A DNA stretch of 35,856 bases from Acinetobacter bereziniae (GTDB taxonomy: Bacteria > Pseudomonadota > Gammaproteobacteria > Pseudomonadales > Moraxellaceae): positions 1-35,856 of the forward strand of contig WNDP01000031.1 of the NCBI GenBank assembly GCA_009912575.1. Direction: 5' to 3'. Within the stretch, counting starts at the first letter, position 1. Every line of letters starts with the position of its first letter. The notes beneath the pieces were generated by a model that was not told where the DNA came from, ran no database searches, and saw nothing but the letters and a program-made list of their open reading frames with translations. Of the stretch, positions 1 through 35,856 are shown one piece after another. A program made the position numbers and the translations under genes.

Positions 1-1
1 A

Positions 2-142
2 CGCTGTAATAATATGAAGGAATTAGACCAACTGATTGCAGAATCAATAGAAATTTATAATTGTTATAGACCACATTTGAGTCTAGGTATGATGACACCT
101 AATCAAATGTTTGAAAAAGTAAGAACCGAGCTAATTGCTTAA
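2..142 (+). CDS. IS3-family transposase, C-terminal fragment (cut by window edge)
   Basis: This is the last 46 codons of an integrase-type transposase; the rest lies outside the window. The visible end contains YNCYRPHLSLGMMTP, matching the IS3-family C-terminal pattern YN..RPH..L...TP that follows the last catalytic Glu of the DDE core. The open frame runs from the first bases to the TAA at 140-142. The IS right end follows directly. Such elements move by a circular intermediate and can carry outward promoters, but none is obvious here. The family call is firm from this motif; the exact element cannot be named from so little sequence. Confidence 0.85.
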   Translation, partial: RCNNMKELDQLIAESIEIYNCYRPHLSLGMMTPNQMFEKVRTELIA

Positions 143-187
143 CTCGGCTCTAAATAAAATACTGTCAATCTATTTTAGGACGAGACA
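143..187 (+). mobile_element. Right terminal region of the IS3-family element
   Basis: Downstream of the transposase stop lies a short non-coding tail ending in ttaggacgagaca. Read inward from the outside this begins tgtctcgtcc, giving the TG...CA ends usual for IS3-family inverted repeats. The outer boundary is placed at 187, but the left end is outside the window, so neither the inverted-repeat pairing nor a 3-4 bp target duplication can be confirmed. Confidence 0.6.
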
Positions 188-324
188 CCGAGCCATTAAG
201 TTTTCTGATCTTCATTAAATCTTCATACATTTCACAATTCAACAAAGTCACCCTCACCGTTTATCTCTAATTTTTGCGTAATTTAGTGACATCAAAGGAC
301 AAAAGTTCAATTCAGGTGAATCAA

Positions 325-687
325 ATGAAAAGTATTTTAACCACAATCACGCTTTCGATGGCAGCACTGATAACCACTTCAGCTATGGCAGCCCCACATG
401 TAGACTACCGAGATCAACAGCATCGTTATGAACAACAGCGTTGGGATCATCGAAATGATCACCGTTGGAACAACAACAAGCATTATGGCAATACCGTTGT
501 TCCAAGCCGTCATTGGCGTTCAGGTCAGTATTTACCTTCTCAATTTGGCTCTTCTCGCTATCACGTCAACTATAAAAACTATCGTCATTTATCCAAACCA
601 GGAAAGTACCAACAATGGTATAGAATCAATGGCGACTATGTACTGGTAAATCAAAAAAATCACCGCATTATTCGTGTCATCGGCTGA
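325..687 (+). CDS. Secreted RcnB-like protein
   Basis: The 120-residue product starts with a clear signal peptide (MKSILTTITLSMAAL..., cleavage probably after SAMA), so it is periplasmic. The mature part is rich in His, Arg, Tyr, Trp and Asn. It ends in the RcnB-family pattern of a basic SRHWRSGQYLP segment, a Tyr-rich stretch, and a closing WYRINGDYVLVNQKNHRIIRVI. RcnB in Escherichia coli is a periplasmic protein linked to nickel/cobalt homeostasis, but many RcnB-domain proteins have no tested metal role, so metal binding here is inference. The ATG at 325 is chosen over an upstream TTG at 274 because it places the signal peptide at the N terminus. A terminator follows at 706-730. It stands alone, not in an operon. 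Confidence 0.75.
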   Translation: MKSILTTITLSMAALITTSAMAAPHVDYRDQQHRYEQQRWDHRNDHRWNNNKHYGNTVVPSRHWRSGQYLPSQFGSSRYHVNYKNYRHLSKPGKYQQWYRINGDYVLVNQKNHRIIRVIG

Positions 688-705
688 TATTTTTAACATA
701 AACTA

Positions 706-730
706 AAACCCAACTGCGCTTGGGTTTTTT
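706..730 (+). terminator. Rho-independent terminator after the RcnB-like gene
   Basis: The sequence aaaccca, an 8-base loop, then tgggttttttt forms a 7-bp hairpin followed by a T run, 19 bases after the stop codon. Confidence 0.8.
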
Positions 731-859
731 AATATTTTGAGAAATACATGACAATTCTATTGATTTAACAATGCTTTCAACTACATATTTTCATGTATAT
801 CTCCATTATTTCTCTATATTTCAGGATTAAGTTTATTCATAGATTGAAAGGAAAGCTTG

Positions 860-946
860 ATGATTCTTACGCTTAAAATGCAATGCGAATCCTCCTCCTC
901 AATACTTGAACTTTCATCTTATATTCAAAATTCAATTGTGAAATGA
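860..946 (+). CDS. Possible 28-residue small ORF upstream of argA
   Basis: An ATG at 860 is preceded at good spacing by a purine-rich ribosome binding site (aaaggaaag, 847-855) and opens a 28-codon frame ending in TGA at 944-946. The peptide begins MILTLKMQCESSSSILEL and has four consecutive Ser codons but no Arg codons, so it does not look like an arginine attenuation leader. No signal peptide or membrane segment is clear. A strong terminator follows at 958-990, making this a small separate transcript rather than the start of argA. I do not recognise the peptide. The same stretch may instead act as a small RNA (see the ncRNA entry). Confidence 0.3.
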   Translation: MILTLKMQCESSSSILELSSYIQNSIVK

Positions 947-957
947 ATAACCCTTTT

Positions 958-990
958 GCACTCGTCCTCCCACGTTCGAGTGCTTTTTTT
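958..990 (+). terminator. Rho-independent terminator upstream of argA
   Basis: gcactcg (958-964) pairs with cgagtgc (977-983) around a 12-base loop, followed by a run of seven T. No annotated gene precedes it, so it must end the small transcript described above. argA starts 72 bases later and therefore probably has its own promoter in 991-1061. Confidence 0.85.
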
Positions 991-1061
991 ATTTTGACTA
1001 TTATTTCTCAGTTATTTTTGTTTAGAATCATCACACAGCAATCAACAATACTGAGATAGGT

Positions 1062-2417
1062 ATGCAAACTGACAATCCAGAAACAACTCAAAGCACAGCG
1101 CAAGAATATGTGCATTGGTTTCGTCATTCTGCACCCTATATCAATGCCCATCGAGGCAAGACCTTTGTATTGATGTTTGGTGGTGAAGCCGTTGAGCATC
1201 CAAATTTTCAGCATATTATTCATGATATTGCACTATTGCATTCACTAGGTATTCGACTCATTTTGGTCCACGGCGCACGCCCACAAATCAATGCAAATTT
1301 GCTCCAAAATAAAATTCAGAGCCCGATTCATATCAACCGTCGCATTACCACACGCGCTTCTTTACCCTGTGTGATGAGTGCTGTAGGTTCGATTCGACTA
1401 CAAATTGAAGCCTTATTGTCTATGGGGCTCGCCAACTCACCGATGTTTGGTGCTCGCATTGATGTTGTATCGGGTAACTTCGTGACTGCAAAACCTTATG
1501 GTATTCGAGATGGTATCGATTTTCAGCTCACTGGTGAGGTTCGAACCATTGATACTGAGGCGATTCAACGCCATTTAGACAATCAAAATATTGTGCTATT
1601 AGGGCCAACAGGCTATTCAACAACTGGTGAAGTGTTTAATTTGCTGGCAGAAGAAGTAGCAACAAAAACAGCCATTCACTTGCAAGCAGATAAACTGATT
1701 TTCTTAGGCAGTCAACAAGGCTTGATGGATGAATACGGCCAGTTAAAGCGTGAAATTACACCGCATCAACTCGATAAACATATTGAAAAATATCAAGATT
1801 CGAATTTTGAAATTGCACTGCATTTACACAATGCCAAACAGGCATCCTTAAAAGGGGTCAATCGTGTACACCTCCTTTCATATGCATATGATGGCGCTTT
1901 AATTGAAGAACTCTTTACCCGTGATGGGCATGGCACCATGATCACAGATGCACATTATGAAGAAGTGCGTATGGCCAACATTGGCGATGTAGGCGGTCTT
2001 ATTAATTTACTGCGTCCATTGGAAGAAGAAGGGATTTTGGTCTATCGCTCACGAGAACGACTAGAAACTGAAATTGATAAGTTTGCAGTCATTGAGCGAG
2101 ACGGTACGATTTTAGCCTGTGCCGCACTTTATCCAATTCCTGCTTCAAATGATGAAGTAAGCTCCGCTGAAATTGCCTGTGTTGCGGTCCATCCTGGCTA
2201 TCGTAAATCGAACCGAGGTAGTCAAATTCTACATTTCTTAGAAGAACACGCACGCCAACAAGGCATTCAACAACTGTTTGTTCTCACTACACGAACAGCA
2301 CACTGGTTCTTAGAGCACGGTTTTGAATTGGCAAATGTGGATGACTTACCCGAAGCTCGTCAAGCCTTATATAACTATCAACGTAATTCGATGGTATTTA
2401 AAAAATTAATTACCTGA
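1062..2417 (+). CDS. argA: N-acetylglutamate synthase (amino-acid N-acetyltransferase)
   Basis: ArgA catalyses the first step of arginine synthesis, moving the acetyl group of acetyl-CoA to glutamate. The 451-residue protein has the normal two-domain layout. An N-terminal amino-acid-kinase-like domain (about 1-290) has KTFVLMFGGEAV and ILVHGARPQIN, matching the ArgA/ArgB glycine-rich segments. A C-terminal GNAT acetyltransferase domain (about 300-445) has EIACVAVHPGYRKSNRGSQIL as the acetyl-CoA loop and LTTRTAHWFLEHGFE as the late GNAT motif. The kinase-like domain senses arginine in characterised homologues. The start at 1062 gives the expected N terminus before the conserved WFRHSAPYINAHRGKTFV. 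It is monocistronic, with a terminator upstream and a long hairpin downstream. It appears intact. Confidence 0.93.
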   Translation: MQTDNPETTQSTAQEYVHWFRHSAPYINAHRGKTFVLMFGGEAVEHPNFQHIIHDIALLHSLGIRLILVHGARPQINANLLQNKIQSPIHINRRITTRASLPCVMSAVGSIRLQIEALLSMGLANSPMFGARIDVVSGNFVTAKPYGIRDGIDFQLTGEVRTIDTEAIQRHLDNQNIVLLGPTGYSTTGEVFNLLAEEVATKTAIHLQADKLIFLGSQQGLMDEYGQLKREITPHQLDKHIEKYQDSNFEIALHLHNAKQASLKGVNRVHLLSYAYDGALIEELFTRDGHGTMITDAHYEEVRMANIGDVGGLINLLRPLEEEGILVYRSRERLETEIDKFAVIERDGTILACAALYPIPASNDEVSSAEIACVAVHPGYRKSNRGSQILHFLEEHARQQGIQQLFVLTTRTAHWFLEHGFELANVDDLPEARQALYNYQRNSMVFKKLIT

Positions 2418-2746
2418 TATTCAAGGCTGGCTGATTTGCATGAATTATCACATTTACATCTAAACTTATCTAAATAGATTCCATGACTGAGGTATTTTGC
2501 TTATACCTTCTCATGGAATCTATATTCCCAATCTAAATAACAATAATAAATTTAGACTTTTCAAATTCTTATAACTTTCTATTTTTATAGAATATTTATT
2601 TTATATTTCTGTTTTAACGATAACTTTAGCATTTAATAATTTATCTTTTTTTTTATTAGCAATCATCAAAAACTTATTTTTTTTGAAAATACAAAGCCTT
2701 TTAAGCTGATCCTCATTCTTTTTAAATCACACAGGCATCGTGACTC
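2418..2746. other. Intergenic region argA-ssuA with a long hairpin
   Basis: At 2476-2521 agattccatga... pairs with ...tcatggaatct, giving a stem of about 19 bp interrupted by a small bulge, with a loop of about 7 bases. No T run follows, so it is a poor Rho-independent terminator, though it may protect the argA 3' end. The rest, about 2530-2746, is very AT-rich with long T tracts and should contain the ssu operon promoter, but I cannot pick convincing -35/-10 boxes or a CysB/Cbl site by eye. Confidence 0.5.
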
Positions 2747-3706
2747 ATGGCGCACTTATTTCAACCTTCATGGAAAAAAATCTCCTTTCTAAGTGCAAGC
2801 CTTGCCACCATCATGATGCTGACTGGATGTTCCAAACCACAAGAAAGCACCACTTTAAATATTGGGTTTCAAAAATATGGTGTATTGCCGATTATCAAAG
2901 CTCGTGGTGACTTAGATAAAGCACTTAAAAAAAAAGGGGTCAATGTCAAATGGGTTGAGTTTCCTGCTGGTCCACAATTGTTGGAAGGTTTAAATGTAGG
3001 AAGCGTATCCTTTGGTGAATCAGGTGAAGCACCTCCGATCTTTGCTCAAGCAGCAAACTCCAATCTGGTCTATGTTGCCAATCAACCTGCGGCACCTTTG
3101 GCTGAGGCATTGATTGTACTTAAAGATTCAGCTATTCAATCCGTACAAGACCTTAAGGGTAAACGTGTGGTCCTGAACAAAGGCTCTAATGTACATTACC
3201 TTTTACTCAAAGTATTGGAAGCAAAACATTTAAAACTGGACGACATTCAAGTGGTCTACTTACCACCTGCTGATGCACGAGCTGCTTTTGAAAAAGGTGC
3301 AGTCGATGCGTGGGTTATTTGGGATCCGTTTTTTGCTGCTGCTGAAAAGCAGCTCAATGCAAAAGTGATTACTACAGGTCAAAATGTAGTGAATAACCAT
3401 CAATTTTATTTGGCTGATCGTAAGTTTGCAGAACAACACTCCGATGTTTTAAAGGTTGTGGTGAATGAATTAAACACCACTACACAATGGGTATCTCAAC
3501 ATCAAACTGATGCTGCCAAACTTTTAGAAAAACCAACAGGCTTACCGCTTGATGTACTCAATACATCCATTTCACGGATGGGCTTTGGCGTAAGTCCAAT
3601 TTCTAATGATGTGGTGAAAAAGCAACAAGATGTCGCAGATGCTTTTTATCAACAAAAACTTATTCCAAACAAAATCAATATCCAAGCGGCTGTATTAGCC
3701 CACTAA
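2747..3706 (+). CDS. ssuA: Sulfonate ABC transporter substrate-binding lipoprotein (SsuA-like, copy 1)
   Basis: This periplasmic binding protein is expected to deliver alkanesulfonates to the SsuBC importer. The 319-residue product has a lipoprotein signal ending in MMLTGC, so the mature protein is probably lipid-anchored at its N-terminal Cys. It then follows the SsuA pattern: LNIGFQKYGVLPIIKARGDL, WVEFPAGPQLLEGLNVGS, the ligand-pocket segment GESGEAPPIFAQAAN, and PADARAAFEKGAVDAWVIWDPF. Length is normal for the family. It is the first gene of ssuA-ssuA-ssuD-ssuC-ssuB, all on the plus strand with short gaps. The next gene encodes a close paralogue with an ordinary signal peptide. Exact ligand preference cannot be read from the sequence. 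Confidence 0.85.
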   Translation: MAHLFQPSWKKISFLSASLATIMMLTGCSKPQESTTLNIGFQKYGVLPIIKARGDLDKALKKKGVNVKWVEFPAGPQLLEGLNVGSVSFGESGEAPPIFAQAANSNLVYVANQPAAPLAEALIVLKDSAIQSVQDLKGKRVVLNKGSNVHYLLLKVLEAKHLKLDDIQVVYLPPADARAAFEKGAVDAWVIWDPFFAAAEKQLNAKVITTGQNVVNNHQFYLADRKFAEQHSDVLKVVVNELNTTTQWVSQHQTDAAKLLEKPTGLPLDVLNTSISRMGFGVSPISNDVVKKQQDVADAFYQQKLIPNKINIQAAVLAH

Positions 3707-3738
3707 TTTCGCACAATGCGACCCAAGAGGACATCAAA

Positions 3739-4731
3739 ATGACCCAACAAATTGCACAACATAAAACATCATCATGGTTTAATGCACCTACTCATGCAAT
3801 GACAACAATGTTGATCTGTAGTGCAATGCTTGGGTCAACTTCGGTTTGGGCAATTGACCCAACAGTGAAAGAATTACGTATTGGTTTTCAAAAAAGTTCC
3901 ATTAACTTTGCAATTGCCAAGCAACAGAAACTCTATGAAAAGGAGTTTCCAAATGCCAAAATTTCTTGGAATGAGTTTCCAGCAGGGCCGCAAATTCTTG
4001 AAGCACTTGCTGTCGGTTCAATTGATGTCGGTGTTACTGGTGATACACCACCCGTCTACGCACAAGCAGCAAATAAACCTTTGTATTATATCGCCTATGA
4101 AGCGGCCAAGCCTCTGGCTTCAGCCATTTTGGTAACGAAAAATTCAAAGATTACCAAACTCAGCGAATTAAAAGGTAAGCGTATTGCACTACAAAAAGGT
4201 TCGAGCGCTCACTATTTATTGGTTCAAGCCGTACGTAAAGCTGGCTTGCAATGGTCGGATATTCAACCCATTTGGCTCACTCCTGCTGATGCACGCGCCG
4301 CGTTCCAAAAAGGTGCTGTGGATGCGTGGGCGATTTGGGATCCATTCTTTGCCTCTGCCCAAATTGAAGATCAAGCTCGCATACTCGCTTCAGGACAAGG
4401 TTTAAGCCCTAATTACACCTTTTATTTGGCTTCACCCGAATTTGTAAAAAAATATCCTCAAGCTGTCAAAGGTATTATCCAGCAAATCAACATTGCAGAT
4501 AAATGGGTACAAGCCAATCGTGTTGCTACAGCACAATCAATCGGCCAAAGCACAGGCTTAAAGCCACAAGTCAGTCAGACTTTTATCGATCGGCGACCTC
4601 GCCCTTCTGGCGCTGCTCCGCTTTCAGCCAAAGTGATTTCAAACCAACAACAACTCGCAAATCGCTTTAGCGAACTCAAAATTATTCCAAATAGCATTGA
4701 GATTAAACAGGCTGTTTGGACTGCGAAATAG
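3739..4731 (+). CDS. ssuA: Sulfonate ABC transporter substrate-binding protein (SsuA-like, copy 2)
   Basis: This is a 330-residue paralogue of the preceding protein, 32 bases downstream. It has a Sec signal peptide with a long N-region, cleaved probably after SVWA, and no lipobox, so it should be soluble in the periplasm. Shared blocks include LRIGFQKSS, NEFPAGPQILEALAVGSIDVG, GDTPPVYAQAANKP and TPADARAAFQKGAVDAWAIWDPFF. The C-terminal half differs more from copy 1, notably FIDRRPRPSGAAPLSAKVI. Two binding proteins feeding one permease suggest a wider substrate range, such as sulfonates versus sulfate esters; that is inference. The frame is intact. Confidence 0.87.
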   Translation: MTQQIAQHKTSSWFNAPTHAMTTMLICSAMLGSTSVWAIDPTVKELRIGFQKSSINFAIAKQQKLYEKEFPNAKISWNEFPAGPQILEALAVGSIDVGVTGDTPPVYAQAANKPLYYIAYEAAKPLASAILVTKNSKITKLSELKGKRIALQKGSSAHYLLVQAVRKAGLQWSDIQPIWLTPADARAAFQKGAVDAWAIWDPFFASAQIEDQARILASGQGLSPNYTFYLASPEFVKKYPQAVKGIIQQINIADKWVQANRVATAQSIGQSTGLKPQVSQTFIDRRPRPSGAAPLSAKVISNQQQLANRFSELKIIPNSIEIKQAVWTAK

Positions 4732-4759
4732 TATTTGAATTTTTTTAAGGATGCATGAT

Positions 4760-5930
4760 ATGAAAATCTTCTGGTTTATTCCCACTCACGGTGACAGTCG
4801 TTATTTAGGAACCAGCAAAGGCGCACGACAAGTCGATCATGCTTATATGAAACAAATTGCTGTTGCAGTCGATAACCTGGGCTATGAAGGTGTACTTATT
4901 CCAACAGGTCGTTCATGTGAAGATCCGTGGATCACGGCAGCAAGCTTAATTGATGCCACTAAAAATTTAAAATTCTTGGTTGCTTTGCGTCCAGGCGTAA
5001 CCACACCTGCCCTTGCAGCACGTATGGCGGCTACCTTTGACCGCTTATCCAATGGTCGTGTTCTACTTAACCTCGTTACAGGTGGTGATGAACAAGAATT
5101 AAAAGGTGATGGTTTATATGAAGATCATGCTACACGCTATAAAACAGCAGCAGAGTACACCACCATTTGGCGTGAAATTTTAAAACGTTCACACACAGGT
5201 GAATCATTTACAATTTCATGGTGAACGCCTGAGTGTTGATGATGCCAAACTACTTTATCCACCTATTCAAGCGCCGTATCCACCACTTTGGTTTGGTGGT
5301 TCTTCTGAAGATGCAATCGAATTGGCCGCAGAACAAGTCGATACCTATTTAACATGGGGTGAACCACCAGCTGCCGTTAAAGAAAAAATTGCAGTGGTTA
5401 AAGCACGAGCAGAAACCAAAGGACGTCAGTTAAATTATGGTATTCGCTTACATGTTATTGTGCGCGAAACCAGTGAACAAGCATGGCAAGCAGCCAATGA
5501 ACTGATTCAGTATGTCGATGATGCAACCATCGCAGCCGCGCAAAAGAAATTTAAACAAATGGATTCTGTTGGTCAGCGCCGCATGGCAGAACTGCATAAT
5601 GGCGATCGCAGCAAACTTGAAGTTTCTCCAAATCTTTGGGCAGGTGTTGGTTTAGTCCGTGGTGGTGCAGGTACAGCATTGGTGGGCGACCCACAAACAG
5701 TTGCAGATCGTATTCAAGAATATGCAGACTTGGGTATCAACACATTTATCTTTTCTGGCTACCCACATTTGGAGGAATCCATTCGTTTTGCCGAGTTGGT
5801 ATTCCCATTACTTCCATTGGAAACACGCAAAAAACTCAGCCAACCAAATTTAACAGGACCATTTGGTGAAATTGTCGCCAACAACTACACACCTGAGGAA
5901 AATAAAAAATCCTTAAAGGAGCCCGCATGA
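4760..5930 (+). pseudogene. ssuD: FMNH2-dependent alkanesulfonate monooxygenase, frameshifted
   Basis: SsuD splits alkanesulfonates into aldehyde and sulfite using reduced flavin. The first part (4760-5222) reads [40 protein letters not shown] and [17 protein letters not shown], closely matching the luciferase-like SsuD family, then runs into a stop. The remainder (to 5930) continues in the next frame as [27 protein letters not shown] and [19 protein letters not shown]. One extra base, most simply the A at 5210 in tttacaattt, explains the break. The ATG at 4760 has AAGG nine bases upstream; an ATG at 4751 is too close to it. The 3' end overlaps ssuC by 4 bases (ATGA). No reductase gene (ssuE) is adjacent. 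Without the extra base the protein would be about normal length, so this is a recent mutation or a sequencing error. Confidence 0.85.
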
Positions 5931-6748
5931 ATGTTGTAGTCAAGCGAAATCCTATTAAGGAAAGTCATATCGTTTCACGTGGAACAAAACTATTTGGGCA
6001 GCGTTTGCTGCCTTGGATTGTCCCTATTTTACTCATTGCCATTTGGCAAATTGCTTCCAAGACTGGTTTGCTCGAAAGTCGTGTTCTCCCTGCTCCAACA
6101 GCCGTAGTGTCAGCATTTTGGATATTATTGGTCAGCGGTGAACTTTGGCAGCATGTCAAAGTGAGTGCAGGACGTGCCTTACTTGGGCTTTTTGTTGGGG
6201 GTGGTTTGGGTCTGATTTTAGGCTTACTCAATGGTTCTTCAAAAGTTGCATCTAATCTACTTGATACAACCTTGCAAATGATTCGAAATATCCCTGCTTT
6301 AGCACTCATCCCGCTGGTGATTTTATGGTTCGGTATTGATGAATCAGCAAAATTATTTTTGGTGGCGGTTGGCGTATTTTTCCCGATTTATATCAATACC
6401 TATCATGGAATTCGTTCAGTTGATCCGCAGTTGATTGAGATGGGTAAAAGTTATGGTTTAAATCGCTGGCAATTGTATAAAGAAATTATTTTACTGGGAG
6501 CGATGCCTTCCATTTTGGTTGGCTTACGCTTTTCACTTGGCTTAGTTTGGGTATTGCTCATTGTTGCAGAAACCATTTCTGCCCAATCTGGTATTGGTTA
6601 TATGACCATGAATGCCCGTGAATTTCTACAAACAGACATCGTGCTTGTTGGTATTTTACTGTATGCCCTTTTAGGTAAACTTGCCGATGTATTTGCACAA
6701 TTCTTAGAAAAATATCTATTGCGCTGGCACGCAGGTTATCAAAAATAG
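5927..6748 (+). CDS. ssuC: Alkanesulfonate ABC transporter permease
   Basis: The 273-residue integral membrane protein forms the SsuC channel with SsuB ATPase subunits. It has about six hydrophobic segments, beginning [21 protein letters not shown]. The coupling-helix (EAA-type) region reads [32 protein letters not shown], with the expected conserved Gly and the following P..l.GLR element, shown here in part only. It starts with an ATG overlapping the ssuD stop (ATGA), so translation is probably coupled to the upstream gene, and the ssuD frameshift could lower its expression. ssuB follows after 9 bases. The frame is intact and of normal length. Confidence 0.9.
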
Positions 6749-6757
6749 GAGCATGAA

Positions 6758-7556
6758 ATGACTGACTTAAGTATAAGCCAATATGCCAATGATCTTCATG
6801 TAAACTCAGAAGTTGCTGCTGAAGATCAAACCAAAGTTGGAGCAGAAATTTCACTTGAACAGCTGCATAAATATTATGGGGACGTTAAAGTTCTTGAAGA
6901 TTTAGACTTACATATTCAAGCAGGTGAGTTTGTTGCAATCGTAGGACGTAGTGGCTGTGGTAAAAGTACCTTATTGCGTTTAATCGCTGATTTAGAACAA
7001 CCAAGTTATGGCGAAATCAAATTTAAATCTTTGCTGAACTTTCGTGAGGGCATTATTGCAGATGATATTCGTGTGATGTTTCAAGACCCTCGTCTTTTGC
7101 CTTGGAAAAATATTTTAAAAAATGTCCAATTGGGACTCGCCAAAGATCAATTTCCCAAAGCTGAACAATTGTTAGAAAAAGTTGGGCTTAAAGAAAAGTC
7201 TAGACTATGGCCCTCACAACTTTCAGGTGGACAACGTCAAAGAACAGCGCTAGCTCGTGCGTTGTCACATACACCACGGGTATTGCTTCTCGATGGACCT
7301 TTGGGGGGCTTTGGATGCATTAACACGTCTAGAAATGCAAAGTTTGATTGAAAAATTATGGCTTGAACAAGGGTTTACCACTATTTTGGTCACCCATGAT
7401 GTCAGTGAAGCTGTGCAATTGGCAGATCGTATTATTCTTTTGGATAAAGGTCATATTGCCCAACAGTTTCAAGTCGATTTAGCTCGTCCACGCCAAAAAG
7501 GGGTTGTCTTTGCTGAGCTTGAACAGCAAGTGCTTTCTGCGGTACTGGCAACTTAA
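6758..7556 (+). pseudogene. ssuB: Alkanesulfonate ABC transporter ATPase, frameshifted and with altered Walker B
   Basis: SsuB would energise sulfonate import. The first frame (6758-7351) has the Walker A motif GRSGCGKST, the Q-loop [10 protein letters not shown] and the ABC signature LSGGQRQR. It reaches Walker B as VLLLDGP, where the family has VLLLDEP, so the catalytic Glu is replaced by Gly (codon gga at 7295). Just after, at a run of six G (7303-7308), the frame is lost. Removing one G restores [13 protein letters not shown] and then the H-loop VTHDVSEAV, ending at 7556. The start has a good ribosome binding site (aggag, 6747-6751). Two independent defects within 15 bases make loss of function likely even if the homopolymer change is a sequencing error. 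Confidence 0.85.
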
Positions 7557-7588
7557 GTCAAACCAGCAAGACTATATTGAAATAAATC

Positions 7589-7618
7589 AAAGGGTAAAGA
7601 GTTTACCCTTTTTTATTT
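7589..7618 (+). terminator. Rho-independent terminator of the ssu operon
   Basis: aagggtaaa (7590-7598) pairs with tttaccctt (7602-7610) around a 3-base loop, followed by tttta, about 33 bases after ssuB. Confidence 0.8.
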
Positions 7619-8054
7619 AAAATCGTCTATTTTTATCAATATGTCTAAGTTTCATCCTTTTTTATCACCTAAAAATAGATTCTGACTTAAATAAAATCAT
7701 CTATAGAGATTCTTTATTTAAATATAATTTGACCAATTTTAAATGAAGCATGTTTTCTTAAATAAAAATTAAATAACAGCATGTGGGATTCATTTATTTT
7801 TATTTAACACAAAAAATAAGCTTATACTAAAAAATGTCACAAATATTAAATAATAGGCCATTACTGACATAATTTTTTAATATATGCACTGCTCTAGTTT
7901 AGTGCAATTTTAGATAATAGAGCGTAACGATTGATTTAATAATAAATCTTCATCATTATTTATCAGAAATATACCAAAATAATCTTGCTTTCTGTGCACA
8001 AATCAAACATTTTGCCGTACAATTTAATAATCACTTATTTGATTTAAAGATGCG
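7619..8054. other. Long AT-rich intergenic region before the TetR-family gene
   Basis: About 435 bases with no convincing gene on either strand. It is very AT-rich. It contains one TTGACCA half-site (around 7730) like that of RutR but without the second half, and a short inverted repeat gattta-ataa-taaatc near 7931-7946. A promoter for the downstream regulator is expected near 8000-8040, but no clear boxes can be assigned. Confidence 0.5.
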
Positions 8055-8669
8055 ATGGAACAAAAAAAGAGTGCCCAAAAACGGCAGCAGTTACTGAGTG
8101 CTGCACTTGATGTATTTTCTGTCTATGGTTTCAACGGTGCAAGCCTAGACGAAATTGCGCAGTTAGCAGATATGCATAAGTCGAATATTTTCTATTATTA
8201 TGAAAATAAGGAAGCCTTATACGTTGAAGTCCTGACCACAGTCATGCAGAAATGGTTAGCCCCTTTACAATCACTTGAATCGGAATTAGAACCGGCTGAA
8301 GCTTTGTCACATTACATTATGACAAAAATTGAAATCTCCAGAACTCAGCCTAAAGCCTCTAAGCTTTTTGCATTAGAAGTGATTCAGGGTGCGCCACACA
8401 TTTTATTGATTCTTAAAGGACCACTTAAAAAGTTATTTAAGCGTAAAGCAAAGGTGATTTCAAATTGGCAAGCACAAGGTAAAATCTCAGATCAAATCGA
8501 TGCAGAATTACTCATTATCAATATTTGGGCATTGACGCAGAATTATGCAGATTTCAGTACTCAAATCGAGATGGTTACAGGTAAGACTTTACGTAACAAG
8601 AGTATGTGTCAACGTGCTATCGAGCATACGATCCATATGACGCTATATGGTGTTTTACCACGTAATTAA
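8055..8669 (+). CDS. TetR-family transcriptional regulator, RutR-like
   Basis: The 204-residue protein has a TetR N-terminal helix-turn-helix (about 10-55): LSAALDVFSVYGFNGASLDEIAQLADMHKSNIFYYYENKEALY. The remainder matches the RutR (YcdC) C-terminal domain: a WLAPL segment, ISRTQPKASKLFALEVIQGAP, and near the end IWALTQNYADFSTQIEMVTG. RutR in Escherichia coli senses uracil and controls pyrimidine catabolism. No rut genes lie next to it here, so ligand and targets remain unknown and no symbol is given. The ATG at 8055 follows a weak ribosome binding site (aaaga) and gives the usual N terminus. It faces the next gene, with a shared hairpin between them. Confidence 0.8.
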   Translation: MEQKKSAQKRQQLLSAALDVFSVYGFNGASLDEIAQLADMHKSNIFYYYENKEALYVEVLTTVMQKWLAPLQSLESELEPAEALSHYIMTKIEISRTQPKASKLFALEVIQGAPHILLILKGPLKKLFKRKAKVISNWQAQGKISDQIDAELLIINIWALTQNYADFSTQIEMVTGKTLRNKSMCQRAIEHTIHMTLYGVLPRN

Positions 8670-8702
8670 TTATCCAATAACACTATTGGTTATTTTGGCA
8701 AA

Positions 8703-8724
8703 CGACCATAGTCCCCTATGGTCG
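8703..8724. terminator. Hairpin between convergent genes, probable bidirectional terminator
   Basis: cgaccatag and ctatggtcg form a perfect 9-bp stem with a 4-base loop (tccc) between two convergent genes. T runs on either side are weak (ttt on the minus strand), so it may terminate inefficiently. Confidence 0.55.
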
Positions 8725-8770
8725 CCTGAACTCAAACTGAAATTCTGACGATCTTCAACCCGTTGTTTTT

Positions 8771-9337
8771 CTAACCCAAAGATTGATAAAGTTTTAATAA
8801 TTTCTGCGCACCCAATAATAAATTTTCTTCCCAATCTAAATGCGCAGTATCATTGGCACCATCAGTTATGTACTTCACTGAAATTAATCGAACATCCAGC
8901 TTTTTACATACTTTTGCCAATGCATAGCCTTCCATATCCACTAAATTACAACTCACTTTCGGCAACCCTGTTTCAAAACTATCCCCTGTACCACAAATAC
9001 CCTGTGACAAATGATGAAAATAACGATCTAAATGAATTTCTTGAGGGAAATGCTGATCCATTGGCGTAACACCCACTTCAAAACCAAGCGGAGAAACATC
9101 CATATCCCGTTGGACAAAAGTTTTTACTTCCACCAACTCATGTGCATTAAAAGTTGAGCTCCCTGCGCTTCCAAGATTTAATATGGTTTTACAGCCTGTC
9201 CGTTGAATCACATCATAGGCAGTAAATGCCGCATTAATTTTACCTATTCCACTATAATGTACAGAGATCCCCGCTTGTTCAAACAAACCTTTAGATTCAT
9301 TAGGTAAAGCCATAATCAGTGCTAGATGATCTTTCAT
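8771..9337 (-). CDS. Short nucleoside phosphorylase-like protein (MTA/SAH nucleosidase family)
   Basis: The 188-residue protein shows the fold markers of 5'-methylthioadenosine/S-adenosylhomocysteine nucleosidases: MALPNESKGLFE near the N terminus (Glu at the position of the family's catalytic acid), GIGKINAA, LNLGSAG, FVQRDMDVSPLGF, CGTGDSF, VDMEGYALAKVC (ribose-binding Met-Glu) and VKYITDGAN (catalytic Asp). These enzymes cleave adenine from MTA and SAH. It is some 40 residues shorter than MtnN of E. coli, lacking part of the N-terminal strands and a loop before the VDMEG motif. The main active-site residues seem present, but substrate could differ (another purine or futalosine-like nucleoside), so no symbol is given. 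It is divergent from the FMN reductase gene. Confidence 0.75.
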   Translation of the reverse strand: MKDHLALIMALPNESKGLFEQAGISVHYSGIGKINAAFTAYDVIQRTGCKTILNLGSAGSSTFNAHELVEVKTFVQRDMDVSPLGFEVGVTPMDQHFPQEIHLDRYFHHLSQGICGTGDSFETGLPKVSCNLVDMEGYALAKVCKKLDVRLISVKYITDGANDTAHLDWEENLLLGAQKLLKLYQSLG

Positions 9338-9517
9338 ATATATTCAAAATTGAAAATTTTCCCTATTAAAATTGAAATCTAATTTTTGATCAATTCAATT
9401 CTTTAGCTATGCTCATTGAGCAAATATATTTAATTTAAAATCATATACAATTCACTACGATACTCTACATTTTGATTGTTCATAATGATCAAATAGATAG
9501 AATAGAGATGAAAATAA

Positions 9518-10060
9518 ATGAACATTCAGATTATCGTTGGTAGTATTCGAGAAGGCCGAGTTGCAATCAAAGTTGCAGAATGGCTACTCAAAGAAATTAA
9601 TAAATTAGAGTTTAGTACCTTAAATATAGAAATCGTAGATTTAAAAGAATGGGAGCTACCGTTCTTTGCTGGAAAAAACTCACCTGCATCTGGGATTTAT
9701 GACCAACCCAAACAACAGGAATGGGCAAAAAAAGTCGCTTCAGGTGATGCTTTTATTTTTATTAGCCCTGAATATAATCATGGGTACAGTCCTGTACTGA
9801 AAAATGCAATTGACTATGTATATAAGGAATGGCAAAGCAAACCTGCTGCATTTGTAAGTTATGGTGGAACCAACGGTTCACGCTCTATTGATCAAATTAA
9901 ACAAGTTTGTACCTTTATTGGTATGGTTGACTCCAACGCTGTCATCGAAATTCGCGACATTGGTCAACGTGGTAAAGCTGAGATATTTGAGGGCAACGAA
10001 TTTGATCAGAAAGCGGTAAAATCTGTAGTCAATAAATTGATTCAGTACGCCAATGTTTAA
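9518..10060 (+). CDS. NADPH-dependent FMN reductase family protein
   Basis: The 180-residue flavodoxin-like protein begins MNIQIIVGSIREGR, the phosphate-binding loop of NADPH-dependent FMN reductases. It also has the flavin-contact segment SPEYNHGYSPVLKNAIDY and the later SYGGTNGSRSIDQIKQV. Relatives reduce quinones, azo compounds, chromate or free FMN with NAD(P)H. The physiological substrate cannot be told from sequence. It might in principle supply reduced flavin to SsuD, but it is not in that operon. It stands alone, followed by the first copy of the repeated small RNA. Confidence 0.85.
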   Translation: MNIQIIVGSIREGRVAIKVAEWLLKEINKLEFSTLNIEIVDLKEWELPFFAGKNSPASGIYDQPKQQEWAKKVASGDAFIFISPEYNHGYSPVLKNAIDYVYKEWQSKPAAFVSYGGTNGSRSIDQIKQVCTFIGMVDSNAVIEIRDIGQRGKAEIFEGNEFDQKAVKSVVNKLIQYANV

Positions 10061-10143
10061 GCTGATTGTTGTACGTTTTAGCTTACAGTGCTTGTTTGAT
10101 TTTACGACTTGGTCGATCTAAAAAATTTATTTATTCTACAGTC

Positions 10144-10274
10144 ATAGGGAACAGGAAGTTTCCCAGACACAAAACAATAATAATCGGTCTGAGCATCAGG
10201 AAGTGAGGTAGAACAGGAGTTTACCTAACGAACCAATACGAAAAAGCCCCGTCAGGATGATGGGGCTTTTTTTA
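10144..10274 (+). ncRNA. Repeated structured small RNA, copy A
   Basis: This stretch and 34917-35055 share the same architecture but not all bases. First comes a probable -10 box (tattct, 10132-10137). Hairpin 1 is gggaa-caggaag-tttccc (about 10148-10165). A second stem pairs cagac (10164-10168) with gtctg (10187-10191). A third stem pairs aggta with tacct around a loop containing CAGGA. A conserved ccaatacga follows, then the terminator hairpin agcccc...ggggct with seven T. Four CAGGA motifs lie at 10152, 10197, 10214 and 10253. The family looks like the multi-copy C4-like (group I) small RNAs described in Acinetobacter baumannii, from memory. Function is unknown to me. Confidence 0.75.
10245..10274 (+). 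terminator. Terminator of small RNA copy A
   Basis: agcccc and ggggct form the stem, the loop carries CAGGA, and seven T follow. Confidence 0.85.
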
Positions 10275-10339
10275 TATATAATGCAATTGTCATCAAAAAT
10301 GATCGAACGGATAAAAACAATCCAAAAATACATATAGCT

Positions 10340-10804
10340 TTAATTTAATCCAAACCAAGATAAAATGATTTGCCACCAACTTCTACCTGAATAATCATAT
10401 TCCTTCGAGCCACAATTAAAGACATCTTTCACTTTTGTCAGAATAATTTTATTATTTTGCTGATCTACACAGATGCGTTGAGAATAAGATTTACCAGATT
10501 CTAAATATAAATAATAGGGCACTTTATGTTTAAATTTTGCTGAGTCGATGAGAATGCAATGACTTTCGGAAGTTGGCATATCTTGGATATTTGTATATGT
10601 TTGGGCAAATGAGCTTTTAAACTCTTGATCTTGAATAATTTCTCCCATGTAAAACACTATTTGATTATCCGTAATTTTTTTATAGTTACTCTTAGTAAAT
10701 AGGCAAATACTATTACCCTTTACTGAAGCAAACAAAGTTGACTCTGGGGTAGCGTAACAGGTCATTGTAAACAATAACAACATTAGCCCTATGTATATTT
10801 TCAT
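10340..10804 (-). CDS. Secreted protein of unknown function, possible periplasmic immunity protein
   Basis: The start at 10804 is chosen because it puts a signal peptide at the N terminus (MKIYIGLMLLLFTMTCYA, cleavage probably after CYA); an in-frame ATG at 10837 would add 11 charged residues. A classical lipobox is not clear, though the Cys in TMTC could be lipidated. The roughly 135-residue mature protein has SVKGNSICLF, a central VPYYLYLESGKSYSQRICV and a Trp-rich end (SWWQIILSWFG). This loosely recalls small periplasmic proteins annotated as T6SS immunity lipoproteins. It lies at the edge of the T6SS island next to another immunity candidate but has no effector beside it. The assignment is a guess from context. 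Confidence 0.5.
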   Translation of the reverse strand: MKIYIGLMLLLFTMTCYATPESTLFASVKGNSICLFTKSNYKKITDNQIVFYMGEIIQDQEFKSSFAQTYTNIQDMPTSESHCILIDSAKFKHKVPYYLYLESGKSYSQRICVDQQNNKIILTKVKDVFNCGSKEYDYSGRSWWQIILSWFGLN

Positions 10805-10837
10805 ATCACATTTCATAACCCAGTCATGCTTTTTCAT

Positions 10838-11166
10838 TTTGACTAAAATATATAATTGATCTTTTTCATTTAAGCAAACAAAGTTTTGTTTTAATAATTT
10901 TGCATTTACCTCAACTGGTAAAAGTAAAGAAGAATTAGTATATTACTTATTCATAAAACTTGGCGTTATATCTACGCACTTAGTTTCCTGAACATATTTT
11001 ATTACAAGGCTTACAGAATGATCTAACAAAATCAGGCTATTAAAAAGGTTCTTAATGAAACCTTTTAAAAAATTTTTAAAGCAAATTTCTGCATAATATT
11101 TTTGTTATGCAAAATTGAATATTTATAACGTACTTCAAGTTTTAACCGATAGTATCATTCATAACT
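10838..11166. other. AT-rich gap between two secreted-protein genes
   Basis: No gene of support is visible on either strand. It holds one terminator-like hairpin near 11040-11066 on the minus strand and should contain a promoter for the gene ending at 10340. Confidence 0.5.
11040..11066 (-). terminator. Probable terminator of the effector/immunity module
   Basis: On the minus strand aaaaggttt pairs with aaccttttt around a loop of about 7 bases, followed by an AT-rich tail. It lies about 100 bases after the lipoprotein gene that ends the leftward T6SS transcription unit. Confidence 0.5.
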
Positions 11167-11673
11167 TTATTTAAGTTGTAAGCATTTTATTTGTCCCAAA
11201 TAGTCCTTACTTTGATTGAGAGTGTTAATATAGTTTGATTGATATGAAATTGCTTTATTTAAATCTAATTGAAGACTCTCTGGAAATTTTTTCATATCTA
11301 TTATTCTTGAATATTTTAACATGTATTTATTCATAACACAGAGACCATCAATTAAATCAATATTTATTTCTTTATTCGTTTTTATCTTATCTTCAAAGTT
11401 TACATTATTCATTTCATAACTTCCAAATAATGAATCTGTCTTATTCACAGAATAGATAAATAATTCATCATTAACTTTTGACTGCTGACTAATATTATTA
11501 TAAGCAACAACATATAATCTTTTAGACTTGACGATATCATCGCCTATAGTTAAAGCTTTAGATTTTAAACCTTCACCTATCAGCTTCTCACTTTGTTCTT
11601 TATCGTTAACATCATTTGCATGACTACAACCTAAAAGAATAAAAGTTAAGCAAAATATATATATACGTTTCAT
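11167..11673 (-). CDS. Lipoprotein, candidate T6SS immunity protein
   Basis: The 168-residue product starts MKRIYIFCLTFILLGCSHAND, with a clear lipobox (LLGC), so it is probably anchored to a membrane facing the periplasm. Its ATG shares one base with the TGA stop of the upstream gene (TGATG), which suggests coupled translation. The body is rich in Asn, Lys, Asp and Ser, without a family I recognise. Position is the main evidence: it is the last gene of PAAR - unknown protein - lipoprotein, the standard order for a T6SS cargo with its immunity protein. If so, its toxin acts in the periplasm. An upstream in-frame ATG (11685) is possible but would lengthen the overlap and spoil the signal peptide. 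Confidence 0.6.
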   Translation of the reverse strand: MKRIYIFCLTFILLGCSHANDVNDKEQSEKLIGEGLKSKALTIGDDIVKSKRLYVVAYNNISQQSKVNDELFIYSVNKTDSLFGSYEMNNVNFEDKIKTNKEINIDLIDGLCVMNKYMLKYSRIIDMKKFPESLQLDLNKAISYQSNYINTLNQSKDYLGQIKCLQLK

Positions 11674-12389
11674 CAATCTTTCCAATCTCTTAATTTAAAA
11701 ATTATCATACTCTTCTGATTTAGGAACCTGATAGCCATATTCTGCTCTGCAAAGTTCATAGGCTTGCTTATTCCATTTTTATTAAATATCATCTGATAAA
11801 GTCTATGACCTATCATAAATGGACCTCTATTATCTCTATTTCCTGCTGCTAATGCAGTGTATCTCGCCTTATCAAACATACCGTAACCAGCTGGGGTAAG
11901 TTTAATAATATCATTTAAGTTTTTATAATGTGCAGCAACTCGTATATCAAAACTATCTTTCAAAAGTTCTGTAGCCGCAATAAGAGATTTATCTCGAGAT
12001 ATTTTATATAGGTAGGTAGCAAACCGCAAATACATCATTGTATGAAAATATTCTGTATAAATTAAACCTGGATTATCTTTTTCTATTTCTTTTAAATCAA
12101 ACTCAAGACCGAAGCGCAAAGCCATGTCATATTCAAATGGTTGTCTATTTTTAATATGATCCCATAAATGCTGTGGAATACAAAAAGTATATGGAACAAT
12201 CTTCTTAACTTTTATTAAATTCTCCCAACCACTACATGCTGTTAAATACCCATCATCGGCTCTGCATAAATTGGTAGTTTCTTTAAGGTTAATACGATCT
12301 TGAGCATCATAATTCACTCTAGATTTTTCATAGTTAGTATGAAAAATTAAACGTCCTTCGTTACTACTTATTCTATTTGAACTAGTCAT
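11673..12389 (-). CDS. Candidate T6SS effector of unknown activity
   Basis: The 238-residue protein has no signal peptide and no evident membrane segment, as expected of a secreted T6SS cargo. It starts 11 bases after the PAAR-extension gene and ends overlapping a lipoprotein gene. I recognise no catalytic motif: there is no GxSxG lipase, no HNH or RHS-core signature, and no NlpC/P60 Cys-His pair that I can place. The centre is helical and aromatic-rich (YTEYFHTMMYLRFATYLY). The C-terminal part has an unusual TPAGYGMFDKARYTALAAG followed by NRDNRGPFMIGHRLYQMIF, which may hold the active region. Base composition is more AT-rich than in the core T6SS genes, fitting exchangeable cargo. The effector role is inferred from context only. 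Confidence 0.55.
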   Translation of the reverse strand: MTSSNRISSNEGRLIFHTNYEKSRVNYDAQDRINLKETTNLCRADDGYLTACSGWENLIKVKKIVPYTFCIPQHLWDHIKNRQPFEYDMALRFGLEFDLKEIEKDNPGLIYTEYFHTMMYLRFATYLYKISRDKSLIAATELLKDSFDIRVAAHYKNLNDIIKLTPAGYGMFDKARYTALAAGNRDNRGPFMIGHRLYQMIFNKNGISKPMNFAEQNMAIRFLNQKSMIIFKLRDWKD

Positions 12390-12400
12390 AAAAATCTCTC

Positions 12401-12973
12401 TTATAGTGGTTCTAAAGGTTTTGACAAATCAACAGTGAATAATTCAATAGTCTCTGGTGAATATTCACTCTCGTAAATTGCTGTAAGACCATCTTTGTCT
12501 GTATAACCTTTAACTAACAATGCACCAGAATCTTTACTATAAATTTCGTATAATAATTCCTGTAAAGGCTTTTGATCATGTTCATCTATAATTTGGAATT
12601 GAATCTTATGAATTTCTTTTTGTTCATCAGCAAAAGAATCAATCTGATTTTGGCTTGTTGCTGAAGATATATTTGAACTCTTGATTGTTTCTAAACCTAA
12701 ACCCCCACCATTATCTCCAACCATTAAATATTGATCACCAATACATTTGCAACCACACGATAATGGAGAGTTATGTTGTGCCGCAGCCTTATCCATCACC
12801 AGCATATGATTATCACCCACCATAATCGTGGCAACACACTTATGCTTAGGGCAACTTGCTTTATCGCCAACACATGCAATCGCTTTCCCTTCGATTAGGA
12901 AAGAAGACTGACCCGAAATGATTTTCCCGCCACCTGTAGTTGGAGAGCCCAGAGTAATATATGGAAGTGCCAT
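12401..12973 (-). CDS. PAAR-domain T6SS spike-tip protein with C-terminal transthyretin-like extension
   Basis: PAAR proteins cap the VgrG spike and carry effectors. Residues 1-88 form the PAAR domain: MALPYITLGSPTTGGGKI, a CVGDKASCPKHKC metal-binding stretch, and HNSPLSCGCKC. After a short linker, residues about 115-190 form a beta-rich extension (IQFQIIDEHDQKPLQ..., GYTDKDGLTAIYES) resembling the transthyretin-like domains found on some PAAR proteins, which probably dock cargo. The N-terminal part is almost identical to the PAAR protein at 13277-13543, showing duplication. It has its own ribosome binding site (aaaaggta). Its cargo is likely the product of the next gene. Confidence 0.85.
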   Translation of the reverse strand: MALPYITLGSPTTGGGKIISGQSSFLIEGKAIACVGDKASCPKHKCVATIMVGDNHMLVMDKAAAQHNSPLSCGCKCIGDQYLMVGDNGGGLGLETIKSSNISSATSQNQIDSFADEQKEIHKIQFQIIDEHDQKPLQELLYEIYSKDSGALLVKGYTDKDGLTAIYESEYSPETIELFTVDLSKPLEPL

Positions 12974-13022
12974 AATTTTTTACCTTTTATTGTTCTGTTA
13001 TTCAGTTGAATCATTATAAAAA

Positions 13023-13097
13023 AATCAAAATCAATACATCGTTTTTTTCTATGACCTTATTCTGCTGCATCATTTACAACAGATTTAATCGAACATA
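13023..13097 (-). pseudogene. Eroded copy of the 3' end of the OmpA-domain gene
   Basis: Translated on the minus strand this reads SIKSVVNDAAE-stop-GHRKKRCIDFDF. The C terminus of the intact OmpA-domain protein (13585-14361) reads [25 protein letters not shown]. The match is positional over 23 residues, with one stop codon (TAA at 13058-13060) in place of Asp. Similarity continues through the following 5' leader into the PAAR gene at 12973, just as the intact gene is followed by its own PAAR gene. It is a remnant of the duplication that produced the second PAAR gene and cannot encode a protein. Confidence 0.8.
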
Positions 13098-13276
13098 GAT
13101 ATTTAGCGACCATAAACAAGTTATAACAATCGCTTATCGGCAAAGAGAAAGCTCTCAACTTAAAAATATTTTTAGCGAAAATAAACTTTCAAATACTATA
13201 ATTGCATTATCAAAGTAAACGCTGTAAAAACGCCCTCCTCATCATTACATATACCCCTAGGCAATTGATTAAATTA

Positions 13277-13543
13277 TCAATTTTGTCCAACAGTTAATGA
13301 TTGATCACCAATACATTTACAACCACATGATAAAGGTGAGTTGTGCTGTGCCGCAGCCTTGCCCATCACCAGCATATGATTATCACCAGCAACAATCGTG
13401 GCAACACACTTATGCTTAGGACAAGTTGCTTTGTCTCCAACACAGGCAATTGCCTTTCCATCGATCAAGAAAGAAGACTGGGCAGAAATGATTTTTCCAC
13501 CGCCCGTGGTTGGAGATCCTAAAGTAATATATGGAAGTGCCAT
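13277..13543 (-). CDS. PAAR-domain T6SS spike-tip protein
   Basis: The 88-residue protein is a stand-alone PAAR domain: MALPYITLGSPTTGGGKI, CVGDKATCPKHKC and HNSPLSCGCKC carry the Cys and His expected to bind a metal at the tip of the cone. It sharpens VgrG and is needed for T6SS firing in systems studied. It follows the OmpA-domain gene by about 40 bases and has a better ribosome binding site (aaaggtagg) than the second PAAR gene. No vgrG lies in the window, as is usual for Acinetobacter, where vgrG genes sit elsewhere. It is probably the original copy. Confidence 0.88.
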   Translation of the reverse strand: MALPYITLGSPTTGGGKIISAQSSFLIDGKAIACVGDKATCPKHKCVATIVAGDNHMLVMGKAAAQHNSPLSCGCKCIGDQSLTVGQN

Positions 13544-13584
13544 AATTCCTACCTTTTATTGTTTTGTTCTTCAGTTAAAGTATT

Positions 13585-14361
13585 TTATAAAACATCAAAT
13601 TCAATACGGCGGTTCTTTCTACGTCCATCCTCTGTTGCATTGTCCGCAACAGGTTTGGTTGAACCTAATCCCGCAGTACTCAAGCGAGTGGGTGCAATAC
13701 CTTTGGTGGTTAAATATTGTTTTACAGCCTCGGCACGTTGCAAGCTTAATGCTTGATTCTTTTGTGGATCACCTTGACTGTCAGTATGCCCAACAATTTT
13801 GACATTCTTGCCTTGAACTTTATTTAATGCAACCACCATCTCGTCTAAGATTTGTGTACCTGCTGGAGCCAAAACTGCTTTGCCAGATTCAAACTCAATA
13901 ATTCGGTTTTTTAAAGCATTATCAATCACGGATTGCTCGGCAGCATTCACGGAAATCTGAGCATTAAATCTGTACGGTGGTTGAACCAATGATTGAAACA
14001 ATGTGGTGGTTGGTTGAATGTCCGTTTGAACACCCATTTTACCCGTCAGTTCAACTTGTGTACCTCGTACTGAAAGTTTACCTTGGCTAATTTTTTTCAA
14101 ATCTGGGGTGATGACTCGAGTCACTGAATCACTCCAACCATTGGGTGCAGATACAGGGCGAATTTGAATTTTATCAACCACCTGATCATTGCCATAAACC
14201 GCCTTTAACTTGGCTAAAATTGCTTGTTTAGCCATATCATTGGGTACTGCACCTTCAACCACGATAGGGGCCGCAAATACCTGTAATGAATAAAATAAGC
14301 TCGAAATAATCGCAATTTTTTTCAATATTTTTACTTTTTTATTCTTCATATCATTATTCAT
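13585..14361 (-). CDS. T6SS-associated OmpA-domain periplasmic protein
   Basis: The 258-residue protein has a signal peptide (hydrophobic stretch [15 protein letters not shown]), a central BON-like region with [21 protein letters not shown], and a C-terminal OmpA domain (about 150-258). The OmpA domain has [40 protein letters not shown] and [11 protein letters not shown], matching the peptidoglycan-binding pattern with the Asp and Arg that contact diaminopimelate. In T6SS loci such proteins anchor the trans-envelope complex to the cell wall, which may make up for the missing TssJ. The gene overlaps tagF by 8 bases. A start at 14349 is equally possible. It has sometimes been called tagN, which I do not assert. 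Confidence 0.82.
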
Positions 14362-15313
14362 CTATAAAGGTTTGCCTAAAAATTTTCATACCTTGCGTCA
14401 AACTTAATTGGCGTTGACAGAGTGATTGCTCAAGTGCTGCTAGGCCTGCATTCTGTTCAAGGTAGGCATCAATCCATAAAGGTTGAACCAAAGAAACCCA
14501 ATGATCATTTTGAATATTCTGGGTAAAAATATTACTTAATGCAGTAATGTCAGCACCTTGGAATCCAAACAATAAAATCGGTGATTCTTGGTGCAAAATA
14601 CCGATCAAAATCTCAGTATTGTTTTTTTCCAAGAAACGACCAATTAAATTGACCCAAAAAGCTGCTATTTCATAGCAATAACTTTGATTATTGATTGGTA
14701 AAATTAACACTTTGGATAATTTACTGGTGCCATGTTTGAGTACAGGTTGAAGCAATAAACCTAAGCCCAACATACTTTGCGCCAATTCATAAGGCGTAAT
14801 TTTCATCATTTGTGCAAATGAATGCATTGTATGATGTTCAAAAAAGTCTTGTGTTTTAAGTTCAGGCAGTACCTGAACTTCACGATCAATCAAACCGAGT
14901 TTATTAATTAATAATTCAGGATCGCTGATGGTTCTAAACATGCGATTTTTTTGAAAAAGATCAATCAGTACAGGTTTATATTTAAATGGTGCGTAGAGTA
15001 AGTTTTGAAAAGGATTTTCTATTTCCAATAATTGGCTCAAAACCATTGGAAACTGTCGTCCTGAACTGTCTTCACTGGTCACCATATTGGCAGCAAGAAA
15101 CATTTTCTCTTTAGGGTTGGCAATAAAGAAGTCTAATGGCGCTAAAGATTGATAGGCTTCATTAAAATTCTCTTCTCGCATAGCAAGTTCTAATGCTTCA
15201 GTAATCCATTGATCAATGACTTGGATCAATGCATATTGCCCTTTGGTTTTTAGAAAGTCACCTCGTGCAGGACATTTTCCATAATACAACGGTGTAGACT
15301 TTAAGGTTTGCAT
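14354..15313 (-). CDS. tagF: T6SS-associated protein TagF (ImpM family)
   Basis: The 319-residue protein matches TagF/ImpM: the N-terminal [12 protein letters not shown], then LDFFIANP and the SGRQFPMVL segment are characteristic. In Pseudomonas aeruginosa TagF represses T6SS at a post-translational step. The C-terminal half (about 170-319) is less conserved and carries no phosphatase signature, so this is not a TagF-PppA fusion. It follows tssM after about 35 bases and overlaps the next gene by 8 bases, so it is part of the same leftward operon. The frame is intact. Confidence 0.85.
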
Positions 15314-15347
15314 GCTTTAATCCCTCTCGCTGAATCGTTCCCAATGA

Positions 15348-18300
15348 TCATTGAGTCACCCCACTCGTCGCAGGTTGCGGTGCTGCACTTGATGCAGGCG
15401 CCTGCGGTTTAGGTGCTGCCGATGGTACTGCACCACCAAATGGCGATGAAGCTTGTGGATTAGACGCTGTTGCAGGTGCTTGCTGCGCAGCGACCACCAA
15501 TGCCGCTTTAGGGCTAGTGACTCGATCTACCAGTTTTAAGCCCACATAACCACGATTTGAACCAATTGGATTAGAGGCATTACCACTGATTAAACGGAAC
15601 TGTAATTTCACAAACAAATCGCTGTTTTGTTTGCTGGCCCATGTCATTTCGAAACTTCCATTGAGTGGCTTACGTTGCGCACTATCAATTAACTTGTTAA
15701 TCCCGTACTCACCCGGCTCTTCAAATATCGTATGGGTCTGACCATCTAAGTCAATTGCTGTAATACGTGCCCTAGGAATTGCCCCAGGGTTTGGCCACAT
15801 AAAGTTTACCCATTGTTGGATACCGTTTTCGTAAACTAAACGCTGCCCATCAATATCAATGGTATAGGACAATAACTTGTTATTCGGTATCGGATAGAAC
15901 TGGAAGTTTGATTGGTTGGCTGCTGGAGCACCGCCACCTGTGCCTCCTGCTGAAGCACCATTGATTGGTGTTGTATATTGCTCAAAATTCATCACGAATT
16001 CTGGGTTCAAGCCAACCCCCATATTTTTCCAAGTTTTTGAAGACAAGGTATAACCACGACGAATCACAAATGGATCCAGCGTTTCTTTTACAAACTTTGA
16101 GATGCTTCCGTTATCACCAAAAATTTGGCTAATTTCATTACTGGTCGCTTGAATAGTTCCTGATGAATTAAATGGAACTTTTTGTGAAAGTGTTTGGTTA
16201 AATGGTTGATATGCTTGCAATGTCCACAGTTTGTTAATTTCATCCTGTGCTGGACTCAATAAACTATCAAATGATTGTGTGAGTGGGCTAACCAAAAGCT
16301 TTTGAACCATTTGCTGATCCAACTCACCTAAACCAACAGTCAGTTTTTCATCAACAACTTTCTGCGTCGCATTAAATACTGAACTTTGGTCATTAATGGT
16401 TTGTTTTGCTAACGCCAATGCGCTTGGACCAAAGTCACCCGCACTACGAAGATCATTCAGTTTGCTTCTGACTTGAGCCATGTTCTGTAAATAGTCATCA
16501 AGCAATGACTTGTCTTGTAAATCATCACGCTTACGTACCAATTGATAGAACACTTGGAACTGTTGAGAAATTTGTCCTTGTGTCTGGTTAGACGCGCGTT
16601 GGATCTCATCAGATTTACCCTGACCGAGCACTTTACGCTTGAACCAAGCAACAAAACCTGTTTGTGGTGCGGCAAGTTCTGCTTGAACCACAGGGTTATC
16701 CCAGCTGGTTTCTTTCGCAACACGGTCAATATAGGTACGGATTGGCGAGTTTTGTGGTTCACCCAACACATCCATAATCTTCGCTTGCTGAACAAAATCA
16801 GGGCCTTTTGCATAATGGGTAGCGTTAATAAACTTTTTCCATTCTGCAATATATTCTTGCTTATACAGTTGCGTCAGCTGTTTACGAATTTGATCTGGAC
16901 TACCACTAAATGTTAAATCGTCAGACTGCGTACTATTCAATACCCAATCTTTGGTATCTGTTGGTTTGTTTGCAGCGTCTTCAATCGCTTTATCAACATA
17001 TTCATCCCACGCTTTCTGGGTGAATATTCCCGGTAAAGCATAACCGCCCAACATCACATTACGATTCGTTTCACCCACAATTTGTGCCACAGTGACAGCA
17101 GGATATCGAACGGCTGCACGCATTTTGATTTCGTTATAGACACGATCACGTGCAGGCATACCACGAACGACTGAGAGTAATACTTGACGAGTTTGATCGA
17201 CGAGCTGAGCATCTGACTCTAAAACTGGGAATTTTTTATCATTGGCTAAAGTCATTGAATAGCTCAAGATTTTTTCAGCTTTTTGAATCATTTCTCCACG
17301 TGGCATTTGCCCACGGTTGGTATCTAACCATGAACGCCAGAAACGTGTAACTTGATCGCTTAAATGGCTTGCATCCATATATTGTGGATTACTCATCATA
17401 AGATAAGCTTTCAATGCATTATAAGCATCTTGCGGGTTGGTATCTGAGGGCTCAGATGCAATTTGGTTTGAAGAGGTTTGTTTAATTACTACATTGACAT
17501 GATTTTGCTTAAGTGTTTGTTCATTGCCTTTAACACGTTGCAAATACTGCGCAATGTTTTGCTGACTCGGCGCCAAGACAATCTGTCTCACGCCTTTTAA
17601 ATACTCCGCTTTTAATTTTTCTTTTAACTCATTTCCTTGATATAAACCAAACGAGAACTTTAAAGGGCGATGCTGATCAAAGTCATCCAACTGCTCTAAA
17701 CGTTGTTGCAAAATCAGTAAAGCATCAATTTGGGTTGAAAGCTCTTGACCTGAGGTTTGTTCCATTTGGACAACTTTATTGAGGTCTGCTTGTACATCAG
17801 CGATCAATTGCTGATTATTGCGATAAGACCAAACCCATAAGCCTAAAATAATTGAAACATCCAATAATGATGCAATAAATCCCAAATAGCGCTTACGTTT
17901 TGTGGTTGGGTTAATGTGCTGTTTAACTAAATTCTTATCTTTAAGAATAACCTCTGAGAATAACCCTTTTAGGAAGTAACCATGATTTTGAGAAATGGAG
18001 TTCTGCGGAATACCATACCATGTTCACTATTTGGGATTTTAGATAATTGAAAGTCATCAACAATCTGCTCAGTCATCGGGCTTTCAATAACACCCTCTTG
18101 CAACGCACTGGTAAAATAGAAACCACGGAATACTGGTTTAAACTGATATGGATTTTCTTCAAACAAAGTACCGATGAAGGTTTTTAATACTGGTTTTAAT
18201 GTCTTAAACTCAAGTGGAAAGGTCATCACACTTGGAGAAATATTTTGGGCATGACGGCGACTTAAATGCGTTGTACTGACACCTTTTAAGCCATCATATA

Positions 18301-19091
18301 AAATGTTGTAGTGTTTCTCGAAATGCTCTGCTGCATTTTGTGATGATTCAGGGTCATAAGGTAAAGTTGCACCCCAGACTTGATCAAATTCCGCTGCTTC
18401 ATAGCATTCAAAGAATTCGGTAAAGCCTGCAATCAAATCCATTTTAGAGAAAACCAGATACACTGGCGCAAAGATTTCCAATCGTTCAGTTAAGTCTTGG
18501 ATACGTGCTCTTAAACTCTTTGCCAATTTGATTGATTTTTCAGGACTTTGGCTGACCAACTCAGCCACGCTTACAATCACAATCAAACCATTGATCGGTG
18601 CTTTTGAACGATTCTTTTTCAGGATATTTAAAAAACCTAGCCATTCTGAATGATCTTCTGAATACACAGAATAACGTCCAGCTGTATCCAGCAATACTCC
18701 TTCTGTAGAGAAAAACCAATCACAGTTTCGAGTACCACTGAGCCCAGAAGACACCACTTTTTGATGGGTTTCTTCAAATGGGAATTTCAATCCAGAATGA
18801 TAAATTGCTGAACTTTTACCTGCGGCAGGGTTACCAATCACCATATACCATAGTAATTCATAAAGGGCAGCATTTCCGCTTTTGTCACCCAATTTAGATT
18901 TACGAATCAATTGAATCGAATCTTTCATCTGTTGATTGATCAGATTTAATTCTTCTTTGTCTTTTTGTTTTCCGTATTCCGCTGTGTTGTCTTGCTCAAT
19001 GGCTTCAGCCAAAGCTTCACCTTGTTCAGCATGCTTACGGCGTTGGATTTGTGATGTATTGCCATGCATAGCTTAAAATTGTTTGTATCAT
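15348..19091 (-). pseudogene. tssM: T6SS inner-membrane protein TssM, disrupted twice
   Basis: TssM (IcmF-like) spans the inner membrane and joins baseplate and outer envelope. Two large frames cover it. 17969-19069 has the cytoplasmic NTPase-like domain with P-loop GNPAAGKS and DTAGRYSV. 15348-17885 holds a membrane segment (FIASLLDVSIILGLWVWSY), the periplasmic domain and a Pro/Ala-rich tail. They join if one base is added in the four-T run at 17986-17989, which restores LKNHGYFLKGLFSEVILKDK. At the 5' end an ATG at 19089-19091 opens MIQTILSYAWQYITNP and then stops. The P-loop part resumes in another frame at QRRKHAEQ, with no membrane helices between. This implies deletion of the helix-coding segment near 19041-19048. 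A functional protein is unlikely. Confidence 0.85.
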
Positions 19092-19125
19092 TTTCTCTAT
19101 TTCTTTCTAAATTTGTCTGTAATCT

Positions 19126-20517
19126 CTATGCAAACTCAGTCCCAACAAGTACTTGGGTTTGCTGATGTTCAGCACTATAAACATAGCCATACAACTCATC
19201 TTTAAAGTGCAAACTCAACATAAAACCAAAAACTTTGGCTAAAGATTGGGTATGTCCTAAACTACTTTTACTGTAAAGATAGTGATGTGCTTCAATCGTT
19301 GTTTCTGCAAAGTTTTGCTCTAATCTTTTTAACAGTTTGATCTCCGTTGGATCATCTAACACTAAAACAAAAGGTTGTTCTTGTTCAAACTGTTCAACTT
19401 GATCTAAATTCAACTCTTTTAATGTTTTCAATGCCTGATCAGAATTCAACGCAATCCGAATATACTTGCTTGGCTGTAAGTTTTGCAATTCAACCTGTGA
19501 ATTGGTTATGCAACAGGTACCAATATATTCGGATGGAACATATTTTTCTGTCATCCATGTTCGATCATCAATGGTTTCTTGATCAATTTCAGAATCAACC
19601 ACCATAAATAATGAAACTTCAGCATCCAATGTTTGAGTTCTTTTCAACAACTTAATCCAATCATGATATGCCGTTGTTTCGCCCCAATAATGATATTCAG
19701 TATGAAATTGCTGATCAATGATACCAAGCTCTGTAAGATATTGGTGAATCAATTCAGCACCAAAATTTTCATCCCACGTATGAAACAAATTCTCAGGCAA
19801 AATCAGATGAACATTTAGACGATTCAGCTGCGGTACTGCTTCTGCAACCTGTTGCTCGACAGGTTCATCTTCATATTCTTGATGCGGGTTAATCCACGCA
19901 GGACGCATGCGATATTCATGTGCAAGTTTAGCATCATAAAACAAAGCTGAATTTTTTAAGTGCTCTGCAATTTGATGAAGCATATCCGTATTTTGTTCAA
20001 GCTGTTGCTGAATTAAAGCTGCGATACGCTTTTGGCGACTCGATAGACTTGGATACTCATCTTCATCTGGCGCTTCTTCAAGGCTTTGCACACGCAAAGA
20101 CAGGATAGGTAAGCCATAACTATTAATGAGCGCTTGATCAAGTGCAGGGCTGACAACATCTTGCAGTTGCTCAATATGCGCTTCGTTTTCACCGATGGCA
20201 CTTAAACTGGTTGCTGAATATACCTTTAACTTCACCCATTCAATTTCTGCATCTTGAGTTTCAACGATATTTTGCTGTTCTGAGCGTTGTTCTTGTTCAA
20301 GTTTTTGCTGCTCTTTCTTGTCTTGGCGACTTTGATAGAACTTTTTCAGCAACATCGGTGTCAAAAGTAATAGTGTAATTGCAGCAGGGATTAGTCCAAA
20401 GAAAATCACAAAATCCTGACTACTTGGATCATATTTAATATCGCGCCAGCAAAACACAACGATCGCTGAAACCAGTAAAACCACACTGATCAATGTTGCT
20501 AAAATTATTTTTATCAT
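19126..20517 (-). CDS. T6SS-locus membrane protein of unknown function
   Basis: The 463-residue protein has two N-terminal membrane segments (IILATLISVVLLVSAIVVF and FFGLIPAAITLLLLTPMLL). A charged coiled-coil stretch rich in Gln, Glu and Lys (about 65-95) follows, then a large cytoplasmic-looking domain. I recognise no catalytic motif. It lies between tssG and tssM, starting directly after tssG (its ATG overlaps the tssG stop region), and corresponds to one of the Acinetobacter-specific T6SS-associated (asa) genes at this position. A role in envelope complex assembly is likely from context. The frame is intact. Confidence 0.7.
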   Translation of the reverse strand: MIKIILATLISVVLLVSAIVVFCWRDIKYDPSSQDFVIFFGLIPAAITLLLLTPMLLKKFYQSRQDKKEQQKLEQEQRSEQQNIVETQDAEIEWVKLKVYSATSLSAIGENEAHIEQLQDVVSPALDQALINSYGLPILSLRVQSLEEAPDEDEYPSLSSRQKRIAALIQQQLEQNTDMLHQIAEHLKNSALFYDAKLAHEYRMRPAWINPHQEYEDEPVEQQVAEAVPQLNRLNVHLILPENLFHTWDENFGAELIHQYLTELGIIDQQFHTEYHYWGETTAYHDWIKLLKRTQTLDAEVSLFMVVDSEIDQETIDDRTWMTEKYVPSEYIGTCCITNSQVELQNLQPSKYIRIALNSDQALKTLKELNLDQVEQFEQEQPFVLVLDDPTEIKLLKRLEQNFAETTIEAHHYLYSKSSLGHTQSLAKVFGFMLSLHFKDELYGYVYSAEHQQTQVLVGTEFA

Positions 20518-21510
20518 TTATGAAGCTCCAATCAGCGCATAACAGGTTTCATCATTGTCACTTTGAGTTTTTGGCATTACAAAAGCACCCTGTGCCAAAC
20601 CAACTTGTGCTGTTGAACTCAACTGCAAGGGCTGAACCTCTTCTTTCGCCAATACCAAACGCAAATCAACCAATAAAGTTGGACTACACCAACTCTGAAG
20701 TATTTTTTTTAATTTTTTGCTTAGCTTTTTCTTCGGTAAAAATTCTAAATATTGGTCATGAGTCAATGGACCAATCTGAATTTCTATTTTTCCATCTATT
20801 TGTCGAATAGTTTCCCCACAAAAAGTATTTACCCCTAAGAGAAAAGGCTGTTTACCACCTAATTTGGTTCTTTGTTCATCCCCTAACTTAAACTTTTCAG
20901 CGATATATTCTTTGACTTCGACGGGATGATTAAATACACAGGTCAACATGGTTTTCAATGCATGTGCTGTATTATTTTGTCCCTGCATCAGCCCTGAAAA
21001 CTCAGCAAAATAATCATCTAAATCACTTTGCTGATGCTGAGTGCGAATATAACCATTTAATGCATGTAATATTTCTAAGTAATTATTTTCTTTTTCAATT
21101 TCATAACGTACAGGTAAGTTATAGCTCAGGCTTGCATCCACAAACTGGGCCGTGAGTTTATGGTTAAATAAACCCAAAAACTTTTGCACCTCTACCCGTT
21201 GTTTCCGTGGCGCCTGCTTGACTTTGTTGGTATAGGTATAAGGCATCGCACCTTGCATACCCGTTAAACCCACAATCAAATTGGTCATGTGAACCTTATC
21301 ATCAACTTGTTCTAAGGATTCAATTTCATGCTTTGGAAAGTTGAGGTTCAAAGAACTTTCAAAAAGAAAATCATCCGACCAACTTTTTAACGTCTTTACA
21401 CTCGGTGCATGTCTAAATAGTCGAGTTGACTGTACAAATTCAAAAGCTGTAGGGGTTTTAAAAAGCTCGTCGACTACAGAAGCTTCTTGCCACCAACGTT
21501 CTGTACGCAT
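20518..21510 (-). CDS. tssG: T6SS baseplate protein TssG
   Basis: TssG forms the baseplate wedge with TssF, TssE and TssK. The 330-residue protein shows the family pattern: an N-terminal FEFVQSTRLF, then VGLTGMQGAMPYTYT (the L.G..G.LP element), FNHKL and late LGVNTFCGETIRQIDGKIEIQIGPL. Length is normal. Its start lies 37 bases inside the 3' end of tssF, so the two are translationally linked. It is followed without a gap by the 463-residue membrane protein. Confidence 0.88.
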   Translation of the reverse strand: MRTERWWQEASVVDELFKTPTAFEFVQSTRLFRHAPSVKTLKSWSDDFLFESSLNLNFPKHEIESLEQVDDKVHMTNLIVGLTGMQGAMPYTYTNKVKQAPRKQRVEVQKFLGLFNHKLTAQFVDASLSYNLPVRYEIEKENNYLEILHALNGYIRTQHQQSDLDDYFAEFSGLMQGQNNTAHALKTMLTCVFNHPVEVKEYIAEKFKLGDEQRTKLGGKQPFLLGVNTFCGETIRQIDGKIEIQIGPLTHDQYLEFLPKKKLSKKLKKILQSWCSPTLLVDLRLVLAKEEVQPLQLSSTAQVGLAQGAFVMPKTQSDNDETCYALIGAS

Positions 21511-23282
21511 TGGTATAACTCCTGTTTTGTATTTAAATCTCTCACAAAAACATCAACAAAGCTGTTCATTTGTACTTTTAAATTAAAAATGTGGCTAATT
21601 AACTCACTGAAAATATACAGGCTATGGCCACGGAAAACTTGAACATCGACATCCATCAAGACCTTTACTCCTCGCACAAACATCGGGAAAGGTTTTGCTT
21701 CAACAAGCTTATGCGTAATTTCAAATTCGATTTGTTTGATCGCATCAATAATCAAATGGTTTTCTTTCGATTTTGGTAAATTATAAAGTTCAAGTAATTC
21801 TTTAATATGACTGACCGTATCCCCTTTCATTAACGCAAGCGTATTTAAAGAAAGATGAGAAATAATCCGCCATTGTTCATTTTTATTCATTTCAAATTGA
21901 TAAGGCTCTGTTGGTCTTTTTAAAATCAAGGCACGGCGAGCAACCGTACTGTCATTCAAATTCAAGACATTATTCGATTGACCTAAAGCTTCATATGCCA
22001 ACTCACGGTTCGAACAGAGCAATCTACAGCTGACAAAATCCGACTTAATACTCTGTGGCTCAAGTTGTTTCGAAATAATTGAATACCCCGTTTCCACATA
22101 TTGATTTTGCAAAACAGTAGGATTTAAGGCATAAAAAAACTGAATATCTTCACCATGATAATGACTCATTGCGAAGAAAGGTAAAATAGGATAAACCACT
22201 TGATCCTGATTACTTTTTTCACGAATCAAATTCATTTCAAGTATTGAATACACTTGATAAAATTCAGGATGGTGAGCATCTGTAATGAGTGGGTATTCTA
22301 AGTTTTTATGGTTGATTTTTTGCGGCTCAGCCTGTTTTTCAAATAGATTGACCACTGGGCTAGTAAATAATTTAAAATTCGCCACATTCAATTCTGAATA
22401 ATTTCGAATAATGGCTTGATCGTTTAAATTCAGCTTCAGATGAATTTGAATTTCAAAAGTTAAATTTTCATCTTTGAGCAATTTTAAAAAATCTAAATTT
22501 AAATTTAGATAACTAAATTTTTCTGGAAAACAAAAGTATTCAATCAATAAACGATAAGCATGATGTGTATGCTGATCTATTGGTAATAGACTTTCATCTT
22601 CACGGAATCCCATGACTTCAAAAGGATTATTTATTGCAGTAACTTTTTTATTGATACGCAGACTAAAACTCGTATCCTGATGAAAAATATGATCTAAAAC
22701 TTGCAATGGAAAGTTAGAAATCGCATCTAAATAAATAGGAAGCTTTTCATTTTTCAACCAATTTTTACAAGGATTTAATAACTCGAACTTTAAACTGAGT
22801 GTCGCATTTTGATTCAAATGAATATGCGCACTTGGCGTGGTTTGAAAACTTAAACTTTCCAGCTGGATGGGAAGTAGTTTCACTTCAGTGCTGGTATTAA
22901 ACTCACACTGAACCCCTTTAAAACTTCTTGATTTTAACGTTGTACCCTTTGCAATAATATGAACATCTGTTAATTGCTTTTGCTTGTTTAAATCTTCAAA
23001 ACTCACAACTGAACAAGCAGGAAAATGACGTAAATATTGCGGGAACATCACTTCAAACAAAGAGCGCGTAAAGATGTCATAGCTATCTGCTAATTTTTTA
23101 TCAATACGAGCCGCAATTAAAGAAAAAGCCTGAATCAGGCGCTCAATATGTGGATCATCAATTTGTTCTTGATTTAAAGATAATCTTTGCGCGATTTTGG
23201 GATATTTATCTGCAAATGCGCGTGACTGCTGCCCAAATTCTTGTAGTTGCTTTTCATAATACGGTAAAAGTTCTTCTATCAC
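21474..23282 (-). CDS. tssF: T6SS baseplate protein TssF
   Basis: The 602-residue protein matches TssF (VasA/ImpG): it begins LLPYYEKQLQEFGQQSRAFA and contains DPHIERLIQAFSLIAARI and LFEVMFPQYLRHFPACSVV, all family hallmarks. The C-terminal part has the expected VRGVKVLMDVDVQVFRG. TssF is the largest wedge protein and contacts the sheath platform. It sits 14 bases after tssE and overlaps tssG by 37 bases. The frame is intact and the length typical. Confidence 0.92.
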   Translation of the reverse strand: MIEELLPYYEKQLQEFGQQSRAFADKYPKIAQRLSLNQEQIDDPHIERLIQAFSLIAARIDKKLADSYDIFTRSLFEVMFPQYLRHFPACSVVSFEDLNKQKQLTDVHIIAKGTTLKSRSFKGVQCEFNTSTEVKLLPIQLESLSFQTTPSAHIHLNQNATLSLKFELLNPCKNWLKNEKLPIYLDAISNFPLQVLDHIFHQDTSFSLRINKKVTAINNPFEVMGFREDESLLPIDQHTHHAYRLLIEYFCFPEKFSYLNLNLDFLKLLKDENLTFEIQIHLKLNLNDQAIIRNYSELNVANFKLFTSPVVNLFEKQAEPQKINHKNLEYPLITDAHHPEFYQVYSILEMNLIREKSNQDQVVYPILPFFAMSHYHGEDIQFFYALNPTVLQNQYVETGYSIISKQLEPQSIKSDFVSCRLLCSNRELAYEALGQSNNVLNLNDSTVARRALILKRPTEPYQFEMNKNEQWRIISHLSLNTLALMKGDTVSHIKELLELYNLPKSKENHLIIDAIKQIEFEITHKLVEAKPFPMFVRGVKVLMDVDVQVFRGHSLYIFSELISHIFNLKVQMNSFVDVFVRDLNTKQELYQCVQNVGGKKLL

Positions 23283-23296
23283 GACATACCTACATT

Positions 23297-23770
23297 TTAA
23301 GATCTGGCAGAGATTACATATTGCTGTGTTGTTGGCTTCAGTAAGGCATCAAAGATTACAGGTTCATAGAGCGGGTGAATATTTAAATAGGCTTGAATGC
23401 TTAAGCATAAAGAACCAACATTCTGATCATCTAGCTGCATTTCTACTTTAATTTGTTTTAATCTTGGTTCATGCGCAGCGATAGACTGTTCAATGGACTG
23501 GCAAATTACATCTCGATCAGTAGGATTCGCGGTTGAAAGCCCAACAAAATCAATAATACCAAACTGTACAATAGATTTTTTGGCTAAAGCATAATCATCA
23601 ATATCTAAATCTAGTTTAGCGATTCGGGTATTTAACAAATCTTCTAAATCATGAGCAACAGACTCTCTTAGCTCATGAATGGAAAGCCCTTTTACATAAT
23701 CATCTTCAACAATTAAACGATCAAATAGTGTAGACCGAAACCCATAGGGATAAAGTTGATCTAAATTCAT
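23297..23770 (-). CDS. tssE: T6SS baseplate protein TssE
   Basis: TssE is the gp25-like lysozyme-fold protein that starts sheath polymerisation. The 157-residue product has FRSTLFDRL, LRESVAHDLEDLLNTR and YALAKKSIVQFGI, matching the conserved gp25 Glu-Asp-Leu-Leu-Asn segment. It lies about 65 bases after the hcp stop, separated by a perfect 16-bp hairpin that may set its expression below that of hcp. The frame is intact. Confidence 0.9.
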   Translation of the reverse strand: MNLDQLYPYGFRSTLFDRLIVEDDYVKGLSIHELRESVAHDLEDLLNTRIAKLDLDIDDYALAKKSIVQFGIIDFVGLSTANPTDRDVICQSIEQSIAAHEPRLKQIKVEMQLDDQNVGSLCLSIQAYLNIHPLYEPVIFDALLKPTTQQYVISARS

Positions 23771-23790
23771 AACTGATATTCTTATGATAT

Positions 23791-23826
23791 GAAACAGATA
23801 GGGACTGTGTAGTCCCTATCTGTTTC
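23791..23826 (-). promoter_or_regulatory. Perfect 16-bp hairpin between hcp and tssE
   Basis: gaaacagatagggact (23791-23806) and its exact complement (23811-23826) surround a 4-base loop, starting 9 bases after the full-length hcp stop. No T run follows in the direction of transcription. It probably blocks exonucleases to stabilise abundant hcp mRNA, or partly attenuates reading into tssE. Confidence 0.65.
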
Positions 23827-23835
23827 AACCAACAA

Positions 23836-24344
23836 TTAAGCAGCGTAAGATGCTGTGTTGTTAGAAAGAGACCATTTCTTAGTAACGGCACCTTTAGCAG
23901 AACCGTTAATATCTTGTTGATTATAAGTCCACTCAACCGCAGCATATTTCAAACCAAATGCTTCAGTTGGAACACCTTCTTCATTTACAGTAGGTGTTAC
24001 GCTTGAAACAAGAACATGCTTAAGTTTGATTTGAAGGTACTTGATACGATACGCTTGTCACCATTTGCACGGTAAAAATCAATTTGAACTTCATCAAATG
24101 TATAACCTGCAGAACAAGCTTCCCAAAGTTTAGGACTAGTTGCATCCAAATCTTTAACAAAAAGCATGTCTGAATGTTCTACACGTTCAGCAGTATGACC
24201 ACCAACGCTTGAAGAAGTAGCAGATTTCGGCTGACGGATATTGTGAGACCAAGAATTAACTTCTAGCCAGTTCTTGTGTTCAGAATCACGTGACTCACTA
24301 TCAACTTTGTACTTGCCTTGAAATTGAACGTATATATCTTTCAT
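23836..24344 (-). pseudogene. hcp: T6SS tube protein Hcp (TssD), frameshifted by a 5-bp tandem duplication
   Basis: Hcp hexamers stack into the tube pushed out by the T6SS. The frame starts normally (MKDIYVQFQGKYKVD, WLEVNSWSHNIRQP, AGYTFDEVQIDFYRANGDKRI) and then leaves the family sequence for a short foreign tail, stopping after 115 residues. The cause is visible: gatac occurs twice in a row at 24043-24052 (gtatc on the coding strand). Removing one copy restores KYLQIKLKHVLVSS and the rest, ending SLSNNTASYAA at 23836, for the expected 167 residues with no other change. The truncated product lacks the last third and probably cannot form rings. An ordinary sequencing error is unlikely to duplicate five bases. 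Confidence 0.92.
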
Positions 24345-24391
24345 TGGATTTACCCTTATTTTTTAAAGTTATTATTTAGCCACGCTCTATT

Positions 24392-25873
24392 TTAATTCGA
24401 GGACTGAGGTAACTCAGTGACAAGTCGCAGAGAAACTGACAACTCATCTAACTGGAAATGCGGTCTTAAAAAGACCACAGACTTGTAGTGCCCTGGCTCT
24501 GCAGGATTCTCTACAACTTTTACAGAAGCTTCACGCAGTGGATACTGTGCTTTTGCTTCCTGTGATGCGCCATCATCAAGCAATACGTATTGTGATAGCC
24601 ATTCATTTAAAAATGCTTCAACGTTTCCAGCAGATGCAAAACTTCCGACTTTATCTCGCATCATTGCTTTTAAGTAGTGTGCAATACGAGAAACTGCCAT
24701 GATGTATTGGATTTGGCTAGAAAGCGATGAGTTAGCATTTGCAGTATCGCTGTCATATTTCTTCGGCTTTTGCGTAGACTGTGCACCAAAAAATGCTGCG
24801 TAATCCGTGTTTTTGCAATGTACCAATGGAATAAAGCCCAAATCACTCAATTCTTTTTCACGACGATCTGTGATGGCAATCTCTGTTGGACATTTAAATA
24901 CCACTTCACCATCATTGGTTTTAAAGGTATGTACAGGTAAGCCTTCGACCATACCACCACCTTCAACACCACGAATAGCCGCACACCAACCATGCAAGTC
25001 AAAGGCATTGGTCAAGCGTGTACCGAAAGCATAAGCAGCGTTCATCCACAAATATTCATCGTGGTTTTGACCTGAAACTTCTTCAACAAAATTAAAGCCT
25101 TCAGTTGCCCAACCCTCTTTTGGATCATAAGGCAAACGCCCGAGAACGCGAGGCATGGTTAAAGCAACATAACGCGCATCGTCGCTCTCACGGAAAGAAC
25201 GCCATTGTACATATTCAGCAGTTTCAAACACTTTTGAAACATCACGTGGACGATCAATATCAGTGAATGATTCAAGACCTAACATATTACTGCTTGCAGC
25301 AGAAATGAATGGTGCATGTGATGCTGCTGCAACATGTGAAATTTGTTCTAACAGATACATATCTGATGGTGTACGATCGAACTCAAAGTCACCAATCAAA
25401 GTTGCATAAGGTGCGCCACCAAATGAACCGTATTCTTCTTCATAAACTTTTTTGAACAATGTACTTTGATCGAAATCAGTTGCACCTTGGAAATCTTTAA
25501 TCAGTTCTTTTTTCGTTGTATTTAACATACGAATTTTGATCAATGGATTTGATGGTGACTCTTGGCAGAAATAATATAAACCACGCCAAGTCGATTCAAT
25601 TTTTTGGAAATTCTCATTGTGCATAATTTTGCTGAGTTGCGTCGAAATCAGCGCATCAATTTCTGCAATACGTTTATCAATAGACAAAGACATGTTTTCA
25701 GAAACTGTAATTGTTCCTGCCATGACTTCTTTCGCTAACTCACTGATTAAGCTTTTCGCACGATCATGTTCTTCGTCATTACGTGCAATTCGACTACGCT
25801 CTACAATAGAATCCAGCAGGCTGACTTCTTCAACAGCAGCATCTTGCACAGTATTGGTTTGTAAATTACTCAT
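24392..25873 (-). CDS. tssC: T6SS contractile sheath large subunit TssC (VipB)
   Basis: TssC pairs with TssB to build the contractile sheath around the Hcp tube. The 493-residue protein has the family's N-terminal SLLDSIVERSRIARNDEE, then ESTWRGLYYFCQ, and the gp18-like IGDFEFDRTPSDMYLLEQI. It ends in FLRPHFQLDELSVSLRLVTELP, the typical TssC tail. The ATG at 25873 overlaps the tssB stop by 8 bases (ATGAGTAA), fitting co-translation. hcp follows after about 47 bases. The frame is intact. Confidence 0.94.
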   Translation of the reverse strand: MSNLQTNTVQDAAVEEVSLLDSIVERSRIARNDEEHDRAKSLISELAKEVMAGTITVSENMSLSIDKRIAEIDALISTQLSKIMHNENFQKIESTWRGLYYFCQESPSNPLIKIRMLNTTKKELIKDFQGATDFDQSTLFKKVYEEEYGSFGGAPYATLIGDFEFDRTPSDMYLLEQISHVAAASHAPFISAASSNMLGLESFTDIDRPRDVSKVFETAEYVQWRSFRESDDARYVALTMPRVLGRLPYDPKEGWATEGFNFVEEVSGQNHDEYLWMNAAYAFGTRLTNAFDLHGWCAAIRGVEGGGMVEGLPVHTFKTNDGEVVFKCPTEIAITDRREKELSDLGFIPLVHCKNTDYAAFFGAQSTQKPKKYDSDTANANSSLSSQIQYIMAVSRIAHYLKAMMRDKVGSFASAGNVEAFLNEWLSQYVLLDDGASQEAKAQYPLREASVKVVENPAEPGHYKSVVFLRPHFQLDELSVSLRLVTELPQSSN

Positions 25874-26375
25874 TTTCAGAACCCGCCTCAGCACTTAATT
25901 TACGAATCTGATCGGTATTTTGTAAAACCTCATCAAGCAAGTCTTCTAAACGCTCGCTATTTGAAATTTTATTTCTTAGATCAGTCAAACGTTCACGAGC
26001 TTCTACCAGTTTTTTAAGCGGTTCAACTTGTTGTACCACTTGTTCTGGGCGGAAATCTTCCATTGACTTAAAGGTCAAATCGACAGACATACGTCCGCCT
26101 TCCTCAGTCAATGTGTTTTCAACTTGATAAGCTGCACGAGGAGATAATGATTCCATTACTTCATCAATATTTTCCAAGTCAACATTGATGAATTTTTTAT
26201 CTTTAAGCTTGGTTCTTTCAAGTTCAGAAGCTGCGGAGAAATCACCGAGCACACCCACAACAAATGGCAACTCTTTGATTTCCTTACCATCACCCACCTC
26301 AACATCATAAGTCAGTTGAACACGTGGTGGTCTGATTCGCTGTAATTTTTTCTGTACACTTTCACGTTTTGCCAT
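25866..26375 (-). CDS. tssB: T6SS contractile sheath small subunit TssB (VipA)
   Basis: The 169-residue protein matches TssB: AKRESVQKKLQRIRPPRVQLTYDVE at the start (shown in full only as its first motif), then PFVVGVLGDFSA, the FINVDLENIDEVM strand and the closing helix LVEARERLTDLRNKI. TssB and TssC polymerise into the sheath, and the C-terminal helix region of TssB is read by ClpV for recycling. It starts about 30 bases after asaA and overlaps tssC by 8 bases. The frame is intact. Confidence 0.93.
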   Translation of the reverse strand: MAKRESVQKKLQRIRPPRVQLTYDVEVGDGKEIKELPFVVGVLGDFSAASELERTKLKDKKFINVDLENIDEVMESLSPRAAYQVENTLTEEGGRMSVDLTFKSMEDFRPEQVVQQVEPLKKLVEARERLTDLRNKISNSERLEDLLDEVLQNTDQIRKLSAEAGSENE

Positions 26376-26404
26376 TTTTGTTATCCATTAATATGAGTAA
26401 ATAA

Positions 26405-27049
26405 TTATGTTGGGAAGTTCGGTCTTGCTGCTGATGACGTGGACTTCGGTTTTGCTGGTGTAGCAGTAGGCTTTGTCGCTGGTTTTGCAGCAGGCGTTGT
26501 GCGTGTTGGCGTAGGACGGCTCTTCTGAGGGCGGCTTACCTTTTGAGGACGAGCACGCTCTACAACTGGGGCGCTTTCCTGATTTTTTTCAACCAAAACT
26601 GCTGCTGGCATTGCTTGTCTAACTGCATCAGTAAAACTTTTCGCAACAGGATAAGTTTTTGCTTCTGTTAAATATCGCATTTCACTGGTGCGCATTTTGT
26701 TTAACGCATCCGTAGCCAAACCTAGACTTGAAAGGAATTTAACATCAGTCAACTCATTACTTTGAATATTCAATGTTTCTAAATAACTGACAATTTGAAG
26801 AGCTTTCTCATTTTTCCCAAGCTGTTGAATTTTTTCAGCAGCCGCGACTAACAATTTGTTTTTGTAGTCTTTATTCTTCTTATCACACAATTGCGCATAA
26901 ATCCCCAGAAGCTCAGGATTTGTCTCGCCTTCAACCATTGGATAGTCTTTGATACATGATCTTTTTAGTTTGATTTCATCGTTTGCGCTAACAAATGTGC
27001 TCGCAAATGATGCTCCAAGAACTAAAATGTACGGGATATAATTCTTCAA
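26405..27049 (-). CDS. asaA: T6SS-associated periplasmic protein AsaA
   Basis: This is the first gene of the leftward T6SS operon. The 214-residue protein begins with a signal peptide (MKNYIPYILVLGASFASTFVSA). It has a helical middle with two Cys (SCIKDYP, QLCDKKNKD) that could form a disulfide, and ends in a Pro/Lys/Thr/Ala-rich low-complexity tail (about 165-214). Position just upstream of tssB and the periplasmic signal fit AsaA, an Acinetobacter-specific protein reported to help TssM. I rely on position and recall for the symbol. Its promoter must lie in the 350-base region shared with tssH. Confidence 0.7.
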   Translation of the reverse strand: MKNYIPYILVLGASFASTFVSANDEIKLKRSCIKDYPMVEGETNPELLGIYAQLCDKKNKDYKNKLLVAAAEKIQQLGKNEKALQIVSYLETLNIQSNELTDVKFLSSLGLATDALNKMRTSEMRYLTEAKTYPVAKSFTDAVRQAMPAAVLVEKNQESAPVVERARPQKVSRPQKSRPTPTRTTPAAKPATKPTATPAKPKSTSSAARPNFPT

Positions 27050-27400
27050 AATCTAACCTCAATTCACTTATTCAATAGATTTACTTTTGATGTTTTATAA
27101 ATATATATAATTAAAGCAACTTCGTTTAAAATCTTAGAAATAAAACTAAAAAAACCGTTCTGAGTCAAGATAAATTTCGTATCAAGATTTTAAACGGTTG
27201 ATAAAAAAGTTTTTAAAGTGATTGTTTAATATCGATCATATCTTATCTTCACAAAAGTTTTTTTCTGTAAAATATTTCTAGAGATTTTTAAAAAAATATT
27301 AAACATTTGATTTTAATATACTAATTTTAATGCCAAATAGATAGGCTAGAAAAGTAAAAACTGACTTTGAATAAAAGTGAAGTTTTTGAGAGAGACAAAA
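27050..27400. promoter_or_regulatory. Divergent promoter region of the T6SS locus
   Basis: No gene fits in these 351 very AT-rich bases, which must hold promoters for both the leftward (asaA) and rightward (tssH) operons. A perfect 13-bp inverted repeat, cgtttaaaatctt at 27123-27135 and aagattttaaacg at 27184-27196, lies between the two starts, nearer asaA. It could be a regulator site or an mRNA hairpin in the asaA leader. Individual promoter boxes are not assigned. Confidence 0.55.
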
Positions 27401-30079
27401 ATGACCGATTTAAAAGTTTTGATTAAAAAGTTATCAGCATCTTCACGTACAGCTTTAGAACAATCCGCCAATTTATGTGTAAATCATCAAAATTTTGAAA
27501 TTGAAATTGAACATTTTTTTGTCAAGTTACTTGAGCAACATGGCAATGATATTGAAATTTTACTTCATAAATGCAAAATTTCAAAAGATGCATTGTTAAG
27601 TGATTTACTCGAATGTATTTCTCAACTACCTAAAGGAAATACTCGAACACCGATTTTTTCAAAATCAATCGTCAGACTTTTAGAACAAGCTTGGTTACTC
27701 GCTTCGGCTGAACAAGATTCAGTGATTCGTAGTGGACATTTACTGATTGCTTTGCTGACCGCATCAGATCTCTATCAAATCGCAATTCGTGCTTCAAGCT
27801 TATTTGATCTTTTCCCAATTGATACAATGAAGCATAAATTCTTGGAAATATGCGTAAACAGTAACGAAAATGTTCCCGCAAATACCACAGAAAAAGAACA
27901 CGCATCAGAAGTGGGTGAAGACAATCATGCAGTTTCACTTAAAAAAACACCTGCGCTTGATCAGTTCACGATTAACTTAACTGAAAAAGCACAAAAAGGC
28001 GGAATTGATCCTGTCATCGGCCGTGAATACGAAATACGTTTAATGCTTGACATTTTGATGCGTCGTCGTCAAAACAATCCCATTTTAACTGGCGAACCTG
28101 GCGTCGGGAAAACGGCTGTTGTGGAAGGCTTAGCCCTCAAAATTTCCCAAAACCAAGTTCCAGATGCACTCAAAAATGTTCAACTGCATTCTTTAGACAT
28201 GGGCTTGTTACAAGCTGGTGCAAGCGTCAAAGGTGAGTTTGAAAACCGCTTAAAACAAGTCATTCAAGAAGTGCAACAATCAGCTCATCCGATTATCCTG
28301 TTTATTGATGAAGCTCACACCATGATTGGTGCTGGCGGTCAAGCAGGTCAAAATGATGCAGCAAACTTGTTAAAACCTGCGTTGGCGCGTGGTGAGTTAA
28401 GAACAATTGCAGCAACAACATGGGCGGAATATAAGCAGTATTTTGAAAAAGATGCCGCATTGAGTCGTCGCTTCCAAGTGGTTAAAGTTGAAGAGCCAAC
28501 TGAAGAAGTCGCCATCGATATGTTACGTGCCATGATTCCTGTGATGGCAAATCACTTTAACTTACGTATTGATGATGAAGCCATTGTTACGGCTGTACAT
28601 TCATCACACCGTTATATCAGTGGGCGTCAGCTCCCAGATAAAGCCATTAGTGTATTAGATACAGCGGCTGCACGTGTTGCACTCACACAAAATGCTCAAC
28701 CTGTGAAATTGGATCAACTCAAAGCTCAACAACATAATTTAAATTTAGAATTCAATATCATTGAAAATGAGCATAAGCATGAGTCAATTCATGAAGAGCA
28801 CTTAGCACAACTTAAACAATCTTTAGATACACTTGAGCAAGAAATTCAAGAAACAGAACAACAATGGCAAGCTGAATTGGCTTTAATTCAGCAAATCAAA
28901 GCATTAGAAGGTGGTACGGATGCCGAACAAGCATCACATAAAGATGAAATTCTAAAAGTTCGTGCTGAATTGGCTGAACGACAAGGTCAAGAACCTTTGG
29001 TCTTTGAACGTGTTAATGCACAAATCATCAATGAAATTATCTCAGATTGGACGGGTATTCCTGTTGGGAAAATGGTTAATGATGAAATTAAACAAATTCT
29101 CAGTTTAGAAGAAAAACTTGAACAACGTGTGATGGGGCAAGATTATGCGCTACATCAACTGGTTCAAGGGATTAAAACATCTAAAGCACGTTTGGAAGAT
29201 CCAAATAAACCACAAGGTGTGTTCATGTTGGTCGGCCCAAGTGGTGTCGGTAAAACGGAAACGGCCTTAGCGCTTGCCAACGAGCTTTATGGTGGTGAAT
29301 CACATTTAATCACCATCAATATGTCTGAATACCAAGAAGCACATACGGTTTCATCATTAAAAGGCGCACCTCCAGGCTATGTTGGATATGGCCAAGGCGG
29401 TGTATTGACTGAAGCCGTTCGACGCAACCCTTATAGTGTTGTTTTACTGGATGAAATTGAAAAAGCACATAGCGATGTTCAAGAACTGTTCTATCAAGTT
29501 TTCGATAAAGGAACACTTGAAGATGGTGAAGGTCGTGTAATCGACTTTAAAAATACCACGATTTTACTGACGTCAAACACCGGTTCAAACGCCATTATGC
29601 AGGCATGTTTAAATCAGCCTGTCGAAGAATGGCCAACTGCTGAAGAGCTGACCGAGCAACTTAAACCAAGTTTATATAAGCAATTTAAACCTGCGTTCTT
29701 GGGTCGTATGCGAATCGTGCCTTATTTCCTATTACATGATGATCTTCTGGTCAGAATTATTGAACATAAAATTGGAAAAATTACTGCACGACTTGAAAAA
29801 CAGTATGCAACTAAAGTGACGTACAGCGATGATCTTATTGAATTAATTTTAAGTCGCTGTACCGAGGTAGATAGTGGTGCTCGTAATGTTGATAATATTT
29901 TAAATGCTTCTGTACTACCTGCTTTAGCAACTGAAATGCTGGTTGCTTTAGCAGAGCAAAAAATTCCTAAAGTAATTCATATCGATACCAAAGAAGATGA
30001 AATTATTTACCTTTTAGATCCACAAGCCAAGTCTGCAAAGAAGAAACCGAGTAAGAAGCCAAAGGTTGTGGAAGCTTAA
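27401..30079 (+). CDS. tssH: T6SS ATPase TssH (ClpV)
   Basis: ClpV is the AAA+ unfoldase that disassembles contracted sheaths. The 892-residue protein has a ClpN repeat domain (about 1-150) that binds the sheath, then two AAA modules. Module 1 has Walker A GEPGVGKT (about 230) and Walker B ILFIDEAHT. Module 2 has Walker A GPSGVGKT (about 612) and Walker B VVLLDEIEKAH. A coiled-coil middle domain (about 440-530) separates them. The ATG at 27401 is chosen because it follows a purine-rich site (gagagac) and gives MTDLKVLIKKLS, the usual N terminus; an upstream ATG at 27377 adds eight residues. It leads the rightward operon. The frame is intact. Confidence 0.93.
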   Translation: MTDLKVLIKKLSASSRTALEQSANLCVNHQNFEIEIEHFFVKLLEQHGNDIEILLHKCKISKDALLSDLLECISQLPKGNTRTPIFSKSIVRLLEQAWLLASAEQDSVIRSGHLLIALLTASDLYQIAIRASSLFDLFPIDTMKHKFLEICVNSNENVPANTTEKEHASEVGEDNHAVSLKKTPALDQFTINLTEKAQKGGIDPVIGREYEIRLMLDILMRRRQNNPILTGEPGVGKTAVVEGLALKISQNQVPDALKNVQLHSLDMGLLQAGASVKGEFENRLKQVIQEVQQSAHPIILFIDEAHTMIGAGGQAGQNDAANLLKPALARGELRTIAATTWAEYKQYFEKDAALSRRFQVVKVEEPTEEVAIDMLRAMIPVMANHFNLRIDDEAIVTAVHSSHRYISGRQLPDKAISVLDTAAARVALTQNAQPVKLDQLKAQQHNLNLEFNIIENEHKHESIHEEHLAQLKQSLDTLEQEIQETEQQWQAELALIQQIKALEGGTDAEQASHKDEILKVRAELAERQGQEPLVFERVNAQIINEIISDWTGIPVGKMVNDEIKQILSLEEKLEQRVMGQDYALHQLVQGIKTSKARLEDPNKPQGVFMLVGPSGVGKTETALALANELYGGESHLITINMSEYQEAHTVSSLKGAPPGYVGYGQGGVLTEAVRRNPYSVVLLDEIEKAHSDVQELFYQVFDKGTLEDGEGRVIDFKNTTILLTSNTGSNAIMQACLNQPVEEWPTAEELTEQLKPSLYKQFKPAFLGRMRIVPYFLLHDDLLVRIIEHKIGKITARLEKQYATKVTYSDDLIELILSRCTEVDSGARNVDNILNASVLPALATEMLVALAEQKIPKVIHIDTKEDEIIYLLDPQAKSAKKKPSKKPKVVEA

Positions 30080-30096
30080 ACTCACGAGTATAGAGA

Positions 30097-31206
30097 ATGG
30101 ATATTAATTTAGATACCTTATTAAAACCTATTTCGGATGATCATCCATGCGGAGAAGATTTATCCTTTTCCAATGAATTCCATGAAATAAAAAAGGCACG
30201 GACACATGACGACCCACTCTTGGATCAAGGTGATTGGATCTCTGAACCTAAGCAAGCGGACTGGTCGTTCGTTGCCGAAAAATCTGTTCAACTCTTAACA
30301 GATAAAACTAAGGATATCCGTTTACTGACCTGGCTCACTGAAGCTTGGACAAATCTATATGGTTTTGAAGGTTTAATTAAAGGACTAGAACTGAGCCATC
30401 GCGTCTTAGAGCAATTCTGGTTAAAGCTCCATCCTGAAATTGAAGATGATGATCTAGATCAACGTCTCGGGTTGCTACAAGGCTTCACTACACAATTACC
30501 CGGCTTGATCAAGAATGTTCCACTCATCAACATTCAACCATTCTACTCACTTGCCCAATACGAAAAATTTTTACATTTACAAAATGTGCGTCGTAAGCAA
30601 GCTGAAGATTCTGACAGTGTGGAAGCATCGCTAGAATTGGACCAATTCAACCAAGCTTTATTCAATACATCTCGGACATTCCAATACCAAAATTATCAGC
30701 AATTTCAGGAAATTTTGCAGCATTGGAATATCATTAAACAAGTGCTCGATTCTTTGATGGAGTTGGAAGCGCCAAGTTTTGCCAATGTAGATTCTCAACT
30801 TGAAAATATTCAAATGAATCTAAAAAAAATCTATAAAGCAGAATCTTTTGGCAGCAACACCAATACAGCGCCTATGGAAAATATAGATACTCAAGTTCAA
30901 ACACCAATTGCAACAGCTACAGAGTCTTATGCAGCTCCAGTTGTTCAAACACAAAGTTTTCAGCCACAACCACAAAGTCACTTACAGAACCGTGAACAGG
31001 CAATGCGTGTTTTACAAGATATTGCTGATTATTTTCAAACTAATGAACCACATAGCCCTGTAAGTTATATGCTGCAAAAAACCATTAAATGGAGTCAAAT
31101 GCCTTTACACGAATGGTTAACTCAAGTCATTAAAAATGATAATCCCCTTGATTCTATTCAAGAATTACTGGGCGTCAACCAAAATAATGAATCTTCTGAG
31201 TGGTAA
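30097..31206 (+). CDS. tssA: T6SS protein TssA (ImpA N-terminal family)
   Basis: TssA caps and organises the growing sheath or baseplate. The 369-residue protein has the ImpA_N domain (about 1-130): LLKPISDDHPCGEDLSF, then WTNLYGFEGLIKGLEL and FWLKLHPEIEDDD, all typical. A Gln/Thr-rich linker (about 265-300) leads to a C-terminal helical domain with YFQTNEPHSPVSYMLQKTIKW, the marker of short TssA proteins. It starts 17 bases after tssH and ends 6 bases before tssK. The frame is intact. Confidence 0.92.
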   Translation: MDINLDTLLKPISDDHPCGEDLSFSNEFHEIKKARTHDDPLLDQGDWISEPKQADWSFVAEKSVQLLTDKTKDIRLLTWLTEAWTNLYGFEGLIKGLELSHRVLEQFWLKLHPEIEDDDLDQRLGLLQGFTTQLPGLIKNVPLINIQPFYSLAQYEKFLHLQNVRRKQAEDSDSVEASLELDQFNQALFNTSRTFQYQNYQQFQEILQHWNIIKQVLDSLMELEAPSFANVDSQLENIQMNLKKIYKAESFGSNTNTAPMENIDTQVQTPIATATESYAAPVVQTQSFQPQPQSHLQNREQAMRVLQDIADYFQTNEPHSPVSYMLQKTIKWSQMPLHEWLTQVIKNDNPLDSIQELLGVNQNNESSEW

Positions 31207-31212
31207 TCCAAT

Positions 31213-33258
31213 ATGTTTAAAGCTGAAAAAGTTCTTTGGGGTGAAGGTTTATTTTTAAGACCACAGCATTTCCAACTACAAGATACCTATCAAGAACAAC
31301 GTTTAAATCATACCGTTCGTTCTACTATTCCCTATCCTTATGGGATTAAAAATCTTCGTTTTGACGAAACTCAATTGGGTACACATGTACTGGCTTTAGA
31401 ACACATTGATATGATTTGGCAGGATGGCGAGATTTATCAAGCACCTGCCAAAGATCTTTTGCCACAACCAATCTTGTTGGATGAATTGAATTTGCGTGGC
31501 GAAATGCTCATTTATTTAGCATTGCCGATCCTACAACCCAATAAGAAAAACATTTCAGATGATCAGGATAAGCAACCTGCGCGCTATCATTCTTATTTGA
31601 ATGAAACACATGATTTGTTTACAGATGCAACACCTGCTGAAATTACTTTTCTGAGACGTCGTACTGAATTCAAACTTTTTGATATTCAAGCTGATCCAAA
31701 TCAGGATCTAGATGGCTTTTTGTATTTAGCGATTGGAAAAATCAAACGTCATAGTTCAGGTAATTTTGAAATTGATTCAAAATATATTCCACCGATTTTA
31801 CATATTCAGTCGAATGAAACCCTATTGGCGAATTTGAAACGAACGTTAAATGTTGTTCGTGCCAAAATCAAAATGATTCAAACCAATAACCGTGAAAATG
31901 AACAAAAACTGATCGAGTTTAGATCAGGCGATATTGTTTCATTTTGGCTAGTAAACGCGCTCAATACTGCTCATGCAACATTAAACCATCTTTTACAAAA
32001 TCCTCAGATTCATCCAGAGAAATTGTTCTTTGAGTTGTTACGTTTAACTGGTTCATTACTCACCTTCTCTACCGCATATGAAGTTGAGCATTTACCACAA
32101 TATCAACACCACAACTTGCAAGATAGTTTTACTCAATTAGATAAAATCTTACGTGAACTGCTAGATACGATTATTTCAAGTCGTTATATCAGTATCGCAT
32201 TAAAAGAAATTCGTCCATCGTATTGGGTGGGTAGCTTAGAAACCGATAAAATTACTAAAGAATCAAGACTTTATATCGCAGTCTCAAGTGGCATGATGCA
32301 GACACACGAATTGATTCAAATCGTACCTTTACGTTTCAAAGTTGGTAATACGGTAGATGTAGAACAACGTGTTGTTGCAGCACTTCCTGCAATTCCGATT
32401 CATCATTTGGTCCAAATCCCAACAGCTATTCCAGTACGTTCAGGGGTGAGCTATTTTGAAATTGAGCCACACCACGAGATGTATCAGCGTATGCTTGATT
32501 CTGAAACCATCTGTATTTATGTACCAGCAGGTTTCCAAGATATCAGTATTGAGCTGATTGATCTTTTGCACGACGGTTTTTATATCGTCTTTTTATTAAG
32601 AAATCAGTACGTTCCTGAAAATGCTGATCGTTTTAAAGAGAAGATTTTAGATTTACTCAATCGCTTTGAACATCAAGCCAAAAAACTTCAATTTTCTGCG
32701 GAAGATATTCAAGACTCAAAATATGCCTATTGTGCTTTACTGGATGAAACGATTGTCACACAACAAGATCCTTCATTCTTTAACTTGCAAAATCATTGGT
32801 TGATCAGCCCCCTACAATTAACGCTTTTTGGTTCACAACTGGCGGGTTATCGTTTTTTTGAATTTTTAGAACAGATTCGTGCGCGTGGTAAAGAAAGATT
32901 AGCTTCACTTGAAGTCTATCATTATTGTCTATTACTCGGCTTTCAAGGTAAATATCGTATTGAATCTATTGAAAGTTTAAATCATCTGGTTGCCCGTGTT
33001 GGTGACGAAATTGATTATTTAAAAGGTAAAAAGGCTGCATTTTCGCCATTTGCGGCTTTACCTGATCAGATTAAAAACATTATTCATAAAGAATTACCAT
33101 TTGTTTGGATTTTAATTTTCCTGCTATTGTTTGCAGTACTTGCATTTGCAGGATTAAAAATTATGTTGAATAAAAATGAAAATGCATCACTTGCTAAATT
33201 TAACAATGTAATTGCTGCGCCATCAGAACAAGCGCATATCACGATTCTATTGCCTTGA
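31213..33258 (+). CDS. tssK: T6SS baseplate TssK fused to membrane protein TssL
   Basis: The 681-residue frame holds two T6SS proteins. Residues 1 to about 451 are TssK, which links baseplate and membrane complex: it begins EKVLWGEGLFLRPQHFQLQD and ends CIYVPAGFQDISIELI, the usual TssK tail. Residues about 452-681 are TssL (DotU-like): HDGFYIVFLLRNQYVP, YAYCALLDETIVT, FFEFLEQI, LLLGFQGKYRI and a single C-terminal membrane helix (PFVWILIFLLLFAVLAFAGLKI, quoted in part). No stop or start separates them, and the first residues of a normal TssL are missing. TssK is cytoplasmic and TssL's main domain is too, so the fusion is topologically possible. It may be a lesion or a natural fusion. Confidence 0.82.
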   Translation: MFKAEKVLWGEGLFLRPQHFQLQDTYQEQRLNHTVRSTIPYPYGIKNLRFDETQLGTHVLALEHIDMIWQDGEIYQAPAKDLLPQPILLDELNLRGEMLIYLALPILQPNKKNISDDQDKQPARYHSYLNETHDLFTDATPAEITFLRRRTEFKLFDIQADPNQDLDGFLYLAIGKIKRHSSGNFEIDSKYIPPILHIQSNETLLANLKRTLNVVRAKIKMIQTNNRENEQKLIEFRSGDIVSFWLVNALNTAHATLNHLLQNPQIHPEKLFFELLRLTGSLLTFSTAYEVEHLPQYQHHNLQDSFTQLDKILRELLDTIISSRYISIALKEIRPSYWVGSLETDKITKESRLYIAVSSGMMQTHELIQIVPLRFKVGNTVDVEQRVVAALPAIPIHHLVQIPTAIPVRSGVSYFEIEPHHEMYQRMLDSETICIYVPAGFQDISIELIDLLHDGFYIVFLLRNQYVPENADRFKEKILDLLNRFEHQAKKLQFSAEDIQDSKYAYCALLDETIVTQQDPSFFNLQNHWLISPLQLTLFGSQLAGYRFFEFLEQIRARGKERLASLEVYHYCLLLGFQGKYRIESIESLNHLVARVGDEIDYLKGKKAAFSPFAALPDQIKNIIHKELPFVWILIFLLLFAVLAFAGLKIMLNKNENASLAKFNNVIAAPSEQAHITILLP

Positions 33259-33268
33259 CGGTAAAATT

Positions 33269-33847
33269 ATGACACAAGAAAAGCAAACATCCATTCGTAT
33301 ATTACAAAGTAAGCCCGTTAAAAAAACATTGGGGAAATCATCAGTTTTTTTACTAGGCTTACTGACTGGGATCATTATTTCAGCGATCTTTTTCTTTGTT
33401 TTTATCAATCTCAATCAAGCAGAACTATCATCAGACTCAACAGAAGCAGTAACTTCTGCACAAGAGACAGATGTACAACCTCATTCAGAAGAGACTGTAG
33501 CCACTCAACATGATGAAAGTGCTGGTGTTTATAAACAACATATGAATGAAAAAGATTTTAATCAAATTTTTAAACATGAAAATAAACCAGCACCCCAACC
33601 TAGCGCTAAGGGCAGTTCTCCTTTTGAACAAATGCTCAAGCCTGAAGTGAAGCCTGCTCCTGCACTAGCATCTAAACCACCGGTTGTACCTGCAAAACCT
33701 GTAGCTGCCGCAACAGCCAAACCGAAAGTAGAGCCAAAAGTAGCTGAAAAAGAAGCTCCAGCGAAAAAGGAAGAAGCCCAAGAGATCTCGCCTGAAGCGA
33801 CAGTCAAAATGACCATTGAACGCAAAGAGATAGAAAACAAACCATGA
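33269..33847 (+). CDS. T6SS-locus single-pass membrane protein with Ala/Pro/Lys-rich region
   Basis: The 192-residue protein has one membrane segment near the N terminus (about 28-50, FLLGLLTGIIISAIFFFVFI). The rest is a low-complexity periplasmic or cytoplasmic tail rich in Ala, Pro, Lys and Glu, ending SPEATVKMTIERKEIENKP. The layout recalls FtsN-like proteins but no SPOR domain is visible. It starts 10 bases after the TssL stop and overlaps tagX by 4 bases (ATGA). It is one of the Acinetobacter T6SS-associated genes; its function is unknown. The ATG at 33269 is chosen over one at 33212 that would overlap tssL. Confidence 0.7.
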   Translation: MTQEKQTSIRILQSKPVKKTLGKSSVFLLGLLTGIIISAIFFFVFINLNQAELSSDSTEAVTSAQETDVQPHSEETVATQHDESAGVYKQHMNEKDFNQIFKHENKPAPQPSAKGSSPFEQMLKPEVKPAPALASKPPVVPAKPVAAATAKPKVEPKVAEKEAPAKKEEAQEISPEATVKMTIERKEIENKP

Positions 33848-34827
33848 TTTTGTTTGTTGTCATTTGCTTTATCTTTTTGGTCCTTGGCCTCACTTTTTTA
33901 ATGTCTTATGAGCTTAGAAATAAAACGTTAGACTATTTAAGGGCATTACTTCCGCAAAGCAAGAAAAAATTAGCTTCCGCAAAACACTTTGCTGAACAAA
34001 TGAACCAAGCTGCTTCGGCAAATCAGACCCAGACCCATTGGCATTTACAACAATGGTGGATCTTAATTGCGGGCTTTTTTCTATTGTCCAGCATTTTAGT
34101 TTTTGCCTTTACGCGACCGATTGACCCTACAAAAGTTGAGGCAGAATACTTAAGACAAACAGACCCACAAATTTATGCTTTACTTAATGGTGAGGTTTTG
34201 AGCCCTCCACCTGCTGTAGATGACAGCTTAATTGATGCAGCAATTGTACAAGCTCAAATTTTAGAAAGAGAAAACCCTCTTCCGAGTCATCAATTTCCAA
34301 GTGTTAATCCATCAGCGATTGATAATGAAGGTGTTGGTGACCAAAGAAGTAGCTTTGATACAGCAATGGTTGACCGTAAATGGGACAAAATGCATCCAAG
34401 TTATAAACAACGTTTACTCATGGTCTTTAAAATCATGAAAGAACGTCATGGTTATGAAATGGTGCTTCTGGAAGGTTATCGTAGTCCTGAGCGCCAAACA
34501 CGTCTATCAGGAAATACGGCAACCACTTTAGCCAAAGCTTATCAAAGCTATCATCAATTTGGATTAGTTGCTGATGTAGCCTTTAAACGTGATGGTAAGG
34601 TGGTGATTTCTGAACGCGATCCATGGGCTTGGAAAGGTTATCAACTATATGGTGTTGTCGCTGAATCCGTAGGTTTAACGTGGGGTGGTCGCTGGACAAG
34701 AATTCATGACTATGGCCATACTGAATTCCGAATGCCTGGACTACGTAAAAACCGTGAATCTGCTGAACGCTTAATTGCAGAAGCACAAGGTAAAGGTCTT
34801 ATGGCAAATAATATTGAGGTCAATTAA
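33844..34827 (+). CDS. tagX: T6SS peptidoglycan endopeptidase TagX
   Basis: TagX cuts peptidoglycan to let the T6SS apparatus through the wall. The 327-residue protein has two membrane segments (about 1-22 and 70-90) and a C-terminal M15-type peptidase domain (about 170-320). The zinc-site motif SYHQFGLVADV (about 234) matches SxHxxGxAxD with conservative changes, and DYGHTEF supplies the second His. LLEGYRSPERQ precedes them, as in the VanY/endolysin group. It ends the rightward operon and overlaps the upstream gene by 4 bases. The symbol rests on matching architecture and position to the Acinetobacter T6SS locus. The frame is intact. Confidence 0.88.
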   Translation: MILFVVICFIFLVLGLTFLMSYELRNKTLDYLRALLPQSKKKLASAKHFAEQMNQAASANQTQTHWHLQQWWILIAGFFLLSSILVFAFTRPIDPTKVEAEYLRQTDPQIYALLNGEVLSPPPAVDDSLIDAAIVQAQILERENPLPSHQFPSVNPSAIDNEGVGDQRSSFDTAMVDRKWDKMHPSYKQRLLMVFKIMKERHGYEMVLLEGYRSPERQTRLSGNTATTLAKAYQSYHQFGLVADVAFKRDGKVVISERDPWAWKGYQLYGVVAESVGLTWGGRWTRIHDYGHTEFRMPGLRKNRESAERLIAEAQGKGLMANNIEVN

Positions 34828-34837
34828 TGAGAATTTT

Positions 34838-34877
34838 ATTGTTGTAGAAAATTGCTTACAACAATCACAGCGATTGT
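34838..34877 (+). other. Overlapping inverted repeats after tagX
   Basis: attgttgta (34838-34846) pairs with tacaacaat (34857-34865), and acaatc (34861-34866) can instead pair with gattgt (34872-34877). The hairpins share bases and so exclude each other. No T run follows, so termination here is doubtful. Confidence 0.4.
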
Positions 34878-34916
34878 CATCTATACGATTACTGCTCAGT
34901 TTTGTATTCTATAGTT

Positions 34917-35055
34917 ATCGGGAACAGGAAGTTTCCCAGACAAAACAAGAATAACAAAGTGTCTGAGCATCAGGAATGTGAGATTCGACAGGAGTCAGAT
35001 CTAACTCACCAATACGAAGAAAACCCCATCAGGATGATGGGGTTTTCTTTTTTTA
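34917..35055 (+). ncRNA. Repeated structured small RNA, copy B
   Basis: This has the same design as copy A at 10144-10274. A tattct box at 34905-34910 precedes it. Hairpin 1 gggaa...tttccc is unchanged. The second stem pairs cagaca (34936-34941) with tgtctg (34960-34965). The third stem uses agat and atct where copy A uses aggta and tacct. The terminator stem is aacccc/ggggtt where copy A has agcccc/ggggct. These paired changes support the structure. CAGGA motifs lie at 34925, 34971, 34989 and 35030, close to the spacing in copy A. The terminator also works in reverse for the ankyrin gene. Confidence 0.75.
35022..35055. terminator. Terminator of small RNA copy B, probably bidirectional
   Basis: aacccc pairs with ggggtt around a loop with CAGGA and is followed by a T-rich run. 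On the minus strand it stands 15 bases after the ankyrin gene and is also followed by T. Confidence 0.8.
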
Positions 35056-35069
35056 TCAGCTTATTTTAT

Positions 35070-35381
35070 TTATAAGTGTATTAAGTACGCCACTACTTGT
35101 TTATTTCCAGCCATTTCTGCCAACTCTAAAGCAGTATATTGTGCTTTATAGTGGACATCTGCACCCTGATTCACTAATAACTTTACAATTTCTAAATGAT
35201 CATTTTCAGCAGCAGCGTGTAATGCACTATAACCTTCTTCATCCATTTGATTGGCATCAATCCCTTGTGATAAAAGCTGTTCGACTTGCTCAATATCGCC
35301 AAGTGAAGCAGCATACACCAGTTCAGGAAGATAAAGTTCTTCATCATTATTAGGAATCGGAGAGAATGAGTTCAGTTTCAT
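35070..35381 (-). CDS. Small ankyrin-repeat protein
   Basis: The 103-residue protein contains about two complete ankyrin repeats and edges of others: LVYAASLGDIEQVEQLLSQG, then YSALHAAAENDHLEIVKLLV and a last YTALELAEMAGNKQVVAYL. Ankyrin repeats bind other proteins; small bacterial ones are often antidotes or regulators of a neighbour, but there is no operon partner here. There is no signal peptide, so it is cytosolic. The start at 35381 follows a ribosome binding site (ggtgat) and omits a 13-residue extension from an upstream ATG at 35420. It ends facing small RNA copy B. Confidence 0.75.
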   Translation of the reverse strand: MKLNSFSPIPNNDEELYLPELVYAASLGDIEQVEQLLSQGIDANQMDEEGYSALHAAAENDHLEIVKLLVNQGADVHYKAQYTALELAEMAGNKQVVAYLIHL

Positions 35382-35693
35382 AGGATCACCTGATACTTTG
35401 TATTCGGCTATTGTAATCAAACTATTTGCATTAGATGTTAATTTTCTGTGCTATAGGAAGTAAACCCTCACAGACTTATCATTTTTATCCTATATTAACC
35501 TGAGTTCGATATAAAAATCTTGATAAAACATGATACTCGGAAACGTCATCCGCAACTGTTTGAGGCAGGACTACTTCTATAAGGCTCCGCAGAGCTTTAT
35601 TATTTTTAATAAGTTAAAGATATGATTACATTGAACTCACGTTATATTATTCTTTTATGGCGATTTTTTCTCTTTCCCTTTACACATAAAAAA
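35382..35693. other. Intergenic region between the ankyrin gene and the rRNA operon end
   Basis: No gene is supported. A short hairpin (gctc-cgca-gagc, about 35584-35595) is followed by an AT-rich stretch and could be a weak terminator. Nothing else stands out. Confidence 0.45.
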
Positions 35694-35725
35694 ACACCCT
35701 CAACGTTTTAGTTGAGGGTGTTTTT
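35694..35725. terminator. Terminator of the rRNA operon
   Basis: acaccctcaac and gttgagggtgt form a perfect 11-bp stem with T runs on both strands. It lies 11 bases after the 5S gene on the minus strand and is probably bidirectional. Confidence 0.88.
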
Positions 35726-35735
35726 AGAATTAAAA

Positions 35736-35849
35736 GCTGGCGATGACTTACTCTCACATGGGTAACCCCACACTACCATCAGCGCTAAGAGGTTTCACTT
35801 CTGAGTTCGGGAAGGGATCAGGTGGTTCACTCTTGCTATTGTCGCCAGC
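35736..35849 (-). rRNA. rrf: 5S ribosomal RNA
   Basis: Read on the minus strand it begins gctggcgacaatagcaag and ends gtcatcgccagc, whose ends pair as helix I. It contains cccgaactcagaagtgaaac, the hallmark loop of 5S rRNA. The 114-base length fits Acinetobacter. The 23S gene should lie beyond the right edge of the window. Confidence 0.95.
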
Positions 35850-35856
35850 AAACTGT

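Follow-up and report, generated by a model that had tools for sequence, protein, structure and literature searches.

A multi-copy family of CAGGA-loop small RNAs in Acinetobacter, fronted by GacA-box-like palindromes and predicted to sequester CsrA

Sequence comparison points to a real small RNA in Acinetobacter that is structured, conserved and of a functional type already known, glimpsed earlier by prediction and probably by RNA-seq; to this it adds strong new evidence for control by GacA and an occurrence on plasmids that was not expected. Two copies, A and B, lie in the 35,856-nucleotide stretch of Acinetobacter bereziniae DNA analysed here (the window). The RNA is present in most of the sampled Acinetobacter genomes, no other sampled genus gave a convincing match, and it very probably constitutes a family of the RsmX/RsmY (CsrB) type that is turned on by GacA and sequesters CsrA. 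Such RNAs are already known from other bacteria; in Acinetobacter the family runs to many copies and extends to small plasmids.

Motifs and fold of the two copies in the window

Each copy carries CAGGA four times, at the positions given in the preliminary description (Table 1), with start-to-start spacings of 45, 17 and 39 bases in copy A and 46, 18 and 41 bases in copy B. Dinucleotide shuffling yields a mean of only 0.42 (A) and 0.50 (B) motifs, and four or more were reached in 2 of 2000 shuffles for either copy. Within the window, on either strand, four CAGGA within 130 bases occur only at copies A and B.

Both copies have stable predicted folds (z-scores of -4.89 for A and -4.31 for B, with none of 200 shuffles equally good). 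Motifs 1, 3 and 4 fall in predicted hairpin loops, with GGA unpaired probabilities of 0.95–1.0, and the fold bears out the earlier placement of three of the four motifs in loops, including that of the terminator. Motif 2, in a linker, is exposed only in part: the unpaired probability is 0.05–0.36 for its two G residues and 0.98–0.99 for its last A. The long A-rich loop of hairpin 2 is conserved among copies.

Table 1. Positions of predicted and observed features of copies A and B in the window
Feature	Copy	Coordinates	Strand	Remarks
GacA-box-like palindrome	A	10070–10087	+	11/12 letters; 70 bp 5' of model start
-10-like hexamer TATTCT	A	10132–10137	+	putative; conserved block; RNA start expected at ~10140–10146
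Small RNA to end of terminator hairpin	A	10140–10272	+	model match 10140–10271, 143.5 bits; fold; putative 5' end
Hairpin 1, loop AGGAA	A	10147–10163	+	CAGGA 10152–10156; fold
CAGGA motif 2, linker partly open	A	10197–10201	+	fold
Hairpin 3	A	10206–10226	+	CAGGA 10214–10218 in loop; fold
Intrinsic terminator hairpin	A	10240–10272	+	CAGGA 10253–10257 in loop; fold
GacA-box-like palindrome	B	34843–34860	+	10/12 letters; 70 bp 5' of model start
-10-like hexamer TATTCT	B	34905–34910	+	putative; conserved block
Small RNA to end of terminator hairpin	B	34913–35050	+	model match 34913–35048, 143.2 bits; fold; putative 5' end
Hairpin 1	B	34920–34936	+	CAGGA 34925–34929; fold
CAGGA motif 2, linker partly open	B	34971–34975	+	fold
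Hairpin 3	B	34981–35002	+	CAGGA 34989–34993 in loop; fold
Intrinsic terminator hairpin	B	35016–35050	+	CAGGA 35030–35034 in loop; fold

Copy A has an FMN-reductase gene on one side and an open reading frame with no Pfam match on the other. Copy B lies 3' of genes for type VI secretion and for an M15 peptidase, and faces an ankyrin-repeat gene followed by 5S rRNA. The secretion genes (ImpA_N, TssK-like and DotU) and the peptidase occupy window positions 30097–34827, directly 5' of copy B, and the TssK-like and DotU domains are fused in a single 681-aa frame. A tblastn search over ~194 loci found an ankyrin neighbour in 50 and an FMN reductase in 18, counts that are not independent because the loci partly overlap.

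Distribution, conservation and upstream boxes

The preliminary description had called this a two-copy RNA and had suggested a covariance search of the genus. A covariance model (R1) built from 39 copies detects the RNA in the majority of the Acinetobacter genomes sampled and upholds its multi-copy character; the number two was too low, since the model finds five copies in the A. bereziniae source genome and up to 15 matches in a genome (G246), match counts at E≤0.01 that may include terminator-only matches. With blastn, copy B matched 131 of 150 Acinetobacter genomes at E≤0.001, although absence by this measure is misleading because 16 of the 19 blastn-negative genomes matched the model at E≤0.01 (G026 and G050 only at E 0.007–0.008). 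The model matched 20 of 23 chosen Acinetobacter genomes at E≤0.01, and 74 of 199 genomes in a family-wide sample, 63 of these being Acinetobacter by the table count; the Acinetobacter genomes listed there with no match are G149, G050 and G077. Searching named genomes for the motifs yielded 99 stretches, and all 80 of the titles listed among them are Acinetobacter. Copies are clustered in A. nosocomialis (three in 8 kb), A. seifertii (three), A. lactucae (four), A. pittii (two) and A. baylyi (two).

Weak model matches outside the genus fell in 11 genomes of three genera (E 2e-5 to 0.009; 10 of the 11 matched again at E≤0.05). The best three alignments among them pair mainly at the terminator and lack CAGGA, and the other-genus matches are therefore not counted as members of the family.

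Conservation was assessed on 114 distinct copies, which include those used to build the model: from 144 model matches we kept the 120 scoring at least 40 bits and removed six duplicates, the 24 dropped matches being mostly antisense terminator matches together with two (L104 and L105) at ~31 bits. At least three CAGGA are present in 102 of the 114, in register among copies A and B and their relatives, and they lie mainly in loops: GGA is mostly unpaired (probability above one half) at 77% of 440 CAGGA sites, the figure for 2125 other G/C-led triplets being 20%. In a few copies (L129 in G100:C8, L132/L284 in G076:C18, and L133 in G076:C1) CATGA replaces CAGGA while the upstream box is kept; these divergent members may have changed function.

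Pairing in the stems is well preserved. With 28 pairs scored over 39 copies, pairing is kept in 98.4% of cells, compared with 90.7% after shuffling and ~50% when the partner is slid by one column; the RNAalifold hairpin 1 used for model R1 looks shifted, and these counts use a corrected, hand-chosen pairing. The paired stem changes noted between copies A and B are real, in that 90 cells are changed on both sides of a stem against 30.6 in shuffles. Other measures do not rise above shuffles, neither the count of pairs that show a double change (9 against 7.6, reached by 69 of 500 shuffles) nor that of further pair types (26 against 26.3, reached by 384 of 500).

The GacA box has the consensus TGTAAG-N6-CTTACA. 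A match of at least 9 of 12 letters stands 68–74 bp before the model start in 109 of the 114 distinct copies, with 12 letters in six copies, 11 in 54, 10 in 40 and nine in nine; the other five score eight or fewer. Matches of at least 10 letters precede 100 of the 114, compared with 34 of 2959 equally sized flank windows, which may themselves hold boxes of neighbouring copies in arrays. The letters most strongly conserved across 108 distinct upstream regions are TGTA(C/A)G and C..ACA; scattered linker positions follow, and a conserved -10-like block lies ~62 bases from the box start. We also compared pairs among the 109 copies with at least nine letters. In the 2755 of 5778 pairs whose linker is less than 40% identical, the half-sites are 85% identical and the spacer 43.5%, whereas the linker, whose figure is low by the choice of pairs, is 33.5% identical and the outer flank 32.3%. 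As the half-sites are retained where the linker has diverged, we take the box to be under selection rather than merely inherited.

Predicted function and relation to known RNAs

In the mechanism that we propose, GacA would bind the palindrome ~70 bp upstream and switch on the promoter, and the ~130-nt RNA would end at the terminator that it encodes. The CAGGA loops would then bind CsrA and keep it off mRNAs, a titration that would release the CsrA targets. A CsrA/RsmA sponge had been proposed in the preliminary description, and sequence evidence gives that proposal good support, in the form of the conserved CAGGA loops, the GacA-box promoters and the presence of the protein partners. A single copy of csrA is found in each of 60 sampled Acinetobacter genomes, and the CsrA of the source genome has L4 and R44, which we take to be RNA-contact residues. 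A GacA/UvrY homologue is present in 149 of 150 genomes at ~261–274 bits, although scores are below the model cut-off of 280 in all 150, and the source genome encodes a GacS-like kinase that scores 571.5 bits, below the cut-off of 890.

One genome, G116, is without gacA (best match 26% identity), yet it has five model matches (L116–L120), two of them with 12/12 boxes; this may reflect recent loss of gacA or an assembly gap. Conversely, G077, G050 and G149 have gacA while a family copy is absent or doubtful. Loss of the RNA was thus not found to track loss of gacA. The Gac/Rsm picture is not uniform, because the CATGA members keep the box and G116 has boxes but no gacA. These two departures, together with low Rfam RsmY scores, the partly open motif 2 and the GacA and GacS scores below their cut-offs, stand against the CsrA sponge.

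The RNAs RsmX, RsmY and RsmZ of Pseudomonas and CsrB and CsrC of Escherichia coli have CAGGA-type repeats and a GacA/UvrY-type box upstream. The Acinetobacter RNA resembles them in its several short-stem GGA loops, its own terminator and its upstream box, but differs in that it has only four motifs in ~130 nt, is far more numerous and also occurs on plasmids. It falls below the gathering score of the Rfam RsmY, RsmZ and CsrB models; for RsmY (RF00195; gathering score 57 bits) copy B scores 18.5 bits (E 0.59), the C81 copy scores 20.1 bits (E 0.21), and copy A gives no match. GGA repeats are described as a hallmark of such RNAs in PMC11882849.

Within the genus, two RsmA-regulating sRNAs of 119 and 139 nt have been predicted in A. 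baylyi ADP1, at ACIAD0018/0019 (25035–24917) and ACIAD2750/2751 (2690560–2690698), by an approach described as adding to an earlier prediction, its reference 12 (PMC5568370). From the reference list of PMC12442408 that reference is Kulkarni 2006; on the strength of the same citation, the latter paper depicts a CsrB-like RNA in A. baylyi, and it reports csrA to be essential there. The ADP1 sRNAs share the genus and the predicted role of the family described here. One family copy (L048), ~23 kb into its contig on the minus strand, is flanked by an FMN-reductase gene and an ankyrin gene, one on either side, a layout compatible with that published for ADP1 at 25 kb (-> <- <-; PMC5568370). The A. 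baylyi type strain (G122) has eight model matches, the last at E 0.009; the possible connection with ADP1 rests on the layout of L048, because four type-strain copies (L279, L280, L207 and L218) have neither an FMN-reductase nor an ankyrin neighbour.

In A. baumannii AB5075, RNA-seq identified four Group 3 sRNAs of 128–147 nt (ABUWs005, ABUWs061, ABUWs081 and ABUWs083), and that report assigns them no function (PMC5320573). By published description, their sizes, strands and most spacings agree with those of our family. ABUWs081 and ABUWs083 are 97,824 bp apart and, in this comparison of positions, family copies in G008 are separated by 97,838 bp; the circular distance to ABUWs005 is compatible, while the counterpart of ABUWs061 is a weak 32.9-bit match whose spacing is off by ~55 kb. 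The family and the Group 3 sRNAs are likely the same, and it is from this likely identity that we take the family to be transcribed. The sponge reading in turn offers a candidate function for the Group 3 sRNAs.

Several other explanations were weighed. The CATGA members that keep the box (L129, L132 and L133), and the conserved A-rich loop of hairpin 2, which could pair, would also suit a GacA-controlled base-pairing sRNA that acts on mRNAs, for example with Hfq, and for which CsrA binding is secondary or absent. We regard this as improbable, given the retention of CAGGA loops in 102 of 114 copies; moreover, among the terms searched in the accessible text of a 2025 Hfq RIL-seq paper, 'sponge' occurs but CAGGA, GGA motif and GacA do not. 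A Shine-Dalgarno (SD) decoy, also raised in the preliminary description, would act by binding 16S rRNA at its anti-SD end; this is very unlikely and finds no support: AGGA does resemble part of the SD sequence, but only motif 3 continues to AGGAG, the base after CAGGA in the other three is A, U or C, GGAGG occurs in none of the four, and the GacA boxes point instead to the Csr system. A dispersed DNA repeat or mobile element with incidental motifs would account for as many as 15 model matches per genome, for tandem arrays and for plasmid copies, but we give it scant credence in view of the excess of two-sided stem changes (90 cells against 30.6), the box half-sites kept while the linker diverges, and the ankyrin-repeat neighbour of copy B that recurs beside 50 loci.

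Identity with C4-like RNAs, suggested in the preliminary description, can practically be dismissed: the Group 1 sRNAs, a 21-member C4-like group, are homologues of the C4 RNA of phages P1 and P7 that are cut at a GGW motif (Weiss 2016, PMC5320573), and like the family they are small, structured, multi-copy Acinetobacter RNAs, but they differ from it in size and processing, Group 3 being the better fit in size, strand and spacing, and the family has its own terminator and promoter box and gave no Rfam C4 covariance match at gathering score in the window or at E≤10 in four loci (L001, L003, L004 and L008), grounds on which C4 antisense RNA was rejected.

As far as we have searched, the genus-wide scale of this putative CsrA-sequestering family, its GacA boxes and its carriage on plasmids are new. 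In a literature search that left most subscription papers outside its reach, we found neither work that joins the RNA family to GacA boxes or plasmids nor experimental proof of a CsrA antagonist in Acinetobacter.

A second RNA and the plasmid copies

A genome search for the box pattern alone (TGTAMG-N6-CKTACA), blind to the RNA, gave 32 sites in seven genomes, compared with three for the reversed pattern. It recovered family copies together with a second RNA of ~170–190 nt (L312:470–660, L298 and L306), which is present in 52 of 60 Acinetobacter genomes, at one place in each (G000:C13:30613–30778 in the source genome). In all 31 copies examined a box of at least 10/12 letters stands at 69 bp, and 6–10 GGA occur in 185 bases. 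Its fold is not outstanding (z -1.9), and four loci scanned gave no Rfam match at E≤1. This second RNA is unrelated to the four-motif family and is probably the core CsrB/RsmZ-like RNA of Acinetobacter; that the box by itself leads to another GGA-rich RNA counts in favour of the GacA–CsrA reading. The genus would then have two kinds of candidate antagonist, each behind a GacA box, namely the multi-copy four-motif family and a core RNA with 6–10 GGA, and CsrA antagonism in Acinetobacter therefore becomes directly testable.

Boxes also precede other GGA-bearing stretches that are unmatched by the family model, L300 (six GGA) and L307 (five) in G077, L294 (three) in G149 and L310 (three; G000:C317:19644); these are possibly third kinds of RNA or short relatives. 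Not every box of this pattern fronts a GGA-rich RNA, because nine (L295, L297, L299, L301, L305, L308, L311, L313 and L314) have at most four GGA and at most one CAGGA behind them on either side.

The RNA matched 138 plasmid records, all from Acinetobacter. Among the 60 of these that were listed, 57 are under 540 kb and three (NZ_CP077849.1, NZ_CP104448.1 and NZ_CP064203.1) are of 3.66–4.09 Mb and look like Acinetobacter chromosomes within the plasmid collection. We examined seven small plasmids (5.8–22.9 kb, each with repM) and three short contigs (L282–L284), and in all ten a GacA box of 9–11/12 letters stands at 68–71 bp.

Sites for pdif recombination were scored against the 22-letter consensus. 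A pdif-like site (19–21/22 letters) in constant orientation starts 324–337 bp before the RNA in nine of the ten (L056, L173–L178, L282 and L284), with none there in L283. The stretch from site to RNA is 65–87% identical among the nine cassettes, compared with 56–61% for pairs with L283. Sites of the pdif type were also present in 18 of 99 other RNA loci, chromosomal and plasmid pooled; the count was 56 sites in 99 loci (768,142 bases) and none in four shuffled plasmids. In L177 the RNA lies, with no annotated gene, between two inverted pdif-like sites 463 bp apart, and in L056, L174 and L175 it shares its interval with toxin-antitoxin genes (RelE/HTH, NadS/RelE and VapBC). L175, the 22.9-kb pAS435-2 (CP119231.1), seems to consist of three 7.6-kb plasmid units joined head to tail, with one RNA copy per unit.

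By these alignments the plasmids share a pdif–RNA cassette, the function of which is predicted. We lean, by a narrow measure, towards the view that they carry a mobile CsrA decoy, in which a GacA-driven sponge RNA 324–337 bp from pdif, often beside toxin-antitoxin genes, could be shuffled between plasmids by XerC/D. Decoys would be added in proportion to plasmid copy number and would tilt the Csr balance of the host, a form of plasmid-to-chromosome crosstalk through an RNA sponge, while chromosomes would have amplified this RNA as well, at some sites as far as tandem arrays. Carriage on plasmids suggests that RNA decoys may give mobile DNA an input into the global post-transcriptional control of the host. 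A parallel is RsmQ, a CsrA/RsmA protein that a plasmid encodes in Pseudomonas (PMC9928087), in that in both cases a plasmid would reach into the host Csr/Rsm system; RsmQ is a protein, whereas the Acinetobacter plasmids would carry an opposing RNA.

A phage origin was considered and rejected. Four records labelled 'Acinetobacter phage MD-2021a' match the RNA, and the two examined, CAKLQF020000013.1 and CAKLQF020000016.1 (L058 and L059), carry ordinary chromosomal genes, among them tRNA-Thr, aconitase and Vgr genes, and look mislabelled.
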